Shown piece by piece: positions 1-64,000 of a DNA stretch of 64,000 nt. The notes below the pieces were generated by a model. The model saw only the letters and a list, made by a program, of their open reading frames with translations, was not told the DNA's origin and ran no database searches. The stretch spans positions 62,001 to 126,000 of the forward strand of contig CAHJWI010000005.1 of assembly GCA_903642225.1 (NCBI GenBank), given 5' to 3'. This stretch comes from Acidobacteriaceae bacterium. Its GTDB lineage: Bacteria > Acidobacteriota > Terriglobia > Terriglobales > Acidobacteriaceae. The first letter of the stretch is position 1. Every line of letters starts with the position of its first letter. Position numbers and translations under genes: made by a program.

Positions 1-795
1 AACTTTCGCGGGAATCTTGAGTCGCTCGGCCGGCTTACGGGTGACGACGTTTCCACTTACGCCGGCTATCTCGCCGCACTTCGCCAGCGCCGCGCGTTCT
101 TCAAGAGCGTGGGCGCGACCGCCACCGATCACGGCCACCTGACTGCGGCGACGGCAGACCTTGCTACCATGGACGCTGCCGCGCTCTATGCCAAGGTCTA
201 TGACGGTTCGGCTTCAGCCGCAGACGCTGCGCTGTTCCAGGCGCAAATGCTGACAGAGATGGCCGGCATGAGCGTGGAAGATGGTCTTGTGATGCAACTG
301 CATCCCGGCTCCGTACGCAATCATAACCAACCGCTGTACCAGCAGTTTGGCCGCGATAAGGGTGCCGATATTCCAGCACGGACCGATTTTGTTGGTGGCC
401 TTCGCCCACTGTTAAACCGGTACGGCAACGACCCGAGCTTTACCCTCATTTTGTTCACCCTGGACGAGTCCACCTATGCGCGCGAACTGGCACCGTTGGC
501 CGGACACTATCCGTGCCTGCGTCTCGGCCCCGCGTGGTGGTTTCACGACTCGCCGGAAGGCATGATGCGGTACCGCGAGCAGGTCACGGAGACGGCAGGC
601 TTCTACAACACAGCCGGTTTCAATGACGACACACGTGCGCTGCTCTCGATCCCTGCGCGGCATGACGTAGCACGCCGGGTCGACTGCGCTTTTCTGGCTC
701 GCCTGGTCGCAGAACATCGTCTGGATGAGGACGAGGCCTTCGAGCTCATCGAGGATCTCACCGTGAACCTAGTGCGAAAGATATACCGTCTGTGA
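1..795 (+). CDS. uxaC: Uronate isomerase (glucuronate isomerase), C-terminal part
   Basis: Isomerises D-glucuronate to D-fructuronate (and galacturonate to tagaturonate), the first cytoplasmic step of hexuronate breakdown. The frame is open from base 1, so the N-terminus lies outside the window and about 264 residues remain of a family that is usually near 470. Recognisable C-terminal family motifs include QLHPGSVRNHN, the LRLGPAWWFHDSPEGMMRY segment and TAGFYNTAGFNDDTRALLSIPARHD, which carry conserved active-site His, Trp, Asp and Arg residues. The stop codon overlaps the GTG start of the next gene (GTGA), so translation is probably coupled. It heads a six-gene run ending in KDPG aldolase, which fixes its role. 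Confidence 0.93.
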   Translation, partial: NFRGNLESLGRLTGDDVSTYAGYLAALRQRRAFFKSVGATATDHGHLTAATADLATMDAAALYAKVYDGSASAADAALFQAQMLTEMAGMSVEDGLVMQLHPGSVRNHNQPLYQQFGRDKGADIPARTDFVGGLRPLLNRYGNDPSFTLILFTLDESTYARELAPLAGHYPCLRLGPAWWFHDSPEGMMRYREQVTETAGFYNTAGFNDDTRALLSIPARHDVARRVDCAFLARLVAEHRLDEDEAFELIEDLTVNLVRKIYRL

Positions 796-2084
796 GCACG
801 TTCCTCAGCATCGGCACACCGCAGACGGAGTTATCGCCTGCCGAGATGGAGCAACACCTGAAGACTGCACTTGAGAGTCTTGGTACGCGCAAAAAGGTCC
901 TCGCCATTCCGCCGGACTACTCCCGTGCCCACTCGCAGGCCGGCATGCTTACAGAGATGGTCTGGCACCATTACGGGCCCGCGTTGACGGACGTACTTCC
1001 GGCTCTCGGCACGCACCGCCCCATGACGGAGCCGGAGATGGCCGCCATGTTCGGCTCGACTCCCCGAGAGCTGTTTCGTGTGCACGACTGGCGGAACGAT
1101 GTTGTCACGCTTGGTGAGGTTCCCGGCAGTTTTGTACACCAGGTCAGCGAGGGTGTGCTCGATTACGAGTGGCCGGCGCAGGTGAATAGACTGGTTCGCG
1201 ATGGCGGCCACGACCTGATCCTGTCTATCGGCCAGGTGGTTCCGCATGAAGTCATCGGCATGGCGAACTACAACAAGAATGTCTTTGTCGGCACGGGCGG
1301 TGTCATGGGTATTCATCGCTCGCACTTCCTGGGTGCCGTCTATGGGATGGAGCGCATCATGGGCCGCGCGGATAACCCGGTGCGAGCCGTGTTGAACTAC
1401 GCGTCAGAGCACTTCGCGCAGCAGCTTCCAATTGTGTATGTGCTTACAGTCGTGGGCAAGAACGCAGCGGGTAAGCTCGCCGTGCGCGGCCTGTTTATCG
1501 GCGACGATTCGGAGTGCTTTTACCAAGCGGCAGCACTCGCCCTGCAGGTTAACTTCGTCATGATGGATCGCGAGATTGAGAAGGCTGTCGTGTACCTTGA
1601 CCCGCGTGAGTTCAAATCCACATGGCTTGGCAACAAGAGCATCTATCGCACCCGCATGGCACTTGCCGATGACGCCGAACTCATCGTCCTTGCACCTGGC
1701 GTGCACGAGTTTGGGGAAGATCCAACGATCGACAAGATAATCCGCCGTTACGGCTACTACGGCACACCGCAAACATTGGAGTGGACCAAGGCAGACCCGG
1801 AGCTGGCCAGCAATCTGAGCGCCGCCGCACACCTGATCCACGGTTCAAGTGAAGGTCGTTTTGAAATTACTTATTGCCCAGGTCACTTATCCCAAGAAGA
1901 AATACGACAAGCCGGCTTTAAGTACGGTGACTTAGACCAGATGTTGCGCACTTACTCTCCAGAAATCTTGCAGGATGGCTGGAACACGGTGAACGGCGAA
2001 GACATCTTCTTCGTGTCCAATCCCGGCCTGGGCCTGTGGGCCTTTCGCGAGCGTTTCGGCAACGGTGGTGGAGTGATGCAATGA
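792..2084 (+). CDS. LarA-superfamily (DUF2088) nickel-pincer epimerase, probable sugar-acid (mannonate/gluconate) C2 epimerase
   Basis: 430 aa, GTG start overlapping the uxaC stop. It resembles lactate racemase LarA, which uses a nickel-pincer nucleotide covalently held by a lysine. The diagnostic residues are present with LarA spacing: H75 in ALGTHRP, H152 in QVVPHEV, K162 exactly ten residues later (the pincer-anchoring lysine position) and H178 sixteen after that; R45 lies in the DYSR segment. The family reaction is proton or hydride transfer at the C2 of an alpha-hydroxy acid. Because it sits between uronate isomerase and gluconokinase, I infer that it interconverts D-mannonate and D-gluconate rather than lactate. 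Cofactor genes larB, larC and larE are not in the window. Family assignment is firm; substrate is inferred. Confidence 0.85.
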   Translation: MSTFLSIGTPQTELSPAEMEQHLKTALESLGTRKKVLAIPPDYSRAHSQAGMLTEMVWHHYGPALTDVLPALGTHRPMTEPEMAAMFGSTPRELFRVHDWRNDVVTLGEVPGSFVHQVSEGVLDYEWPAQVNRLVRDGGHDLILSIGQVVPHEVIGMANYNKNVFVGTGGVMGIHRSHFLGAVYGMERIMGRADNPVRAVLNYASEHFAQQLPIVYVLTVVGKNAAGKLAVRGLFIGDDSECFYQAAALALQVNFVMMDREIEKAVVYLDPREFKSTWLGNKSIYRTRMALADDAELIVLAPGVHEFGEDPTIDKIIRRYGYYGTPQTLEWTKADPELASNLSAAAHLIHGSSEGRFEITYCPGHLSQEEIRQAGFKYGDLDQMLRTYSPEILQDGWNTVNGEDIFFVSNPGLGLWAFRERFGNGGGVMQ

Positions 2085-2611
2085 CAACTCAGGCAAACAT
2101 TTTTGTCATGATGGGCGTGAGTGGTTCCGGTAAGACGACTATCGGTCAGCTGCTGGCCCAGCGGCTCGGCATCAAATTCCTGGACGCCGATGATTTTCAC
2201 CCGCAGGCAAATAAAGACAAGATGCATGCTGGCATTCCACTGACGGACGATGACCGCTGGCCGTGGTTGCACACGCTGAATGGATTACTGCAGAAGCACA
2301 AAGACAAAGGTTGCGTTCTCGCCTGTTCTGCGCTCAAGCAGGTCTATCGCGATGTTCTGCTGCAGGACATACCTCCGGAACAGCTCGACTTTGTATTGCT
2401 CGCGGGTTCCCGGCAGATGATTGCCGACCGCATGGCACACCGTAATCACGAATTCATGAACGCGCATTTGCTCGACAGCCAGTTTGCGACCTTGGAGCAG
2501 CCAAAAGATGCCATCACCGTTACCAACGATCGCCAGCCGGAGGCGGTCGTGGACGAGATTCTGCACCGCGAACATATCTCCGAGAACCCAGCCGTTCAGG
2601 AAGGGAAATAA
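2081..2611 (+). CDS. gntK: Gluconokinase
   Basis: 176 aa, the usual length for GntK-type gluconokinase. It phosphorylates D-gluconate with ATP to 6-phosphogluconate in the cytoplasm. The P-loop is GVSGSGKT at residues 12-19, followed by the family segment FLDADDFHP that binds the sugar and the CSALKQVYRD motif. The ATG at 2081 was chosen because it makes an ATGA overlap with the preceding stop; a longer in-frame start at 2036 would run deep into the epimerase gene. In a hexuronate operon a gluconokinase makes sense only if gluconate is produced here, which supports the epimerase interpretation of the upstream gene. Confidence 0.93.
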   Translation: MTTQANIFVMMGVSGSGKTTIGQLLAQRLGIKFLDADDFHPQANKDKMHAGIPLTDDDRWPWLHTLNGLLQKHKDKGCVLACSALKQVYRDVLLQDIPPEQLDFVLLAGSRQMIADRMAHRNHEFMNAHLLDSQFATLEQPKDAITVTNDRQPEAVVDEILHREHISENPAVQEGK

Positions 2612-3388
2612 GTGACCAAGAATATTTTCGACTTGTCCGGAAAGACGGCCGTCGTCATCGGCGGCACGTCCGGCATTGGTTTGGCATTGGCTGTGGGCCT
2701 GGCAAACGCAGGTGCAAACGTGGTGGCATCGTCTCGCCGCGAGGAGCAGGTCAATGAGGCCGCCGACAAGGTAGAAGCGGCAGGCGCGCGCACGTTGCGC
2801 ATCACCTCGTCGGTAAGCGAGCGGGTGTCGCTGCAGAAGCTGCACGACGCGGTGTTTGACGAGTTCGGACAAGTGGATGTCCTTCTCAATTGCGCCGGCA
2901 AGACCAAGCGTGAACCGACCCTTACACTTAGCGAGGAAACCTGGAACGACATCATGGACACCAATGTGACAGGCACACTGCGCGCATGCCAGATCTTTGG
3001 CAAGTCCATGCTCGACCGCGGCTATGGCCGCATCATCAACATCGCCTCGCTCACGACCTTCGTCTCGTTCATGGAGGTGACGGCCTACTCCGCCAGTAAG
3101 GCCGCAGTGGGCGCGCTTACAAAGTCGTTGGCAGTGGAGTGGAGCAGCAAGGGAGTGACTGTGAATGCCATCGCTCCCGGCCTTTTCCGCACTGCGCTTA
3201 ACGCCGCGCTGCTTGACGGCAGCGACCGCGGTCGTGAACTGAAAATGCGCACACCCATGGGCCGCTTTGGCCAAACGCAAGAGCTTGTGGGCGCGGCGGT
3301 TTACTTGGCCAGTGACGCTGCTGCGTTCGTCAATGGCGAAATCATCACGGTCGATGGTGGTTTTCTTGCCAGCGGGGTCAACCAGTAG
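2612..3388 (+). CDS. SDR-family oxidoreductase, probable fructuronate reductase
   Basis: 258 aa classical short-chain dehydrogenase. The nucleotide-binding glycine motif is GGTSGIG at residues 17-23, the NCAG motif follows at 93-96, and the catalytic set is Ser146, Tyr159 and Lys163 (YSASK). Serine at position 41 and SRR after beta-2 suggest NADP(H) is possible. GTG start directly after the gntK stop, with AGGAAGGG upstream. Operon position between uronate isomerase and KDG kinase suggests reduction of D-fructuronate to D-mannonate; SDR-type mannonate oxidoreductases replace the long-chain UxuB in some bacteria such as Bacillus. A gluconate 5-dehydrogenase or KduD-like 2-keto-3-deoxygluconate activity cannot be excluded from sequence alone. 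Confidence 0.85.
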   Translation: MTKNIFDLSGKTAVVIGGTSGIGLALAVGLANAGANVVASSRREEQVNEAADKVEAAGARTLRITSSVSERVSLQKLHDAVFDEFGQVDVLLNCAGKTKREPTLTLSEETWNDIMDTNVTGTLRACQIFGKSMLDRGYGRIINIASLTTFVSFMEVTAYSASKAAVGALTKSLAVEWSSKGVTVNAIAPGLFRTALNAALLDGSDRGRELKMRTPMGRFGQTQELVGAAVYLASDAAAFVNGEIITVDGGFLASGVNQ

Positions 3389-3390
3389 CC

Positions 3391-4479
3391 ATGCAGCCGC
3401 TTTCCATCAAGCCGGCCGGAACCTGCATGTGGGATTTTCTCTCGCTGGGTGAGGTGATGCTGCGCTTTGATCCAGGCGAGGAGCGCATCAGCACCACCCG
3501 TCACTTCCGCGTGTGGGAAGGTGGCGGTGAATACAATGCCGCACGCGCGCTTCGCCGCTGCTTCGGCCAGCGCACCTCTATCGTCACGGCGCTTGTCGAT
3601 AATCCGGTGGGCCGCCTTGTAGAAGACCTGATGCTGCAGGGTGGCGTCGACCAATCGCACGTCCTGTGGCGGCCCTATGACGGTGTCGGTACAGAAAGCC
3701 GCAACGGCATGTACTTTCTGGAGCGTGGCTTTGGTGTGCGCGGCGCACTGGGCAGCATGGACCGCGGTCACACCGCTGTTTCGCAACTCAAGCCCGGCGA
3801 CATCGACTGGGACCACATCTTCGGCGGGGAAGGTGTTCGCTGGTTCCACACCGGCGGCATCTTCACCGCACTCAGCGATACCACCATGGCTGTTGCGCAG
3901 GAAGCCATGTCTGCGGCCAGGCGTTACGGCACCGTTGTTTCGTACGACGCGAACTACCGGCCTTCGCTTTGGAAGTCACGCGGAGGCAGGCTTGCCGCTG
4001 CTGCTGCAAACTCTAGCCTTACGGAGAACGTCGACGTGTTGTTCGGCCACGAAGGCGATTTGTCCGCGGAGCCCATGGAGGCTTCCAGCGGCCCGCCTTC
4101 GCACACAGCGGAGACCTATGCTGCCATGGCCGATCGTGTGCAGGCAGCTCATCCTACGCTCAAGGTCATCGCTACCACCACGCGGAAGCCGCGCACGGCC
4201 AATCGTAACGATTGGGGTGGCTACGCCTTTGACGGTGCTGGTATGCACAGCGCTGCGGAGATGCAGGATCTGGATATCCTAGACCGCGTCGGCGGTGGCG
4301 ATGGATTTGTGGCAGGTCTGGTGTTCGGCATGCTGCAGGCGTGGCCCATGGCGCAGTCGCTGCAGTGCGGTGTTGCCAGCGGGGCCCTCGCCATGACGAC
4401 CCCTGGCGACAGCAACTTCGCTAAGCTGCAGGAAGTGGAACGCTTGATGGCCGGAGCTTACGCAGGCGTGCAACGATAG
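3391..4479 (+). CDS. kdgK: PfkB-family sugar kinase, probable 2-dehydro-3-deoxygluconate kinase
   Basis: 362 aa ribokinase/PfkB-fold kinase. The N-terminal LSLGEVMLRFDPGEERI and GGGEYNAARALRR segments match KdgK-type sugar-binding regions, and the C-terminal RVGGGDGFVAGL carries the catalytic Asp and anion hole of PfkB signature 2. It would phosphorylate 2-keto-3-deoxygluconate to KDPG, feeding the aldolase encoded next. The start is ambiguous: ATG 3391 lies two bases after the preceding stop, but ATG 3427 (protein beginning MWDFLSLGE) fits the usual family N-terminus better. It belongs to the hexuronate operon. Confidence 0.88.
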   Translation: MQPLSIKPAGTCMWDFLSLGEVMLRFDPGEERISTTRHFRVWEGGGEYNAARALRRCFGQRTSIVTALVDNPVGRLVEDLMLQGGVDQSHVLWRPYDGVGTESRNGMYFLERGFGVRGALGSMDRGHTAVSQLKPGDIDWDHIFGGEGVRWFHTGGIFTALSDTTMAVAQEAMSAARRYGTVVSYDANYRPSLWKSRGGRLAAAAANSSLTENVDVLFGHEGDLSAEPMEASSGPPSHTAETYAAMADRVQAAHPTLKVIATTTRKPRTANRNDWGGYAFDGAGMHSAAEMQDLDILDRVGGGDGFVAGLVFGMLQAWPMAQSLQCGVASGALAMTTPGDSNFAKLQEVERLMAGAYAGVQR

Positions 4480-4513
4480 GAGCGACGATGAGACAGCATT
4501 TGGCAGAGAGGGC

Positions 4514-5182
4514 ATGACCAAGTCAAAAGTTCTTCAGCGCATGAAGAAGACGGGGCTGGTACCGGTGCTGCGTGCCACATCGTCCACCGAGGCGCTGGCC
4601 ATCGCCGAGGCCATTGCAGCCGCCGGCGTGGATGTGCTCGAAGTTACCATGACCGTTCCCGGCGCCATGGACGTTATCCGCACGCTGGTGCGCGAAAAGC
4701 CCCAGATGCTGGTGGGTGCGGGCACGGTGCTTGATCCCGAAACAGCGCGTGCCTGCATGCTGGAGGGCGCGCAATTCATTGTCAGTCCGGCAATGAATGT
4801 GAAGACCATCGAGATGTGCCGCCGATATAGCTGTGCCGTTCTGCCTGGCGCGCTCACTCCTACTGAAGTTATTACGGCATGGCAGGCTGGCGCGGATGTG
4901 ATCAAGGTGTTCCCGGCCAGCGCCATGGGTGGTGCAAAGTACCTTAAGAGCCTCAAGGCCCCTTTGCCGCAGATAGAACTGGTTCCCGCGGGAGGAGTTT
5001 CGGTGGCAACTGCCGCAGAGTTCCTCGAGGCCGGTGCATTCGCTCTCGGCGTAGGAGCTGACCTTGCGGATGGTAAAGCGATTGCCGAAGGCCGCCCCGA
5101 GCGCATTACCGAAACAGCCCGCGCCTATCTGCGCACGATCGCGGCTTGGCGTGAGACCAGCGCTGCGGGGCAGTCCGATTAG
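4514..5182 (+). CDS. eda: KDPG / KHG aldolase
   Basis: 222 aa class I aldolase that cleaves 2-keto-3-deoxy-6-phosphogluconate into pyruvate and glyceraldehyde 3-phosphate. The Schiff-base lysine is K131 in DVIKVFPAS and the catalytic glutamate is E43 in LEVTMTVPG. The Arg that follows the Glu in the E. coli enzyme is replaced by Thr47, as in the Bacillus-type branch with a TMTVPGA motif. Length and motif order are normal. It ends the hexuronate operon and would serve both arms: KDG kinase, and 6-phosphogluconate if an Edd dehydratase exists elsewhere. Confidence 0.95.
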   Translation: MTKSKVLQRMKKTGLVPVLRATSSTEALAIAEAIAAAGVDVLEVTMTVPGAMDVIRTLVREKPQMLVGAGTVLDPETARACMLEGAQFIVSPAMNVKTIEMCRRYSCAVLPGALTPTEVITAWQAGADVIKVFPASAMGGAKYLKSLKAPLPQIELVPAGGVSVATAAEFLEAGAFALGVGADLADGKAIAEGRPERITETARAYLRTIAAWRETSAAGQSD

Positions 5183-5345
5183 AGACATTCGCCCTGTGGG
5201 GTCATGGCGTGCTAGAGAGCTTACACTGGCTAAATCGCTTCAAACGTATCGGTCGAGGTGAATGGCACTCTCAGCCTTAAATTTATCTTCAAACGAGACC
5301 TTTGCGGCCATGTGAAAGGGCTGCACATTGGGGGACACGGCAAAG

Positions 5346-5837
5346 CTACAGCTTGGCCAGAAAGCTCGTGATCTCGGCGCTTGTCCAGTCCTGCGGGCCT
5401 ATGAACTTGCGACGAATGAGACCCTGTCGGTCGATGACGTAGCTTTCCGGCACGCGCACGCTGCCGAACTTCAGATTGCTGGCGGTCGAGCCGTCGCGCA
5501 CGCTGAGCAGGCTGATGCTGTACTGCTTCAGGAAGGCGTCGTAGGCGGGTTTGTCGTCGTCGATGGAGACGGCGACGATCTGTACGGCGGGAAGTTGCTT
5601 TTGGAGTTGCTGCAGGCTCGGCAGCTCGTCGAGGCACGGCGCGCACCAGGTGGCCCAGAAGTTGAGGACGACGACCTTGCCCTTGAATTGGGCCAGCGAG
5701 ACGGTTTGAAGGCCATCGTGGACGACGAAGTCAGGGGCAGGCTGCAGCACCTGCTGGGGATGGTCGCCACGGTTGCAGCCTGCGAGTGGGATCGCGATGA
5801 AGAGTAGAAGCGCAGTGCGCTTGCCCCGCCTGACCAT
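5346..5837 (-). CDS. TlpA/ResA-like thioredoxin-fold lipoprotein
   Basis: 163 aa. The ATG at 5837 gives an ideal lipoprotein signal: MVRRGKR, a hydrophobic stretch and the lipobox LAGC. The mature domain has the thioredoxin-fold motif WATWCAPC with the redox CxxC and a cis-Pro segment at RVPESYV. These proteins are membrane-anchored periplasmic disulfide reductases or oxidases, often serving cytochrome c maturation. The longer frame upstream of 5837 overlaps the divergent glycosyltransferase gene and looks non-coding. It converges on the hexuronate operon and has no obvious functional partner nearby. Confidence 0.88.
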   Translation of the reverse strand: MVRRGKRTALLLFIAIPLAGCNRGDHPQQVLQPAPDFVVHDGLQTVSLAQFKGKVVVLNFWATWCAPCLDELPSLQQLQKQLPAVQIVAVSIDDDKPAYDAFLKQYSISLLSVRDGSTASNLKFGSVRVPESYVIDRQGLIRRKFIGPQDWTSAEITSFLAKL

Positions 5838-5903
5838 GCCGCTGTTCCGTGTTGCTGTCCGTTGCTGCTCTCTGCCGACCGTCACGTCCTCTATCCTACT
5901 AGC

Positions 5904-7073
5904 GTGACCTCTGAAGGACCTACCGACGATTCCGTTGCTGCGACAGGCGATTTCAGCCTGCGGCTGGATGGCAGCGCTCCCCCACGCCGTATGCAGGCTC
6001 GCTCGTACATCGAGCTTGAGGCTGAGGAGGCGGTCACGCATGAGCTGTCCGTGCTAATTCCCGCGCGCAATGAAGAGGCGAATCTGCAGGGCTGCATCGA
6101 CTCGCTGCTGGCGCAGTCGGAGCCTGGATTTGTGTTGGGGGAGCACTGGCACATTTTTGTGGTGGATGACTCGTCGACTGACGGCACGCTGGCGTTGGCG
6201 GAGCGCGTTGCGGGTGCCCATGCCGGCGTGCATGTGCTGCGTGCGCCGGAGTTGAAGCCGAGCCGCAATGGGTTTACGGGGAAGAATGCGGCGTTGTGGT
6301 TCGGCGCGAACCAGCCGCTGGCGCGCACGGCGAAGTGGCTGCTGTTTACGGATGCGGATACGCTGCATGAGCCAGCGAGTACACACCGTGCGGTGGTGGA
6401 GGCGGAGCGTCATTCGCTGGGGATGCTGTCGTACTCGCCCAAGCAGATTGCGGCGAACGTGGTGCAACGCGCGTTTTTACCAATTGTGTTTTCCGAGCTG
6501 GCGAGCACGTATCCGCCGAAGGCGGTGTCTGATCCGGCGAGCCCGATTGCCGCCGCGAACGGGCAGTTCCTGCTGGTGAATCGTGTTGCCTATTTTGATG
6601 TTGGTGGGCATGCTGCCGTGGCGGCGCGGGTGTTGGAGGATGTGGCGCTGGCTCGGCTGCTGAAGCGGCGGTTTGCGATCCGGCTGCGGTATGCGCCGGA
6701 GGCTGTGTCAGCGCGGATGTATCGGACGACCGGGGAGATGGTGGCGGGCTGGACGAAGAACCTGGCGCTGCTGTTCGGCAATCCGCTGTTTCTTGCTGCG
6801 TCGCGTTTGCTGGACTTTGCGTTGGTGGTCGGCTTGCCGTTGATTGCCTTTGGTTATCACTGGAATACGTGGCAGCGGGTGGCATTCCTGATTTTGTGGG
6901 CGCGTGTGCTGTTGCGGTACTGGACGCGGGTGCGCCGGTCGAACGCAGGGGTTGTGGATATTTTGCTGTCGGTGTTTGCGGTGCCACTGTTTGTCGTGTT
7001 GCTGGTGCGGTCGTGGCAGCAGATAACGCTGGCGAAGCGGATGGAGTGGAAAGGGCGGGAGTATCCGCAGTAA
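5904..7073 (+). CDS. Family 2 glycosyltransferase with C-terminal membrane segments
   Basis: About 389 aa. A GT-A domain begins with SVLIPARNEEANL, followed by FVVDDSSTDGT (nucleotide-binding Asp), FTDADT (DXD-type metal site) and a VLEDVALARLLKR acceptor-side motif. Two or three hydrophobic segments close the protein, for example LDFALVVGLPLIAFGY and VFAVPLFVVLLV. This layout resembles HpnB-like and carotenoid-type glycosyltransferases that act at the inner membrane; the acceptor is not evident. The start is uncertain: GTG 5904 was preferred over ATG 5862, which lies in the short divergent promoter gap, and ATG 5991 is also possible. It stands alone. Confidence 0.8.
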   Translation: MTSEGPTDDSVAATGDFSLRLDGSAPPRRMQARSYIELEAEEAVTHELSVLIPARNEEANLQGCIDSLLAQSEPGFVLGEHWHIFVVDDSSTDGTLALAERVAGAHAGVHVLRAPELKPSRNGFTGKNAALWFGANQPLARTAKWLLFTDADTLHEPASTHRAVVEAERHSLGMLSYSPKQIAANVVQRAFLPIVFSELASTYPPKAVSDPASPIAAANGQFLLVNRVAYFDVGGHAAVAARVLEDVALARLLKRRFAIRLRYAPEAVSARMYRTTGEMVAGWTKNLALLFGNPLFLAASRLLDFALVVGLPLIAFGYHWNTWQRVAFLILWARVLLRYWTRVRRSNAGVVDILLSVFAVPLFVVLLVRSWQQITLAKRMEWKGREYPQ

Positions 7074-7272
7074 TTGCTTACCTCTTTCTGGTTCCGTCCT
7101 CTTGCGGGTGAGCTTTGACTTCTCCAATCGCCATGCTCTGGTGATTGCTTCCTATAAGGCGACTCATCGATAGCGATTGAGCTCAACCCCTCCAGTGGAA
7201 GGCGATTGCCTCAATAGCCGAGATCAATCTCACCGACCGCGGAAGTATGCTGGCCCCTACGGCACACGCATA

Positions 7273-7278
7273 AAGGAG
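7273..7278 (+). promoter_or_regulatory. Strong ribosome binding site before the AIPR gene
   Basis: AAGGAG lies five bases before the ATG at 7284. It is the main evidence that translation was meant to begin at 7284 and not at the GTG at 7391, and hence that the gene is frameshifted. Confidence 0.7.
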
Positions 7279-7283
7279 AAACT

Positions 7284-9004
7284 ATGAGCCAACCACACGA
7301 TTTGCTGAAAGCAATCATTCAGGCAGCTCAGCAGCAAGACTATCCACACATGAGGCTCGACGACTATTTCGAGGTTTTGCGGCTCAGCAGGTGCTGAAGA
7401 GTTCCGACTTTGATCTCGATCCGAGTGAGATAGAAGGTGGAGTGGTCGGTGGTGTGGATGACGGCGGCATCGATGGATTCTACCTATTCGTAAACCGACG
7501 CTTAGTGCGGGAGGACACGGACCTCACCATTTTCAAAGCACAGCAACTCAATATCGAGCTAATAGTGATTCAAGCGAAAAACAAGAGTTCATTCGAAGAG
7601 TCAGTGCCTCAGAAGATGAGTTCATTTTTAGAAGAGTGCTTAAGGCTAGGCGCTTCGAAGGAGAACGCAGCGGAGCTCTACAGCGAGGCCCTGCGTGACG
7701 TCGTGGGGCAGTTCCATAAGCTTTATGAGGCAAGCCTTACGATGAAGCCTACGCTTTCGATTAGATATTTCCATGTTGCACATGCAGACGACGTTCACTC
7801 AAAGGTGAAAACCAGAGGCGACCTGCTCGTCGATAAAACGAAGCAGAATTTTCCAACGGCAAAGTGCAGCTACACTCCAGTTACCGGCTCGGCTTTGATC
7901 AAACTTTTTCACCAACAGCCAAAGCATAACCTCCCGCTCAAGACATCGAAGTATTTCGACTGGCATACCTTCGAACGCCAAGCGTATGTATGCGTGGTGA
8001 CCCTCCCAGACTTCTACAGGTTCATAACCAACGACAAGGATGAGCAGCTCCTCGATTGCATTTTCGATGCCAACGTACGTGACCATGCGCCCGACGTCAA
8101 AGTCAATAAGGGCATTCAGACGACCCTCTCGAATCCGGTTGGCGATGATTTCTGGTGGCTCAACAATGGCGTCACGATCATTGCTAGCGATGCTGTATTG
8201 AGAGCTGGAGCACTACAGATTGAGAATCCAATGATCGTCAACGGGCTGCAAACATCTTATGAGCTGTTTCAGCACTTTAAGTTCGTGGGTGGAGATCAGA
8301 AGGATACGCGCACTATCATGGTCAAAGTCATCGTGAATAGCAGGGATGACACGTCTGACAGGATCATAAACGCTACGAACAGCCAGACAAAGATCGATTC
8401 AATCAACCTGCATGCCACCGAGTCGGTTCAACGCACAATCGAGACCGCATTAAAGACCGCTGGCTTCTTCTACGACCGCCGTAAGAACTTCTACCGCAAT
8501 CAAGGAAAGCCAGCAACTAAGATAATCACGATCCCCTTCATGGCCCAGGCTCTCACCGCTGTTGTCTTGCAGCAGCCCGATCAGGCGCGCGCGAGACCGG
8601 GCACAGTAGCGGAGAAAAACTACAAGGAACTTTTCAGCGACGAGCACCCCGTCAATCTCTATTCTAAGTGTGTCGGGGCAGTGAAACGCTCGCAGGAATT
8701 CTTGTCGGCTCAGGGCGCTCTAAGCCGAGCCGATAGCCTCAATCTCTTGTTCTATCTCGCAACGTATGTAGCCGCTGTGGCTGTAGAAAGTGTGAAACCG
8801 TCTCGAGCAAAGCTAGCTGAGCTGGACGAAACAAAAATTACAGAATCTCTCCTCTCAGAGGGTTTTCAGTGGCTATGGCAAAAGTATAAGGATCTTGGCG
8901 GTGATGACAAGGCCGCCAAGGGTCCGCTTCTCGCTGATGCACTGCGAAGACATCTAGTTATCATCCTTGCCAAGCCCAAGCCACCCAAGGCGAAGAAGCC
9001 ATGA
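7284..9004 (+). pseudogene. AIPR-family (abortive infection phage resistance) protein, frameshifted near the N-terminus
   Basis: The ATG at 7284 opens a 37-codon frame (MSQPHDLLKAI...) that ends at TGA 7395-7397, while the body (7391-9004, 537 codons) continues in the -1 frame. One extra T in the run 7375-7378 would join them as DDYFEVFAAQQVLKSSDF. The body has the AIPR-type core with WWLNNGVTIIAS, ENPMIVNGLQTSYELF and INATNSQTKIDS. Near its start lies GGVDDGGIDGFY followed by IELIVIQAKNK, which reads as a PD-(D/E)xK-like nuclease site (D28 and Q61-A-K63 counted from 7391). Base composition is visibly less GC-rich than in the neighbours. It could be a real inactivation, a sequencing homopolymer error, or translated from GTG 7391. 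There is no partner defence gene. Confidence 0.75.
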
Positions 9005-9040
9005 AGGCGAGGAGATAACAAGTTTAGCCGCTGCAGAAGA

Positions 9041-9166
9041 TCACTCCTGATAAGCGCGCTTGTATGGAATGACAAGCCTGGTGTACTTCCGCAAAGCAAG
9101 CTCATCGTCGACTAAACGCTCGTAGACAGCTGAAGCAGCAGTGGAGGCGCGGTGGTTCTTTCGCAT
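9041..9166 (-). CDS. Possible 41-aa hypothetical protein
   Basis: A short open frame from ATG 9166 (MRKNHRASTAASAVYERLVD...) in the 285-base gap after the AIPR gene. It is charged and soluble. AAGG directly abuts the start codon, too close to be a convincing ribosome site. I recognise no family. It may be a remnant of mobile DNA that arrived with the AIPR gene, or chance. Confidence 0.2.
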   Translation of the reverse strand: MRKNHRASTAASAVYERLVDDELALRKYTRLVIPYKRAYQE

Positions 9167-9289
9167 CCTTAAGAGTCGCTGAAATAATAGCTAATAGCCG
9201 CTGGGGCTCGTTGGCTTGCTTGTGGCATCGAGCCAATGGCTGCAGCTCTTCCAGGGCGGGAAACTTGTCTAACCTGCGCGAGTGATGGG

Positions 9290-11875
9290 TTAGTCTTCGC
9301 GGAGGACTTCGAGGGGTTTCTGGCCGAGGACGCGGAAGCTGGCTAGCCAGCCGGTGGCTACTGTGAGGGCGGCGACGCCGAGGAGGGCTAGCAGGTTCTC
9401 GAGGGTCATGAAGTGGTAGTCGAGGTCGAGCTTGCGCAGGAGGAGGATGGAGCTGGCGTTGGCGAAGAGGAGACCGACGAGGCCGGCGACGAGGCCGAGG
9501 GTGGCGAACTCGACGGAGAAGATGGCGGCGATGCGGGAGCGGGTGGCGCCGAGGGTTTTGAGGACGACGACCTCGCGGATGCGGCGGTAGCGGGTGCCGG
9601 CGATGGCGGAGGCGAGGATGACGAGGCCGGCGAAGATGGAGAAGCCTGCGAGGAACTGGACGACGAGCGAGACCTGGAGGAGGACGCTGCGCAGGGTTTC
9701 CATGGCCTGGGCGACGTTGATGACGGTGACGGTGGGGTATTTTGCGTAGAGCGCGCGCTGCAGCTGGCCGACGCGGTCGGGGTCACTGTGCACGGCGCCG
9801 TACCAGACGACGGGCAGCTGGGCGAGGGGTGCGGGGGGCAGGATGAACTCGGCGCGGGAGTAGGCGTGCTGGCCGTCGGACCGAATGATGGCGGAGACGA
9901 CGGCGTCGACGGGATTGTCGGGGTCGCCGGCCGCGGCGAAGACGATGTGGGAGCCGATATGGACGCCGAGGCGGTTGGCATGCATTTCGCCGATGGCGAC
10001 CTGCGGGCGGGTTTCGCCGGGTTTCCAGAACTTGCCGCTGAGGACCTTGGTGCCGGCGGGCAAGTCGTCGGACCAGGTGAGGGTGATGGTTTGGAGCATG
10101 CGTTGGGGGAAGTTTTTGAGCTTGAGTTTGGCTGCGGGTGTGCCGTCGACCGAGAGGATGCGGGAGGCGATGACGGGGAGGAACTCTGCCGTGCCGTGGA
10201 CGGTGGGTTGCTGCTTGAGGAGCTTTTGGACGCCGTCGATTTCGTTGGAGGCGATGTCGATGAGGAAGACGTTGGGCAGGGTGGGGTTGGTGGAGATTTT
10301 GAGTTCTTTGGTGAAGGCCTGGCCGAGGAAGAGGACGATGGCGATCTGCATGACGCCGAGGCCGAGTGCGGCGAGGAGGGCGGAGGACGGATTGCCGGGG
10401 CGGTAGAGATTGGCGAGGCCGTGGCGAAGGACGGAGGGCAAAGCGAGGCGAGTGCGGGCGAGGAAGATACGCAGGGCCCAGAGCAGGAGAGCGGCGGTGG
10501 CTAGGAGGACTAGAAGGACGGCGAAGAGGCCGACGGTGAAGATGCGACCGACGAGTTTGCTGTCGGAGAGGGTAGTGGCGATGAGGGTGAGGCCGAGAAG
10601 GATGAGAGCAATGGCACCCACCTGCGCTGCGGAGGCGCGGACCTTGGCCACGGTACGTGTCCACCATGCGCCTGCATCTGCCGGTGGCTCTTCCATGTTG
10701 CGACGCAGGATGAGGATGGGGCGGATGCCGCGGATGTCAAGGAGCGGCGGCAGCGTGAACAGCACGGTGATGACGAGGCCGGTAAGCAGGCCGACGATGA
10801 TGGCACCACCCGCGATGTGCAGCTCCGGCGAAAGGCCCAGCAGCTTGCCGAGTAGAAGGGGTAGGACAAGTTGCACGCCGATGCCGAGCACGACGCCGAC
10901 TATGCCGCCGAGCAGGCCGAGCAGGACCGTTTGCAGGGAGTAGATGCGCAGAATGGACGAGCTCTGCGCACCCAGGGATTTCATGATGGCGATGGTATCC
11001 ATGCGCTCAAGCAGGTGGGTGCGCATGGCCATAGCGACGCCGAGGGCACCCAGCACAAGGGCTACGAGCGAAACGAGGGAGAGGATGCTTGTGGACCTGT
11101 CGAGCGCCATGGTGATGGCGGGATTGGTCTCGCGGTAGTCGGTGACCTGTGCTTCGGGCAGAGCGTCTTCAACGGCTGATTTGAGGGTAGCGACTGCGGC
11201 GTCGTTGGATTGCGGGAGTTTGAAGAGATAGCGCTGGCTGGCGCGCGAACCGGGTGCGAGGAGATGGGTTGCGGCGAGTTCCTGCTGGGTGAGCAGAACG
11301 CGTGGGCCTGCGGCGAACTGGCCGCTGAGCCGGTCCGGCTCGCTGGCGACGACGGCCTTGATGGCGAAGGTGGCGTCGCCAATGGTGATGCGGTCACCGA
11401 CGCTGAGCTTGAGGCGGATGAGGAGGTCGTCACCGACGGCGACGTTGCCGTTGCCGACGGCTTGTTGCAAAGGCATGGCGGGCTGCAGTGTGACGGAGCC
11501 GTAGTAGGGGTACTCATTGATGTCGATGGCCTTGAGGCCGACCAGGAGCGGGTCAAGCGCGTTGGCCGCGGTGCTCATGGCGACCATTTCCGTGACGGGC
11601 GAAACGCGAATGCCTTTGCCGGCGATGGCGGCGTCAAGCTTGGCCTGTTGAGCGGCTGTGGGCTGCTGAAACATGCGCGCTCCCAGGTCGCCGGCGAGGA
11701 TGGAGCGCGCGCGGACGAGGAGGGTTTGCCGAAAGGCCGTGGAGAAGCCACGCACACCGGTGAGTGCGGCGACGCCGATGGCGACGGAGAGGATGACGAA
11801 CAGAAATTTGCCGCGGCTGTTGCGCAGTTCACGGCCGGCGATGCGCGCGGCGGTTGGCCAGGGGAGCGCCGCCAC
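9290..11875 (-). CDS. ABC transporter permease, YbbP / FtsX-MacB type
   Basis: 861 aa. The N-terminal segment GKFLFVILSVAIGVAALTGV is the first membrane helix, followed by a large periplasmic domain, an FtsX block around LSLVSLVALVLGALGVAMAM, a middle group of helices and a second FtsX block at the C-terminus (AGFSIFAGLVILASAIAGT through LLALLGVAALTVATGW). Two FtsX repeats with about ten helices are typical of YbbP-like permeases, which are thought to work on envelope lipids or lipoproteins rather than small drugs. It starts immediately after its ATPase, and the pair is divergent from a TesA-like hydrolase exactly as ybbAP is from tesA in E. coli. Confidence 0.9.
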   Translation of the reverse strand: MAALPWPTAARIAGRELRNSRGKFLFVILSVAIGVAALTGVRGFSTAFRQTLLVRARSILAGDLGARMFQQPTAAQQAKLDAAIAGKGIRVSPVTEMVAMSTAANALDPLLVGLKAIDINEYPYYGSVTLQPAMPLQQAVGNGNVAVGDDLLIRLKLSVGDRITIGDATFAIKAVVASEPDRLSGQFAAGPRVLLTQQELAATHLLAPGSRASQRYLFKLPQSNDAAVATLKSAVEDALPEAQVTDYRETNPAITMALDRSTSILSLVSLVALVLGALGVAMAMRTHLLERMDTIAIMKSLGAQSSSILRIYSLQTVLLGLLGGIVGVVLGIGVQLVLPLLLGKLLGLSPELHIAGGAIIVGLLTGLVITVLFTLPPLLDIRGIRPILILRRNMEEPPADAGAWWTRTVAKVRASAAQVGAIALILLGLTLIATTLSDSKLVGRIFTVGLFAVLLVLLATAALLLWALRIFLARTRLALPSVLRHGLANLYRPGNPSSALLAALGLGVMQIAIVLFLGQAFTKELKISTNPTLPNVFLIDIASNEIDGVQKLLKQQPTVHGTAEFLPVIASRILSVDGTPAAKLKLKNFPQRMLQTITLTWSDDLPAGTKVLSGKFWKPGETRPQVAIGEMHANRLGVHIGSHIVFAAAGDPDNPVDAVVSAIIRSDGQHAYSRAEFILPPAPLAQLPVVWYGAVHSDPDRVGQLQRALYAKYPTVTVINVAQAMETLRSVLLQVSLVVQFLAGFSIFAGLVILASAIAGTRYRRIREVVVLKTLGATRSRIAAIFSVEFATLGLVAGLVGLLFANASSILLLRKLDLDYHFMTLENLLALLGVAALTVATGWLASFRVLGQKPLEVLRED

Positions 11876-12613
11876 TTAGGCCGTCACCATGGAGCCTTGC
11901 GGGACGTGCGGGAGGTCAGACAGGAGGGCGCCGTCGCGAACGGTGAGGATGCGGGACGCATTGGCCGCGACTGCCGCGTCGTGCGTGACGAGAACCAGAG
12001 TTGTGCCCTCGCGCCGGTTGAGGTCGAGGAGCAGGTCCATGACCTGCGCGCCGTTCTTCGAGTCGAGGTTGCCGGTGGGCTCGTCTGCAAGGATGATGGG
12101 TGGACGCAGGATGAAGGCTCTGGCCAACGCCACGCGTTGTTGCTCGCCGCCTGAGAGCTGGACGGGATAGTGATCTGCGCGGTCGGCCAGGCTTACGGCT
12201 GCAAGCAAGCCGCGTGCACGGTCAAGGCCTTCGGTCTGGGCTGCGGAGCTGTTGAGCTCAAAGGGGAGCAGAACGTTTTCGAGCGCGGTGAGGGTGGGGA
12301 TGAGTTGATAGCTCTGGAAGACGAAGCCGATAAGCTTGCCGCGCAGGGTGGCGAGTTTGTCTTCTGCGAGATAGCTGATGGATGTGCCCTGCAGGATGAC
12401 GTCGCCGCTGGTGGGCGAGTCCAACCCGGCCAGCAAACCGAGCAGGGTGCTTTTGCCGCTGCCGGACGATCCCATGATCGCGACGAATTCACCCGGGCAT
12501 ACGTCAAAGCTGATGCCGCGCAAGATTTCTACAGACCGCGTTCCATTGCGGATGGTTTTCGTCAGACTGCTGACACGGATGCTCGGCACAGACAGGGAAG
12601 CGGATAGAGTCAC
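11876..12613 (-). CDS. ABC transporter ATPase, YbbA / LolD type
   Basis: 245 aa with Walker A GSSGSGKST, signature LSGGEQQRVALARA and Walker B IILADEPTGNLD, the last being diagnostic of the MacB/LolD/YbbA subgroup. It energises the FtsX-type permease encoded directly downstream, with only the stop and start codons between them. GTG start at 12613. The 78-base gap to the divergent tesA-like gene presumably holds both promoters. Confidence 0.92.
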   Translation of the reverse strand: MTLSASLSVPSIRVSSLTKTIRNGTRSVEILRGISFDVCPGEFVAIMGSSGSGKSTLLGLLAGLDSPTSGDVILQGTSISYLAEDKLATLRGKLIGFVFQSYQLIPTLTALENVLLPFELNSSAAQTEGLDRARGLLAAVSLADRADHYPVQLSGGEQQRVALARAFILRPPIILADEPTGNLDSKNGAQVMDLLLDLNRREGTTLVLVTHDAAVAANASRILTVRDGALLSDLPHVPQGSMVTA

Positions 12614-12691
12614 ACGGTTAGTATCTCGCGAAAAGACACTGCTGATGCGTAGTCTTGCACCAGGGTGGCAGGTTTCAAGGGGAATCGCAGA

Positions 12692-13420
12692 ATGGGCAAG
12701 TGGTTTGCAGTAACGGTGTGGACGGTAGTGTTGGTGAGCGGGATGGGATGTAAGCCGGAGCCCACCAACAAGCAGCAGGAGGATTCGAACGGCATGGCAA
12801 CGACTCTACCCACAGAGCGGGCGGCATCGGCACCGACGAGCGATTTGGAGAAGCAGTCTACGCCGGATGGCCGACGCGTGGTTGTCTGCTTCGGCGACAG
12901 CCTTACGGCCGGTTATGGCGTTGATCCGGAGGAGTCTTACCCGAGTCGTTTGCAGGCCGAACTAGACCATAAGGGGTATCACTATCGCGTGGTGAACATG
13001 GGGATCAGCGGCGAGACTACCAAGGACGGCCTGGCGCGGGTGGACCGTGTGATTGCGATCAGGCCTGCGGTTGCGGTGGTGGAGTTTGGTGGGAACGATG
13101 GCTTGCGTGGGGTACCGATCAGCAGTTCGCGTGCGAACCTGGATGCGATTGTGGCGCGGCTACGTTCTGCTGGGGTGCAGGTGATGCTTGCCGGAATTAC
13201 GCTGCCGCCGCAGTTCAGCTCGGATTATATTCACCAGTTCAATGACACGTATGTCGTGATTGCGAAGAAGTATGGTGTACCGCTCTATCCGTTTTTGCTG
13301 AAAGATGTGTACGGCGTGGCGGGAAGTATTCAGCAGGATGGCATCCACCCAACGGCGCAGGGGTGCCTGCAGGTTGCACGCAATGTTGCTGGCTTTCTGC
13401 AGCCGAAACTTACGAAATAA
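12692..13420 (+). CDS. tesA: TesA-like SGNH esterase / lysophospholipase, probable lipoprotein
   Basis: 242 aa from ATG 12692, chosen for the AAGGGGA ribosome site at about 12677-12683; a GTG at 12665 is in frame. SGNH hydrolase blocks are clear: block I CFGDSLTAGYG (nucleophile Ser70), block II Gly in MGISGETTKDG, block III FGGNDGLRG and block V DGIHPTAQG with the catalytic Asp-His. E. coli TesA hydrolyses acyl-CoA, lysophospholipids and esters in the periplasm. Here the leader ends in SGMGC, so the protein may be lipidated on Cys20, followed by a disordered linker of about 40 residues, unlike the soluble E. coli protein. Confidence 0.9.
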   Translation: MGKWFAVTVWTVVLVSGMGCKPEPTNKQQEDSNGMATTLPTERAASAPTSDLEKQSTPDGRRVVVCFGDSLTAGYGVDPEESYPSRLQAELDHKGYHYRVVNMGISGETTKDGLARVDRVIAIRPAVAVVEFGGNDGLRGVPISSSRANLDAIVARLRSAGVQVMLAGITLPPQFSSDYIHQFNDTYVVIAKKYGVPLYPFLLKDVYGVAGSIQQDGIHPTAQGCLQVARNVAGFLQPKLTK

Positions 13421-13426
13421 GTGCTG

Positions 13427-14323
13427 TTACAGCAGATTAAGGTGTGGCTGGATCAGTGTGCCGGCGATGCGTCGGCCGATGCCGGCAAGCTCTCGCTGCG
13501 ATGCGAAGATGCGGACGAGGGGTGTGGTGGAGAAGTCCGGCAGATTTACTGCCATGCCATTGCGGAGTTTGGTGAGCGCTGCTTCGTCGGCCAGCACCGC
13601 CGGCATGTCGGGCAGTATGGTGCGCGGGTGCGGCAAGAGGCTTGCGATGGTGCCTGTGTTTGCGGCATCAATCAGCTGCTCACGTGTGACGGCCTGTGAG
13701 AGATCGAAGGGGCCGGCGGCCGTTCGGCGTAGCGACGCCAGGTGCGCTCCACACCCGGCGAGCTGGCCTAGCTCATGTGCCACGGAGCGTACGTAGCCAC
13801 CGGCGGAGACGCTCATTGTGAAGCTTGCTGTGTCGCCCTCGAGCGCGAGCAGCGTGAAGTCGTGGATGGTGATCCGAACTGGTTTTACGTCGACCGGCTT
13901 GCCTTGGCGTGCGAGCTTGTAGGCTGGTACGCCGCCTATCTTCTTGGCAGAAAACGTGGGGGGAACCTGGTCGATGGTGCCGTGAAAGCGAGTCGAAAGT
14001 GAACGCAGATCGTCCAGACCAAATGTTAAGTCGCGGGGTTCGCCGGCGGGAGCACCTTCTGCATCGAAGGTGTCGGTTGCGAAACCGAAGCGGATAGTTC
14101 CCGTGTAGGTTTTGTTGCTTGCGTTGAAGAACTGTGCCAGCCGTGTCCACTTGCCAAGCAGCAGAGGCAGGACTCCGGTTGCCATGGGATCGAGCGTACC
14201 CAGGTGGCCTATCGACCGCTCACCAGTGGCTCTTCGTGCCAGCGAAACAACGTCATGGGAAGTAAGGCCAGTGGGCTTATCCAGGACCAGCAGACCGTTC
14301 AATGGAGAAGCAGAAACTTTCAT
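13427..14323 (-). CDS. truB: tRNA pseudouridine(55) synthase
   Basis: 298 aa. It makes pseudouridine 55 in the T-loop of tRNAs. The TruB core is evident: LLVLDKPTGLTSHDVV, then GHLGTLDPMATGVLPL with catalytic Asp45, then SNKTYTGTIRFGFATDTFDAEG, and VSAGGYVRSVAHELG towards the C-terminus. Length is typical. It converges on the tesA-like gene with six bases between the stop codons, and a 131-base gap separates it from the divergent RND operon. Confidence 0.95.
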   Translation of the reverse strand: MKVSASPLNGLLVLDKPTGLTSHDVVSLARRATGERSIGHLGTLDPMATGVLPLLLGKWTRLAQFFNASNKTYTGTIRFGFATDTFDAEGAPAGEPRDLTFGLDDLRSLSTRFHGTIDQVPPTFSAKKIGGVPAYKLARQGKPVDVKPVRITIHDFTLLALEGDTASFTMSVSAGGYVRSVAHELGQLAGCGAHLASLRRTAAGPFDLSQAVTREQLIDAANTGTIASLLPHPRTILPDMPAVLADEAALTKLRNGMAVNLPDFSTTPLVRIFASQRELAGIGRRIAGTLIQPHLNLL

Positions 14324-14454
14324 GTGCTTTCTTCGATTAGACCAGAACGATCTCGCACTGGCGATCAGAGGTGCTATCGCAAGTTGGCGTCTCCCTCTAC
14401 GGGGTCAAATCTGCATCTCACTGCGTCTACGCACGTTAAGGATGTAACGCTGGC

Positions 14455-17400
14455 ATGTGGATTGTTCGACTGGCGCTTCGGCGTCCTTACACTTTTGTGG
14501 TCTTTTCGCTGCTGATGCTGCTGCTCGGTATCGGTACGGCTGTTACTGCGCCCAAGGACATTTACCCCTACATCAACATTCCTGTAGTGACCATCGTGTG
14601 GAGCTACAGTGGTTTGCCGCCGCAGGATATGGAAGGGCGCATCGTCACGATCTGCGAGCGTGCCCTTTCTACCACCGTGAACGATATAGAGCACACCAGC
14701 AGCGAAAGCTACCAGGGTGTCTCTGTTATTCGGGTGTATTTCCAGCCGACAGTGAAGGTAGAACTCGCCGTTTCGCAGATCACCGCCGTCGTTCAGACGA
14801 TCCTCCGTATTTTGCCACCTGGCACTTACCCGCCCAATATCATCAAGTACGACGCTTCGAGCGTGCCTATCCTTCAACTGGCGTTGTCTGGCCAGGGTCT
14901 TACCGAGGAGGACTTGTACGACCTGGGAACGTCCTTTATCCGGCCACGGCTTTCAAACGTAAAAGGCGCGTCTATTCCACTGCCGTACGGCGGCAAGGTG
15001 CGCCAGGTCCAGGTCGACACGGATCCCAATCTGCTGTATGCCCACCACCTGTCTGCAACGGATGTTTCTACAGCGTTTAACCAGCAGAATCTGATTCTGC
15101 CAGCCGGCGTTGCGCGTATGGGCGACCGCGAATTCATTATCAAGCTGAATAGCTCGCCTGCTGTTGTGGGTGCCTTGAATGATCTGCCGATCCGCGCTGC
15201 AAATGGTGCCGTTGTGCAGGTGAAAGATGTCGCTCAGGTGCGGCTTGGGTATGCTCCACAGGTCAATATCGTGCGCCAGGACGGTAAGCGCAGTGCCCTG
15301 CTGACGGTGCTGAAGAATGGCGATACCTCTACTCTCGATATCGTGAATAACGTGAAGAAGCTGCTGCCGCAGGCGAAGGCGGGTCTACCCCCAGGCCTGA
15401 CGATAACGCCGCTTTTTGACCAATCTATTTTTGTGTCGGAATCCATAAGCGAAGTGGTGCGTGAGGCCACTATTGCCGCAGCGCTTACCGGTCTGATGAT
15501 CCTGCTGTTTCTTGGATCGTGGCGCTCCACATTGATTGTGTGCACGTCGATCCCGCTGTCCATTGCGACCTCGCTGGTGATCCTGTATGCACTCGGCGAG
15601 ACCATTAATGTGATGACGTTGGGCGGACTCGCGCTAGCCGTCGGCATCCTGGTGGACGACGCGACTGTGGAGATCGAGAATACGCATCGCAACATGGCTG
15701 AAGGCAAGCCACTGGTCCGCTCGATCCTTGATAGCGCGCAGCAGGTAGCCTCACCCGCCTTTGTGTCTACGTTGTCTATCTGCCTGGTGTTTCTGCCAGT
15801 GTCGCTGCTCACGGGTCCGGCGCGGTTCCTGTTTACGCCGCTTGCCATGGCCGTGGTCTTCGCCATGCTCGCGTCCTATTTTCTATCTCGCACGCTGGTG
15901 CCGACGATGATGCATTTTCTGCTCGCCAGCGAGATTGGCCTGTATCAGAGTCCGGAGGCGAGCGAGAAGGAAGCGGAGGAGAACTGGATCTGGCGGTGGC
16001 ACAGCCGCTTTGACGAATGGTTTGAGCGGCGGCGGTTGCAGTACAAAAGATTCCTGGGCTGGACGCTGGAGAACAAGGGTCTGACAATTGCCTGTTTCGG
16101 TCTCTTTGTCGTTCTATCGTTGCCGCTCACCCTCTTTATTGGTCAGGACTTTTTTCCATATGTGGATTCGGGCCAGATGCGGCTGCACGTGTATCCGCCG
16201 CAGGGTACACGGCCGGAAGATGCCGAAGTATTGTTTGCGGCGATTGAGGCGGAGATACGGCATGTGATTCCGTCGGAAGAGGTCAAACTGATTCTGGATA
16301 ATTTCGGCCTGCCAAACGGCGGTATCAATCTTGCTTTTGCCAGCGGTGGGGCCATCTCCGATTCGGACGGCGACATTCTGATTTCACTGGAACCAGGCAA
16401 GCGAGACACGCAGCAGTATATGCGCGAGTTACGAGCAGACTTACACACCAAGTTTCCAAACGCTGTCTTCTTCTTCACTCCGGCGAATATCACCAACCAG
16501 ATCCTGGATTTCGGTCTACCCGCTCCTATCGACTTGCAGGTAAGTGGCCGCGCTAAAGAGAATTTTGCGCTGACGCAGCATATGCTGAAAGAGGTGCAAG
16601 CCATACCGGGTATTGCTGATGCACATATCCATCAGCAGATCGCATTGCCGGCGTTAAACGTGAACGTCGACCGCTTGAAGGCGCGGCAGATTGGTCTGAC
16701 GCAGCAGGACGTGGCGCAAAGCATGTTGATTTCACTGACCGGCACCGGGCAGACCGCGCCCAACGAGTGGTTGAATCCTGTGAACGGTGTGAACTATCAG
16801 GTGGTCGTGCAGACACCGCAGTACCGGGTCGATTCGCTGCAATCGCTGGCACGCACGCCGGTAACATCACCCGCCGGCAATGTAAGTCAGTTACTTGGCA
16901 ATGTCGCGAATTTCGAAAGGGATGAAGTACCCGTCATTATCGATCACTACAATATTCAGCCCGTGTATGACATTTACGCCGATGTAGATCAGCGTGACCT
17001 GGGTGGTGTTGCCTCCGCGATACGCAAGATCATGGCCAAGTATGAGAAGAATGTACCGACCGGTACGCAGCTTGCGCTGCGTGGCGAGGTGCAAACGATG
17101 ACGGATTCGTTCGAGAGGCTTGGTCTTGGGATCGTCTTTGCAATTCTTCTGGTGTACCTGCTGATGGCTGTGAACTTTCAGAGCTGGCTCGATCCGCTGA
17201 TTATTCTTATGTCGCTGCCGATCGCTTTTTCAGGCATTTTGTGGATGTTGTATCTGACGGGGACGACCTTTAACGTGCCGTCACTGATGGGTGCGATTAT
17301 GACGATCGGTGTGGCGACGGCCAATTCAATTTTGATGGTGGTGTTTGCGAATGATGAGCGTGCGCTTGGGAAGAATTCGTTGGATGCAGCGGAGAATGCC

Positions 17401-17694
17401 GGCTTTACCCGGCTGCGTCCTGTGGTTATGACGGCGCTTGCCATGATTATTGGCATGTTGCCAATGGCGCTGGCGTTGGGTGAAGGTGGGGAACAGAATG
17501 CGCCACTGGGCCGTGCCGTCATCGGGGGACTGCTTTTTGCGACGCTGGGCACGCTTATTGTGGTCCCGATTATGTATGCGTGGCTGCGTACAGAGCCGCC
17601 AAAGGATTACGCGAAGGAGATCGACGACGTTTACGCGGAAGAGCAGGCTGTGCAAAAGAATGGTGACTCACAGCCGCAACGGGCCCAGGCATGA
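14455..17694 (+). CDS. RND-family efflux permease (HAE1-type inner membrane pump)
   Basis: 1079 aa proton-driven RND pump. The first membrane helix follows MWIVRLALRRPYTFVVFSLL and the periplasmic porter domain contains the PQDMEGRIV segment. The proton-relay helix 4 GGLALAVGILVDDATVEIEN carries the paired Asp of AcrB. A second half begins near residue 545 and ends with the LPMALALGEGGEQNAPLGRAVIGG helices. It exports drugs or other hydrophobic compounds through the adaptor and outer membrane factor encoded next. The gene order permease, adaptor, channel is less common than adaptor first. The stop overlaps the adaptor start (ATGA). Confidence 0.93.
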   Translation: MWIVRLALRRPYTFVVFSLLMLLLGIGTAVTAPKDIYPYINIPVVTIVWSYSGLPPQDMEGRIVTICERALSTTVNDIEHTSSESYQGVSVIRVYFQPTVKVELAVSQITAVVQTILRILPPGTYPPNIIKYDASSVPILQLALSGQGLTEEDLYDLGTSFIRPRLSNVKGASIPLPYGGKVRQVQVDTDPNLLYAHHLSATDVSTAFNQQNLILPAGVARMGDREFIIKLNSSPAVVGALNDLPIRAANGAVVQVKDVAQVRLGYAPQVNIVRQDGKRSALLTVLKNGDTSTLDIVNNVKKLLPQAKAGLPPGLTITPLFDQSIFVSESISEVVREATIAAALTGLMILLFLGSWRSTLIVCTSIPLSIATSLVILYALGETINVMTLGGLALAVGILVDDATVEIENTHRNMAEGKPLVRSILDSAQQVASPAFVSTLSICLVFLPVSLLTGPARFLFTPLAMAVVFAMLASYFLSRTLVPTMMHFLLASEIGLYQSPEASEKEAEENWIWRWHSRFDEWFERRRLQYKRFLGWTLENKGLTIACFGLFVVLSLPLTLFIGQDFFPYVDSGQMRLHVYPPQGTRPEDAEVLFAAIEAEIRHVIPSEEVKLILDNFGLPNGGINLAFASGGAISDSDGDILISLEPGKRDTQQYMRELRADLHTKFPNAVFFFTPANITNQILDFGLPAPIDLQVSGRAKENFALTQHMLKEVQAIPGIADAHIHQQIALPALNVNVDRLKARQIGLTQQDVAQSMLISLTGTGQTAPNEWLNPVNGVNYQVVVQTPQYRVDSLQSLARTPVTSPAGNVSQLLGNVANFERDEVPVIIDHYNIQPVYDIYADVDQRDLGGVASAIRKIMAKYEKNVPTGTQLALRGEVQTMTDSFERLGLGIVFAILLVYLLMAVNFQSWLDPLIILMSLPIAFSGILWMLYLTGTTFNVPSLMGAIMTIGVATANSILMVVFANDERALGKNSLDAAENAGFTRLRPVVMTALAMIIGMLPMALALGEGGEQNAPLGRAVIGGLLFATLGTLIVVPIMYAWLRTEPPKDYAKEIDDVYAEEQAVQKNGDSQPQRAQA

Positions 17695-19412
17695 GCGACG
17701 ACCTGCGGGAGCGTATCTATCCGGAAGACCAGCGCCTGCGTGCGATTGAGGACAACCCGGATCGGCAGATGACGCGGGGCGAGTGGGAGCGCGAGGAGAG
17801 TGCGGCACGGCAAGCAGCGCGCAAGCGGCATGAAAGCGTCGCGCACGACCGCCAGGTACAGCAGGACTTCGATAAGAAGAAGAAGCAGCAACACCGGCCG
17901 TGGGGAAAGATTCTGCTGTGGATTGGTATAGCTGTTGTCTTGTTGCTGCTCATCTTCCTGCTTGGGTATCTGCCACGTCATAGCCGAAACAAGAAGATCG
18001 AAGCAGCGGCGGCGGACCGTGACCGTGAGCACCCACAGGTCGATGTCATCCGGGTAGCACAGACCCACGCTCCGGGTGAACTTACCGTGCCCGGTACGAC
18101 CTCGGCGCTGACAGAGGCATACCTGTATGCGCGTGCCAACGGCTACATCCGCAAGCGGTACGTCGACATTGGTGATCACGTGGTGAAAGGCCAGCTGATG
18201 GCGATTCTGGACGCGCCTGATCTGGACCAGCAGGTGGACCAGGCGCGTCAGCAATTGCGCCAGGCTGAGGCCCAGGTTGCCCAGCAGAAGGCACAGCTGG
18301 ACCTTACGCGAGTGACATGGGAACGATGGCGTACGCTGGTCGCGAAGGGCGTGTTCAGCCGGCAGGATGGAGACCAGCGCGAGACGGATTATCGTGCGCA
18401 GCAGGCCATTGTTGCTTCTGCCGAGCGGAATGTGGAGAGCTACAGAGCGAATCTGCGACGGGCGATTGCCTTGCAAAGCTATGAGCGCATAACGGCGCCG
18501 TTCACCGGGATTGTGACGCAGCGGAATGCAGATGTGGGAGCACTTGTTGGCGCATCCGGGTCTGCGATGTCAGCGCCAAACCCGACCTCTCAAACGCCTG
18601 CCGGGGGCGCGAGTGCACCGGCGAGCGCGAACACCAACGGCACAAGCGGAATGGCTAACACCACCTCCATGGCAAGCCAGGGCACGTCGCAGGGTGGGCC
18701 TATCTTTGCTGTCGCCCAGATTGAGACGCTGCGAATCCTCGTCGCGGTGCCGGAGGGATACTCAACCAGCGTTCACCCCGGTATGGCCGCAAAGGTGTAT
18801 CTGCAAGAGCGTCCGAACGTGCCGTTTAACGGTTCAGTGGCGCGGCTTGCCAATTCACTGGACCAGAACACTCGCACCATGTTGACCGAGGTCGATGTCG
18901 ACAACCGTGACCATGCGCTCTATCCCGGTATGTACGCGGTTGTGTCGTTCCAGCAATTGCGCGGTGACAGCCCGCTTACGGTGCCCGGAGATGCGGTGAT
19001 CGTTCGCAACGACCAAACGTCGGTGGCAACGATTGTGAATGGCAACAAGGTTCAGCTGCGGCCTGTGCAGATTGGCCGTGATTACGGGCCTTCCGTTGAG
19101 ATTGTGAGTGGCCTGCGGCCCGGCGACACCGTTGTGACCACGGTGACTGATGGTGTGCGGGAGGGTGCAACTGTTCAGCCGCGGGAGAGTAACACGGCCA
19201 GCGCACAGGCGACCGGCAACACTGCCCAGCCGCAGACGACGAAGGAGCCGGATGATGGGCCGAATCAGTATGGCGATCAATCCATCGTGAACCAGAGCTC
19301 GGAGGGTACGAACAACCAGGGCAAGAAGGGTCAGGCCAACGGGACTGCCCACCAGGGTGCCAAGGCAAAGGGTTTTGGCCCGCAGCTGAAGCAGAAGGGA
19401 AGCGGCAATTGA
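17691..19412 (+). CDS. RND efflux periplasmic adaptor (membrane fusion protein)
   Basis: 573 aa, longer than the usual 370-420. The first 80 or so residues are highly charged and cytoplasmic, followed by one helix (KILLWIGIAVVLLLLIFLLG). Then come the adaptor domains: the first lipoyl half near ANGYIRKRYVDIGDHVVKGQ, an alpha-helical hairpin rich in Gln (DQARQQLRQAEAQVAQQKAQ), the second lipoyl half near RITAPFTGIVTQRNADVGAL and beta-barrel segments. A Ser/Ala/Gly/Thr-rich insert of about 50 residues interrupts the lipoyl to barrel region, and a disordered Gln/Asn/Gly-rich tail follows residue 490. It links the pump to the TolC-like channel. Confidence 0.9.
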   Translation: MSDDLRERIYPEDQRLRAIEDNPDRQMTRGEWEREESAARQAARKRHESVAHDRQVQQDFDKKKKQQHRPWGKILLWIGIAVVLLLLIFLLGYLPRHSRNKKIEAAAADRDREHPQVDVIRVAQTHAPGELTVPGTTSALTEAYLYARANGYIRKRYVDIGDHVVKGQLMAILDAPDLDQQVDQARQQLRQAEAQVAQQKAQLDLTRVTWERWRTLVAKGVFSRQDGDQRETDYRAQQAIVASAERNVESYRANLRRAIALQSYERITAPFTGIVTQRNADVGALVGASGSAMSAPNPTSQTPAGGASAPASANTNGTSGMANTTSMASQGTSQGGPIFAVAQIETLRILVAVPEGYSTSVHPGMAAKVYLQERPNVPFNGSVARLANSLDQNTRTMLTEVDVDNRDHALYPGMYAVVSFQQLRGDSPLTVPGDAVIVRNDQTSVATIVNGNKVQLRPVQIGRDYGPSVEIVSGLRPGDTVVTTVTDGVREGATVQPRESNTASAQATGNTAQPQTTKEPDDGPNQYGDQSIVNQSSEGTNNQGKKGQANGTAHQGAKAKGFGPQLKQKGSGN

Positions 19413-21712
19413 GGTGGAACGCACATCGCGCAACGGCGTTGACTTTGCTGGCTGGTGGTAGCTGTGCAACTGCCCAGCAGCAGGCACCGCCGGTTCCGCC
19501 GCCCTACACGGCGCCTGTGCCGTCGGGTCCGGTGCAGGATACGAATGGACCGCAGCAGCCGCCACCGTACACCGCACCCCAGCCTGCGACTCCGGCAGTA
19601 TCGCAAAGTCCTGGTCAACAAGAGGTACCTGAGCAGCAGCGTCCGCGTGTGTCCCCGGTTGGTTCGCCGGATGGGCCGCTGCCCCGACCCGATGCTTCCT
19701 CTGTGAATCTGCGGGCTCTGCGGCCGCTTGCTCCCCAAACTGCTGCGCCGATCGGCACTGACCCGCAGACAGAGGCTGCCGCCACGTCATCAGCTACGCC
19801 TGCGCGCCTAGGGTACGGGAGTGTGCAGACCAGCCCTTTTCGGCTCATCGCACCGTACAGGCCCGCCCATGTGCCCGCGCTTGCTGGCGGCAACTCCAGC
19901 AGGATTGGATCGCTGATACGCGACGGCAAGCTATACCTTTCCCTGCGCGATGCGGTCGAGTTGGCGGTGGAGAACAATCTCGACGTGGAGGTAAGCCGGT
20001 ATGACCTGCTGCTTGCGGACACCGATCTTCTTCGTGCAAGTGGGGGCGGGAACCTTCGCGGTGTGGACACCACGATTGTTCAAACCGCGCCCGGCGTTGG
20101 ATCCATTACAAGCCCTTTGCTGAATACGGCGACGACCGGTACGGCTTCGCCGGTGACGGTCCAGGTGACGGACCTGTCGCAGGTGACTCAAACCGGCAAC
20201 ACGACCCAGCAGAGCCTTACTCAGAATGGGACCAATACCTACGCTGCCGGGCCGGCGATCCCGCTGTTCGATCCGCAGATGACCGCTGAGGCCGGGTATC
20301 TGCACCGATCTGACCAGACTTCGTTAATTGCAGACACGACAACTACCGGCACGACGACCACTGGTACGACGGGAACGGCTGGTGCCAGCCCTCCTGTGGC
20401 TTTCATCAGTACCGGAGTGGACTACCAGCAGGGTTTTTCGTTTGGTGGGCAGCTGGAGGCGTTTGTCAGCAATGCGCCGCAGGTGTTGTACGCCGACAGC
20501 TCGCAATACAACCCCTTCCATGCGCCGAGTACTTCAGCGACCTTTACCCAGCCGCTGCTCCGAGGCCGTGGTCGCAGCGTCAACCTGCGCTTTGTCCGCA
20601 TAGCGAAGCTGGATGCGCGGGTGTCACGGCTGATTTTCGAGCAGCAGCTGCTTGAAACCGTTTACGGCATTTCCCGGTTGTATTACGACCTTGTTTCGCT
20701 TGGCGAGAATATCGGAGTGAAGGAAGAGGCCCTTGCCGCCGCCCAGCGGCTGTACGACGACGACCACGCGCAGGTGGAGGAGGGAACGCTTGCGCCGATT
20801 GAACTCACCCGCGTGCAGGCTCTGCTGTCTGCGAGCCGGCTCGACCTGATCCAGGCGCGCAGCGAATATCGGCAGCAGGAGGTGATCCTGCGGGAGCAGG
20901 TGCTCCGGTCGTTGACTGACCCGGCAGCGCGGTTTGCGTCCATTGTTCCCACCGATCACATTGACGTTCCGCAGACGGCACCCGCGCTTGACGTTGCTGC
21001 GTTGACTGCAGATGCGCTGAACACCCGCCCTGACCTGGCCCAGGCGGCGCTTCAGGTGCAGGCGAACGAGATCTCAGCAAAAGCCACGGCCAATGCGGTC
21101 AAGCCTTTGCTGAACGTGTATGCGAATGTGCAGACACGCGGCACGTCTCTGGTTCCGTACCAGACACTTGGCTCCACCGGCACCGGCCAGTTGCAGGTTC
21201 CTGCCGCGCTGACCCAGGGCGGACTGCGGTTGTCGACGATTTACCAGGGTGGCATCCAGCTGAACCTGCCACTGCGGAACCGCATTGCCCAGGCGGATGC
21301 GGCGCGCGATGCGGTGCAGCTTCGCCAATCGCAGGGCCGCACGGCGAAGCTGGAGAACGACGTTCGTCAGCAGGTAGAAAACGCGTCGATCGCGCTGGAG
21401 AGTGCGCACCAGGCCTATGGTGCCGCGGTGGAGAGCCGCAATTACCAGCAGCAGTTGCTGCAGGCGGAGATCGACAAGTTCTCCGTTGGTGCAAGCACCA
21501 ATTTTCTGATCGTGCAGGATGAGGCGTACCTGGCCCAGGCGCGGTCGACCGAGGTTGCGGCGCGCTCGGACTATATGAAGGCGCAGCTTTCGCTAGATCG
21601 GGCCCTGGGAGACCTGCTACGCAAGAACGGGATTGCGCTGGATGACGCCATTGAAGGCCGCCTACCGGCGGGAGGTGCCCTGCCCTTGCAGCCGATGGCA
21701 CCCCAGCGCTGA
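19409..21712 (+). CDS. TolC-family outer membrane efflux channel
   Basis: 767 aa from a TTG that overlaps the adaptor stop (TTGA); the frame gives a credible signal peptide ending near SCATAQ. About 150 residues of Pro/Gln-rich low-complexity sequence precede the OEP domain, which starts at LRDAVELAVENNLDVEVSRYD. Two repeats of the helical barrel follow; the second contains TRPDLAQAALQVQANE and ends in a helical region with YQQQLLQAEIDKFSVGAST. A Thr/Gly-rich insert (about residues 230-330) makes the protein unusually large compared with about 450-500 for TolC. It completes the tripartite pump. Confidence 0.9.
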   Translation: MRWNAHRATALTLLAGGSCATAQQQAPPVPPPYTAPVPSGPVQDTNGPQQPPPYTAPQPATPAVSQSPGQQEVPEQQRPRVSPVGSPDGPLPRPDASSVNLRALRPLAPQTAAPIGTDPQTEAAATSSATPARLGYGSVQTSPFRLIAPYRPAHVPALAGGNSSRIGSLIRDGKLYLSLRDAVELAVENNLDVEVSRYDLLLADTDLLRASGGGNLRGVDTTIVQTAPGVGSITSPLLNTATTGTASPVTVQVTDLSQVTQTGNTTQQSLTQNGTNTYAAGPAIPLFDPQMTAEAGYLHRSDQTSLIADTTTTGTTTTGTTGTAGASPPVAFISTGVDYQQGFSFGGQLEAFVSNAPQVLYADSSQYNPFHAPSTSATFTQPLLRGRGRSVNLRFVRIAKLDARVSRLIFEQQLLETVYGISRLYYDLVSLGENIGVKEEALAAAQRLYDDDHAQVEEGTLAPIELTRVQALLSASRLDLIQARSEYRQQEVILREQVLRSLTDPAARFASIVPTDHIDVPQTAPALDVAALTADALNTRPDLAQAALQVQANEISAKATANAVKPLLNVYANVQTRGTSLVPYQTLGSTGTGQLQVPAALTQGGLRLSTIYQGGIQLNLPLRNRIAQADAARDAVQLRQSQGRTAKLENDVRQQVENASIALESAHQAYGAAVESRNYQQQLLQAEIDKFSVGASTNFLIVQDEAYLAQARSTEVAARSDYMKAQLSLDRALGDLLRKNGIALDDAIEGRLPAGGALPLQPMAPQR

Positions 21713-21942
21713 GAACTGGACCCCGCCACTTTGTGCCGGTACATACGCTTGAGCCCAGAATCTTCAACCGACTTCTTCTGTCATCAACGCCCTGGTGCAA
21801 TTCGCGTTGCGGCTGTCACGCGGGAACGCTATGCTGAATCGCATCACAGAACTCTGTCCGGGCTATGCGTCCGGGCTTATAAGAAGCTAGCTGCATTGCG
21901 CGCGTGTACACGCCGGACGATGTAAGGGGAGTAGGAAAACGC

Positions 21943-22713
21943 ATGCAGTTGCAGGATCAGATCGGAACAGACGCTGTGGCAGTCGGTTGTGCCCCTGAAT
22001 CGGATAGCCTTTTTGAGCGCTGCGGCTGGTTCTATGCGTTGTGCCGCGAACACCTCTTCCATGATCACTCCGAAGAGATTGGCAAGTCGTTGTGGGACGG
22101 GAATGATCCGTCACCCGGAACGCACATGATCGAATTGGGGTGTGGTCCGGGCTTCTACGCCTGTCGATTTGCAGAGAAGCACCCTGGTATGCGCACCACC
22201 GGCATTGACCTGAGCAGAAATCTGCTCACCCGTGCGCGCACCCGTGCCGCGCAGATGCGACTTACCAATGCGAGCTTTCACCTGGCCGATGTGCATGCAT
22301 TGCCGGCGTCTGTGGGCGAGGTGGATGTCATCGTGATTTCGAGACTGTTTTTGGTGGTGCCGAATCGCGATGCCGTGATGCAGGAGGTTTTCCGCGTGCT
22401 GCGGCCGGGCGGTCGGTGCTTTATCGCGGAGCCTGTGTCCAGCGCGCGCACGCAGTTTCCGCTCTCGGCCATGTGGCTCATCGCCAAGCTCACGTCTTTC
22501 GCCAAAGTGCCGTACGTGGAGCCGCATCGCGTGACGACCATGAGCGAGGTCGAGTTCCATGATCTTATCTACTCGCAGCCCTGGGCAAAGGTGGATCTGC
22601 AGCACTCTGGCCGGTACCAGCATGCCGTGTGCACCAAGCCGTTCGCTGCCGAGAAGGAGCTGCCAGCAGAGGCGCGATCAACAGAGCGGCATGGGGAGCG
22701 AGTCGTTGCCTGA
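21943..22713 (+). CDS. Class I SAM-dependent methyltransferase
   Basis: 256 aa from ATG 21943, preceded by AGGGGAGTAGG; the in-frame GTG at 21904 lacks a ribosome site. Motif I is MIELGCGPGFYACRF, the acidic residue of motif II is in TGIDLSRNLL, and the post-motif LRPGGRCFIAEPV is typical of UbiE/Methyltransf_11-type small-molecule methyltransferases. The substrate is unknown. It is the first of four overlapping genes, the others being nucleotide-sugar or lipid-linked glycosyltransferase types, so it may methylate a glycan or lipid intermediate. Confidence 0.85.
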   Translation: MQLQDQIGTDAVAVGCAPESDSLFERCGWFYALCREHLFHDHSEEIGKSLWDGNDPSPGTHMIELGCGPGFYACRFAEKHPGMRTTGIDLSRNLLTRARTRAAQMRLTNASFHLADVHALPASVGEVDVIVISRLFLVVPNRDAVMQEVFRVLRPGGRCFIAEPVSSARTQFPLSAMWLIAKLTSFAKVPYVEPHRVTTMSEVEFHDLIYSQPWAKVDLQHSGRYQHAVCTKPFAAEKELPAEARSTERHGERVVA

Positions 22714-23503
22714 AGTACCAGTTGCCGGACCATCCGCATATTCTGTCCTGAACCCTGCCGTTCGCAATCCCGCACTTTCCGGGGTCTGCGCGCTTGCCGT
22801 GATGGCGAAGGCACCCCGCGCAGGCAAAGTAAAAACGCGGCTTTCGCCGCCACTTCTGCTGGAGCAGACTGCTGCCCTAAATATATGTTTTTTGCGGGAT
22901 ACAACGGCGAACATTCAGACAGTTACCGGCGGGGCCGGCGTTATTTGCTATACGCCGGTGGGGGATGAAGTCGCTTTTGACGGCCTACTGCCGCAGGGTT
23001 TTTCGCTGATTGCGCAGCGTGGCGACGGGTTTGGCGAGCGGCTGCACCTGGCTGCAACGGATATTCTTGCCTGCGGGTTCGGCGCGGTCTGCCTGATCGA
23101 TTCGGACTCGCCGACACTGCCGCACGGGGCCCTGCACCAGGCGGTGGAAGAGTTGAGCAAGCCCGGAGATCGCGTTGTGCTGGGAGGCTCGGACGACGGC
23201 GGCTACTACCTGATCGGATTGAAAGAGCCGCATCCCGAACCGTTCGAGCGCATTACCTGGAGCACGTCGACCGTGTTTGCGGAGACAGTGGAGCGCACAC
23301 GCGAGGCTGGACTGCTGCTTGTGGAACTGCCGCTTTGGTACGACGTAGATGACGGTGCCACACTGCGTGTTCTGGCTGCGGAACTGCTCGACAACAAGCC
23401 GCCGAGCTTTGCGACTGTGCATGGCTACAACGCCGCGGAGACCCGTGCGTTTTTGCAGAACCTGGCAAAGGACGGCAACGCGCCGTGGGCAGATCCAGCG
23501 TGA
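22691..23503 (+). CDS. DUF2064 / TIGR04282-family glycosyltransferase-like protein
   Basis: 270 aa from ATG 22691, overlapping the methyltransferase end by 23 bases. The domain begins ALAVMAKAPRAGKVKTRLSP, a signature of the DUF2064 family (GT-A-like, related to nucleotidyl and glycosyl transferases), followed by AVCLIDSDSPTLP, GGSDDGGYYLIGL with its acidic metal-binding cluster, and LPLWYDVDD at the end. Members are often found next to family 2 glycosyltransferases, as here, but no biochemical function is firmly established to my knowledge. The role in this operon is inferred to be transfer of a sugar or activated headgroup. Confidence 0.85.
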   Translation: MGSESLPEVPVAGPSAYSVLNPAVRNPALSGVCALAVMAKAPRAGKVKTRLSPPLLLEQTAALNICFLRDTTANIQTVTGGAGVICYTPVGDEVAFDGLLPQGFSLIAQRGDGFGERLHLAATDILACGFGAVCLIDSDSPTLPHGALHQAVEELSKPGDRVVLGGSDDGGYYLIGLKEPHPEPFERITWSTSTVFAETVERTREAGLLLVELPLWYDVDDGATLRVLAAELLDNKPPSFATVHGYNAAETRAFLQNLAKDGNAPWADPA

Positions 23504-24855
23504 TCGCGCGGCTGCGGGCGGGCTCGCCCCTGCTTACCAACGTTGTGCTCTGCTGGCTTGGTGCGATGTTGCTCGGCTTGTCGCGCCATCTCGCTGTGGA
23601 GTTTGACCACTTCGTTTACGGCTATTCCGAGACGTCGATGGTTGCCATGGCCGCCGCGCTTGGCGCTGCATGGATTGTGTACGCTCAGCCGGTGGACCGG
23701 TACACCCTCTGGATCATCGCGGTGTTCGCCGTGCTTTGCCGGTTAAGTCTGTTGACGCCGGAACCAAACCTGTCGTCGGACATTTACCGATATGTGTGGG
23801 ATGGCATGGTGCAGCATCATGGGATCAATCCGTACCAGTATGTTCCCGGGAATGAGCACCTGAAGGCGTTTCGAGACGACGACATCTTTCCGAACATCAA
23901 CCGGCGTGATTATGCGCCGACTATTTATCCCCCTGGTGCGCAGATCTTCTTCTTCGGCGTTACGTGGGTGAGTGCGACGTTGACGATGATGAAGCTGGCG
24001 ATGATGGCGATGGAGGCCGTCACGGTTTGTGCACTCATGCGGCTGTTGCAGGCGCTTGGCCGCCGGCGCGAAGAGGTGATCCTGTACGCGTGGAGCCCGC
24101 TGTGCATCTGGGAGTTTGGCTCCAGCGGTCACCTGGACGCGGCGGTAATCGCGATGGTCGTGCTGGCGCTGCTTTTCCGCTGGCGTAACTGGCCGGTGCT
24201 AACCGGGCTCGCGCTGGGCGCGGCCATTATGTTTAAGTTTTATCCGCTGGTGCTGCTGCCTGCGCTGTGGCGGCGCTGGGACTGGAAGATGCCTGCTGCC
24301 GTGGCGGCTGTGATCGCCGGCGGGTATGCCGTTTACGCCGGCGTGGGGATGAAGGTGTTCGGTTTTGCGGGCGGCTACGTGGCGGAAGAGGGCATGAACT
24401 CGGGCTCGCGGTACTTTCTGTTTGACCTTGCGCACCGTGCACCGGGCCTGCATAACCTGCCGATTGGCGCATATTTCGTTTTCAGCGTTTTGTGCTTTGC
24501 CCCGCTGCTGTGGTGGTGCTGGCGTACTTCTGCACTGGCGACGGGAACAACGGTGGCCGAACGTGCGCAGTTCCTGAAGCCCGCTGCGGCGCTTGCGTTT
24601 GCCATGATGCTGCTGTTCTCGCCGCACTATCCCTGGTACGTGGCGTGGCTGCTGCCATTTGTGGTGTTGCTGCCCAACCTGCCGATGCTGGTATACAGCT
24701 ACAGCGTGTGGTGGTGGTTAACAACGGAGTATTCGATGCCTGGGCCCGGCCTGTTTTACGCGAACAAATGGGTTTATGGTGCGACTGCGGTTGCTGCAAT
24801 GGCGGCGTTTCTGTGGCAGAGGCGCGGGCGGGCCATGCTGCTGAGGAGTGCGTGA
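23500..24855 (+). CDS. Polytopic membrane glycosyltransferase-like protein (GT87/DUF2029 type)
   Basis: 451 aa from the GTG at 23500 that overlaps the previous stop (GTGA); GTG 23485 is an alternative. About ten to twelve membrane helices are visible. The first large extracytoplasmic loop has SSDIYRYVWDGMVQHHGINPYQY, whose Asp and Arg recall the catalytic Asp of GT-C enzymes that use polyprenyl-phosphate sugars. Later segments (AIMFKFYPLVLLPALWRRW and LFSPHYPWYVAWLLPF) match the GT87 pattern. It probably transfers a sugar from a lipid carrier outside the cytoplasmic membrane, with the neighbouring DPM1-like enzyme making the donor. Confidence 0.82.
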   Translation: MIARLRAGSPLLTNVVLCWLGAMLLGLSRHLAVEFDHFVYGYSETSMVAMAAALGAAWIVYAQPVDRYTLWIIAVFAVLCRLSLLTPEPNLSSDIYRYVWDGMVQHHGINPYQYVPGNEHLKAFRDDDIFPNINRRDYAPTIYPPGAQIFFFGVTWVSATLTMMKLAMMAMEAVTVCALMRLLQALGRRREEVILYAWSPLCIWEFGSSGHLDAAVIAMVVLALLFRWRNWPVLTGLALGAAIMFKFYPLVLLPALWRRWDWKMPAAVAAVIAGGYAVYAGVGMKVFGFAGGYVAEEGMNSGSRYFLFDLAHRAPGLHNLPIGAYFVFSVLCFAPLLWWCWRTSALATGTTVAERAQFLKPAAALAFAMMLLFSPHYPWYVAWLLPFVVLLPNLPMLVYSYSVWWWLTTEYSMPGPGLFYANKWVYGATAVAAMAAFLWQRRGRAMLLRSA

Positions 24856-25553
24856 CCGTGCCTGTTTCGGTAATCATTCCCGCGTTGAATGAAGCGGAGT
24901 CCATTGGTTTTGTCGTGAGTGGAATGCCGTGGCAGCACATTGCGGAGTGCATCGTCGTGGACAATGGTTCCACCGACGAGACTGCCGCGATCGCCGTGGC
25001 GGGTGGAGCGCGCGTGGTTCGCGCAGACAGGGGCTACGGTTCGGCGTGTATGGCCGGTGTGGCCGCCGCTCTTCCAACTTCTGACATTCTGGTTTTTATG
25101 GACGGGGATGGGAGTGACATCTCGTCCAACTTGAGCCTGCTCATCGCACCCATCCAGCGGAATGAGCAGGACTTTGTCATGGGCAGTCGACTTTCCAGCA
25201 CTCGCCGCGATGCGGGATCCATGCTTGCGTCGCAGGTGTTTGCCGGTCGCATGGTGGGCGCCGTGGTTCGCGCAGTGCACGGCTTTCGGTACACGGATAT
25301 GGGGCCCTTCCGCGCGATTCGCCGCTCGTCACTGGATGCATTGGGCATGCAGGAGCGCACCTATGGTTGGAGCCTGGAGATGCAGATCAAGGCAATTCAG
25401 CACGGCCTGCGCATCCTCGAAGTTCCCGTCGGCTACCGTGCCCGGCACGGCGGCGTATCCAAGGTGGCCGGAGACTTTCGTGCGTCGCTGAAGGCTGGTA
25501 CGCGCATTCTTGAGGTGCTGGCCCGTGTTTCCCTTCAGGGTCGGCGCCTGTAG
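24852..25553 (+). CDS. DPM1-like family 2 glycosyltransferase
   Basis: 233 aa from a GTG overlapping the preceding stop (GTGA), with GAGGAG just upstream. The GT-A core is complete: VSVIIPALNEAESIGF, CIVVDNGSTDET, FMDGDGSDISS (DXD metal site) and YRARHGGVSKVAGDF near the end. No membrane helix is evident. Enzymes of this kind make polyprenyl-phosphate sugars or transfer sugars onto lipids. A longer frame reaching back to 24492 is shadow sequence inside the previous gene. It is the last gene of the four-gene operon. Confidence 0.88.
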   Translation: MTVPVSVIIPALNEAESIGFVVSGMPWQHIAECIVVDNGSTDETAAIAVAGGARVVRADRGYGSACMAGVAAALPTSDILVFMDGDGSDISSNLSLLIAPIQRNEQDFVMGSRLSSTRRDAGSMLASQVFAGRMVGAVVRAVHGFRYTDMGPFRAIRRSSLDALGMQERTYGWSLEMQIKAIQHGLRILEVPVGYRARHGGVSKVAGDFRASLKAGTRILEVLARVSLQGRRL

Positions 25554-25648
25554 AACGAAACGCGAAGCGCGATGGCAACTTTGCACGGCGAGGTGTGTCA
25601 CAACAAGGGCGAGCGGTGTCGTTGCCCGTCTCACGTTGAGGGTTACGG

Positions 25649-27154
25649 ATGGGTAAGCAGGGTGTGCAGCAAAGGTTGACCGGCCTGGCATTTGCCGCCG
25701 TCGTCACAGCAGGAACGATGTCCACGGCAGCTTTTGCGCAGAAGACTGCGATCAGCGATGCGCAGGTAGAGGCGAACGTGATCAAAGCGCTAGCGGCGGA
25801 CGCTTCGCTTGCAAGCCAGCCGATCCAGAGCTCCACCGCATTTGGCGTGGTCACGCTGACAGGTGCGGTGCAGAACAATGCCGCACGCGACCGAGCGGAA
25901 CAGATTGCCTCGCGTACGGAAGGCGTGAAGAAGGTCGTCGATCAGCTTTCAGTCGGTGCCGGTGCCGTGCAGTCGGCGTCCGCACCCGCACCGCAGCAGG
26001 GCGGTGATCAGCCGGTTGCACGAAGTCAGCCTGATTATGACCCTGCGTCGGTGAATGTGCTGCCGGAAGGTGGTGCCGACGGCATGAACAGGAATCAGCA
26101 GCCCATGGCACAGACAAATCAGCAAGCGTACCCGCTTCCGGGGCAGGGCGACGGAGCTGTAGGCAACCAGCCCAGCGGCTACCAACAGCAGCAAGGCAGC
26201 TATAACAATCAGCAGGGTCAGTACTCGCAACAGAATGCCAACAACCAGCAGGGGCAGTACTCACAGCAGGGCGGGTACAACACTCAGCAGAATCCCCAGC
26301 AAGGCGGGTCTGACCAGCAGGGCCAATATCCGCAGCAGCAAGGCGGCTATAACCAGCAGGGTCAGTATGCGCAAGGTGGTGCCCAGCCGGCGCCACGTAT
26401 GTATCGGCGGGACTGGGAGCGTCAGCAGGCGTTGAATAACGGCAGTGCGCGGGGGCAGTACCAAGGCCAGTATCAGGGGCAGTACCAAGGCCAGTTTCAG
26501 GGGCAGCCTGGTGGGCAGCCCGTTATAGTTCCCGCTGGGGTGGTTCTGCCTGTTCGCATTACGCGTTGGGTGGACAGCCAAGATGCCCAGCCGGGGTCGC
26601 AGTTCACGGCCCTTGTCAATACCGACATCCTTGCCGGTGGTGCCATTGCTATTCCACGTGGCGCGGAAGTGCAGGGGACTGTCGTCGAGGCAAAAGGTGC
26701 CGGTGTTCTGAAAGGCCGCGGCGAGCTTGTGCTGCAGCTGAATACGCTGACGTTGGGAGGCCGTCAAATACCGCTGGTCAGTGACACGTTCGATGTTAAG
26801 GGCCACGACAAGACTGCGCGATCTGTGAACTCGACCATTATTGGCGGAGCCGTTGGAGCGCTGTTCGGCGCTGCCGTCGGTGGTGGTACAGGCGCGGCGA
26901 TTGGTGCCGGTGTGGGCGGAGCGGCGGGTCTGGGAACCTCGGCTGCATCGCGTTCAGGCAACGTCGACATACCTGCCGAGGCGCTGCTGCAGTTCCGTCT
27001 GAGTGCGCCGTTACCCGTAGTGACGGTGTCAGAGGCCGAGATGCAGCGTTTGGGTAATTTTGCGGGCTCTCAGGGTGCACGTCGTCCGGCACCCGCGTAT
27101 GGCTATGGCTATCCGGCACCGCCTTCGCCCTATTCCTACGGTCGCCCGTACTAG
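25649..27154 (+). CDS. Secreted BON-domain protein with Gln-rich repeats and a glycine-zipper region
   Basis: 501 aa. A signal peptide (FAAVVTAGTMSTAAFAQ) is followed by a BON domain at residues 39-101, a phospholipid/envelope-binding fold. Residues 115-300 are extremely rich in Gln, Tyr, Gly and Asn with repeats such as NQQGQYSQQ and GQYQGQYQGQ. The last 200 residues contain a beta-rich part (PVRITRWVDSQDAQPGSQF, similar to the conjugation/TrbI-like barrel seen in many acidobacterial envelope proteins) and a Gly/Ala stretch, GGAVGALFGAAVGGGTGAA, that looks like a glycine zipper. It is probably a surface or envelope-stability protein. The Gln-rich part is low complexity, so its function is unknown. 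Confidence 0.8.
   Translation: MGKQGVQQRLTGLAFAAVVTAGTMSTAAFAQKTAISDAQVEANVIKALAADASLASQPIQSSTAFGVVTLTGAVQNNAARDRAEQIASRTEGVKKVVDQLSVGAGAVQSASAPAPQQGGDQPVARSQPDYDPASVNVLPEGGADGMNRNQQPMAQTNQQAYPLPGQGDGAVGNQPSGYQQQQGSYNNQQGQYSQQNANNQQGQYSQQGGYNTQQNPQQGGSDQQGQYPQQQGGYNQQGQYAQGGAQPAPRMYRRDWERQQALNNGSARGQYQGQYQGQYQGQFQGQPGGQPVIVPAGVVLPVRITRWVDSQDAQPGSQFTALVNTDILAGGAIAIPRGAEVQGTVVEAKGAGVLKGRGELVLQLNTLTLGGRQIPLVSDTFDVKGHDKTARSVNSTIIGGAVGALFGAAVGGGTGAAIGAGVGGAAGLGTSAASRSGNVDIPAEALLQFRLSAPLPVVTVSEAEMQRLGNFAGSQGARRPAPAYGYGYPAPPSPYSYGRPY
26452..26506 (+). repeat. 24-bp tandem repeat within the Gln-rich coding region
   Basis: Two consecutive 24-base units (26452-26475 and 26476-26499) differ at one base and are followed by a partial third. 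Each encodes GQYQGQ(Y/F)Q, so the repeat preserves frame and may vary in copy number between strains. Confidence 0.85.
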
Positions 27155-27259
27155 AGCTACCAGCGAGCAGGTGCACTTCGTTTGACGTGACCAATCGCCC
27201 CCGTTGTCAGGGGGCAAATTGCCTGCAGGACTGTTGCCGAACGTGCATCCAATGGGTCG

Positions 27260-28393
27260 ATGACCACGCAGACCACGCAGACCTCGCACCATGCTTCCCA
27301 TGCACACCGCTCTGAACCAGAGCTTCTCGACGTTCATGTTGACCCCAGGGATTCCGCCAAGGCCGCGGGCCTGCGTTATGTGACCGATGCAAAGCCGGGC
27401 ATCACCCGTGAAAAGACGGGCGACACCGTTCGATTTCGTAAGCCGGACGGCTCCCTTGTGAAGGATGAAGACACGCTCGGGCGTATCAAAGCGCTGGTGA
27501 TTCCGCCGGCGTGGTCGAAGGTCTGGATTTCAACACATAGCAATGGCCACCTGCAGGCAACCGGTCGGGATGCTCGCGGCCGCAAGCAGAGTCGTTATCA
27601 CCCGAAGTGGCGCGAAGTTCGCGATGAAAATAAATACGAGCGCATGACCCACTTTGCCGATGCACTTCCCTTGATCCGCGAGCGCATCAAGCAGGACCTG
27701 GCGCTGCATGGTCTACCCCGGCCAAAGGTGCTGGCCACGATTATTTCGCTGATGGAGACCACGCACATTCGGGTTGGCAACCAAGAATACGCCAAGGAGA
27801 ACCACAGCTACGGCCTGACCACGATGGAGCACGAGCATGTTGCGGTGCATGGCTCAGAGATCAAGTTCCACTTTCAGGGGAAAAGCCGTGTGGAGCACAC
27901 AATCTCGCTGCACGACAAGAAGCTTGCGCGCATCATTCGCCAGTGTGAGGAACTGCCTGGCCACGAGCTGTTCCAGTTTCTGGACCATGATGGCAACCAT
28001 CACGTGATCGATTCGCAAGATGTGAATGACTACCTGCGCGAGATCACCGGCCAGCACTTTACGGCCAAAGATTTTCGCACCTGGGCCGGCACCGTTCTTG
28101 CGGCGCAACTGCTGCAGGGCTTCGATGCGTTTACCTCTGCCACCCAGGCGAAGAAGAACATCGTCGCTGCCATTAAGGAGGTTGCTTCGCAGCTTGGCAA
28201 TACGCCTTCCGTGTGCCGTAAATGCTATGTGCATCCGGCGGTTCTTGAGGCGTACATGGGCGGCATGTCGACCCGTGAGGCCAAGCATGAAATCGACAAG
28301 GAAATCGCCAAGCACGAGCATGCACTGCATGACGAGGAGCGATCTTTGATGAACCTGCTGCAGCAGCGGCTGATCCTTGAGGCTGCCAGCTAA
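27260..28393 (+). CDS. DNA topoisomerase IB (poxvirus/eukaryote-like)
   Basis: 377 aa. It relaxes supercoils by cutting one strand through a 3'-phosphotyrosine. The bacterial TopIB N-domain (GLRYVTDAKPGITREK) is followed by the catalytic core with Arg171 in THIRVGNQEYAKEN, Lys208 in FQGKSRVEH, Arg273 in DFRTWAGT and the catalytic Tyr323 in CRKCYVHPAVLEAY. All catalytic positions are intact. The first 20 residues are His/Thr-rich. Such enzymes occur sporadically in soil bacteria, often beside DNA-repair genes; here the neighbours are unrelated. Confidence 0.93.
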   Translation: MTTQTTQTSHHASHAHRSEPELLDVHVDPRDSAKAAGLRYVTDAKPGITREKTGDTVRFRKPDGSLVKDEDTLGRIKALVIPPAWSKVWISTHSNGHLQATGRDARGRKQSRYHPKWREVRDENKYERMTHFADALPLIRERIKQDLALHGLPRPKVLATIISLMETTHIRVGNQEYAKENHSYGLTTMEHEHVAVHGSEIKFHFQGKSRVEHTISLHDKKLARIIRQCEELPGHELFQFLDHDGNHHVIDSQDVNDYLREITGQHFTAKDFRTWAGTVLAAQLLQGFDAFTSATQAKKNIVAAIKEVASQLGNTPSVCRKCYVHPAVLEAYMGGMSTREAKHEIDKEIAKHEHALHDEERSLMNLLQQRLILEAAS

Positions 28394-28432
28394 AGTCGAG
28401 GTCCGCCCGAAAACCTCGGCTCAGTACACACG

Positions 28433-28762
28433 TTAGAACTTATGGAACATAAAGAATGCACCGGCGCTCAGGCAACCGAATGAGACGAAGTGATTCCAAT
28501 GCAGACGTTCGCCGAAGTAGAAGACGCTGAACACACCGAACACTGTCAACGTAATTACTTCCTGCATGACCTTGAGCTGATCCGGTGAGAACGTTCGGCT
28601 GCCGATGCGGTTAGCCGGGACCTGCAAGCAGTACTCAAAGAAGGCAATCGACCAACTGACCAGGATCACCTTCCACAGCGGGACGTCTCTGTATTTGAGG
28701 TGCCCATACCATGCGAACGTCATAAAGATGTTCGATCCAATCAGCAATAACACTGTCCACAT
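28433..28762 (-). CDS. DUF486 / DMT-type small membrane protein
   Basis: 109 aa with four hydrophobic segments (for example MWTVLLLIGSNIFMTFAWYG and FVSFGCLSAGAFFMF), the size of small DMT-superfamily transporters. The YGHLKYRDVPLWK and EYCLQVPANRIG segments are characteristic of the DUF486 family. Transport substrate is unknown. It converges on the topoisomerase gene with a 39-base gap. Confidence 0.85.
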   Translation of the reverse strand: MWTVLLLIGSNIFMTFAWYGHLKYRDVPLWKVILVSWSIAFFEYCLQVPANRIGSRTFSPDQLKVMQEVITLTVFGVFSVFYFGERLHWNHFVSFGCLSAGAFFMFHKF

Positions 28763-28940
28763 GCGTCGTTTGATGCTGCATCTCGGGTACGGTCAGGTGC
28801 GCCTCATTCTTTGCGTGTCCTCTATACTTAGTGCAGCGTCACGCGACGGAGTGGAGGCCCCCTGGGCGGCTTCGTCTGCACCGGTGTAACTCTTCACCGG
28901 ACGCACCTATCTTCGAAGGGCACAAGTCCAACCACCACTC

Positions 28941-30923
28941 ATGATTCGTTTCCTGCAAAGTGAAAACCCATTTACCAAGGCTATTATTGCGACCGGCATC
29001 GGCGTCGCAATCCTGGCTATGGTCGTCTCGTTCGTTCCCGGCATCTACGACGGTTTAGCGGGTACACCCCAAGGTGTGTACGCCGTTGTTCACCAGCGCA
29101 CGCTGTGGGGAAAGGTGTTTGGCGAGAACACGTCCATCCAATCCACCGAGGTGAATGGCCTGGCCAGTAGTCTGGCTCAGCGCCAGGGCTACCCGGCGCA
29201 GCTGGCGCAGTTTATGGCACCGCAGGCGCAGCAGATATTGTTGGCAGGCGCGATTGAGGAGCAGGAGGCGCAGCGACTTGGGTTAACTGCTACCGACGCC
29301 GACGTGAAGTACGAACTGCAGCATGGCCAGCTTGGGCAGTTGTTTTTTCCGGGCGGCCAGTTTATCGGGCGGGACAAGTACCTGGACTTTGTGCAGAAGC
29401 AGATTGGCTATGACACGATCGAGCAGTTTGAGAATAAAATGCGCGATCAGCTGACGCAGCGCCGGCTGGTCGAGTTCGTGACCGCCGATGCCAATGTCGG
29501 CGACAATGCCGTCCGCGAGCAGCTTCGTCAGCAGGGAATCAAGGTGAAGTTCGACTATGCCGTGATCAGCTCGGCGGATGTCAGCAACGCGATCAATCCT
29601 ATCGACAGCGACCTGCAGGCCTACTTCAACAGGAACAAGGCGAAGTACGCCACTGCCGTCGCGGAAACCCGCAAGATTGAATACGTGACGCTTGACGCAG
29701 CCAGCCTGCCCGGGGGTAAGCCGCAGGTGTCGGATGCCGATCTGCAGGCGTACTACAACGCTCATAAGGCCGACTATCACGTCGATCAGCAGGTCAAAAT
29801 TCGCCACATCCTGATCAAGAGTGCACAGGGTGCCGATGCAAAAACCGACGTCGCAGCCAAGGCGAAGGCCCAGGCTTTGCACGACCAGATCGTGAAGGGC
29901 AGTGATTTTGCGGCGCTGGCCAAAGCAAACTCTGACGATCCCGGCTCAAAGGATTCCGGTGGTGAGCTTGGCTACGTGAAGGCAAACGGCCAGATGGTTA
30001 AGCCGTTCCAGGATGCCGCGATGGGTCTGAAAGCGGGCGAGACGTCCGACCTTGTTCGCACGAATTTTGGCTGGCATATTCTGCAGGCCGAGGCCCGCGA
30101 CGAGGCCCACGACAAGCCACTTGCGGAGGTTGCGCCGGAGATCCGTCCGATCCTGGAGCAGCAGAAGTCGGCTGCAGCGCTCACCGGCTTTGCCCAATCG
30201 TTGACTGCCGAAGCAGGCAAGGCCGGACTAACGCAGGCCGCAGCCGCACACAACCTGCACGTTGTTACGACGGATAGCATTACGTCAGCTGGACCGATTG
30301 CCGGTCTGCCGGAGGGTGCACAGGTTCTGCAGGCTGCCTTCGCCCAGAAGCAGGGCGCGGCACCTGCCATGGCACAGGCTGGAGCGGGGCAGGATTTAAT
30401 CTTTCAGGCCATAGACGTGGTACCCGCTCATGCGCCGGCGTTTGCCGATTGGAAGTCTCACGTGCTGGAGGACTATCGCGCCGAGCAGGCTCCGCAACTG
30501 CTGCAAGGACGCCTGACCAAATTGGCCGAGCTTGCAAAGCAGACGGGTAACCTTCGCACCGCTGCCAGCCAGCTGAACATTCCCATCCTGACCTCTGACC
30601 TTGTCGGTCGCGACGCCAACGTGCCGCAGGTTGGTGTCATGTCCGGTCCCGCGTCGGCTGTCTTCGATCTGCCGAAGAGTGGCATTACCGGCGGCCTCAA
30701 CAGCGGCCAATCCGGTGCCGTTCTGCAGGTGCTCGACAAACAGGAACCTGGTCCAGAGGAGATCGCCAAGGGTTTTGCCGCGCTCCGTGACCAGCTCGTC
30801 GAGAAGAAGAAGGCCGAGCTCTTCGGCGTGTATATGGGCAATTTGCTCGATCAGTACAAGCAGAAGGGCATCATCCGTGTGTATGAAAAGCCCAAGACGC
30901 CGGGCCTGCCAGTCGGTCTGTAA
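28941..30923 (+). CDS. PpiD/SurA-like peptidyl-prolyl isomerase chaperone
   Basis: 660 aa. An N-terminal anchor helix (AIIATGIGVAILAMVVSF, residues 14-31) places it in the inner membrane with the rest in the periplasm. A SurA-N-like helical domain spans roughly residues 60-250. A parvulin (PPIC) domain begins at VKIRHILIK (residue 285) and continues through FAALAKANSDDPGSKDSGGE to NFGWHILQAEAR. A degenerate C-terminal region follows. It resembles PpiD, which assists folding of secreted and outer membrane proteins. Transcription ends at the hairpin just downstream. Confidence 0.9.
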   Translation: MIRFLQSENPFTKAIIATGIGVAILAMVVSFVPGIYDGLAGTPQGVYAVVHQRTLWGKVFGENTSIQSTEVNGLASSLAQRQGYPAQLAQFMAPQAQQILLAGAIEEQEAQRLGLTATDADVKYELQHGQLGQLFFPGGQFIGRDKYLDFVQKQIGYDTIEQFENKMRDQLTQRRLVEFVTADANVGDNAVREQLRQQGIKVKFDYAVISSADVSNAINPIDSDLQAYFNRNKAKYATAVAETRKIEYVTLDAASLPGGKPQVSDADLQAYYNAHKADYHVDQQVKIRHILIKSAQGADAKTDVAAKAKAQALHDQIVKGSDFAALAKANSDDPGSKDSGGELGYVKANGQMVKPFQDAAMGLKAGETSDLVRTNFGWHILQAEARDEAHDKPLAEVAPEIRPILEQQKSAAALTGFAQSLTAEAGKAGLTQAAAAHNLHVVTTDSITSAGPIAGLPEGAQVLQAAFAQKQGAAPAMAQAGAGQDLIFQAIDVVPAHAPAFADWKSHVLEDYRAEQAPQLLQGRLTKLAELAKQTGNLRTAASQLNIPILTSDLVGRDANVPQVGVMSGPASAVFDLPKSGITGGLNSGQSGAVLQVLDKQEPGPEEIAKGFAALRDQLVEKKKAELFGVYMGNLLDQYKQKGIIRVYEKPKTPGLPVGL

Positions 30924-30944
30924 ACCGGACAGCTTGATTGCTGC

Positions 30945-30970
30945 AAGGGCCGGGGATGCTCCCGGCCCTT
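30945..30970. terminator. Bidirectional hairpin terminator
   Basis: A perfect 10-bp stem (AAGGGCCGGG / CCCGGCCCTT) with a 6-base loop sits between the convergent PpiD-like and DUF4019 genes. It is followed by GTCTTTG on the plus strand, a weak U-tract. Confidence 0.8.
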
Positions 30971-30977
30971 GTCTTTG

Positions 30978-31400
30978 CTATCGGATGAAGTATCCCGAGA
31001 CATGCCAGGTTCCGTCGTCGGACTGTGAGGCGACTACGGTTTCGACACCGTCTGACTTGTGTGCAAAGTTCGTCGTGTACCGCGACACGACGTAGTGGCC
31101 GTCGGGCGCTCCTGGCAGATGCTCCGTCGCCTGCGAGTCCTTGAGCGTGCGTCTTTCCACTATGCCGAGCGGATCACGCGCACCTGCCATCGCCTTCGCG
31201 AACTGCGGCTCTGTCAATGCGTTTTGCATCACTGGCGCCGATGTTTTCCATGCACCGTCATACTGCGCCGCATCCATCAGCGCCAGCCAATGCTCATCCG
31301 CTACGGTTGCTGCGCTTTGCCCGACGGCAGCCTGGCTCAGCGTGCACACAGGCAGCAGTGCAAGAACGGTTAATAGTACAAGGGCGGCGGTACTCTTCAT
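30978..31400 (-). CDS. DUF4019 secreted protein
   Basis: 140 aa from ATG 31400, which has AAGGAG seven bases upstream; the longer frame beyond it would overlap malQ. A signal peptide (MKSTAALVLLTVLALLP...) is followed by a domain containing DEHWLALMDAAQYDGAWKTS, DPLGIVERRTLKDSQ and YVVSRYTTNFAHKSDGVETV, the layout of DUF4019, an NTF2-like fold found in secreted bacterial proteins. No catalytic residues are known. It is divergent from malQ with about 110 bases between the start codons. Confidence 0.82.
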   Translation of the reverse strand: MKSTAALVLLTVLALLPVCTLSQAAVGQSAATVADEHWLALMDAAQYDGAWKTSAPVMQNALTEPQFAKAMAGARDPLGIVERRTLKDSQATEHLPGAPDGHYVVSRYTTNFAHKSDGVETVVASQSDDGTWHVSGYFIR

Positions 31401-31510
31401 GGCAGCTCCTTTACAGGCGATCAGCTTACGCACTGCGCTGCTGCGGTTCAAGTCTTTCCACATGGCTGCGGGTTGCGTCGGGCTGTCTTTCAGCGTCTCA
31501 CTCACCACAT

Positions 31511-33106
31511 ATGATCTCCGAACGTCTCTCTGGTGTCCTGCTTCATGTAACCTCGTTGCCGTCGTACGGCGGCGTTGGTGACTTTGGTCCGGCGGCCTAC
31601 AGCATGGTTGACTGGCTGGTTGCCGCCGAGCAGCGTATCTGGCAGGTGCTGCCGCTGAATCCAACCGGCTATGGCAACTCGCCGTACTCTGCTATTTCCG
31701 CATTCGCGGGCAGCCCTCTGCTGCTCTCGCTGGAGTTTCTTGTACGCGATGGCTGGCTGCGGGGAGACGAGATTGGTGGTTTGGCGGGCGGGGAAGGCAG
31801 TGTTGACTTTGGCCGTGTTACTGCGGAGAAGCTGCCACTGATTGAGCGTGCCGCCGCGAATTTTCTTATAGGTGCAGGTGGCGAGTTGCGTGAGCGATAT
31901 AAAAGCTTCGTGGCCAAGGAAAGCTGCTGGCTGGTCGACTACACGCGCTACTCCGTGCTGCGCAAGCAGAACGGCTACAAGCACTGGACAGACTGGCCTG
32001 CGGCCCTTGCCAACCATGATGCTGAGGCACTGAGCACCTGGAACGAGCAGCATGCCGAGAGTCTTGCTGTCGAGTCCGCCATTCAGTTCCTGTTTCAGCA
32101 GCAGTGGACGGAGCTTCGTACTTATTGCACACGTAAAGACGTTCGCGTGATGGGCGACATGGCAATCTTCGTTTCGTATGACTCGGCAGATGTCTGGGCC
32201 AACCGCGACCTGTTCGAGCTCGACGAGCACGGGCAGCCCACCGCCGTCAGCGGCGTTCCGCCAGACTATTTTTCCGTGACAGGCCAGCGCTGGGGTAACC
32301 CGCTGTATCGCTGGCGCTTTATGGAGCAGCACGGCTTTGACTGGTGGGTGATGCGCGTCAAGCGCCAACTTGACCTTTATGACCTTCTCCGTCTTGATCA
32401 CTTCCGAGGTTTTGAGGCATATTGGCGCATCGATGCGAAGGAGGAGACCGCGATCAATGGTGAGTGGATTGAGGCTCCCGGTCATGCCTTATTTGATCGG
32501 CTGAAGTCCGCGCTCGGTGGCTCGCTGCCCTTTATTGCTGAGGACCTGGGCGTGATCACGGACAAGGTGGAGAAACTCCGCACAGATTTTGACATGCCGG
32601 GCATGCGGGTGCTGCAGTTCGGTTTTGCGGGCCGCGGTGCGCACCTGCATCTGCCGCACAAGTACGTGCCCAATATGGTTGTGTACACCGGCACCCACGA
32701 CAACAACACAACCCTGGGCTGGTGGCATGATGCACCCGAGCTCGACCGTAACAATCTGCTGACCTATCTTGGGCCTCTGGCGCACGACAATGACGTGGTG
32801 TGGGCGATGATCCGCGCCGCTGAGCGCTCCGTCGCCGCGATTTGTCTCATTCCCATTCAGGACCTGCTGCACCTTGGTTCTGAGGGCCGCATGAATACGC
32901 CCTCAGTGCCTGAGGACAACTGGACGTGGCGGTATGGCCCAGATGCGCTGCACCCTGACATTGCCCTACAGCTTCGCCATGTCACGGAGCAGTGCGACCG
33001 CGACGCCTACGTGCCGGAGCCGATTGAGGAGGCACTTGTGCCGCCTGCGCCTCAGGCGCTTGAGAGTCAGCATGTTGAAGCGAATGCGCCGGTCGTCAAC
33101 GCATAA
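31511..33106 (+). CDS. malQ: 4-alpha-glucanotransferase (amylomaltase, GH77)
   Basis: 531 aa from ATG 31511. It transfers alpha-1,4-glucan segments between chains in maltodextrin and glycogen metabolism. The GH77 opening GVLLHVTSLPSYGGVGDFG is present, and the catalytic triad is Asp296 (nucleophile, LLRLDHFRGFEAYW), Glu344 (acid/base, FIAEDLGVIT) and Asp397 (YTGTHDNNTT). The protein has the compact length of the bacterial type without the extra N-terminal domains of E. coli MalQ, plus a Pro/Ala-rich tail. The upstream in-frame extension to 31217 overlaps the divergent DUF4019 gene and is not coding. Confidence 0.94.
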   Translation: MISERLSGVLLHVTSLPSYGGVGDFGPAAYSMVDWLVAAEQRIWQVLPLNPTGYGNSPYSAISAFAGSPLLLSLEFLVRDGWLRGDEIGGLAGGEGSVDFGRVTAEKLPLIERAAANFLIGAGGELRERYKSFVAKESCWLVDYTRYSVLRKQNGYKHWTDWPAALANHDAEALSTWNEQHAESLAVESAIQFLFQQQWTELRTYCTRKDVRVMGDMAIFVSYDSADVWANRDLFELDEHGQPTAVSGVPPDYFSVTGQRWGNPLYRWRFMEQHGFDWWVMRVKRQLDLYDLLRLDHFRGFEAYWRIDAKEETAINGEWIEAPGHALFDRLKSALGGSLPFIAEDLGVITDKVEKLRTDFDMPGMRVLQFGFAGRGAHLHLPHKYVPNMVVYTGTHDNNTTLGWWHDAPELDRNNLLTYLGPLAHDNDVVWAMIRAAERSVAAICLIPIQDLLHLGSEGRMNTPSVPEDNWTWRYGPDALHPDIALQLRHVTEQCDRDAYVPEPIEEALVPPAPQALESQHVEANAPVVNA

Positions 33107-33146
33107 GTCAATCCGCTACACTTGCAGACAGGAGTCCTTGAAAACG

Positions 33147-33344
33147 ATGCCGCTATCCGGTGAAGCAATCCGTACCATGAACTACGTTGACGACATCTCG
33201 GTGACCCTTCGCCGCATCCTGGCCACCCTTCCCGAGCTCACGCCAGATGAGCGCGACCGTGTCGCAGAGCACATTCGCCAGTCCGACCCCAACTATAGCT
33301 CCGTGCTGTTGGCACTGGAAAAGACCGTCGAAACCGCAGTTTAG
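33147..33344 (+). CDS. Small conserved-looking hypothetical protein
   Basis: 65 aa from ATG 33147 with CAGGAG about 12 bases upstream; ATG 33177 (MNYVDDISVTLRR) is an alternative start. It is acidic and helical (LRRILATLPELTPDERDRVAEHIRQ), soluble and without signal peptide. I do not recognise a family. It lies 40 bases after malQ on the same strand and may be cotranscribed. Confidence 0.6.
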   Translation: MPLSGEAIRTMNYVDDISVTLRRILATLPELTPDERDRVAEHIRQSDPNYSSVLLALEKTVETAV

Positions 33345-33398
33345 CCCAGCTCCAGCTGCGTTAACGTCACGAACACTGGTCACCGGCGATAGGAACTA

Positions 33399-33935
33399 GT
33401 GCAAGAGCAATCTATAAACAGCCCGCTCGTCCTTGCCCTGATCGGTGCTGGGCGCGCGGGTCGTTTTTTAGCGGAGGCCGCTATCCGTGCTGGCCACATG
33501 GTCATTCTGGAAGACGTATTACCTTCAAATCTGCGTACGGCTTTGGACGAGATCGAGACGGCGGGTTACGCCGGCAGACTTCGCCTGGCCGTAACGGTGG
33601 AAGATGCTGTGCGCGACGCAAACCTGGCTATCGACTTTGTTCCGGACGAGCTTGAATCGAAGCTCGAGATTCTGAGCATGATCGATCGTATGGCACCGCC
33701 CAAGACGATCATTTGCACCCCGACTCACGCTTTGAGTCTTAATGATCTGGCCTCGTGCACGTACCGCGCGGATCGTTGTGTTGCGGTCGACCTTGACGGG
33801 GACGACATGCTTACCGCGGTCAGGCTTGTCGCCGGCCTGCAGACTTCCCTCGAGACGATGAGAGTTGCGGGAGCGTTCTGGCACTCCGTGTCGAAGAATG
33901 TCACGTTTCGCACCGATGCGATGGCCCGCCCTTAG
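33399..33935 (+). CDS. NAD-binding domain of 3-hydroxyacyl-CoA dehydrogenase type, lacking the C-terminal domain
   Basis: 178 aa, GTG start. A Rossmann fold of the 3HCDH_N type is evident: LALIGAGRAGRFLAEAAIRAGH (GxGxxG), VEDAVRDANLAIDFVPDELESKL and IICTPTHALSLNDLAS, where normal enzymes read SNTSSL and carry the catalytic region. Full 3-hydroxybutyryl-CoA dehydrogenases are about 280 aa with a helical C-terminal domain holding the dimer and substrate site; that domain is absent and the frame closes at 33935. It could be a truncated paralogue or a stand-alone NAD sensor-like protein. Function is not assignable. Confidence 0.75.
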   Translation: MQEQSINSPLVLALIGAGRAGRFLAEAAIRAGHMVILEDVLPSNLRTALDEIETAGYAGRLRLAVTVEDAVRDANLAIDFVPDELESKLEILSMIDRMAPPKTIICTPTHALSLNDLASCTYRADRCVAVDLDGDDMLTAVRLVAGLQTSLETMRVAGAFWHSVSKNVTFRTDAMARP

Positions 33936-34010
33936 TCGCAGGGCTGGGCTTATGGTCCACACAGGATGGGTTCGCGGCGTAGGGCCACGAAGCCTTATCC
34001 GCTGCAGGCC

Positions 34011-35837
34011 CTAGGTGGCCTGCAGGTACAGTGTGTAGAGCCGGTCTCCGACTTCACTGAACGGTACCAGGCGTCGAGTTCCGGCAGGCGTGTCGATCGA
34101 CCATTCCGCTGTTCCACTGCGCTGCGCCTTTAACAACGCCTCACGCGACACTGCAAGCGGACCTGTTTCTGCTGCCTGACGCAGGGCGAAGAGAACCAGC
34201 GGGCCATAGAGCAGCGCCACCGCTTCAGGATGTGGCGAGCCCCCATTTGCCGGCAAGGCTTCCAGCCGCAGTGGCATCGCTAGGGATAACGTGACTGTAT
34301 CTCCGGTGTGCCACACCCGACGCACGTCGCAGAACCCCTTGTTGATGACCACGGGTAGGAGGTGCCCGTTTACCTTTAACTCCGGCACGCCCGCCCATTC
34401 CGGCACACGCAGCATGAGCGCAAAACTCGTGGGCCGAGAGGATGTGACGCGCAGTTTGATTTGTCCGTCTGCGGGGTACGTGCCGTCCTGTTTGACGGCA
34501 AGCTGCGCGCCCGATTCGGTCCATCTCACCTCACCCGGCATGTACAGGTTTACCCAGAGCGCGCCAGGCTCATGGAAGTACGAGTTGATGCCGTAGTCCG
34601 CGACAACCTGCGGGAGAGTGCCGCTGCAGCACGGCCAACGGTGCACGGAGTACACACGCTTTGCCACGTTGTTATAGTCCGCATAATAGAACGAGCGACC
34701 ATCGGGCTGCAGTGGGAGCACGCCAGCGGTGGTGTTGAGCAGCACACGTTCCATGCTGTCGCCGTACCTGCCGTCGCGCGTGGCCCGTAGAAGATATCGT
34801 GTCAACTTAGCGTGGGCAAAGCTGCCGCAGGGTGCCTCAAATGTATTGTGCGACGCTGTAAGCGTCTTGAGAATCTCGTCGTATCCCTGCTTGCGCAACA
34901 GTTCGTCCGGCCCCCAGCCGGCTGTCCCAAAGCTCTGCGCCTGGAGCATGCTGAAGCCCTTTTCTGCTGCGTTCAGGTGCATTTCGCTGCCGCTGGAAAG
35001 ATACATCTGCATCGCAGAGCACAGTGCGTTTACTGAGCTGTATGCGTGCCTGTCTCCCATCAGGTTCACACCCCGGCTCAAGGGCTCAAAGAAAGCTGCA
35101 TCTTCCAGGTAGGCTCTTCCCACAAGCCGGAAACGCCGATCGTCATCGCCTGCCTTGAGCAGGTTTTCAGGCAGGGTAAAGTTCTCGTCCCACATGTAGG
35201 AGATGTCGCGCCCCACGCGCCATTGAACCTCGCGGTCCACGGCGTGACCCGGCAAGGATGGAGCCGCCATGTCGCACAACGTCTGGAGCGTGTCGTAGGC
35301 AGTGGTATTGCCAAGCACCCGGTGCGCGTCCACCATGCCGCATGCAAACTTCTCCAGGGTATACGCGGGGAACCGAGTCACGTCGAAGAACTGCGATGTG
35401 ACCTCTGTGCTTAAGTGCTCTGTCAATCGATTTGCTTTCGCCGCCAGCTCTGCTCCGTGCACGTCGCCCTGCGCGCTCAACCTGGCCATGGCAGAGATCC
35501 ACTGGCCCAGCGCATGGCCCGGCGCGAATCCTGCATCGCCATGGTGGAAGTCATACCCCGGCAGGTACTCGTACCATCCGCCTATGTTTACACCGGGTGC
35601 GGCTCTGCCAGCTATGGCGCGGAAGGGTTGGAGGAGAGAATCGTCCTGCAGACTGAGCAGCACATCCGACACGTTCTGCCGCTGCATTGTGGGAATCTGA
35701 GCCGTGATGCGCACCTGTTCGTAGCCGAATTCCTGCAAAGGGTTTGGCGCCGACTGCCCGAGCAGGCGGGTCTTGAGCACTGACCCAACTCCAGTTGCAG
35801 CCGCTGCGACCAGAACTGTCCTACGTGTAACCAACAT
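34011..35837 (-). CDS. Secreted GH127/DUF1680-type glycoside hydrolase (beta-L-arabinofuranosidase-like)
   Basis: 608 aa. The N-terminus TRRTVLVAAAATGVG resembles a Tat-type or simple signal. The (alpha/alpha)6 barrel contains the family markers AGRAAPGVNIGGWYEYLPGYDFHHG, WDENFTLPENLLKAGDD and the cysteine pair Cys403-Cys404 in WPCCSGTLPQ, which in GH127 binds zinc and supplies the cysteine nucleophile. Glu334 and Cys337 (FEAPCGS) are the probable remaining ligands, though the spacing is ExxC where the characterised enzyme has ExC. It would act on arabinose-containing plant polymers outside the cytoplasm. It is the outermost gene of a minus-strand run, 87 bases from the next. Confidence 0.85.
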   Translation of the reverse strand: MLVTRRTVLVAAAATGVGSVLKTRLLGQSAPNPLQEFGYEQVRITAQIPTMQRQNVSDVLLSLQDDSLLQPFRAIAGRAAPGVNIGGWYEYLPGYDFHHGDAGFAPGHALGQWISAMARLSAQGDVHGAELAAKANRLTEHLSTEVTSQFFDVTRFPAYTLEKFACGMVDAHRVLGNTTAYDTLQTLCDMAAPSLPGHAVDREVQWRVGRDISYMWDENFTLPENLLKAGDDDRRFRLVGRAYLEDAAFFEPLSRGVNLMGDRHAYSSVNALCSAMQMYLSSGSEMHLNAAEKGFSMLQAQSFGTAGWGPDELLRKQGYDEILKTLTASHNTFEAPCGSFAHAKLTRYLLRATRDGRYGDSMERVLLNTTAGVLPLQPDGRSFYYADYNNVAKRVYSVHRWPCCSGTLPQVVADYGINSYFHEPGALWVNLYMPGEVRWTESGAQLAVKQDGTYPADGQIKLRVTSSRPTSFALMLRVPEWAGVPELKVNGHLLPVVINKGFCDVRRVWHTGDTVTLSLAMPLRLEALPANGGSPHPEAVALLYGPLVLFALRQAAETGPLAVSREALLKAQRSGTAEWSIDTPAGTRRLVPFSEVGDRLYTLYLQAT

Positions 35838-35924
35838 GCTGATTTACCGTCGGGACAAGTGTACTTCGCGGAAGTGGCGTTGTCTCCGTCGCTGGAAGCA
35901 TAGTCTTGAGAGATGGCTTAGAGT

Positions 35925-37922
35925 CTAGTTCGCGGCCGTCTTTTTGTATGGCGCCTGCAGCAGGGCACGCGCCTCGTTTACTGCGCCCTGGGTGTTGTCG
36001 TTGGTCTGCACGGCAAGCCTGTACTCATTTACCGCGCGGTCGCGCTGGCCTGTAAGGTCAAAGATGCGACCAATGCCAATATGGCTCCAGACCTCTGTCC
36101 ACTTTGGGTCGCCATCGCCGCGCAGGGCATCGCGGTAGCTATTTGCGCCGGATTGGTAGTTCCGCTGTGTAAAGAAGATCTCGGCGATACGATAGTTTGC
36201 CAGCGACGACGACTTGTTCTGGTCCAGAGCCTTTTGGTATTCCGCCAATGCGCCGATGAGGTCACCCTGTGCAACTAACTGCTGTCCGCGTAATACGGCT
36301 ACGCGTACGGCAAGGTCGGGGGTTGTCTTCAGTATCCAGTTGTCTGGATCGATCGTGATCTTGCGCGGCCGCCCGAAGGTTTCAATGGTGTAGGTTGAAT
36401 CGGTTCCACTTACATCGATGGTCTGCTGTGCCGTCTTGCCGTCTGTCTCAATGCGTAAGTCGACCGGCATCCGCAGCAGATCCAGGTCCTGCGACACTGC
36501 ACCGATCGTACGGAAACCCTTGTTGCCGCCCAGCCGATAGACGGTGAACTTGTCGTTAAAGGTTGGGGCACCCGTGCCATCGATCCACTGCGCGAAGAAG
36601 GCGTCTGTGTTTACGTTCGGTGCCTGCGCTCGAATCACGCTGGCTACATCGGTTCCACGCACCGGCTTGTCGGTGAACTGGCTGAGCAGGCCGCGCAGGA
36701 AGGCGATGAACTTTTCGTCTCCCATCTCATGCCGAAGCATGTGGAAGACCATCGCACCCTTGTCGTAACTCTCTGACTGGTACTGGGGCGAGTAGGGGTC
36801 GATGCGATTTAATGTGCTGAGCGGGGCTGTGTCGTATGCCAGGGCGCTTGCTTCAATGTCCGGGATTGTATTTGCAAAGGCGGTTTTCCCGGCGCTGTCT
36901 TCCAGGTACATCAGCTCGGAGTAGCGCGACATGCCGTTTGTAATCCAGCCATCGCCCAGCGTCGCTGGTGAAATTTCAGAACCCCACCACTGGTGCGACA
37001 GTGTATTTGAAAGAAGGCGATAGCTGTTCGTCTGGCCGATGCGAGCGCCCGAAATGGCCGCCATCTCCGGTGCCCAAAAGGCCGATACGGAGTCCGATGG
37101 CAACTCGACAAGATTGAGGGTCGTTGCTTCTGACTGGCCAAAGGTGGAGGTAAAAAATTCCTGTTGGCGCGCTGCGACAGCCGCGTATTCCGCTGCTCCG
37201 GTTTTGTGCGCATCGGTCACGTAGATGCCGACGTTTGAGGAACCGGAGGGTCGGATGACAGGCAGGAACTTGCCCGCAATTAGAGTGCCGGGGAAGCCTG
37301 GCTTTGCCCAGTTGAAGTCGAACTCCGTCTTCTTTCCGGCAGGCTTTTTCCCGGTGTAGCCACTTGCAATAGCCGTTTCGTCGGCAGGGACGGTGGCATG
37401 CAGCTGCATGGTGAACCGGTCGGTAAACAGGCCTGTCAGCGGGAACCAGGCACCGGGATACAACAGAATGGATACCGGCTCAGCCAAGGCCGCCGTTTTG
37501 ATTCCGTCCACCGGGCTTGTGTCGCTGCCCTGCAGAACACCGCTGTAGATAAAGGTGAATGTCGCCGTGGAACCCTTTGTCATCACGCTGGGCAGCGCAA
37601 CGATCACGGTGCTGTTTCTTGCGTTGCGTTCACTGTCCAGCGGCTTGCCGTTCTGCGTCAGTTTCGTCACCCGCAGCGCATTGTTCAACTGGAAGGTCGC
37701 CGTTGACAGGTCATCGAGCGCCGTGACCGACACCTGCGCCGTGGCCGTGAGCCTGCCTGCGGTCGGGTCCAGGTCTGCGTCAATGACATAGCCGGTCACC
37801 TCGAGGTTCTGGCGATTCGTCTGAGCGTGCAACGTGCCTGTGGCAGCAACCGTGCAGAGGGCAAACAGGGCCGCAACACGCGTGTGGCGCGCTCCGCAGA
37901 AGGGTCGAACAGTACTGGACAT
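35925..37922 (-). CDS. M1-aminopeptidase-like secreted protein lacking the zinc site, with C-terminal TPR region
   Basis: About 665 aa from ATG 37922, which has GAGGAG five bases upstream (ATG 37967 is also in frame). The signal peptide ends near TLHAQ. The beta-saddle and gluzincin domains of M1 peptidases are recognisable, but the active site is gone. In the 680-residue numbering from 37967, the HExxH motif reads N-T-L-S-H (321-325) before QWWG, and the downstream WxxEG reads W-I-T-N-G (341-345), so one of three zinc ligands and the general base Glu are replaced. The GAMEN exopeptidase motif is also missing. The last 100 residues contain TPR-like repeats (GDLIGALAEYQKAL). It may be a scaffold or binding protein. 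Confidence 0.82.
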   Translation of the reverse strand: MSSTVRPFCGARHTRVAALFALCTVAATGTLHAQTNRQNLEVTGYVIDADLDPTAGRLTATAQVSVTALDDLSTATFQLNNALRVTKLTQNGKPLDSERNARNSTVIVALPSVMTKGSTATFTFIYSGVLQGSDTSPVDGIKTAALAEPVSILLYPGAWFPLTGLFTDRFTMQLHATVPADETAIASGYTGKKPAGKKTEFDFNWAKPGFPGTLIAGKFLPVIRPSGSSNVGIYVTDAHKTGAAEYAAVAARQQEFFTSTFGQSEATTLNLVELPSDSVSAFWAPEMAAISGARIGQTNSYRLLSNTLSHQWWGSEISPATLGDGWITNGMSRYSELMYLEDSAGKTAFANTIPDIEASALAYDTAPLSTLNRIDPYSPQYQSESYDKGAMVFHMLRHEMGDEKFIAFLRGLLSQFTDKPVRGTDVASVIRAQAPNVNTDAFFAQWIDGTGAPTFNDKFTVYRLGGNKGFRTIGAVSQDLDLLRMPVDLRIETDGKTAQQTIDVSGTDSTYTIETFGRPRKITIDPDNWILKTTPDLAVRVAVLRGQQLVAQGDLIGALAEYQKALDQNKSSSLANYRIAEIFFTQRNYQSGANSYRDALRGDGDPKWTEVWSHIGIGRIFDLTGQRDRAVNEYRLAVQTNDNTQGAVNEARALLQAPYKKTAAN

Positions 37923-37977
37923 GCGTCTCCTCAAAACGTGCGAAAGCTTCGGAAGCAGTGAATGCACCGGCGATGCG

Positions 37978-39210
37978 TCAATCGTTAGACGCAGATGCAG
38001 CCCGGGCGGATGAGGGCGCTGAGACTGCCGTATTCAGCGCATCGAGTACCGCATTACGCAGACAGTCCATCGACCGCACGCCGTCGGCACGCAGCAGCCG
38101 CATACGAACCTCCGCCAGTCCTTGCAGCTGTGCTTCCCGCTGCGGACTGTCCACCAGTAGCGGGAACAATTGTGCCGCTACTGCATCTGCTGTGAACTGC
38201 TTCTGCAGCAGCTCCGGCACGACGCGCTGACCAGCGACCAGATTCGGCATGACGATGGGCAGATTGCCAAGATGATCTATCTCTGCATGGATTTCCGGCG
38301 GGTACCGCACGAGCCGTTTTGCCAACCGAAATGTCATCGCACTTACCCGGTAAACTGCCACGAACGGCGTGCCGATCACGGCTGCCTGCACCGTGGCTGT
38401 GCCGCTTGCCACGACCGCTGCGCGGCTGTGCAGGAGTGCCGCCCGTGCATCTGTGCAGTAGTGCACCTTCACGGCTCCCAACGGTAGTTGAACAGAGCGA
38501 ATGTCTCCCTTGTCGAGTGTCGGAGCTACAGGAACGATGTATTCGAAGGATGGTCCCAGACGCGCCGCCGCACCGACCATCGCGGGCAGGTTTTTGCGTA
38601 ACTCAGACCTGCGGCTGCCAGGTAGCAGAGCGATCCATTGCTTTTCAGTGTCCATCCCGAACTGTGCCGCGTAGGCCTCTCGCGAGATGTCCGGCAGGGG
38701 TGCCTCGGCCAGAGGGTGCCCTACAAACTCCGCACTCACACCACGCTTGCGGTAAAACTCTTCTTCAAATGGAAAGATGGTGAGCATCCTGTCCACGCGC
38801 GACTGCACCCATCGCAAGCGCCGCCGCTTCCAGGCCCACAGCTGTGGACTCACAAACCAGATCACCGGTATTCCCAGCCGCTTCAGATGTTTAGCCAGCC
38901 GGAAATTTACGTCGGGGAAATCGATCAGCACTGCGGCGTCCGGCGTCTCCGTGTGAAGAGAGCGCACCAGCTTCCGGTAGCTCTGCACGATGCGTGGTAC
39001 GTGCTGCAGGATTTCCGTAATGCCCATGACGGCAACGTCTTCGGCCCGTACCACGCGCCGCTGACCTGCGGCTTCCATGGATGCGCCGCCCAGCCCGGTG
39101 AAGCGTGTGGCCGGCGCTGCCGCGCGCACACTTGCAATCAGTTCAGCACCGTAGTGGTCGCCAGAAGCCTCACCGGCTGAGACAAAAATTAGAGGAGACC
39201 CAACCATCAC
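37978..39210 (-). CDS. lpxB: Lipid-A-disaccharide synthase
   Basis: 410 aa. It condenses UDP-2,3-diacylglucosamine with lipid X at the cytoplasmic face of the inner membrane, making the lipid A disaccharide. The family opening FVSAGEASGDHYGAELI is near the N-terminus, followed by VLIDFPDVNFRLAKHLKRLG and FVSPQLWAWKRRRLRWVQ. The C-terminal half contains LPGSRRSELRKNLPAMVGAA and ASGTATVQAAVIGTPFVAVYRV. All landmarks of GT19 are intact. It shows that this bacterium makes lipopolysaccharide. Downstream is the M1-like gene; upstream on the same strand is an MsbA-like exporter, which may flip the product. Confidence 0.95.
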   Translation of the reverse strand: MMVGSPLIFVSAGEASGDHYGAELIASVRAAAPATRFTGLGGASMEAAGQRRVVRAEDVAVMGITEILQHVPRIVQSYRKLVRSLHTETPDAAVLIDFPDVNFRLAKHLKRLGIPVIWFVSPQLWAWKRRRLRWVQSRVDRMLTIFPFEEEFYRKRGVSAEFVGHPLAEAPLPDISREAYAAQFGMDTEKQWIALLPGSRRSELRKNLPAMVGAAARLGPSFEYIVPVAPTLDKGDIRSVQLPLGAVKVHYCTDARAALLHSRAAVVASGTATVQAAVIGTPFVAVYRVSAMTFRLAKRLVRYPPEIHAEIDHLGNLPIVMPNLVAGQRVVPELLQKQFTADAVAAQLFPLLVDSPQREAQLQGLAEVRMRLLRADGVRSMDCLRNAVLDALNTAVSAPSSARAASASND

Positions 39211-39267
39211 TCCGCCAGTGTAGACGGCACAGACAGGAGCTAAGCCCGGTCGTGTTCAGCCTGGGAA

Positions 39268-41265
39268 TTATGAGGCCTGTGGCAGCAGGTCCACATTCGG
39301 TGCCTGCACGGGTAGGGCCGTGCCTTCCTGGTCTTTATATTGCAGCTGGTAGAGCTTGTAATACAGTCCGCGGCGCGTGAGCAGTTCGTTGTGCGTTCCT
39401 GCCTCGCGCAGCTGTCCTTTGTGCATTACCAGGATCACGTCTGCCCGTTGAATGGTGCTGAGCCGATGCGCGATGACCACAGACGTGCGGCCAGTGATCA
39501 TCCGCTCCAGCGCTGCACGCACACGTAGTTCGGTCTCCGTGTCGACGGAACTTGTGGCCTCGTCCAAGATAAGGATGGCCGGCCGGTGTGCGAGTGCGCG
39601 CGCGAAACTGATTAACTGCTTTTGACCGGTGCTCAGCGTTGCGCCGCGCTCATGCACCTCAGTGTCAAAGCCGTTCGGGAGCGACCGCACAAAGTCGCCG
39701 ACGTTTACCTCGTCCGCAGCGCGCTCCACCTCGGCATCGGTAATGCTTGCCGTACCCAGCCGGATGTTTGATCGGACGGTCCCGGTAAAGAGGAATGCGT
39801 CCTGCAGCACTACCCCGAATCGTTTCCGCAGTCGTTCAAGCGCCTGTTGCCGAACATCGATGCCGTCCACAAGCACCGTGCCGCGCTGCACGTCATAGAA
39901 CCGCATCATCAGCGCAGTAATGGTTGTTTTGCCGGCACCGGTGTGGCCAACGATTGCCGCTGTCTGGTCGGCAGGAACGGTAAACGAGACGCCGCGCAGA
40001 ATCCACTCGATCTCAGTCGCGGTGGCGAGCTGCTCCGGTGTCGCATGGGCTACAAACAGTGCCTGCTCCTCCGTGAGTTTCTGATAGGTGAACCACACCT
40101 CGCGAAACTCGATGGATCCGTTGCAGTCGGTTGCCGGCGTTGCTGGCACGGGTGGCGAAACGATCTGAGGTTCGGTGTCGATCAACTGGAACACGCGTTC
40201 GCTCGCTGCCATGGCAGCTTGCAGGATGTTGTACTTCTCGCTCAGGTCCTGGATTGGCCGGAAGAAACGCTGCGCATATTGAATGAAAGCAATCAGCACG
40301 CCGAGTGTGACAGTGGACCCCAGCAGTGTGCGGCCGCCGAGCACGGCGATACCGCCCTTCCAGATGACAAAGGAGATGGCGAGCGTCGAGAGAAACTCGA
40401 CTGCGGGATAGTACAGCGAGTAGGCCTGCACCTGGTCCACGTATGCGTCGCGGTGCTCGCCGTTGATGAACTCGAAGTCGCGGTATGCACGCTCTTCACG
40501 ATTGAACAGTTGCACCACGCTCATGCCGCTCACATGCTCCTGCGTGTAGGCGTTGATTTTCGCGATCGCGGTACGGATACGGCGGTAGCTCCTGCGCACG
40601 GCTGTCCGGAAAAGGCCCGTGATGTAGAAGATGACCGGCAGCACGGCCAGGGTAAGCAGCGCCAGTGCCCAGCTCATTTGCAGCATGATGGCGACGATGA
40701 AAACCAACACAAATACATCTTCGAAAATGGCAAGCACGCCGCTGGTGAACATCTCGTTCAGGGCGTCGACATCGCTGGTGACACGTGTTACAAGCTTACC
40801 GACGGGGTTGGTGTCGTAGAACCCGACGTGCATGCGCTGCAGGTGCCGGAAGATTTGCGACCGCATGTCGAACATTACCCGCTGGCCGGTCCATTGCATG
40901 AGGTACGTCTGCAGGAACTCAAGACCGTAGCTGAGCAGGAGAGCGGCCATGTACACGCCTGCACATTCTGCGATGCCGGTTAGTGCATCCGGCGAGAAAT
41001 ACTTTATAAAGAAGGGCGGATGTGCGCTCGGCGTGTGAACCATGTATCGATCCACGGCGAGCTTGACCAGGTACGGGCCAACCACATCGGCGCACGCTTT
41101 GATGAGGATCGAAATACAGCTGCTTACGACCGCACCCTTGTACGGACGCAGATAAGTCAGCAGCCGGCGCATCAGCCGACTGTCGTACGCCTTGCCAAGG
41201 ACGTCATCGTCGCCGGCGGCCTTCTTCTTCTTGTCGGTTGCAGCGGTGGTCTTCGTGTCGGCCAT
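39268..41265 (-). CDS. MsbA/ABCB-type exporter, fused membrane and ATPase domains
   Basis: 665 aa half-transporter. A Lys-rich N-terminal tail precedes six membrane helices (about residues 45-380). The nucleotide-binding domain has Walker A GHTGAGKTT, signature LSTGQKQLISFARAL and Walker B AILILDEATSSVD, followed by the H-loop IAHRLSTIQRAD. Extra sequence sits between the membrane and nucleotide domains (FVAHATPEQLATATEIEW), a feature of YheH-like ABCB exporters. It lies next to lpxB, so lipid A flipping is possible, but multidrug export is equally consistent. Confidence 0.9.
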   Translation of the reverse strand: MADTKTTAATDKKKKAAGDDDVLGKAYDSRLMRRLLTYLRPYKGAVVSSCISILIKACADVVGPYLVKLAVDRYMVHTPSAHPPFFIKYFSPDALTGIAECAGVYMAALLLSYGLEFLQTYLMQWTGQRVMFDMRSQIFRHLQRMHVGFYDTNPVGKLVTRVTSDVDALNEMFTSGVLAIFEDVFVLVFIVAIMLQMSWALALLTLAVLPVIFYITGLFRTAVRRSYRRIRTAIAKINAYTQEHVSGMSVVQLFNREERAYRDFEFINGEHRDAYVDQVQAYSLYYPAVEFLSTLAISFVIWKGGIAVLGGRTLLGSTVTLGVLIAFIQYAQRFFRPIQDLSEKYNILQAAMAASERVFQLIDTEPQIVSPPVPATPATDCNGSIEFREVWFTYQKLTEEQALFVAHATPEQLATATEIEWILRGVSFTVPADQTAAIVGHTGAGKTTITALMMRFYDVQRGTVLVDGIDVRQQALERLRKRFGVVLQDAFLFTGTVRSNIRLGTASITDAEVERAADEVNVGDFVRSLPNGFDTEVHERGATLSTGQKQLISFARALAHRPAILILDEATSSVDTETELRVRAALERMITGRTSVVIAHRLSTIQRADVILVMHKGQLREAGTHNELLTRRGLYYKLYQLQYKDQEGTALPVQAPNVDLLPQAS

Positions 41266-41334
41266 CTCTGTCTAGTCTAGATGCGGCAGTGAACCGTGCC
41301 GGTGCGGGTAAGTGGCGCGTGAAACAATCGTGCT

Positions 41335-42531
41335 GTGACCCGACCGCTGGGAATCTACGTCTCCATTCCGTTTTGCCGCGCCAAATGCACCTTCTGCAAT
41401 TTCGCGTCCGGGGCATTTCCGCCTGCGCGGATCGATGCCTATGTCGACCGTCTTGTGGATGAAATGGATTCTGCGCGGGCTCGGAAGCCTGGTCTTTCAC
41501 CCGCGGCTGACACCCTCTCTTTCGGGGGCGGCACACCATCGCTGCTCACTGCGGATCAGTTCCGCCGCATTTTGCAGGCTCTCGGCCGCAACTTTGTTCT
41601 TACACCCAACGCCGAAATCACCGTTGAAGCAGCCCCCGGGCAGCTTGCCGATGACCTGCTCGCGACCATGCTGGACTGCGGTGTCAATCGCATCTCCCTG
41701 GGCGTGCAGAGCTTTAACGACGCGGAAACGCGCGCTGTGGGCCGCCTTCATACCGCGGAGGGATGCCTGGCAGAGATCAGCCGCCTGCGCTCTGCCGGGT
41801 TTGAGAATTTGAGCCTCGACCTGATCGCAGGTCTGCCCTTGCAGACGGAGCAGAGCTTCGCCAATTCACTTCAGACCGCGCTTGACAGCCATGTCGATCA
41901 TGTCTCCGTCTACATGCTCGAGCTTGACGAGGAGTCCCGTCTTGGCAGTGAAGTTCTGAGCCGGAACGATGCAGGAGGTCGCGCCATCTCTCAATTGGCC
42001 GTCCTGGGCCAGCACGCTCGCTACTACGCCGCTGCCGTTCCAGAACCGGACCTTATCGCTACCCTGTACGAGGATGCCTGCTGCACCCTTAACGCTGCCG
42101 GTTTGGCCCAGTATGAGATTTCTAACTTTGGCCGACCCTGTTGCCACAATCTCAAGTACTGGCACCGCGCGCCGTACATCGGCTTTGGTCTCGACGCTCA
42201 CTCCATGCTCACCGAGGAGGAGGGTGCGGTGCGCTTCGCGAACCCAGACGATCTCGACACCTATCTCTCTCATTCGGCAGATCCCGTGGTGGACTACATC
42301 GATCAACAGGCGGCCTTTGAAGAAGCAGTCTTCCTCGGTCTCCGTCTGGTGGATGGTCTGTCGCTCAGCGCTTTGCGAACTGAGCACGGCCATATGCTCA
42401 CCAACACCCTTCTGCAGCGCGCCTACAACCTGGCAAATGCAGACATCGTCACCCTAGAGGACGACCGCCTCCGCCTCACACCGCGCGGCCGCGCGATCTC
42501 GTCTGCCGTGTTTGGCGAACTGCTCGCCTAA
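41335..42531 (+). CDS. hemW: HemW-type radical SAM protein (heme chaperone, formerly HemN-like)
   Basis: 398 aa, GTG start. The radical SAM cluster is C14-x3-C18-x2-C21 in [12 protein letters not shown]. The residue two after the last Cys is Phe23, where true coproporphyrinogen oxidase HemN has a fourth Cys; this marks the HemW subgroup that binds heme instead. Further landmarks are [25 protein letters not shown] and [13 protein letters not shown]-terminal HemN_C domain is present ([17 protein letters not shown]). HemW delivers heme to respiratory enzymes. It is followed 16 bases later by threonine aldolase. Confidence 0.92.
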
Positions 42532-42547
42532 TCACAAGGAGCACCTC

Positions 42548-43561
42548 ATGATTGACCTGCGCAGCGACACCGTTACCCAGCCCACTGATGCAATGCGCCA
42601 CGCGATGGCCAATGCCCCGGTTGGCGACGATGTTTACGGCGAAGACCCCACCATCAACGAACTGGAAGAGACCGCTGCCAAGGTATTTGGCCGCGAAGCC
42701 GCTATCTTTGTCCCCACCGGGAGCATGGGCAACCAGATTGCCCTCAAGCTGCATACGCAGCCTGGCCAGGAGGTTCTCTGTGAGGCGCGTTCGCACGTGA
42801 TGGATTGGGAGATGGGCATGGCGGCCATGTTCTCCGGCTGCGCCCTACGCACGGTTGCCGGTGATCGCGGCGTCCTTCGCTGGGAGCATATCGCACCCAT
42901 GCTTTCCACCGGTGGTCTGTACTATAAGCCGGCTACCGGCCTGGTCTGGCTTGAGAACACCCACAACATGGCCGGTGGCACCGTTACCTCGCCTACAGAC
43001 ATGGCAGAGGTCATCACCAATGCCCACGCTGCCCGAATTCCCGTCCACCTTGACGGCGCGCGTATCTTCAACGCCGCAACGGCCCTGGGCACAGACGTGG
43101 CAACGCTGACCAAGGGATTCGACACCGTAAACTTCTGCCTCTCAAAGGGTCTCTGTGCCCCCGTTGGATCGATGCTTGTCGGGACGCGTGACGCGGTCAG
43201 GAAGGCTCGCAGCATACGCAAGGCTTTAGGCGGAGGGATGCGCCAGGCGGGTATTCTTGCCGCCGCGGGACTAATCGCGCTGACTGACATGCCGGCCCGC
43301 CTGCAGCAGGACCACGACAATGCGAGCCTCCTCGGCCAGCTCCTCGGCAAATCCCCAAATATCAAGCCCGATATACCCCAGACCAATATCCTCTTCTTCA
43401 CAGTCCAAACCGACGCCCCCACCTTCGTGGCACGCATGAAGGAACACGGTATTCTTTCCTCGGCGATCGGCATCCACAGCATCCGCCTGGTTACCCACCG
43501 CGATGTGTCCGCCGACCAGTGCGAGCATGCGGCGAACGTCATTTCCAACCTGTCTGCGTGA
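42548..43561 (+). CDS. ltaE: Low-specificity L-threonine aldolase
   Basis: 337 aa from ATG 42548, with AAGGAG seven bases before it. A fold-type I PLP enzyme that cleaves threonine and allo-threonine to glycine and acetaldehyde. It begins [17 protein letters not shown], the hallmark of the family, with [16 protein letters not shown], His84 in [10 protein letters not shown] (cofactor stacking), Asp169 in [12 protein letters not shown] and the Schiff-base Lys200 in [13 protein letters not shown]. Length is normal. The cobalamin riboswitch begins about 55 bases after its stop. Confidence 0.94.
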
Positions 43562-43616
43562 CCCTTCCGGTGAATTCGCATAGACTATGCGCATCTCCTT
43601 TCTGCGATGCCTCTAC

Positions 43617-43847
43617 ATCCGGCACCGTCCTGCACCTTGGTCCCAAGAACGCACGGGAATGCTTTGGGAAGCGCGGTGAAACTCCGCCACTGCCCCGCAA
43701 CTGTAATCGCGCGCTTTTTGCGTTTGCAAGAAGCACGCCACGGCCCTGGGTAGCACCGTCACTGCGCACAGCGGGAAGACGTTGCCACCAGCACCACAGA
43801 GCCTGGGCGCACGCGCGTAAGTCAGGAGACCGATTTCCGTGCCGGCT
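43617..43847 (+). promoter_or_regulatory. Cobalamin (AdoCbl-type) riboswitch
   Basis: The conserved core is readable: GGGAAGCGCGGTGAAACTCC, the B12 box GCCACTG at 43686-43692, CCCCGCAACTGT immediately after, then CGGGAAGACGTTGCCACC, GCCTGGGCGC and the 3' box AAGTCAGGAGACCG at 43819-43832. The outer P1 stem is formed by CCGGCACC near 43619 and CCGTGCCGG near 43838. It lies about 37 bases before the start of a TonB-dependent receptor and would switch that gene off when intracellular cobalamin is plentiful. Confidence 0.95.
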
Positions 43848-43883
43848 TCGAACCACGCTCCGCGGGGAGCGTAGGAGATCACC

Positions 43884-46349
43884 ATGACCCACACGACCTT
43901 GAAGCAGGCGCGCGCACTCGCGTCTCTCTGCCTGCTCACTGTCAGCACAGCGCACGCCGTCGTCGTTCGTGGCATCGTCCGCGACCCTCTTGGCCGACCT
44001 GTCCCCAGCACTCATGTCCAGCTGATCCGCGGCACGCAGTCCATTGCCGGAACCACTACCCTGCCAGATGGCTCTTTTGAAATCCGTTCCACCAACACGG
44101 GGCGATTTCTGCTGATCGGCAGCTCCCCGGGCATGGCTGTGCAGGTGTCTCAGCCGTTTTACGGCGGCACCTTCGATGTTGTTCGGCAGGATTTGACGCT
44201 TACGATCAACCCTGTTCGTGAGGAAGTGACCGTCACCGCCACTGGCCTACCCACGCCCATCCAGCAGACCAGCGCTGCCATCACCACCATTCCTGACACG
44301 GCACTCACAACCCGCTTCGGCATCTCCGACGTGCTGCGCCTGCAGCCGGGCGTTTCCGTAGTCCAGAGCGGCGGTTACGGCGGTGTCACCAGCCTGTTTG
44401 TCCGCGGCGGTAACAGCGATGCGAACCAGGTGCTGATCGACGGCGTTCCTGCGGACGACGTCGGCGGCCGCTTCGATTTCAGCAATGTTGCATCTACCGC
44501 TGTCACCGGTTTGGAAGCACGGCGAGGGCCGGAAGGCGTGCTCTACGGCACGGATGCCCTGGCGAGCACCATCCGCTTCGACACGCCACGCGGTATGTCG
44601 ATCCGTCCCATCCTCAACTACTCCGGCGACGCCGGCAACTTCCACACCTGGCGCAACGAAATCACCCTTGGCGGCGCTTATAAGCGCATCGACTACTTTG
44701 GTGCCTTTAGCCGCTTCGACTCGTCGAACGCGCTGCCCAGCGACCGCTACCATCTCGCCACGGCTGCTGCTAATCTCGGCGCCCAGCTGAAGGGCAACCT
44801 GTCCCTGCGCGGTACCGTCCGCAGCGGCGTGAGTGCCACGGGTGCGCCCGGTGCCTTTCTCTTTTACGGCATCAGCTCACTGGCCACGCAGAAGGATCAG
44901 GATCAGTATTTTTCCGGAGTGCTTGACGGCACCTACCGCTCCAACCTGCACACTACGCTGCGCTATTTGGGCGCTCGCAAACGCGAACAATTCTACGAAT
45001 ACGACCAGGTGGGTACGCCTGTCACCTTTACAGTTCCGCCTACCGCGACAAGCGCCGGCTACTCCTACACCAATTATTTCGGCGATGCCGTCACAATCCG
45101 CGGTGCCAACGGCACCGGCGGCACTGGTCAGGCAATGTTCTTTTCCGGCACGGACGACCGGTATGACTACATCTCGAACCGTGACGGCATGAGCTATAAA
45201 AGCGATTATCGCTTCTCCTCGAAGCTTTCAGCTCTTGCTGGATTCCGCTTTCTTGATGAACGCGGCGCGACAAAATCCTTCTCCAATCAATTCGCCGACC
45301 GACGCGACTACCAATACACCGTTCAGCTCCAAGGTCAGTTCAGAAGCCGTATTTTTTACTCACTCGGCGGCGCAGTGCAGCACAATACCCTGTACGGTAC
45401 CGAGGGCACACCGCGTCTTGGCATCGCCGGCTATCCCATCTGGCCCGGAGCCGGCTGGCTTCGCGGGTCCAAGCTGCGGTTCAACTTCTCCAAGGGCGTG
45501 CAGGAGCCGAGCCTTGGCATCCAGACCTCATCCCTTTACGCGACGCTGGTGGCTGCCGGCAACACTGCCGCTATCCAGCAGTACGGGATCAGTCCGATCC
45601 ACGCGCCGCGCGTGCGGACCTATGAGGGCGGCCTCGACCAGAACATCTATGCCGACCGGCTTGTGTTCAAGGGAAGTGTCTTCCATAACCAGTTCGGCCG
45701 CCAGGTCGAGTTTGTCGGCAGCTCCGACCTTACGCAATATTTCGGTATTCCTTTAGGAACGATCGACCAAGCTTCCTATGGTGCCTACCTGAACTCACTC
45801 GACTTTCGCGCAATGGGGGCCGAGGGAGAGATCCAGTACAGCGCGCCGCACCGCCTCTTTTTTCGCGGCGGGTATACGTACCTTGATGCCCGGGTACAGA
45901 AGTCATTTTCGGGCGATGTCACCATGGTTCTGAGTGGCTCTGCCAACGTCAATCCCAACTATCCCGATACACCCATCGGCGCATATTCTCCCCTTGTTGG
46001 CGCTCGACCCTTTCGGCGGGCACCGCACACCGGCTTCCTTGTCGCGGAATATGCCGGCACCAAGCTCAGTGGCGGCATCACAGCCGGCCTGGCTTCCCGT
46101 TCCGACGACACCACGACCCTGTCCTATTCTCCGCTCGTCGGTGATAATTCGCTGCTGCTGCCCAACCGCAACCTTGCCTTCGGTTATGCCAAGGTCGATG
46201 CCAATCTTACCTATCAGTTCAAGCCACAGGTCGCCCTGTTCACCCAGCTCAATAACATAGCCAATCAGAAGCAGATCGGCCCCATTGGCTATCCTTCTCT
46301 GCCTTTCAATTTCCGCGTCGGCGTCAAGGTTCGGTTCCCTCCGGAGTAA
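43884..46349 (+). CDS. TonB-dependent receptor under B12 control, probable corrinoid transporter
   Basis: 821 aa. Signal peptide ending near STAHA, then a carboxypeptidase-regulatory-like beta-sandwich at about residues 28-110 (RGIVRDPLGRPVPSTHVQLI), then the plug domain (LRLQPGVSVVQSGGYGGVTS, VLIDGVPADDVGG, RRGPEGVLYGTDAL) and a 22-strand barrel ending FNFRVGVKVRFPP with a C-terminal aromatic/charged strand. The riboswitch upstream indicates uptake of cobalamin or a precursor corrinoid across the outer membrane, as BtuB does. It differs from BtuB by the N-terminal domain, common in acidobacterial receptors. No btuCDF or cobalamin synthesis genes are in the window. Confidence 0.9.
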   Translation: MTHTTLKQARALASLCLLTVSTAHAVVVRGIVRDPLGRPVPSTHVQLIRGTQSIAGTTTLPDGSFEIRSTNTGRFLLIGSSPGMAVQVSQPFYGGTFDVVRQDLTLTINPVREEVTVTATGLPTPIQQTSAAITTIPDTALTTRFGISDVLRLQPGVSVVQSGGYGGVTSLFVRGGNSDANQVLIDGVPADDVGGRFDFSNVASTAVTGLEARRGPEGVLYGTDALASTIRFDTPRGMSIRPILNYSGDAGNFHTWRNEITLGGAYKRIDYFGAFSRFDSSNALPSDRYHLATAAANLGAQLKGNLSLRGTVRSGVSATGAPGAFLFYGISSLATQKDQDQYFSGVLDGTYRSNLHTTLRYLGARKREQFYEYDQVGTPVTFTVPPTATSAGYSYTNYFGDAVTIRGANGTGGTGQAMFFSGTDDRYDYISNRDGMSYKSDYRFSSKLSALAGFRFLDERGATKSFSNQFADRRDYQYTVQLQGQFRSRIFYSLGGAVQHNTLYGTEGTPRLGIAGYPIWPGAGWLRGSKLRFNFSKGVQEPSLGIQTSSLYATLVAAGNTAAIQQYGISPIHAPRVRTYEGGLDQNIYADRLVFKGSVFHNQFGRQVEFVGSSDLTQYFGIPLGTIDQASYGAYLNSLDFRAMGAEGEIQYSAPHRLFFRGGYTYLDARVQKSFSGDVTMVLSGSANVNPNYPDTPIGAYSPLVGARPFRRAPHTGFLVAEYAGTKLSGGITAGLASRSDDTTTLSYSPLVGDNSLLLPNRNLAFGYAKVDANLTYQFKPQVALFTQLNNIANQKQIGPIGYPSLPFNFRVGVKVRFPPE

Positions 46350-46356
46350 GCGACAA

Positions 46357-46384
46357 TCGCGCACGGGAGACCATCCCGTCGCGA
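46357..46384 (+). terminator. Candidate hairpin terminator after the receptor gene
   Basis: An 11-bp stem with one bulged base (TCGCG-C-ACGGGA / TCCCGTCGCGA) and a 5-base loop starts eight bases after the stop codon. No T-run follows, so termination would be weak. Confidence 0.45.
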
Positions 46385-46462
46385 ATCGTTCCGGCGAGCG
46401 CACTAAGTGCGGCAATCCTGCGTCCTAACAACAAGCGCCATGTGCGCGAAAGGTTAGGACGC

Positions 46463-47479
46463 ATGATGCCTTCTATGAACAGCACAGCCCCGAGAATTAG
46501 ATATATCAAGTCGACAGCACTCTTATTTGCGTCAACCCTGGCGCTAGCCTCTTCTGCGGGTTCCCTCGCCCAGGTCTCCGCGGCCCAGAATGAAGGTCCG
46601 CAGCCCACACGTATCCTTGTGCGTGCTGAAGCGAAAGGGGATGCCGCCACGTCGCTGAAGGCCTCAGACGTGACGTTTGAGGTTGATGGCAAGCCTGTGC
46701 AGCTTAAGGGCCTGGTACCCGTCATCGGCGCGGCAGGACTTAGCGGCAAGGCCCGAGGTCAGGAGGTAGAGGTTGCCGTATTGATCGACGACGGCCTGCG
46801 CAGCAACTTTGGCGTGCAGCTCCGCGATCTTGAGAATTTCGTGACCACCACGGTTGGACCTACCACCTCTGTCGGCGTGGGGTATATGCGCAATGGTGCC
46901 GCTTACTTCTCCAGCGGGTTTAGCAAAGACCCGGAGGTTGAGCTCAAGGCGGTTCGCCTGCCCATCTCCGCAAGCGGTATTGATGGCAGCCCCTACTTTT
47001 GCCTGCAGGAGCTGGTGAAACACTGGCCCACAAACACCGGTGCTGCGCGCGTGGTGCTCATGATTACAAACGGGATCGACCGCTACAACGGCTCCGTGAG
47101 TCCGCTGAATCAGAACAGCCCGTACGTCGACCAGGCGATCACGGACGCGCAGCGTGCAAACGTTCCTGTATATTCCATCTACTTTGGGCCGCGGAGTGTA
47201 AACAGCCAGCTCGGCAGCTTCTCCGGTCAGGGATACCTCGGCAAGGTTGCACAGGAGACCGGGGGCATTCTGTTTAACCAGGGCTCCATCAATCCTGTGT
47301 CGCTGACCCCGTATTTCCGGCAGTTTCAACAGGCACTTGGCAACACGTATCTCGCTACCTTTCTCGATGCCCGGCCCAGGCTGGAGTCGCTCAGGGTGAG
47401 GTCGAATGTCTCCGGTGTAAAAGTTAGGGCACAGAGTCAGGTGCAGGCCGGCGTGCCCCAGGGCAGTCCGCAGGGCTAG
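46463..47479 (+). CDS. Secreted VWFA-related protein of acidobacterial type
   Basis: About 338 aa from ATG 46463; GTG 46442 is also in frame. A signal peptide (IKSTALLFASTLALASSAGSLAQ) is followed by an N-terminal beta-domain (ILVRAEAKGDAATSLKASDV) and a von Willebrand A-like fold from EVEVAVLIDDGLRSN. The metal-ion site DxSxS is degenerate (IDDGLRSN), as in the acidobacterial VWFA-related family. Later segments ARVVLMITNGIDRYNG and NVPVYSIYFGP fit the fold. Function is unknown; an adhesion or protein-interaction role is likely. A GH13 enzyme follows on the same strand. Confidence 0.8.
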   Translation: MMPSMNSTAPRIRYIKSTALLFASTLALASSAGSLAQVSAAQNEGPQPTRILVRAEAKGDAATSLKASDVTFEVDGKPVQLKGLVPVIGAAGLSGKARGQEVEVAVLIDDGLRSNFGVQLRDLENFVTTTVGPTTSVGVGYMRNGAAYFSSGFSKDPEVELKAVRLPISASGIDGSPYFCLQELVKHWPTNTGAARVVLMITNGIDRYNGSVSPLNQNSPYVDQAITDAQRANVPVYSIYFGPRSVNSQLGSFSGQGYLGKVAQETGGILFNQGSINPVSLTPYFRQFQQALGNTYLATFLDARPRLESLRVRSNVSGVKVRAQSQVQAGVPQGSPQG

Positions 47480-47523
47480 TAGACGACTCGCTCTAAACCT
47501 CTTGGGCGGCGTAAGATTCGGGC

Positions 47524-49323
47524 GTGAAGATACTTTCGTCGCTCGCGTTTTCCGCCGTCCTCGCCTTTTGCCTCTTGCCCGCTGCTTCAGCGCAAACGCC
47601 TGGATCCAGCGGTTCAACCGTCAATGGTTTCCGTCCTGCCTGGTGGAAAGAGGCTGTCGTTTACCAGGTGTACCCGCGCTCCTTTAAAGACTCGAACGGG
47701 GACGGCATCGGCGACCTGAACGGCATAACGCAAAAGCTGGATTATCTGCATACGCTTGGTGTGAATGTGATCTGGCTGAGTCCTCACTATGACTCGCCCA
47801 ACGCGGACAACGGCTACGACATCCGCGATTACCGCAAGGTGATGACGGAGTTTGGCACCATGGCCGACTTCGACCGCATGCTCGCTGAAATGAAGAGGCG
47901 CCACATGCGCCTAATCATCGACCTCGTCGTAAACCACACCTCCGACGAGCATAAGTGGTTTGTCGAGTCGGTCAAGAGTAAGACTAATCCCTACCGGGAC
48001 TACTACATCTGGCGCGACGGCAAGCCCAACCCAAGCGCGCCGCACGGCTTTGACCCACCCAACAACTACCCCAGCTTCTTCTCCGGCTCCGCCTGGGAGT
48101 GGTCCGAGCCCACAAAGCAGTTCTATCTGCACCTGTTTGCCGTGAAGCAGCCCGACCTCAACTGGGAAAATCCCAAGGTCCGCCAGGACGTCTACTCCCT
48201 GATGCGCTTCTGGCTCGACAAAGGTGTCGACGGCTTCCGCATGGACGTGATTCCGCTGATCAGCAAGCAGCCGGGCCTTCCCGACCTCACACCACAGCAG
48301 TTGAGCTCCGGTGGATTTGTGGAGCTTTGGGCCAATGGACCCAAGCGTGACGAGTACCTGCAGGAGATGAATCGCGATGCTCTCTCGAAATACGACAACA
48401 TGAGCGTCGGTGAGGCTATCGGCATCAGCCTCGATAACACCCATCTGATCGTCGGGCAGGACCGCCACGAGCTGAGCGAAATTTTTAACTTCGACGCGAT
48501 TCGTCTTGGACGCGGCGATGGCCAGATCTACGCGACACGCAACTGGAAGCTGCCCGAGCTCAAGGCAATCTATACCCGACATGCAGAAGTGCTCGGTACC
48601 GAAAGCTGGGACACCGTCTTTTTGTCGAACCACGACAACTCGCGCGTGGTGAGCACCTTTGGCGACGACTCACCCCAGTTTCGCGAGCCTTCCGCCAAGC
48701 TGATCGAAACCATGCTCCTGACACTTCGAGGCACTCCCTACCTTTACGAGGGCGACGAACTCGGCATGACCAATTATCCCTGGACGAAAGTTTCCGAGTT
48801 CAACGACATCGAGGTCCAGAACGCCTACAAGGCGGAGGTGCTGACTGGCCACATGACCGAGCAGGCCCTCATCGACGGAGCCGCCAAGGTAGGCCGTGAT
48901 AATAGCCGCACGCCCATGCAATGGGACAGCACTCCCCACGCCGGCTTCACCACAGGCAGCACCACCTGGGAACCGGTGAATCCCAACTACACCACCATCA
49001 ACGCCGCAGCCCAGACCAAAGACCAAAACTCCGTCTACAACTACACCCGCAAGGCCATCGCCCTGCACTACAGCAGCAAGGCATTCACCTATGGCGACTA
49101 CAAAGACCTGGACCCCACCAATGAAAATATCTTCGCCTACACCCGCACCCTGGGTGCAGAGAAGTACCTCGTTGTCCTCAACTACAGCAAAACCACGAAC
49201 ACCTGGACGCTCCCGGCGGAGGTGGCCGCCGCCAAACTCGTCCTCGGTAACGTAACCACCACGGCCGGCTCAACCCCCACGCTTAATCTCGCCCCGTACG
49301 AAGCACGCGTTTACAGGTTCTAG
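47524..49323 (+). CDS. Secreted GH13 alpha-glucosidase / oligo-1,6-glucosidase
   Basis: 599 aa, GTG start, signal peptide ending near PAASAQ. GH13 motifs are complete: region I DLVVNHTS, nucleophile Asp241 in GFRMDVIPLI, acid/base Glu297 in SVGEAIGIS and transition-state Asp371 in FLSNHDNSRVVS. The opening WWKEAVVYQVYPRSFKDSNGDGIGDL and the calcium-type loop are those of oligo-1,6-glucosidase, alpha-glucosidase and trehalose-related GH13 members. A beta-sandwich C-domain ends the protein. The signal peptide puts it in the periplasm or outside, where it would release glucose from maltodextrins, complementing the cytoplasmic MalQ. Confidence 0.92.
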   Translation: MKILSSLAFSAVLAFCLLPAASAQTPGSSGSTVNGFRPAWWKEAVVYQVYPRSFKDSNGDGIGDLNGITQKLDYLHTLGVNVIWLSPHYDSPNADNGYDIRDYRKVMTEFGTMADFDRMLAEMKRRHMRLIIDLVVNHTSDEHKWFVESVKSKTNPYRDYYIWRDGKPNPSAPHGFDPPNNYPSFFSGSAWEWSEPTKQFYLHLFAVKQPDLNWENPKVRQDVYSLMRFWLDKGVDGFRMDVIPLISKQPGLPDLTPQQLSSGGFVELWANGPKRDEYLQEMNRDALSKYDNMSVGEAIGISLDNTHLIVGQDRHELSEIFNFDAIRLGRGDGQIYATRNWKLPELKAIYTRHAEVLGTESWDTVFLSNHDNSRVVSTFGDDSPQFREPSAKLIETMLLTLRGTPYLYEGDELGMTNYPWTKVSEFNDIEVQNAYKAEVLTGHMTEQALIDGAAKVGRDNSRTPMQWDSTPHAGFTTGSTTWEPVNPNYTTINAAAQTKDQNSVYNYTRKAIALHYSSKAFTYGDYKDLDPTNENIFAYTRTLGAEKYLVVLNYSKTTNTWTLPAEVAAAKLVLGNVTTTAGSTPTLNLAPYEARVYRF

Positions 49324-49340
49324 CTGGCTCCGAACACGCC

Positions 49341-49382
49341 GAAAAGGCAGGGCACAGCCATGGCGCTGTGCCCTGCCTTTTC
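49341..49382. terminator. Strong bidirectional terminator, 18-bp perfect stem
   Basis: GAAAAGGCAGGGCACAGC pairs perfectly with GCTGTGCCCTGCCTTTTC around a 6-base loop. The A-run and T-run at the two ends provide U-tracts in both directions. It separates the convergent GH13 and membrane glycosyltransferase genes. Confidence 0.92.
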
Positions 49383-49496
49383 GCCTCGCAAACGTCGCTC
49401 TTACGCGTCTCGCCTTTGGGACGTGGTTTTTCAGCCAATCTCGCAGATGCAAGCGACTGGTCGCTGGAATCTCTGAACGGCAACGGCCCGCGCCGT

Positions 49497-50852
49497 CTAC
49501 CCGACCGATACCCCGACTTGATCCATTTTCACCTGCCGCTGCTGTCGCCACGCCTGCACCAGCCGCGCTTCGCCCACCACTACCAGTACCGCGATCTCCG
49601 GCTCAATCGGCTGGCGGTAGTCCATGCTGCTGTGCGTCAGGTAATAGGGAAAAGGAAACACCGCGATGACCGCCACAAACGCCAGCGCGGCGCGCCGGTG
49701 TTGGCAAAGCAGCTGCCATGCGCCAACAAGCGTCAGCAATGTAAGCACCGTGCAGAAGGGCACATTGGGTACATCGAACGGCTCTTGCGCTCGATATGTC
49801 TTGCTGAAGCTCCAGAAACCCGTCCAGAAGCGGAGCATCCTTCGTCCGCTCACCACGGCAAACTCCCCGGGGTGGGCTGAAACATACCGCAGGCCGAGTT
49901 CCTGCTTTTCTGCCATGTACCTGATTTCGCCTAACTTCAGATATTTTTCCAGCTCCGCCGGATTGCTTGCCGGGTGCGCCCAGCTCGGGTTGCTCACGCT
50001 CGTGTCGCCACTGTTGCCGGCCCAAAATTCCAGCCAGTAGCCGTCTCGCAGCGGTACCGGCGCGTGCAGCACGCGAACATTCCGCACCGTCCATGGGAGC
50101 AGCGTTAGCGCAAGCATGCCTGTGGCGGCGGCCACGCGCGCCAGACCCACCCTCACCGGCATACGACGCCCGATCACACCAAGCAAAACCAGCACCGGAA
50201 AAAGCGACAGGATGGACGGGTTGCACAGCGCCGTCACCCCATACAGCAGACCCCACATTGCCCAGCGCATCGCAGTCGCTCCAGGCAGGTTCAGGGCCAG
50301 GTAAAACGTCCATGCAAACAGGGAGGCGGTCAGGGCGCAATCCCACAGGTATGCACTGCTGAAGTAGATCGAGAACGGGTAGAGCGCCCAGAGCAGAGCA
50401 GCCGTCCAGGGGATCGTTGCAATCCATCGCGCATTATGCGCCTGCTGCTGCGCCATTCCCGCTTCGGTCATCCCGCGTCGCATCTTCACAACAGGGGATC
50501 CAACTGCCTTCCGCGCCATGCGATACACCGGCCAAACCGTGGAGGCACTTACCAGCGCATTCAGTGACAGGGCAACGAACGCGCTTGCCGTCGTGTACAA
50601 GCCGAATACCTTGAAAATGCCTGCCAGGACCGCTGGGTACAGCGGCGCGACCAGTGCCGTGGGTCCCCCGCTCAGCGGTTGAAATGGCGATCCAAACCCA
50701 CGGCCCAGCACCAGCGAACGCGCGATCCAGCCCTGCTCCCACCCGAACGCTTCGTGCTGGTCGCTGCCCGGCAGATCCCGGAAGACGAAGAGCACCACCA
50801 CCATGCGGACTGCAAGGGCAGCCAGCATTAACAACCATAATCGCTTGTGCAT
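49497..50852 (-). CDS. PMT/ArnT-like membrane glycosyltransferase (GT39/83 type)
   Basis: 451 aa from ATG 50852; the longer frame to 51035 has no ribosome site and looks non-coding, and GTG 50861 is another possibility. It begins with one helix (MHKRLWLLMLAALAVRMVVV) and a periplasmic loop containing DQHEAFGWEQGWIARSLVLGRGFGSPF, which matches the catalytic-loop layout of GT-C polyprenyl-phosphate-sugar transferases. About ten helices follow, then the C-terminal STSSMDYRQPIEPEI-like part (SSMDYRQPIEP). Probable lipid-linked sugar transfer to a protein, lipid or polymer at the outer face of the inner membrane. Substrate unknown. Confidence 0.78.
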   Translation of the reverse strand: MHKRLWLLMLAALAVRMVVVLFVFRDLPGSDQHEAFGWEQGWIARSLVLGRGFGSPFQPLSGGPTALVAPLYPAVLAGIFKVFGLYTTASAFVALSLNALVSASTVWPVYRMARKAVGSPVVKMRRGMTEAGMAQQQAHNARWIATIPWTAALLWALYPFSIYFSSAYLWDCALTASLFAWTFYLALNLPGATAMRWAMWGLLYGVTALCNPSILSLFPVLVLLGVIGRRMPVRVGLARVAAATGMLALTLLPWTVRNVRVLHAPVPLRDGYWLEFWAGNSGDTSVSNPSWAHPASNPAELEKYLKLGEIRYMAEKQELGLRYVSAHPGEFAVVSGRRMLRFWTGFWSFSKTYRAQEPFDVPNVPFCTVLTLLTLVGAWQLLCQHRRAALAFVAVIAVFPFPYYLTHSSMDYRQPIEPEIAVLVVVGEARLVQAWRQQRQVKMDQVGVSVG

Positions 50853-51228
50853 GGAACGCACACGAAGGCCGCCCAATGCAGCAGAGCCACTAGTCTGCCG
50901 GCCTGTTAGACCGACCGAGGCTGATCCAGGGACTGTGCTCAACGCGCGTTGCTTCTTCCTGGCGGTATGCCGACGAGCGTCAATGAGACGAGCCTTCCTG
51001 ATCGACGCGGGAATTCCGCTTCGACTACACGGCATTCGGGCCGTTTCTTCATTATCTCTGCAATTTCCACCAGCTCACACCCTTGTCGCCGATCCTGCCC
51101 ATCACGGGAGGGCGTGGTTGCAGTTTTGGCATGGCTGCTCGTGTTGTGAAGGAGCGTCACACTGCTATGCAGAACAGTGGGCGACCTGCCGGGGAAGGCA
51201 TCGCCTGGACTGCGACTATGATTGCGCC
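50853..51228. other. 376-base divergent intergenic region upstream of pgk
   Basis: No convincing gene. Open frames crossing it are extensions of the two flanking genes. It presumably holds the promoters for pgk and the membrane glycosyltransferase, but I cannot pick out a clear -35/-10 pair. GAAGGAG at about 51148 is not followed by a start codon of a long frame. Confidence 0.5.
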
Positions 51229-52443
51229 ATGGCTACCCGTTCTATTCGTGATCTTGATTTACATGGCAAGCGCGTGTTTATCCGCGTCGACTTTAACGCT
51301 CCGCTGTCGAAGGATGGTGGAGAGATTTTGGATGACACGCGGATTCGCGAGACGCTGCCGACGATTGAGCTTGCACTGCGGGCGCGTGCGAAGGTGATTC
51401 TGGCAGCGCACCTGGGCAGGCCGAAGGGGCAGCGGGTGGAGAGCATGAGCCTGCGGCCGGTGGTGGACCGGCTGCGGATGCTGCTGGACGCGGATCTGGG
51501 AGCTTCGCGGAATGTGGCGTTTTCGCCGGATGCTGTGGGTGCCGTCACGACGGAACTCGTGTCTCAGCTTGAGAATGGACAGGCCCTTCTGTTAGAAAAC
51601 CTGCGATTCCACGCGGAGGAGGAGACCAATGACCCAGCATTTGCGAAGAAGCTGGCAGCGCTGGCGGACGTGTACGTGAACGATGCGTTCGGCGCGGCGC
51701 ACCGGGCCCATGCTTCGACGGAGGGTATCACGCATTTTGTGAACGAGAAGGCTGCCGGCCTGCTGATGGAAAAGGAGCTGAAGTTCCTGGGCAGGGCGTT
51801 GCAGAACCCGGACAAGCCATTTGTGGCAATTGTGGGTGGGGCCAAGGTATCGGACAAAATCGCGGTGATCGACAACCTGCTGGACAAGGTGGACGCCATT
51901 ATCGTGGGCGGCGGCATGGCGTACACGTTCTTGAACGCGCAAGGTCAGAAGACGGGGAAGAGCCTGCTGGAGGCGGACAAGATCGACGTGGCGGCCGCGG
52001 CGCTGAAGAAGGCGGAGGCGACTGGCGTGCGGTTCCTGCTGCCGGTGGACCACGTGCTGGCGGACAAATTTGCGAACGACGCGACGACGGAGATCTTTGA
52101 CGGCACGGGTGACTTTCCGGCGGAGATGATGGCGCTGGATATTGGGCCGAAGTCAATCGACCTGTTTGTGAAAGAGATTGCGGCGGCAAGCACGATTGTG
52201 TGGAACGGGCCGATGGGTGTGTTTGAACTTCCGAGCTTTGCGGCGGGAACCACCGCCGTGGCAGAGGCGGTGGCGGCGAACGATGCGGCAACCAGTATTG
52301 TGGGCGGCGGCGATTCAGTCAGTGCTGCGGCGCAGGCCGGCGTGACAGACCGAATCACGCACATCTCTACGGGCGGCGGGGCGTCGCTGGAGTTTTTGGA
52401 GGGTAAGGCACTGCCGGGTGTCGTGGCCTTGGAAGCAGCCTAA
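51229..52443 (+). CDS. pgk: Phosphoglycerate kinase
   Basis: 404 aa from ATG 51229. It transfers phosphate between 1,3-bisphosphoglycerate and ADP in glycolysis. Landmarks: [13 protein letters not shown] (N-domain substrate site), [63 protein letters not shown] and the ATP-site [13 protein letters not shown] near the C-terminus. All are intact and length is typical. Upstream in-frame sequence from 50803 is intergenic. tpiA follows after about 100 bases, a common glycolytic pairing (pgk-tpi). Confidence 0.97.
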
Positions 52444-52545
52444 TAAAAGTGGACAAGTCGAGTATCGGCGCTGCTGCTTGCCAGCGGCAGCGCTGATGCC
52501 TAAGCTTTGCAAGGGCCTTTGCAGGGGAACGAGGAGCGGGAACGG

Positions 52546-53301
52546 ATGCGGAAGAAGATCATCGCGGCGAACTGGAAGATGTTCAAGAATCCGAAGGAGT
52601 CGCTGGATTTCCTAGATGCTTTTCTGCCGATGGTGGAAGGCCACGACCGGGATGACATCCTCATCTTTCCAACGGCAACGTCGCTGTCAACCGTCATCGA
52701 CAAAGTCGCGGAGACCAGGGTGCGGGCCGGCGCGCAAACCATGCATTGGCTGAACGAGGGACCATTCACGGGGCAGACGTCGCCGACCATGTTGACCAGC
52801 ATCGGGTGCACACACGTGCTGCTTGGGCACAGCGAGCGGCGACTTTATGCCAACGAGAGTTATGAGCACGTGAACCTGAAGCTGAAGGCAGCCGTAGCAC
52901 ACGATATTGCGCCGGTGCTGTGCCTCGGCGAGATGCTGGCCGACCGGCAGACCGGTTACACCAAGGACACGCTGCTGGCGCAGATGGGTGCGGCTCTGGC
53001 AAACCTGCCGGCGGAAAAGATGGAGACGCTGGTGATAGCGTATGAGCCGGTGTGGGCGATCGGGACGGGGTCAAGCGCGACGCCTGAAGTTGCCGACCAG
53101 GCGCATGCGATGATCCGTGAGGAGTTGCACGCGAGATTTGGTCCGGTCTGCGCGCACCAGACGCGAATCCTGTATGGCGGTTCGGTCAAGCCGGACAATG
53201 TGTCGCAAATTTTGAAGATGCCGAACATCGATGGTGCGCTGATCGGTGGTGCCAGCCTGGATCCGGGGTCGTTGGCGGCGATGGTTCACTACGAGCTATA
53301 A
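52546..53301 (+). CDS. tpiA: Triosephosphate isomerase
   Basis: 251 aa from ATG 52546 with GAGGAG about ten bases upstream. It interconverts dihydroxyacetone phosphate and glyceraldehyde 3-phosphate. Catalytic residues are in canonical positions: Lys11 in AANWKMFKN, His95 in LLGHSERR and Glu167 in AYEPVWAIGTG; the phosphate-binding GGSVKPDN and GGASLDPGSL are at the C-terminus. It pairs with pgk. A hairpin terminator begins 16 bases after the stop. Confidence 0.97.
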   Translation: MRKKIIAANWKMFKNPKESLDFLDAFLPMVEGHDRDDILIFPTATSLSTVIDKVAETRVRAGAQTMHWLNEGPFTGQTSPTMLTSIGCTHVLLGHSERRLYANESYEHVNLKLKAAVAHDIAPVLCLGEMLADRQTGYTKDTLLAQMGAALANLPAEKMETLVIAYEPVWAIGTGSSATPEVADQAHAMIREELHARFGPVCAHQTRILYGGSVKPDNVSQILKMPNIDGALIGGASLDPGSLAAMVHYEL

Positions 53302-53316
53302 CGGGCGATGGAATGT

Positions 53317-53351
53317 AAGAACGGCCCCGAGCTCTGCTCGAGGCCGTTCTT
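53317..53351. terminator. Bidirectional terminator after tpiA
   Basis: AAGAACGGCC pairs with GGCCGTTCTT; an inner CGAG/CTCG stem extends it. The ends are A- and T-rich, and the convergent His-rich peptide gene ends 14 bases beyond, so it can serve both strands. Confidence 0.8.
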
Positions 53352-53364
53352 GTCAAGCCACAGA

Positions 53365-53493
53365 CTAGCGTCCGTGGTGATGGCGGTGGTGATGACGGTG
53401 GTGATGTGGTCCCTGCGCAGATGCGGAGCTAACCGCGCCGGTAATGGTCAGAATGGCGACGAGCGCGAGAGTCATGCGTGCAAGTTTCTTCAT
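53365..53493 (-). CDS. Tiny secreted His-rich peptide
   Basis: 42 aa from ATG 53493, with GAGGAAA at optimal spacing upstream. It begins MKKLARMTLALVAILTITGA and has a signal-peptidase site after SASA. The mature part is only about 16 residues: QGPHHHRHHHRHHHGR, that is three HHH triplets separated by Arg. Such a natural polyhistidine peptide should bind Ni, Zn, Cu or Co in the periplasm or outside. It is paired with a second His/Arg-rich secreted peptide 71 bases upstream on the same strand. No regulator or transporter for metals is adjacent. I know of no named family. Confidence 0.75.
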   Translation of the reverse strand: MKKLARMTLALVAILTITGAVSSASAQGPHHHRHHHRHHHGR

Positions 53494-53564
53494 GATGTTT
53501 CCTCAGTAGAGCCTCAACTATAACGTGAGACACGCCCTCAGCGAATGAGTTGCCATCCGAGCGA

Positions 53565-53738
53565 CTAATAGCGGCGATATGGGCGATGGTGGGGGCGCTG
53601 GTATGGACGGTAGTTGCGATGAAAGGGGCGGTGGTATGGACGGCGATGCGACCGGTGGTATTGCGCGCCAGCGCTTCCCGCGACGGCGAAGAGCATGGCA
53701 AAGATGAACAAAAGGCGGACAAACAGCTTTCTCACCAT
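53565..53738 (-). CDS. Tiny secreted His/Arg/Pro/Tyr-rich repeat peptide
   Basis: 57 aa from ATG 53738, which has GGAG at six bases; the frame opens earlier (53801) but without a plausible leader. A signal peptide (VRLLFIFAMLFAVAGSAGA) is followed by a mature part of about 31 residues built of imperfect HRPY/HRPF/YRPY repeats. Cationic, aromatic and His-rich, it has the same layout as the neighbouring 42-aa peptide: leader, AQ junction, short basic His-rich tail. It could bind metals, lipopolysaccharide or nucleic acid, or act as an antimicrobial. All of this is inference from composition. Confidence 0.75.
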   Translation of the reverse strand: MVRKLFVRLLFIFAMLFAVAGSAGAQYHRSHRRPYHRPFHRNYRPYQRPHHRPYRRY

Positions 53739-53909
53739 AAGAACTCCAGTGTTGCTGCCGGCTTTGGGTGCCACCCTCTGCCGCAAGGGAGATTGTCGCA
53801 TCAGCCGGGCGCTCGTGCCGGCAGGGGTGGTCAGGGAGGTTCGCTTATGCGCGTGACGCGCTGCCGTTGATGGGATCGAGCTACTTTGCTGGAGCGCTGA
53901 AATCTACGC

Positions 53910-54227
53910 TCAACCGAGAAGATTGCCCAGGTCCATGCCACCCAGCATGCCGGAGGTGGCCGCCTGCATCGCGGCGTCGGCGTTGCGGCCGGCTTCGTTT
54001 ACAGCCGCAGTGATCAGGTCTTCCAGCATTTCAATGTCGCCGGCGCTGGCCTGCAGTGCAGTGGGCGCAATAGTGAGGCGCAGCAGATCTTTACGGCCAT
54101 TAACGCGGGCTGTGACCAGACCACCGCCTGAGCTTGCTTCCGCGACGGTCTCCGCGGCTTTGGCTTCCATGCCGGCTTGCATCTGCTGAGCCTGGCCGAG
54201 CATTTGCTGGAGTTTGTTCATATCCAT
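53910..54227 (-). CDS. ybaB: YbaB/EbfC nucleoid-associated protein
   Basis: 105 aa. A small DNA-binding dimer that coats the nucleoid. MNKLQQMLGQAQQMQAGMEA forms the long N-terminal helix, followed by the beta-strand region GGLVTARVNGRKDLLRLTIAP and the C-terminal helices with VNEAGRNADAAMQ. It sits downstream of dnaX on the same strand, the classical dnaX-ybaB arrangement; recR, which often follows, is absent here. Confidence 0.94.
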   Translation of the reverse strand: MDMNKLQQMLGQAQQMQAGMEAKAAETVAEASSGGGLVTARVNGRKDLLRLTIAPTALQASAGDIEMLEDLITAAVNEAGRNADAAMQAATSGMLGGMDLGNLLG

Positions 54228-54326
54228 GGGTGAACCTTTCGGGAGAACGGGTGGGTGATGGATCGAGTGGATATTTTGTGCTGCGGTTTATCACCAAACC
54301 TGAATCATTCAAGGCAGGCGAGGAGA

Positions 54327-56408
54327 TCAGTCGCGTCGCAAGTCGAAGACGTTCGTCACTTCCGCGTTGAACAGGCGTTGCGCTGCTTGCACGGTGGGGT
54401 GCTCCAGAGCCTTGGCCTGTGCTGAACCAGTGCGGGGCTTCTTAGGCCCAGTCTGTTTCTGCTCCGGTGTACCGGCCAGAAAGGTGACCTTGGTGCCGGT
54501 GAAGCCCTTGCTCCGCAGCGTGCCCTTGAGGATCGCCTCAACATCCGGGCGAAAGATGGTCGCCATCATCTGCCTGGAGAGGGAAGTCTGGATGCGGAGC
54601 TCGCCGTCGCCCAGAGTCCAGGTGGTTTCTTCCAGTTGTTCTGCAGCCGCGTTGTGGCTTTTCGCGGCGAACAGGGCTTCTACGGCAGCGGCCTGCAGTT
54701 CGGCCGCTTCGGCCGCTCTGGGCGCAGATGGCGGGGCTTCCGCGCTTGAAGCAGGGACGGTCGCCTCAGGGTCGGCTTCGGGCAGGACGATCGGCTCCTG
54801 TGCCGATGCGTGAACGGGTGGCACCTGCGGACCCACGCTTACCTGCGGCAGGTGGAAGTTCAAGCCGGTGGAGGCGTCCGGTGGTGTGGATACGCCGGGT
54901 TCTGCAAGCGGCGACATGTTGGACGGTTCGTCGGTGGCCGCGCCTTGAGTGGAGGACGAGCTCTGGACCCTTGCCGCTGAATGTGTATGGAAAGGTGAAG
55001 CGATGGTCACTTCGGGGACTTGCACCTCATCGGCTCGAGTGGGCGGCTCTGGTGTCTTTGTTTGTGGCACGGGAGTGGTGCGTGCAGATCGAGATTCAAC
55101 TTGCGCCGGTGGGGGTGTAACCGCGGTCATTGCGTCCAGCACAGCCCTTTGCGGCTGCGGGGCAGGCACCACAGCTGTCCGGGGTGGCGGAATCGTACGC
55201 GCGGACTGGTTGGTAGGTCGCGGCAGTTGCGCGAGGAACTGCTCCATGGGCAGCAGCCGCTGCAGGTGGACGAGCTTGAGCATGCCCAGTTCAAGGTGGA
55301 AACGCTGCTCCTGCCGGGAGCCGAGATCGTCGAAGGTACGGAGCATGACCTGCATAAAGCGGGTGAGTTCCTCTTCGGTGAAGAGGACGGCAGTGCGGGC
55401 GGCGCGGCGGCGTTCGTCCGGCGAGATTTGCAGAAGTTCCGTGTCGGCGCTTTCGGGCGTTAGGCCGGCGATCTTGGCCAGGACACAGTTGCGCAGGTAG
55501 CGCACGAACTGGCGGGCGAGCTGCGCGGGGGAGTTGCCGGAGTCGAGCAGGCGGTTCGCCGTGAGGAGCACCCCGGCGGCCTCGTTTCGTGCAACGTACT
55601 CCAGAATCTCTTCAAAGACCGTGTTGGGAACCGACCCCATCAGGTCGCGGATTTCGTTGGAGCTGAGCTGAGGCTTGCCTTTGTCTGGACCTTCGGGCAC
55701 GGTAGGTGCGGAGGCGATGGCCTGGTCCATGATGCTGAGCGCGTCGCGCATGCTGCCGTCGCCGGCTTCAGCGAGCAGATCGAGCGCTGCCGGGTCTGCG
55801 AGGACATTTTCGTCGGTAGCAATTTTTTGAAGTTGGCCGAGGATGTCGTCGAGCTTGACCGCGTGGAAGCTGAAGTGCTGGCAGCGCGAGCGGATGGTTG
55901 CCGGGATGTTTTCCGGCTCGGTGGTGGCCAGCATGAAGATGATGTGGTCAGGCGGCTCCTCGAGCGTCTTGAGCAGCGCGTTGAAGGCTGCATCGGTAAT
56001 CTGGTGGGCTTCGTCGAGGATGTAGATCTTGTAAAGGTCGCGGGACGGACGATAGCGGGCAGCGTCGCGCAGTTCGCGAATCTCGTCGATGCCACGGTTG
56101 GTGGCGGCATCGATCTCGATGACGTCGACGGCGTTGCCCTGGCGGATTTCGCGGCAGCTGTCGCACTGCAGGCAGGGTTCGGGCGTGGGTCGAACAGCGG
56201 AGCCGATAGCGTTTTGGCAGTTAAGGGCGGAGGCGAGGATGCGGGCGATGGTGGTTTTGCCGATGCCGCGGTGGCCGGAGAAGATGTAGCCGTGAGCGAT
56301 GCGCTGCTGCTCCAGCGCGTTCTGCAGGGTGCGGGTAACGTGGTCCTGGCCGACGACGTCGGAGAAGCGGAGGGGCCGGTATTTGCGGGCTAGAACCTGG
56401 TAGGCCAT
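54327..56408 (-). CDS. dnaX: DNA polymerase III subunits gamma and tau
   Basis: 693 aa clamp-loader ATPase. Walker A GHRGIGKT is at residues 45-52, the zinc finger is Cys64 with Cys79, Cys82 and Cys85 (EPCLQCDSC), Walker B reads IYILDEAHQ and the Arg-finger region is TIRSRCQHFSFH. After about residue 370 the sequence becomes Pro/Ala/Thr-rich and poorly conserved, the tau-specific linker, and then recovers a small folded C-terminal domain (LEETTWTLGDGELRIQTS) that resembles tau domain V contacting the polymerase. It starts 12 bases after the SET-domain gene ends. Confidence 0.96.
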   Translation of the reverse strand: MAYQVLARKYRPLRFSDVVGQDHVTRTLQNALEQQRIAHGYIFSGHRGIGKTTIARILASALNCQNAIGSAVRPTPEPCLQCDSCREIRQGNAVDVIEIDAATNRGIDEIRELRDAARYRPSRDLYKIYILDEAHQITDAAFNALLKTLEEPPDHIIFMLATTEPENIPATIRSRCQHFSFHAVKLDDILGQLQKIATDENVLADPAALDLLAEAGDGSMRDALSIMDQAIASAPTVPEGPDKGKPQLSSNEIRDLMGSVPNTVFEEILEYVARNEAAGVLLTANRLLDSGNSPAQLARQFVRYLRNCVLAKIAGLTPESADTELLQISPDERRRAARTAVLFTEEELTRFMQVMLRTFDDLGSRQEQRFHLELGMLKLVHLQRLLPMEQFLAQLPRPTNQSARTIPPPRTAVVPAPQPQRAVLDAMTAVTPPPAQVESRSARTTPVPQTKTPEPPTRADEVQVPEVTIASPFHTHSAARVQSSSSTQGAATDEPSNMSPLAEPGVSTPPDASTGLNFHLPQVSVGPQVPPVHASAQEPIVLPEADPEATVPASSAEAPPSAPRAAEAAELQAAAVEALFAAKSHNAAAEQLEETTWTLGDGELRIQTSLSRQMMATIFRPDVEAILKGTLRSKGFTGTKVTFLAGTPEQKQTGPKKPRTGSAQAKALEHPTVQAAQRLFNAEVTNVFDLRRD

Positions 56409-56420
56409 TCGCCTTCCAGT

Positions 56421-56933
56421 TTACGCCGGGGAACTTTGGCGGGTGGGCTTGCGCAGGGTCAGCGGCAGGCCAAGCTTCTTGCGGCGGCGGACTTCGGCGA
56501 CCGAGAACATGGTGCCGCGGCAGTTGGGGGCGTTGCAAAAGCAGGGCTGGTCGTCTTGATCGCTGTCGTGCAGGTGGTACTCGTAGGTCAGTTCTTCGCC
56601 CGCGGCGATGTCGCGCAGGGCGAGGATGAAAATGCGCTCCTCGTCCTCTTCGGTCTGGCAGTTGGGCGAGCAGTGGTGGTTGATGAACATGGCCGCGCCA
56701 AAGCCGTCGATCACCTCGCCGTGGTCGCCGACGGAGAACAGGTAGGTAATGTCACGTTCAGCGTAGCGCTCGTCAGCGGCAGACTTGGAAAGGTGCGGTC
56801 CCATGTACTCCAGGATGCGGGTGCCCGCGACGATGGGGGACAACGTGTAGCAGCCGGCACCATGGACGGCGGATGAGCGGATGATGAGGTCGGGCTCGCT
56901 CTGGCCTTGGCTGATCGGTGGTGGCGTGGGCAT
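56421..56933 (-). CDS. SET-domain protein lysine methyltransferase
   Basis: 170 aa. A complete, minimal SET domain: RSSAVHGAGCYTLSPI (SAM site), NHHCSPNC at residues 85-92, which gives the Asn-His pair, and GEELTYEYH (113-120, with the catalytic Tyr). A post-SET cysteine cluster follows, Cys131, Cys133 and Cys138 in CFCNAPNCRG, which with Cys92 would bind zinc. Eukaryotic homologues methylate histones; bacterial ones are scattered and mostly untested. It precedes dnaX on the same strand with 12 bases between them, so it is probably cotranscribed with a replication gene. Target unknown. Confidence 0.88.
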   Translation of the reverse strand: MPTPPPISQGQSEPDLIIRSSAVHGAGCYTLSPIVAGTRILEYMGPHLSKSAADERYAERDITYLFSVGDHGEVIDGFGAAMFINHHCSPNCQTEEDEERIFILALRDIAAGEELTYEYHLHDSDQDDQPCFCNAPNCRGTMFSVAEVRRRKKLGLPLTLRKPTRQSSPA

Positions 56934-57014
56934 GGGCGGAGTATAGCGAAGTTGCCCGTGTGACTTTCTTATGGCGGGGCGCGGGCGTCTAATCGATGGA
57001 GCGGAGGTGATCTG

Positions 57015-57815
57015 GTGCGAAAGCGTGCAGGATGTTGTGTTGTGACTCTGGTGTTGATGGCCGGCGACTTTGCGGTCGCGCAGCAGCAGGCACCACCGCC
57101 GCCGGTGACGGTGCAGGACTGCACGAAGCTGAAGGGCATGGCGAGGAAGGAGTGTGCTTCTCAGCAGACCGTAAAAGCGGAGCCAAAGAGTGTCACACCG
57201 GCTGCCACGCCAGACGACAAGTTTGCTTTTCCGGAGGATGCGTCGAAGAACGGTGGAGAGTTGCAGCGGGGAGCTGCGAAGGCCGCTGCTGCTGGAAAGG
57301 GGTCAGCAACGGGCGATATGCCGACGAGCGATGTACCGGATCCGCCTGCGGAATCGTTGAAGCCGCTTCACCCTGGTGATGTCGGCGCTCCGGCCGGATC
57401 TTCTTCGTCTTCCTCACCTGCCGGTGCGGATGCGTCGACTGGCGATGATGACGCAGCGCCCACGACGGCGGGTGGCGATACTCCGGTAAAAGCATCGGAC
57501 CTGAGGAATCTCGGCCAGCCCAGGGGCGACATCACCGAGGCGCGGACGAAACTGGAGGGGTCGCGAGTAGAGGACGACCTGAAGGTGGGCCGGTTCTATT
57601 TCAAAGATGGCAACCTCGCAGGCGCTACGGCACGGTACAAGGATGCGCTCAAACGGGACCCGGAAAATCCGGATGCGCACTACGGCCTGGCGGAGGTGCT
57701 GTTGAAGCAGAACAAGAGGGTAGAGGCAGCAGCGGAGCTGCAGAGATACCTGGCTCTGGCACCGGATGACGACCACACGAAAGACGCGCGGAAGATGCTG
57801 GCGAAGCTACATTAA
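57015..57815 (+). CDS. Secreted TPR-repeat protein
   Basis: 266 aa, GTG start. A short signal sequence ends near DFAVAQ. Two Cys occur in the first part (QDCTKLKGMARKECASQ), then about 100 residues of Ala/Ser/Pro/Asp-rich linker. Tetratricopeptide repeats follow: VGRFYFKDGNLAGATARYKDALKRDPENPDAHYGLAEVLLKQ and its continuation. It belongs to the many envelope TPR proteins thought to mediate assembly, similar in layout to BamD-like or YbgF-like factors but without their markers. Divergent from the SET gene. Confidence 0.8.
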   Translation: MRKRAGCCVVTLVLMAGDFAVAQQQAPPPPVTVQDCTKLKGMARKECASQQTVKAEPKSVTPAATPDDKFAFPEDASKNGGELQRGAAKAAAAGKGSATGDMPTSDVPDPPAESLKPLHPGDVGAPAGSSSSSSPAGADASTGDDDAAPTTAGGDTPVKASDLRNLGQPRGDITEARTKLEGSRVEDDLKVGRFYFKDGNLAGATARYKDALKRDPENPDAHYGLAEVLLKQNKRVEAAAELQRYLALAPDDDHTKDARKMLAKLH

Positions 57816-57839
57816 CTCCGGTCGATACTGCCACCTCAG

Positions 57840-58316
57840 TCAGGGTCTTACAAGGAGTTCGTCGTCGTAATCAGGTGGCGGTGGTGGAAGCGGCAGGGGT
57901 GGGGCCTGCTTGATAGATTTGCGTATAGCCTCTGCTGAAATCAAAAAGCGTTGTGCATAGAGCAGGGGATCCGGTGCGAGCGCCATTTGCGCCAGGTGGT
58001 ACCGCCAGGCACCTTGATTGCGGGTTTTGCGGGTGTGCGCACGGCGGGTAATCGTTCGCGTGACTCCGTTTGGCGCGGTGCGTTTGTATGTGGATGTGGG
58101 TTGAATCTGGCGCAGGTCCTCCGCGGCAAAAAACGCCTTGGCAAAGCTATGTGAAAGCAACAGCAGGTTGATACGGCGCCCCTGCGACAGCCATTCCACG
58201 GCAGCGTCGCCACCCGGCCACGGCAGCGCGGCGTCTGTGCGGAACCATCGCCGTAGCTCCAGGCCGTTTGCGCGAGCCTGGTGTAAAAGGTGCTGCAGGA
58301 GAAGCTGTCTTGTCAC
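57840..58316 (-). CDS. Conserved-looking hypothetical protein
   Basis: 158 aa from GTG 58316, which has AAAGG upstream. The frame stays open to 58517 but that part overlaps the start of the divergent gene and has atypical residues. The body contains WLSQGRRINLLLLSHSFAKAFF and WRYHLAQMALAPDPLLYAQRFL, Trp/Arg-rich and soluble, and ends with a Pro run (PLPLPPPPP) and an acidic tail. I recognise no family and no catalytic motif. It converges on the TPR gene with 24 bases between them. Confidence 0.6.
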   Translation of the reverse strand: MTRQLLLQHLLHQARANGLELRRWFRTDAALPWPGGDAAVEWLSQGRRINLLLLSHSFAKAFFAAEDLRQIQPTSTYKRTAPNGVTRTITRRAHTRKTRNQGAWRYHLAQMALAPDPLLYAQRFLISAEAIRKSIKQAPPLPLPPPPPDYDDELLVRP

Positions 58317-58449
58317 GCGAATGCCTTTACGCTTCCGGATACCTTTGCGCAGAATCGTAGCAGAGGTTGGGCTTTGCCTCCCAACTGCGGCAAGAAATGC
58401 AAACTGCGATGGCCATCGTCTACTCTTGGGTGGCAGCACGGAGGTCTCA

Positions 58450-59667
58450 ATGAGGTCAGGTCGGCCAGGTCGCTGGGTGGTACTCGCAGCGCTTCTATGC
58501 GCCGGACTTGCATGCACCGGGAGAGCGTGGGCGCAAAATACCTATCCGCTGAACCTGGATCCTGTGGTGCGCGACGGATTTGAGCACTTTTACAATCTGG
58601 ATTACGACGGCGCCATGCAGAGGTTTGAGGCGGTGCTGCGAGCCCACCCGGACGACCCCATGGCGAATGCCTACGTGCTGATGGACACCATCTTTCGGGA
58701 GCTGTACCGGCAGGACCTGTTGGATACGACCTATTACGCCCGCGAAAATTTTTTGTCGAGTGGACGCAAGGTGGACATACCCGAGGGTGTGCGGCAGCGT
58801 GTGGAGCAATTGACCGACACAGCGGTGAACTTGGCAGATGCACGCATCAAGCAAAACGGAAAGGACAAGGACGCCTACTTTGCGCGTGGCTATGCGAAGG
58901 GCATGCATGCCGCGTTCACCACGCTGGCGGACCATAGCTACACCGGCGCGGCGCGGCAGGGCCTGGCCAGCCGCAACGACAGCGAACAGGTGCTCAAACT
59001 GGACCCGCGCTATACAGACGCAAAAATGGCGGTAGGCATCCAGCAGTTTGCTGTGGCCAGCCTGCCGCGGTTGGTACGCATGGTGGCGGGCATTGCGGGC
59101 ATCGGCGGCAACAAGGAGCAGGGCCTGGACCTGCTGCGGGACAGTGCCACGCATGGAACGGCGACACGGGTGGAGTCGCAGACGGCGCTTAGCCTGTTCC
59201 TGCGGCACGACCACCGCTACCCGGAGGCATATACGGTGGCGCGCGGCCTGGCGCAGCAGTACCCGCACGATTTTCTGTTTCGGCTTGAAGAAGCAAACCT
59301 GATGAAAGATGGCGGCCACGGCCCAGAGGCCATTGCGATATACAAGCGCGTGCTGGACGACGCCGCAAAGCCGGGGTATTTTACTGAGGCGCGGCTGCAA
59401 CTGGCGTACTTCGGCCTCGCCGAGACGCAACGGGGTCAAAACGACATTCGTGGCGCTGGCGATAGCTACAGCAAGGCCGCCGCGCAGCACAATTGCAGCG
59501 ACTGGATGCGCAAGCGGGCCGCTTTGAACGCCGGCGAAATGTTGGACAAGTTGGGCCAACGAGACCTTGCGTTGTCGTATTACCGCCAGGCGGAAGCGGC
59601 AGGCGGCGACCAATCTCAGGCGGCAGATGCACGCAAGTACATGAAGCAGCCGTACACCGGAGTCTGA
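58450..59667 (+). CDS. Secreted TPR-like helical-repeat protein
   Basis: 405 aa from ATG 58450 with GGAGG seven bases upstream. Signal peptide ending near GRAWAQ. The mature protein is almost all alpha helix in TPR-like pairs: FEHFYNLDYDGAMQRFEAVLRAHPDDP, then SYTGAARQGLASRNDSEQVLKLDP, and HDHRYPEAYTVARGLAQQYPHD. Such proteins are common in Acidobacteria, often called hypothetical or tol-pal-type. The end MDKLGQRDLALSYYRQAEAA is another repeat. No catalytic site is visible; a scaffold role in the envelope is likely. Confidence 0.8.
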   Translation: MRSGRPGRWVVLAALLCAGLACTGRAWAQNTYPLNLDPVVRDGFEHFYNLDYDGAMQRFEAVLRAHPDDPMANAYVLMDTIFRELYRQDLLDTTYYARENFLSSGRKVDIPEGVRQRVEQLTDTAVNLADARIKQNGKDKDAYFARGYAKGMHAAFTTLADHSYTGAARQGLASRNDSEQVLKLDPRYTDAKMAVGIQQFAVASLPRLVRMVAGIAGIGGNKEQGLDLLRDSATHGTATRVESQTALSLFLRHDHRYPEAYTVARGLAQQYPHDFLFRLEEANLMKDGGHGPEAIAIYKRVLDDAAKPGYFTEARLQLAYFGLAETQRGQNDIRGAGDSYSKAAAQHNCSDWMRKRAALNAGEMLDKLGQRDLALSYYRQAEAAGGDQSQAADARKYMKQPYTGV

Positions 59668-59766
59668 GGAGCGAACGCGGCCAAGGGAACCACATGTTCA
59701 ACCATGCGTATGACAGAATGTGACTGCGTGCGAACCCAACCGGCGCTGCCACAGGGAGAACTTGTC

Positions 59767-60099
59767 ATGAATCGATGGATACGTTCAAGGACAGATCGCA
59801 AGATTGCGGGCGTGTGTGGTGGCATTGCCCAGACAAATGGGTGGGACTCCACCGTGGTCCGGCTGGTCTGGGTTGCTCTCGTCGTTTTCGGCGGCACCGG
59901 TGTGCTTGCGTACCTCATTCTTTGGGTCATCATGCCGGAAGAGCCGATGGGTTTGTCACAGCAAGGCGTCTATGCCCCACAGGGCGTCTACGCACCACCC
60001 GCGGCGTACACAGGCGCGCAGCCATACCGCCCCACTACCCCCGTCACGGCGCCGGTTGATCCACCCCTCCCCGGTCAGGGACCCACCACGGGCGCTTGA
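59767..60099 (+). CDS. PspC-domain membrane protein
   Basis: 110 aa from ATG 59767 with AGGGAGA upstream. The PspC signature is RTDRKIAGVCGGIAQTNGWDSTVVRLVW followed by one helix (VALVVFGGTGVLAYLILWVIMP). The rest is a Tyr/Pro/Gln-rich cytoplasmic or periplasmic tail (QGVYAPQGVYAPP). PspC domains are linked to the phage-shock envelope-stress response, though stand-alone small proteins like this may have other roles. Its stop overlaps or abuts the lysA start, so the two are translationally linked despite the unrelated function. Confidence 0.88.
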   Translation: MNRWIRSRTDRKIAGVCGGIAQTNGWDSTVVRLVWVALVVFGGTGVLAYLILWVIMPEEPMGLSQQGVYAPQGVYAPPAAYTGAQPYRPTTPVTAPVDPPLPGQGPTTGA

Positions 60100-60101
60100 T
60101 T

Positions 60102-61421
60102 GTGACCGCAAAAACGATTGACCTCGTCGAACCGGCTGCGACCGACTGTTCCCGTCCATTCCGCTATGTGCACGGCCAGCTGTGTTGCGGTGCGGTGCCG
60201 CTGCGGGAGCTGGTAAATCGATTTGGTACACCGTTGTACGTCTACAGCGGAGATCAAATTGCGGAGCGTGCCGCGCTCTTTCAGGCTGCATTCAGCACGC
60301 GCCGGCACACCGTCTGCTACGCGGTCAAAGCGAACTCTTCCCTGGCAATTCTCCGACTGCTGGGTCAGCGGGGTTGCGGCTTTGATATCGTCTCCGGCGG
60401 TGAACTGGCGCGGGTGGTTGCTGCCGCCGGGGAGCATGCTCGGCAGTGGACCGCGCGCGTGGTGTTTAGCGGCGTAGGCAAAACGGCGGACGAGATGGAT
60501 GCGGCGCTGGCCGCTGGCATTCTGATGTTCAACGTGGAAAGTGAGGCCGAGCTGCGGCTGTTGGAGCAAAGGGCGAAGGCCGCCGGCATGGTCGCACGGT
60601 TTGCGCTGCGGGTAAACCCGGATGTCTTTGCGGAAACTCACCCCTACATTTCAACCGGCATGCAGGACCATAAATTCGGCATCGCGATCAAGCTGGCACG
60701 CGGCCTGTACGCACAGGCAAAGGGTAGCGAGTGGCTGCTGCCGGTAGGCGTGAGCGTGCACATCGGATCGCAGATTCGTCAGGTGGAGTCGTTTGGCGCA
60801 GCGCTTCGACGAGTGGTCGAACTGGTGGAGCAACTGCGCCTGGATGGGCACGGTATCGAGTACATCGACGCCGGCGGTGGGCTGGGCATTGAGTATGGCG
60901 ACGGCAGCTTTGACGCGGCGGAGCAGGTGCATGCATATGCTCAGGTGATTGAGGCGGCGCTGCACGGTGTGACCGGTGCGCACCTGGTGATTGAGCCGGG
61001 ACGTTTTGTGGTGGGTCAGGCAGGCGCACTGGTATCGCGGGTACTGTACACCAAGCGCAACGGCATCAAGACCTTCGTGATTACCGACGCGGCCATGAAC
61101 GACCTGATACGGCCGGCGCTTTACCAGGCGCACCACAATATTGTGCCGGTGACGCAAGCAGCAGGCCACGTAACCGAGGTGGTGGACGTCGTGGGGCCTG
61201 TGTGCGAGAGTGGCGACTTCTTTGCGCATGACCGCAGCCTGCCGGTTCTACAGGGGGGCGACCTTGTAGCCCTTCTGGATGCAGGAGCGTACGGCATGTC
61301 CCAGAGCTCCAACTACAACACCCGCGTGCGGCCGGCCGAGGTGCTGGTCGATGGCAATACGGCACGCATGATCCGGCGCCGGGAGACCTACGAGGACCTG
61401 TTGCGAGCGGAATGCGTGTAG
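60102..61421 (+). CDS. lysA: Diaminopimelate decarboxylase
   Basis: 439 aa from GTG 60102 (TTG 60096 is an alternative). It makes L-lysine from meso-diaminopimelate, a PLP-dependent alanine-racemase-fold enzyme. The PLP lysine is in VCYAVKANSSLAI, with GCGFDIVSGGELARV, VSVHIGSQIRQ, IDAGGGLGIEYGDG, PGRFVVGQAGALVSRVLY and the catalytic-site GPVCESGDFFA all intact. Length is normal. It follows the PspC gene without a gap. Confidence 0.95.
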   Translation: MTAKTIDLVEPAATDCSRPFRYVHGQLCCGAVPLRELVNRFGTPLYVYSGDQIAERAALFQAAFSTRRHTVCYAVKANSSLAILRLLGQRGCGFDIVSGGELARVVAAAGEHARQWTARVVFSGVGKTADEMDAALAAGILMFNVESEAELRLLEQRAKAAGMVARFALRVNPDVFAETHPYISTGMQDHKFGIAIKLARGLYAQAKGSEWLLPVGVSVHIGSQIRQVESFGAALRRVVELVEQLRLDGHGIEYIDAGGGLGIEYGDGSFDAAEQVHAYAQVIEAALHGVTGAHLVIEPGRFVVGQAGALVSRVLYTKRNGIKTFVITDAAMNDLIRPALYQAHHNIVPVTQAAGHVTEVVDVVGPVCESGDFFAHDRSLPVLQGGDLVALLDAGAYGMSQSSNYNTRVRPAEVLVDGNTARMIRRRETYEDLLRAECV

Positions 61422-61455
61422 AGCTGCGCGGCTGCTGGGCAGTGTTGATTGCGGT

Positions 61456-61464
61456 TGGTATACT
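61456..61464 (+). promoter_or_regulatory. Extended -10 promoter element upstream of yebC
   Basis: TGG-TATACT matches an extended -10 (TGn plus TATAnT-like), about 60 bases before the yebC start. No good -35 is visible at 17 bases. Confidence 0.35.
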
Positions 61465-61473
61465 TCACGGGTT

Positions 61474-61492
61474 GCGTGGCCTGTGGCCACGC
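61474..61492 (+). other. Hairpin in the yebC leader
   Basis: GCGTGGCC TGT GGCCACGC is a perfect 8-bp inverted repeat with a 3-base loop between the candidate promoter and the ribosome site. There is no T-run, so it is not an obvious terminator. It could be an operator or mRNA-stability hairpin. Confidence 0.5.
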
Positions 61493-61525
61493 GGGAACTG
61501 CGAAGAAAAGTAGAGGGTTCAATCG

Positions 61526-62266
61526 ATGTCAGGCCATTCCAAATGGGCAACCATCAAGCACAAAAAGGGCGCGGCAGATGCTAAGCGCGGCAAAGTTTTC
61601 ACGCGGCTGATCAAGGAAATCACAGTGGCTGCGCGTGGCGGCGGTGGCGATCCGGACGGCAACCCGCGGCTGCGGACAGCAATCCTGGCGGCCAAGGCGG
61701 AGAACATGCCGGCCGACAACATCAAGCGCGCCGTCCAGCGCGGAACAGGCGAAATCGAAGGCCTGCAATACGAGGAAATTACCTTCGAGGGCTACGGGCC
61801 TGGTGGTGTCGCCGTGATCGTGGATGTACTGACAGACAACCGGAACAGGGCAGTCAGCGAGGTACGGCACGCATTCAGCAAGAACGGCGGCAACCTCGGC
61901 GAGACCGGGTCTGTCGGCTACATGTTCAACAAGAAGGGCGTGATCCTCATCGCCAAAAAAGCTGCCGATGAGGAGAAGCTGACCGAGATTGTGCTGGAAA
62001 GCGGTGCCGACGATCTGAACGATGAGGGCGACAGCTGGGAGATTCTGACCAGCCCGAAGGAGTTTGAGGCCGTGCGCGACGCGGTAACGGCAGCCGGCAT
62101 CAAGCCGGAGCATGCCGAGGTCACCATGGTCCCTTCGACTTATCAAAAGCTCGAGGGCACGCAGAACAGCGCCATGCTGCGGCTGCTGGACGTGCTGGAG
62201 GAACTGGACGACACCCAGAACCTGTATTCGAACTATGACTTCGACAGCGCGGAAGTCGCGGCATAA
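61526..62266 (+). CDS. yebC: YebC/PmpR-family translation or transcription factor
   Basis: 246 aa. Begins [22 protein letters not shown], the family hallmark. Contains [26 protein letters not shown], then [31 protein letters not shown] and [18 protein letters not shown] at the C-terminus. Members were named as DNA-binding regulators; recent work in the family links it to relief of ribosome stalling at polyproline-type sites. AGAGGG precedes the ATG. A hairpin terminator follows. Confidence 0.95.
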
Positions 62267-62288
62267 CTTCTGACCGAAGATGAACGAG

Positions 62289-62317
62289 AGCCGCCGCCCG
62301 GTGTGGCGGCTTTCTTG
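62289..62317 (+). terminator. Rho-independent terminator after yebC
   Basis: AGCCGCC pairs with GGCGGCT (7 bp) across a 9-base loop, followed by TTCTTGT. It begins 22 bases after the yebC stop. Confidence 0.75.
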
Positions 62318-62332
62318 TGTAACGTGCGAGGG

Positions 62333-63061
62333 ATGATGCAAGCAGTGTGGAAGTGTGTGGCGGCGTTGAGGGTGGGACTGACAGTAGCAGCCGGGGCGCA
62401 AATGCGGCCGACGACGGATGGGGTTCCGGCGTTGGCGAACGCACGCGGCTGGGAGTATGGAGCGATCTTTCAAGGCGGCAAGGGTGTCACTGACGACCGC
62501 GACGATTTCAAGTTCTTCATGGCCGGCGGCCACGTGGGGAAAGTGCTTACGGGTCAGATGGGCAGGAGTGTGCTCCAGGGGAACTTTGAATATGCCGCTG
62601 AGATCTTTCCCTACTGGCAAAGTGATACACCCCGGTTCGACCGGCGCACCTGCGTGCCCACGGCGAATCCCCTGGCGATCTCCTGTTCGCCCCTCTATAC
62701 CGTTGGCGGCACGTTCCATGGTGTAACGGTAACGCCGATTATCCTGCGCTGGAACTTTACCCGTGGCCACCGGTTGATGCCGTGGGCGCAGGCAGCAGGC
62801 GGGGTGCTATGGACGAACCATAAGTATCCGGCGTATGGTCAGGGACCGGTGAACCTGGTGAACAACGGCCCCAACGCGGATGCAAGTGTGTGGAATTTCA
62901 CGCCGCAGGGCGGGGTCGGAGTGCATTATTTCCTTAACCCGCGGCAGAGCCTGGATTTGGGCGCGAATGGAGTCCACATCTCCTCTGCAAGCCTGGGCGA
63001 CAGGAATCCCGGTGTGAACGCGAGTGTGCAGTTTTCCATCGGTTACTCGTGGTGGAAATAG
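62333..63061 (+). CDS. PagL-like (acyloxyacyl hydrolase family) outer membrane protein
   Basis: 242 aa from ATG 62333 (ATG 62336 is also possible). A signal peptide (AALRVGLTVAAGA) precedes an eight-stranded barrel ending in YSWWK. PagL removes the 3-acyl chain of lipid A. Its catalytic His-x-Ser is visible as His215 and Ser217 in GVHISSASLG, but the third residue, Glu at His+14 in Pseudomonas PagL, is Asn here, and the Asn after the Ser is Ser. Lipid A deacylation is therefore possible but not assured. Together with lpxB it places lipid A modification in this genome. Cys pairs (residues about 103-118) may form a disulfide. Confidence 0.75.
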   Translation: MMQAVWKCVAALRVGLTVAAGAQMRPTTDGVPALANARGWEYGAIFQGGKGVTDDRDDFKFFMAGGHVGKVLTGQMGRSVLQGNFEYAAEIFPYWQSDTPRFDRRTCVPTANPLAISCSPLYTVGGTFHGVTVTPIILRWNFTRGHRLMPWAQAAGGVLWTNHKYPAYGQGPVNLVNNGPNADASVWNFTPQGGVGVHYFLNPRQSLDLGANGVHISSASLGDRNPGVNASVQFSIGYSWWK

Positions 63062-63158
63062 GTTTGAGGCTGGTTTAAACGGAACAGGGTCGTTGAAGCG
63101 CGCGCGGACTGTAGTGCGGCGGGCGGGCGATGGCAACACAGGTACAGGCAGGTTTGCA

Positions 63159-64000
63159 GTGAATGCTGAAGCAGTGGTGGAGTGCGTCCCAAATTTTTCT
63201 GAGGGCCGCGACGAAGGTGTCGTCCGAGAGATCGTGCGCAGCATGCAGGTGTACGGGGTGCGTCTGTTGGACTGGTCGATGGACCCGGCGCACAACCGAA
63301 GCGTGGTGACAGTGGCCGGGCCGGCGCAGGCGGTGTGCGAGGCGGCAGTGCGTGCCGTCGGCCGCGCGGCAGAGCTTATAGACCTGACAAAGCAGACGGG
63401 TGTTCACCCGCGCGTGGGAGCTGCGGACGTGGTGCCGTTTGTCCCGGTAAGTGGTTGCACGCTGGGTGACTGTGTGCAGCTGGCGCACCAGGCCGGAACC
63501 GAGATGTGGAAGCGGTATGGCGTGCCTGTGTACTTTTATGAGGCAGCAGCGGTGCGACCGGATCGCATCAAGCTGGAGAACGTCCGGCGTGGGCAGTTTG
63601 AAGGTTTGCGGCAGACGGTGCGCACGGACTCTCGCATGTGGCCGGACGTGGGAGCGAATGACCTGCACCGGACGGCGGGTGCGAGCGTGGTCGGTGCGCG
63701 CCGGTTTCTGATCGCCTACAACATCTACCTTAGAAGCGCGGAGATCGGAGCAGCGCGAGCCATTGCGCGGCAATTGCGGGAATCAAGTGGCGGCCTTGCC
63801 GGTGTAAAAGCAATGGGCGTGATGGTGGATGGGCGCGCGCAGGTTAGCATGAACGTGACCGACTTTCGCGTCACGCCTATGGAACGGGTGCATGCGGAGG
63901 TGCTTCGACTTGCAGACGTGGTTGGCGTCAGCTGTGCCGAAGGGGAACTGATCGGCCTGGTTCCAGCCGCCGCCTGTGAACCGAATGCGAACTGGTTGCG
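63159..64000 (+). CDS. Glutamate formimidoyltransferase, N-terminal part (runs off the window)
   Basis: At least 280 residues from GTG 63159 to the window edge; GTG 63114 is an alternative start. It opens with VVECVPNFSEGRDEGVV, the hallmark of the FtcD/formimidoyltransferase family, then MDPAHNRSVVTVAG with the conserved His, GVHPRVGAADVVPFVP and VPVYFYEAAA. It moves a formimino group from formiminoglutamate to tetrahydrofolate in histidine catabolism. The window ends before any cyclodeaminase domain, so fused or stand-alone cannot be told. No hut gene is visible nearby. Confidence 0.9.
   Translation, partial: MNAEAVVECVPNFSEGRDEGVVREIVRSMQVYGVRLLDWSMDPAHNRSVVTVAGPAQAVCEAAVRAVGRAAELIDLTKQTGVHPRVGAADVVPFVPVSGCTLGDCVQLAHQAGTEMWKRYGVPVYFYEAAAVRPDRIKLENVRRGQFEGLRQTVRTDSRMWPDVGANDLHRTAGASVVGARRFLIAYNIYLRSAEIGAARAIARQLRESSGGLAGVKAMGVMVDGRAQVSMNVTDFRVTPMERVHAEVLRLADVVGVSCAEGELIGLVPAAACEPNANWL

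Follow-up and report, generated by a model that had tools for sequence, protein, structure and literature searches.

A group 18 LarA-superfamily gene in an acidobacterial glucuronate operon codes for a probable D-mannonate/D-gluconate 2-epimerase

We identified a six-gene operon at one end of a 64,000-nucleotide stretch of an Acidobacteriaceae genome (hereafter the window) that probably degrades D-glucuronate by a Thermotoga-type route, in which a LarA-like protein, the product of larAH, would turn mannonate into gluconate for use in the pentose phosphate pathway. We put the probability of this reading, which is drawn from sequence and gene context, at roughly 0.85. The operon consists of the following genes:

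1..795, + strand: uxaC, glucuronate isomerase, 3′ part (PF02614, 6e-40; NF002794, 3.3e-93 on the partial protein)
792..2084, + strand: larAH, LarA-superfamily group 18, probable D-mannonate/D-gluconate 2-epimerase, GntE-like (NF052594, 650 bits)
2081..2611, + strand: gntK, gluconokinase, 176 aa, ATG start (TIGR01313, 173 bits; cut-off 114)
2612..3388, + strand: SDR, probable fructuronate reductase (UxaD/UxuB role; closest solved relative 1vl8)
3391..4479, + strand: PfkB sugar kinase, KDG-kinase-like (PF00294; closest solved relative 2afb, a 2-keto-3-deoxygluconate kinase)
4514..5182, + strand: KDPG/KHG aldolase (PF01081; TIGR01182, 197 bits; cut-off 156)

All six open reading frames lie on the + strand. 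On the contig, uxaC begins 594 bases 5′ of the window; its full reading frame codes for 462 aa, and the gene upstream of it is divergently oriented. The larAH reading frame (792–2084) has a GTG start, codes for 430 aa and shares four bases with each of its neighbours, GTGA with uxaC (792–795) and ATGA with gntK (2081–2084), just as an earlier sequence-only reading of this DNA had described. The gntK product has the solved gluconate kinases 3t61 and 1knq among its relatives, and UxaE is absent from the six operon genes. The sister species G396 has the genes in the same order, uxaC-larAH-gntK-SDR-kdgK-kdgA (larAH at 83%), with ~1.4 kb and two extra reading frames separating SDR from kdgK; because the order is kept there, we regard it as more than chance.

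In the proposed pathway, UxaC would convert glucuronate to fructuronate and the SDR would convert fructuronate to D-mannonate. The LarA-like protein would then invert C2 of D-mannonate to give D-gluconate, with a hydride passing to and from the nickel-pincer nucleotide (NPN) and with H75 and H152 predicted to serve as the acid/base pair. GntK would phosphorylate gluconate to 6-phosphogluconate, which Gnd would convert to ribulose 5-phosphate at the entry to the pentose phosphate pathway. In this assembly, the KDG kinase and the KDPG aldolase would have to be supplied with KDG or KDPG by some other source.

The larAH product matches NCBIfam NF052594 (NPN_18_hexonate) at 650.1 bits over residues 11–417, above the cut-off of 500; this family is the 'nickel-dependent putative hexonate epimerase', group 18 of the LarA superfamily. 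It also matches Lar_N (PF09861; 35.4 bits, cut-off 23.3), and its closest solved relative, at 123 bits, is 4nar, which is deposited as a putative uronate isomerase and which we take to be the GntE of T. maritima. Lactate or malate racemase was rejected as an identity on scores of 25 bits for NF033504 (cut-off 460), 41 for NF052593 (500) and 24 for NF052595 (462).

NF052594 scores over its cut-off in 45 of 396 phylum genomes, with 46 matches in total. A second collection, the named-genome loci, comprises the best 80 of 578 relatives, which judging by their titles come from Acidobacteriota, Bacteroidota, Planctomycetota, Ignavibacteria, Verrucomicrobiota and others. In a tree of 89 sequences, built with every fourth named locus and leaving out the frame-broken L196, two clades are separated, 18a (56 tips, support 0.94) and 18b (18 tips, support 1.0), and the window protein lies beside that of G396 within 18a.

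The cofactor and catalytic residues D42, R45, H75, H152, K162, H178, W278 and K282 are all present in the larAH product, for comparison with the NPN-binding and catalytic residues D72, R75, H108, H174, K184, H200 and K298 of LarA; the pairing of K282 with K298 rests on a motif, with the 4nar alignment as the bridge in place of a direct alignment to LarA. None of the eight varies among the 61 proteins aligned from the phylum sample (the window protein is one of them) or among the 80 named loci, the best 80 of 578 relatives. The sequence-only reading had listed His75, His152, Lys162 and His178 with exact LarA spacing; the residues are there, and H152-K162-H178 are 10 and 16 residues apart as are H174-K184-H200 in LarA, but H75 and H152 are separated by 77 residues versus 66 in LarA.

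GntE enzymes are described as usually having E, V, A and H at the positions of LarA F175, F176, W358 and T359 (PMC11770544). The larAH product has E153, V154, A346 and H347, and 4nar has E, S, A and H, the register to LarA 358/359 resting on the 4nar alignment because the alignment to the LarA chain ended at residue 220. The same E-V-A-H signature occurs throughout the phylum sample (38/38 clade-a proteins, counting that of the window, 8/8 clade-b proteins and 15/15 weaker relatives) and in all 80 named loci (the best 80 of 578 relatives) save for one S at 346. Since it is common to groups 18 to 20 and to all of the weaker relatives aligned, it supports a sugar-acid 2-epimerase and not an exact hexonate. 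No measured activity for any group 18 member was found in the parts of the literature available to us.

The closest solved relative of the SDR, 1vl8, is deposited as gluconate 5-dehydrogenase and is presumably a T. maritima protein. A KduD role is a possible alternative for the SDR (2612–3388). KduD is its top NCBIfam match, though at 240 bits it is below the cut-off of 339; the score against the D-mannonate oxidoreductase PRK08277 is 220 bits, below the cut-off of 281. In relatives, a homologous SDR adjoins uxaC, uxaE or larAH. Three of three SDRs sampled outside the Acidobacteriota, each adjoining larAH or separated from it by one gene, pass the D-mannonate oxidoreductase cut-off of 281 with 366–379 bits, and one other Acidobacteriaceae SDR sampled is also under it. 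The sampled proteins from outside the phylum being D-mannonate oxidoreductases, the maker of mannonate would lie close to the epimerase there, followed by the user of 6-phosphogluconate, gnd. In the window, uxaC, larAH, gntK and SDR, the candidate genes of a Thermotoga-type shunt, stand in one operon, and we infer a reductase role for an SDR that scores below the mannonate-oxidoreductase cut-off.

Absence of larBCE from the genome had been named in advance as evidence against an epimerase of this kind, and all three genes are present: contig C37 carries larB, larC and larE as one cluster (L099, 7411–10456), each over its cut-off. In the proposed mechanism the epimerase would be loaded with NPN. 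The gnd gene (TIGR00872) is split across two contigs with overlapping ends, with zwf adjacent, and the larger part alone scores 324.6 bits (cut-off 297).

The window genome, a 94%-complete assembly, contains no PF03786 candidate for UxuA and no match to Edd, and the ILVD_EDD family is without any match at all, which is odd and may reflect an assembly gap. No enolase-type mannonate dehydratase was found in this 94%-complete assembly either, both MR_MLE_C matches being otherwise assigned, to menC (322 bits, cut-off 201) and to enolase (706 bits, cut-off 300). These absences are provisional because the assembly is 94% complete.

For this assembly, we rejected an arm through UxuA or an enolase-type mannonate dehydratase, neither gene having been found, and an Edd route, with no Edd match. 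The earlier suggestion that a KDG arm runs in parallel with the shunt accordingly finds no support in the 94%-complete assembly, in which UxuA, the enolase-type dehydratase and Edd all go unmatched, leaving KdgK and KdgA with no known mannonate-derived substrate. Its proposal that 6-phosphogluconate enters the pentose phosphate or Entner-Doudoroff route survives in its first half, with Gnd and Zwf present, but not in its second, with no Edd found; the pentose phosphate route is thus the likely one. From these gene inventories, the epimerase looks like the sole exit from mannonate in this assembly and not a side shunt.

Among 65 genomes tested, UxuA matches occur in 11/38 clade-a genomes, 5/7 with clade b only and 1/20 without group 18, and Edd is over its cut-off in 3. 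The single-contig genome G217 has the order uxaC-larAH-uxaE-PfkB-SDR and a Gnd over its cut-off; it has no UxuA match, and since there are seven MR_MLE_C matches there, that negative covers the UxuA type only. These data bear on whether the epimerase could run from gluconate to mannonate, with gluconate degraded through mannonate dehydratase, KDG and the operon's KdgK and KdgA. Such a direction would suit the kdgK and kdgA genes downstream in the operon and the UxuA matches in five of the seven clade-b-only genomes, but we judge it highly improbable given that 27 of the 38 clade-a genomes lack any UxuA-family match and that the window's own 94%-complete assembly has no match to UxuA, an enolase-type mannonate dehydratase or Edd.

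Gene context across genomes supports the proposed route. The phylum context sample consists of 45 loci besides the window's own; clade a accounts for 37 of them and clade b for 8. The clade-a loci include 20 with uxaC, 18 with uxaE, 30 with SDR, 20 with gntK and 9 with gnd (29 with gntK or gnd); the pairing of larAH with gntK that was to be compared in other Acidobacteria therefore recurs nearby in 20 of 37, with the same order in G396. For the eight clade-b loci the counts are uxaC 3, uxaE 3, SDR 4, gntK 0 and gnd 0, and for 15 of the 16 best below-cut-off matches (G243 left out) uxaC 0, uxaE 1, SDR 9, gntK 0 and gnd 3. In the named loci (best 80 of 578), we found SDR at 55, gnd at 36, PfkB at 36, uxaC at 28, uxaE at 24, gntK at 3 and uxuA at 3. 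Family names assigned in the context survey were UxaE, LarB, LarC, LarE, Gnd and GntR-FCD. Neighbour matches were accepted by tblastn at E up to 1e-8, with SDR and uxaC identities down to 24–29%; contig ends truncate some loci, and the counts are not independent because the loci are related by descent.

At least 4 kb is available on both sides at 47 of the named loci (best 80 of 578), and 28 of these 47 have gntK or gnd. Counting against the proposed reading, none of uxaC, uxaE, gntK, gnd and SDR is seen at 8 of the 47; the same holds for 17 of the 80 overall. Proteins sampled from five of those eight loci belong to no uronate-pathway family, the families there being alginate export, Fe-alcohol dehydrogenase, DUF3857, MacB/FtsX, NAGLU and outer-membrane efflux; one protein from a sixth locus was matchless.

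The same loci speak to the identity of the substrate. The LarA-like protein could epimerise another hexonate, uronate or aldarate (altronate, for example, or glucarate to mannarate), with the gntK pairing serving something else; the substrate of group 18 is known only as a putative hexonate, and Desguin et al. raised another substrate for group 19 in view of its high mannonate Km (PMC7583248). We hold this to be quite unlikely, however, as SDRs of the mannonate-oxidoreductase type and the product users gntK and gnd are found close to group 18 genes across several phyla. Equally, the two steps could be reversed, GntK phosphorylating mannonate and the LarA-like protein epimerising 6-phosphomannonate to 6-phosphogluconate. 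Activities in that sequence are reported from L. suebicus cell extracts, the genes not being identified (PMC6978723), and gntK adjoins larAH here; yet the GntE enzymes tested use free D-mannonate (PMC7583248, PMC11770544), and in other phyla group 18 genes lie beside gnd with no kinase of the GntK type (the search was for that type, as distinct from FGGY-type gluconokinases), which makes the reversed order improbable. A LarA-family C2 epimerase of mannonate and gluconate feeding gluconokinase, as first suggested from the sequence, fits the signature residues, larBCE and the cross-phylum gene context.

The window's genus contains both clades. A group 18 match is present in 19 of 19 genomes examined, 18 of them over the cut-off, with the gene in three pieces in G401. 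Clade 18a occurs together with LarC in the window genome and G396, and the other 17 genomes have 18b. All 17 lack a PF01969 match to LarC, the nickel insertase, and six of them are also negative by TIGR00299. LarB is over its cut-off in 16 of the 17, the exception being G402 (70% complete); LarE was found in 15, with G399 and G402 outside the LarE search; and 14 show a larAH-larE-larB cassette. Across the phylum sample, 37/38 clade-a genomes and 0/7 with clade b only have LarC; the one clade-a genome without it is 81% complete. We found no mention of LarC-less systems in the portions of the LarA literature available to us. If 18b is active, its pincer nucleotide could be metallated by an unknown route, carry another metal or be unmetallated, and the LarC-less clade offers a natural test of whether the cofactor always needs LarC. 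We speculate that group 18 is a true GntE family and the sole exit from mannonate here, perhaps in many Acidobacteriaceae, with 18b working without LarC; this is possible, if somewhat doubtful.

A concrete, testable function is thereby proposed for a sugar-acid LarA group whose discoverers had gone no further than to hypothesise a hexonate epimerase. In Bacteroidota, Planctomycetota and Ignavibacteria, group 18 also neighbours gnd and a mannonate oxidoreductase gene, which suggests that uronate carbon may reach the pentose phosphate pathway by way of a nickel cofactor more broadly than one would expect from the textbook KDG route.

The pathway itself is not new, given the Thermotoga proposal and the measured GntE activities. 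Use of such a shunt in uronate catabolism had seemed novel from the sequence, but the Thermotoga route was proposed in 2012 by Rodionova et al., who according to PMC6978723 also pointed to homologues of gntE in Lactobacillus, Acidobacterium and Terriglobus, and D-mannonate activity was reported for GntE1, GntE2 and LarAH15 in 2020 and 2024 (PMC7583248, PMC11770544). Groups 19 and 20 are described as epimerising D-mannonate to D-gluconate, and for group 18 a hexonate was hypothesised (Desguin et al. 2020, PMC7583248). The larAH operon is therefore a well-supported new example of a route that had been put forward, and in part shown to operate, in other bacteria; among the papers listed, judged mostly by title, none gives an Acidobacteria-specific account of a mannonate-gluconate route. 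The present contribution is context-based evidence for group 18 as a GntE, in an assembly with no mannonate dehydratase found.

Several known systems resemble the one proposed here. The window protein is a member of NF052594, which it matches along almost its whole length with a score above the equivalog cut-off and with no difference found. GntE1 (LarAH19) of Corynebacterium glutamicum and LarAH15 of Phytophthora nicotianae are reported as measured NPN D-mannonate/D-gluconate 2-epimerases (PMC7583248, PMC11770544), although GntE1 belongs to another LarAH group and has a very high mannonate Km, and LarAH15 is eukaryotic. Lactobacillus suebicus, through mannonate kinase and 6-phosphomannonate 2-epimerase, likewise takes mannonate to 6-phosphogluconate without KDG, but phosphorylation comes first and the genes were not identified (PMC6978723). 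Parallel in its proposed pathway logic is the UxaR operon of Thermotoga maritima, given as aldH-pelB-gnd-uxaRED-gntEK in a genome described as also carrying kdgA-kdgK-uxuB-uxuA. It too would combine an SDR, GntE (GntE2, LarAH20) and GntK in one operon, and the likeness extends to uronate isomerisation, to 6-phosphogluconate dehydrogenase and to the closest solved relatives, 4nar and 1vl8. The two differ in that the larAH product belongs to LarAH group 18 and not 20, with only a 123-bit match to 4nar; no uxuA was found in the 94%-complete window assembly; and uxaE and gnd are absent from the six operon genes, whereas uxaC lies within the operon.

In two of the loci extracted around larAH or related genes, a PfkB kinase occupies the position that the gluconokinase gene gntK holds in related operons (both loci oriented with larAH on the + strand):

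L034, 8746-9828: PfkB kinase at the gntK position
L035, 8441-9547: PfkB kinase at the gntK position

Loci of other phyla often combine PfkB with the 6-phosphogluconate dehydrogenase gene gnd and have no kinase of the GntK type; this pattern, together with the placement above, hints at a PfkB-type gluconokinase. In a Sedimentisphaerales bacterium, genes for a methylase and a restriction enzyme are found within the cluster for uronate use, between larAH and the kinase-gnd genes:

L132, 8331-10115: DNA methylase and MvaI/BcnI-type restriction endonuclease

Within the window's genus, a larA-larE-larB cassette houses the second group-18 LarA clade (18b) in 14 of 17 congeners; a match to LarC, the nickel insertase, was found in none of these 17 clade-18b genomes, four of which are listed as single-contig assemblies.

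L068, L070, L072, L074, L075, L192, L193, L195, L196, L198-L202: clade 18b cassette loci

One congener, G305, has its clade 18b larAH on a different contig from uxaC-gntK-SDR, and larB-larE lies directly downstream of the latter genes on the opposite strand.

L102, 3516-6201: uxaC-gntK-SDR of G305, with no larAH in between

In the window's own genome, gnd is present in two parts, on the overlapping ends of contigs C40 and C51. No ILVD_EDD-family protein, IlvD included, matched the edd model in this 94%-complete assembly, either through an assembly gap or through true loss of the genes; in most of its relatives the model does match a protein of that family.
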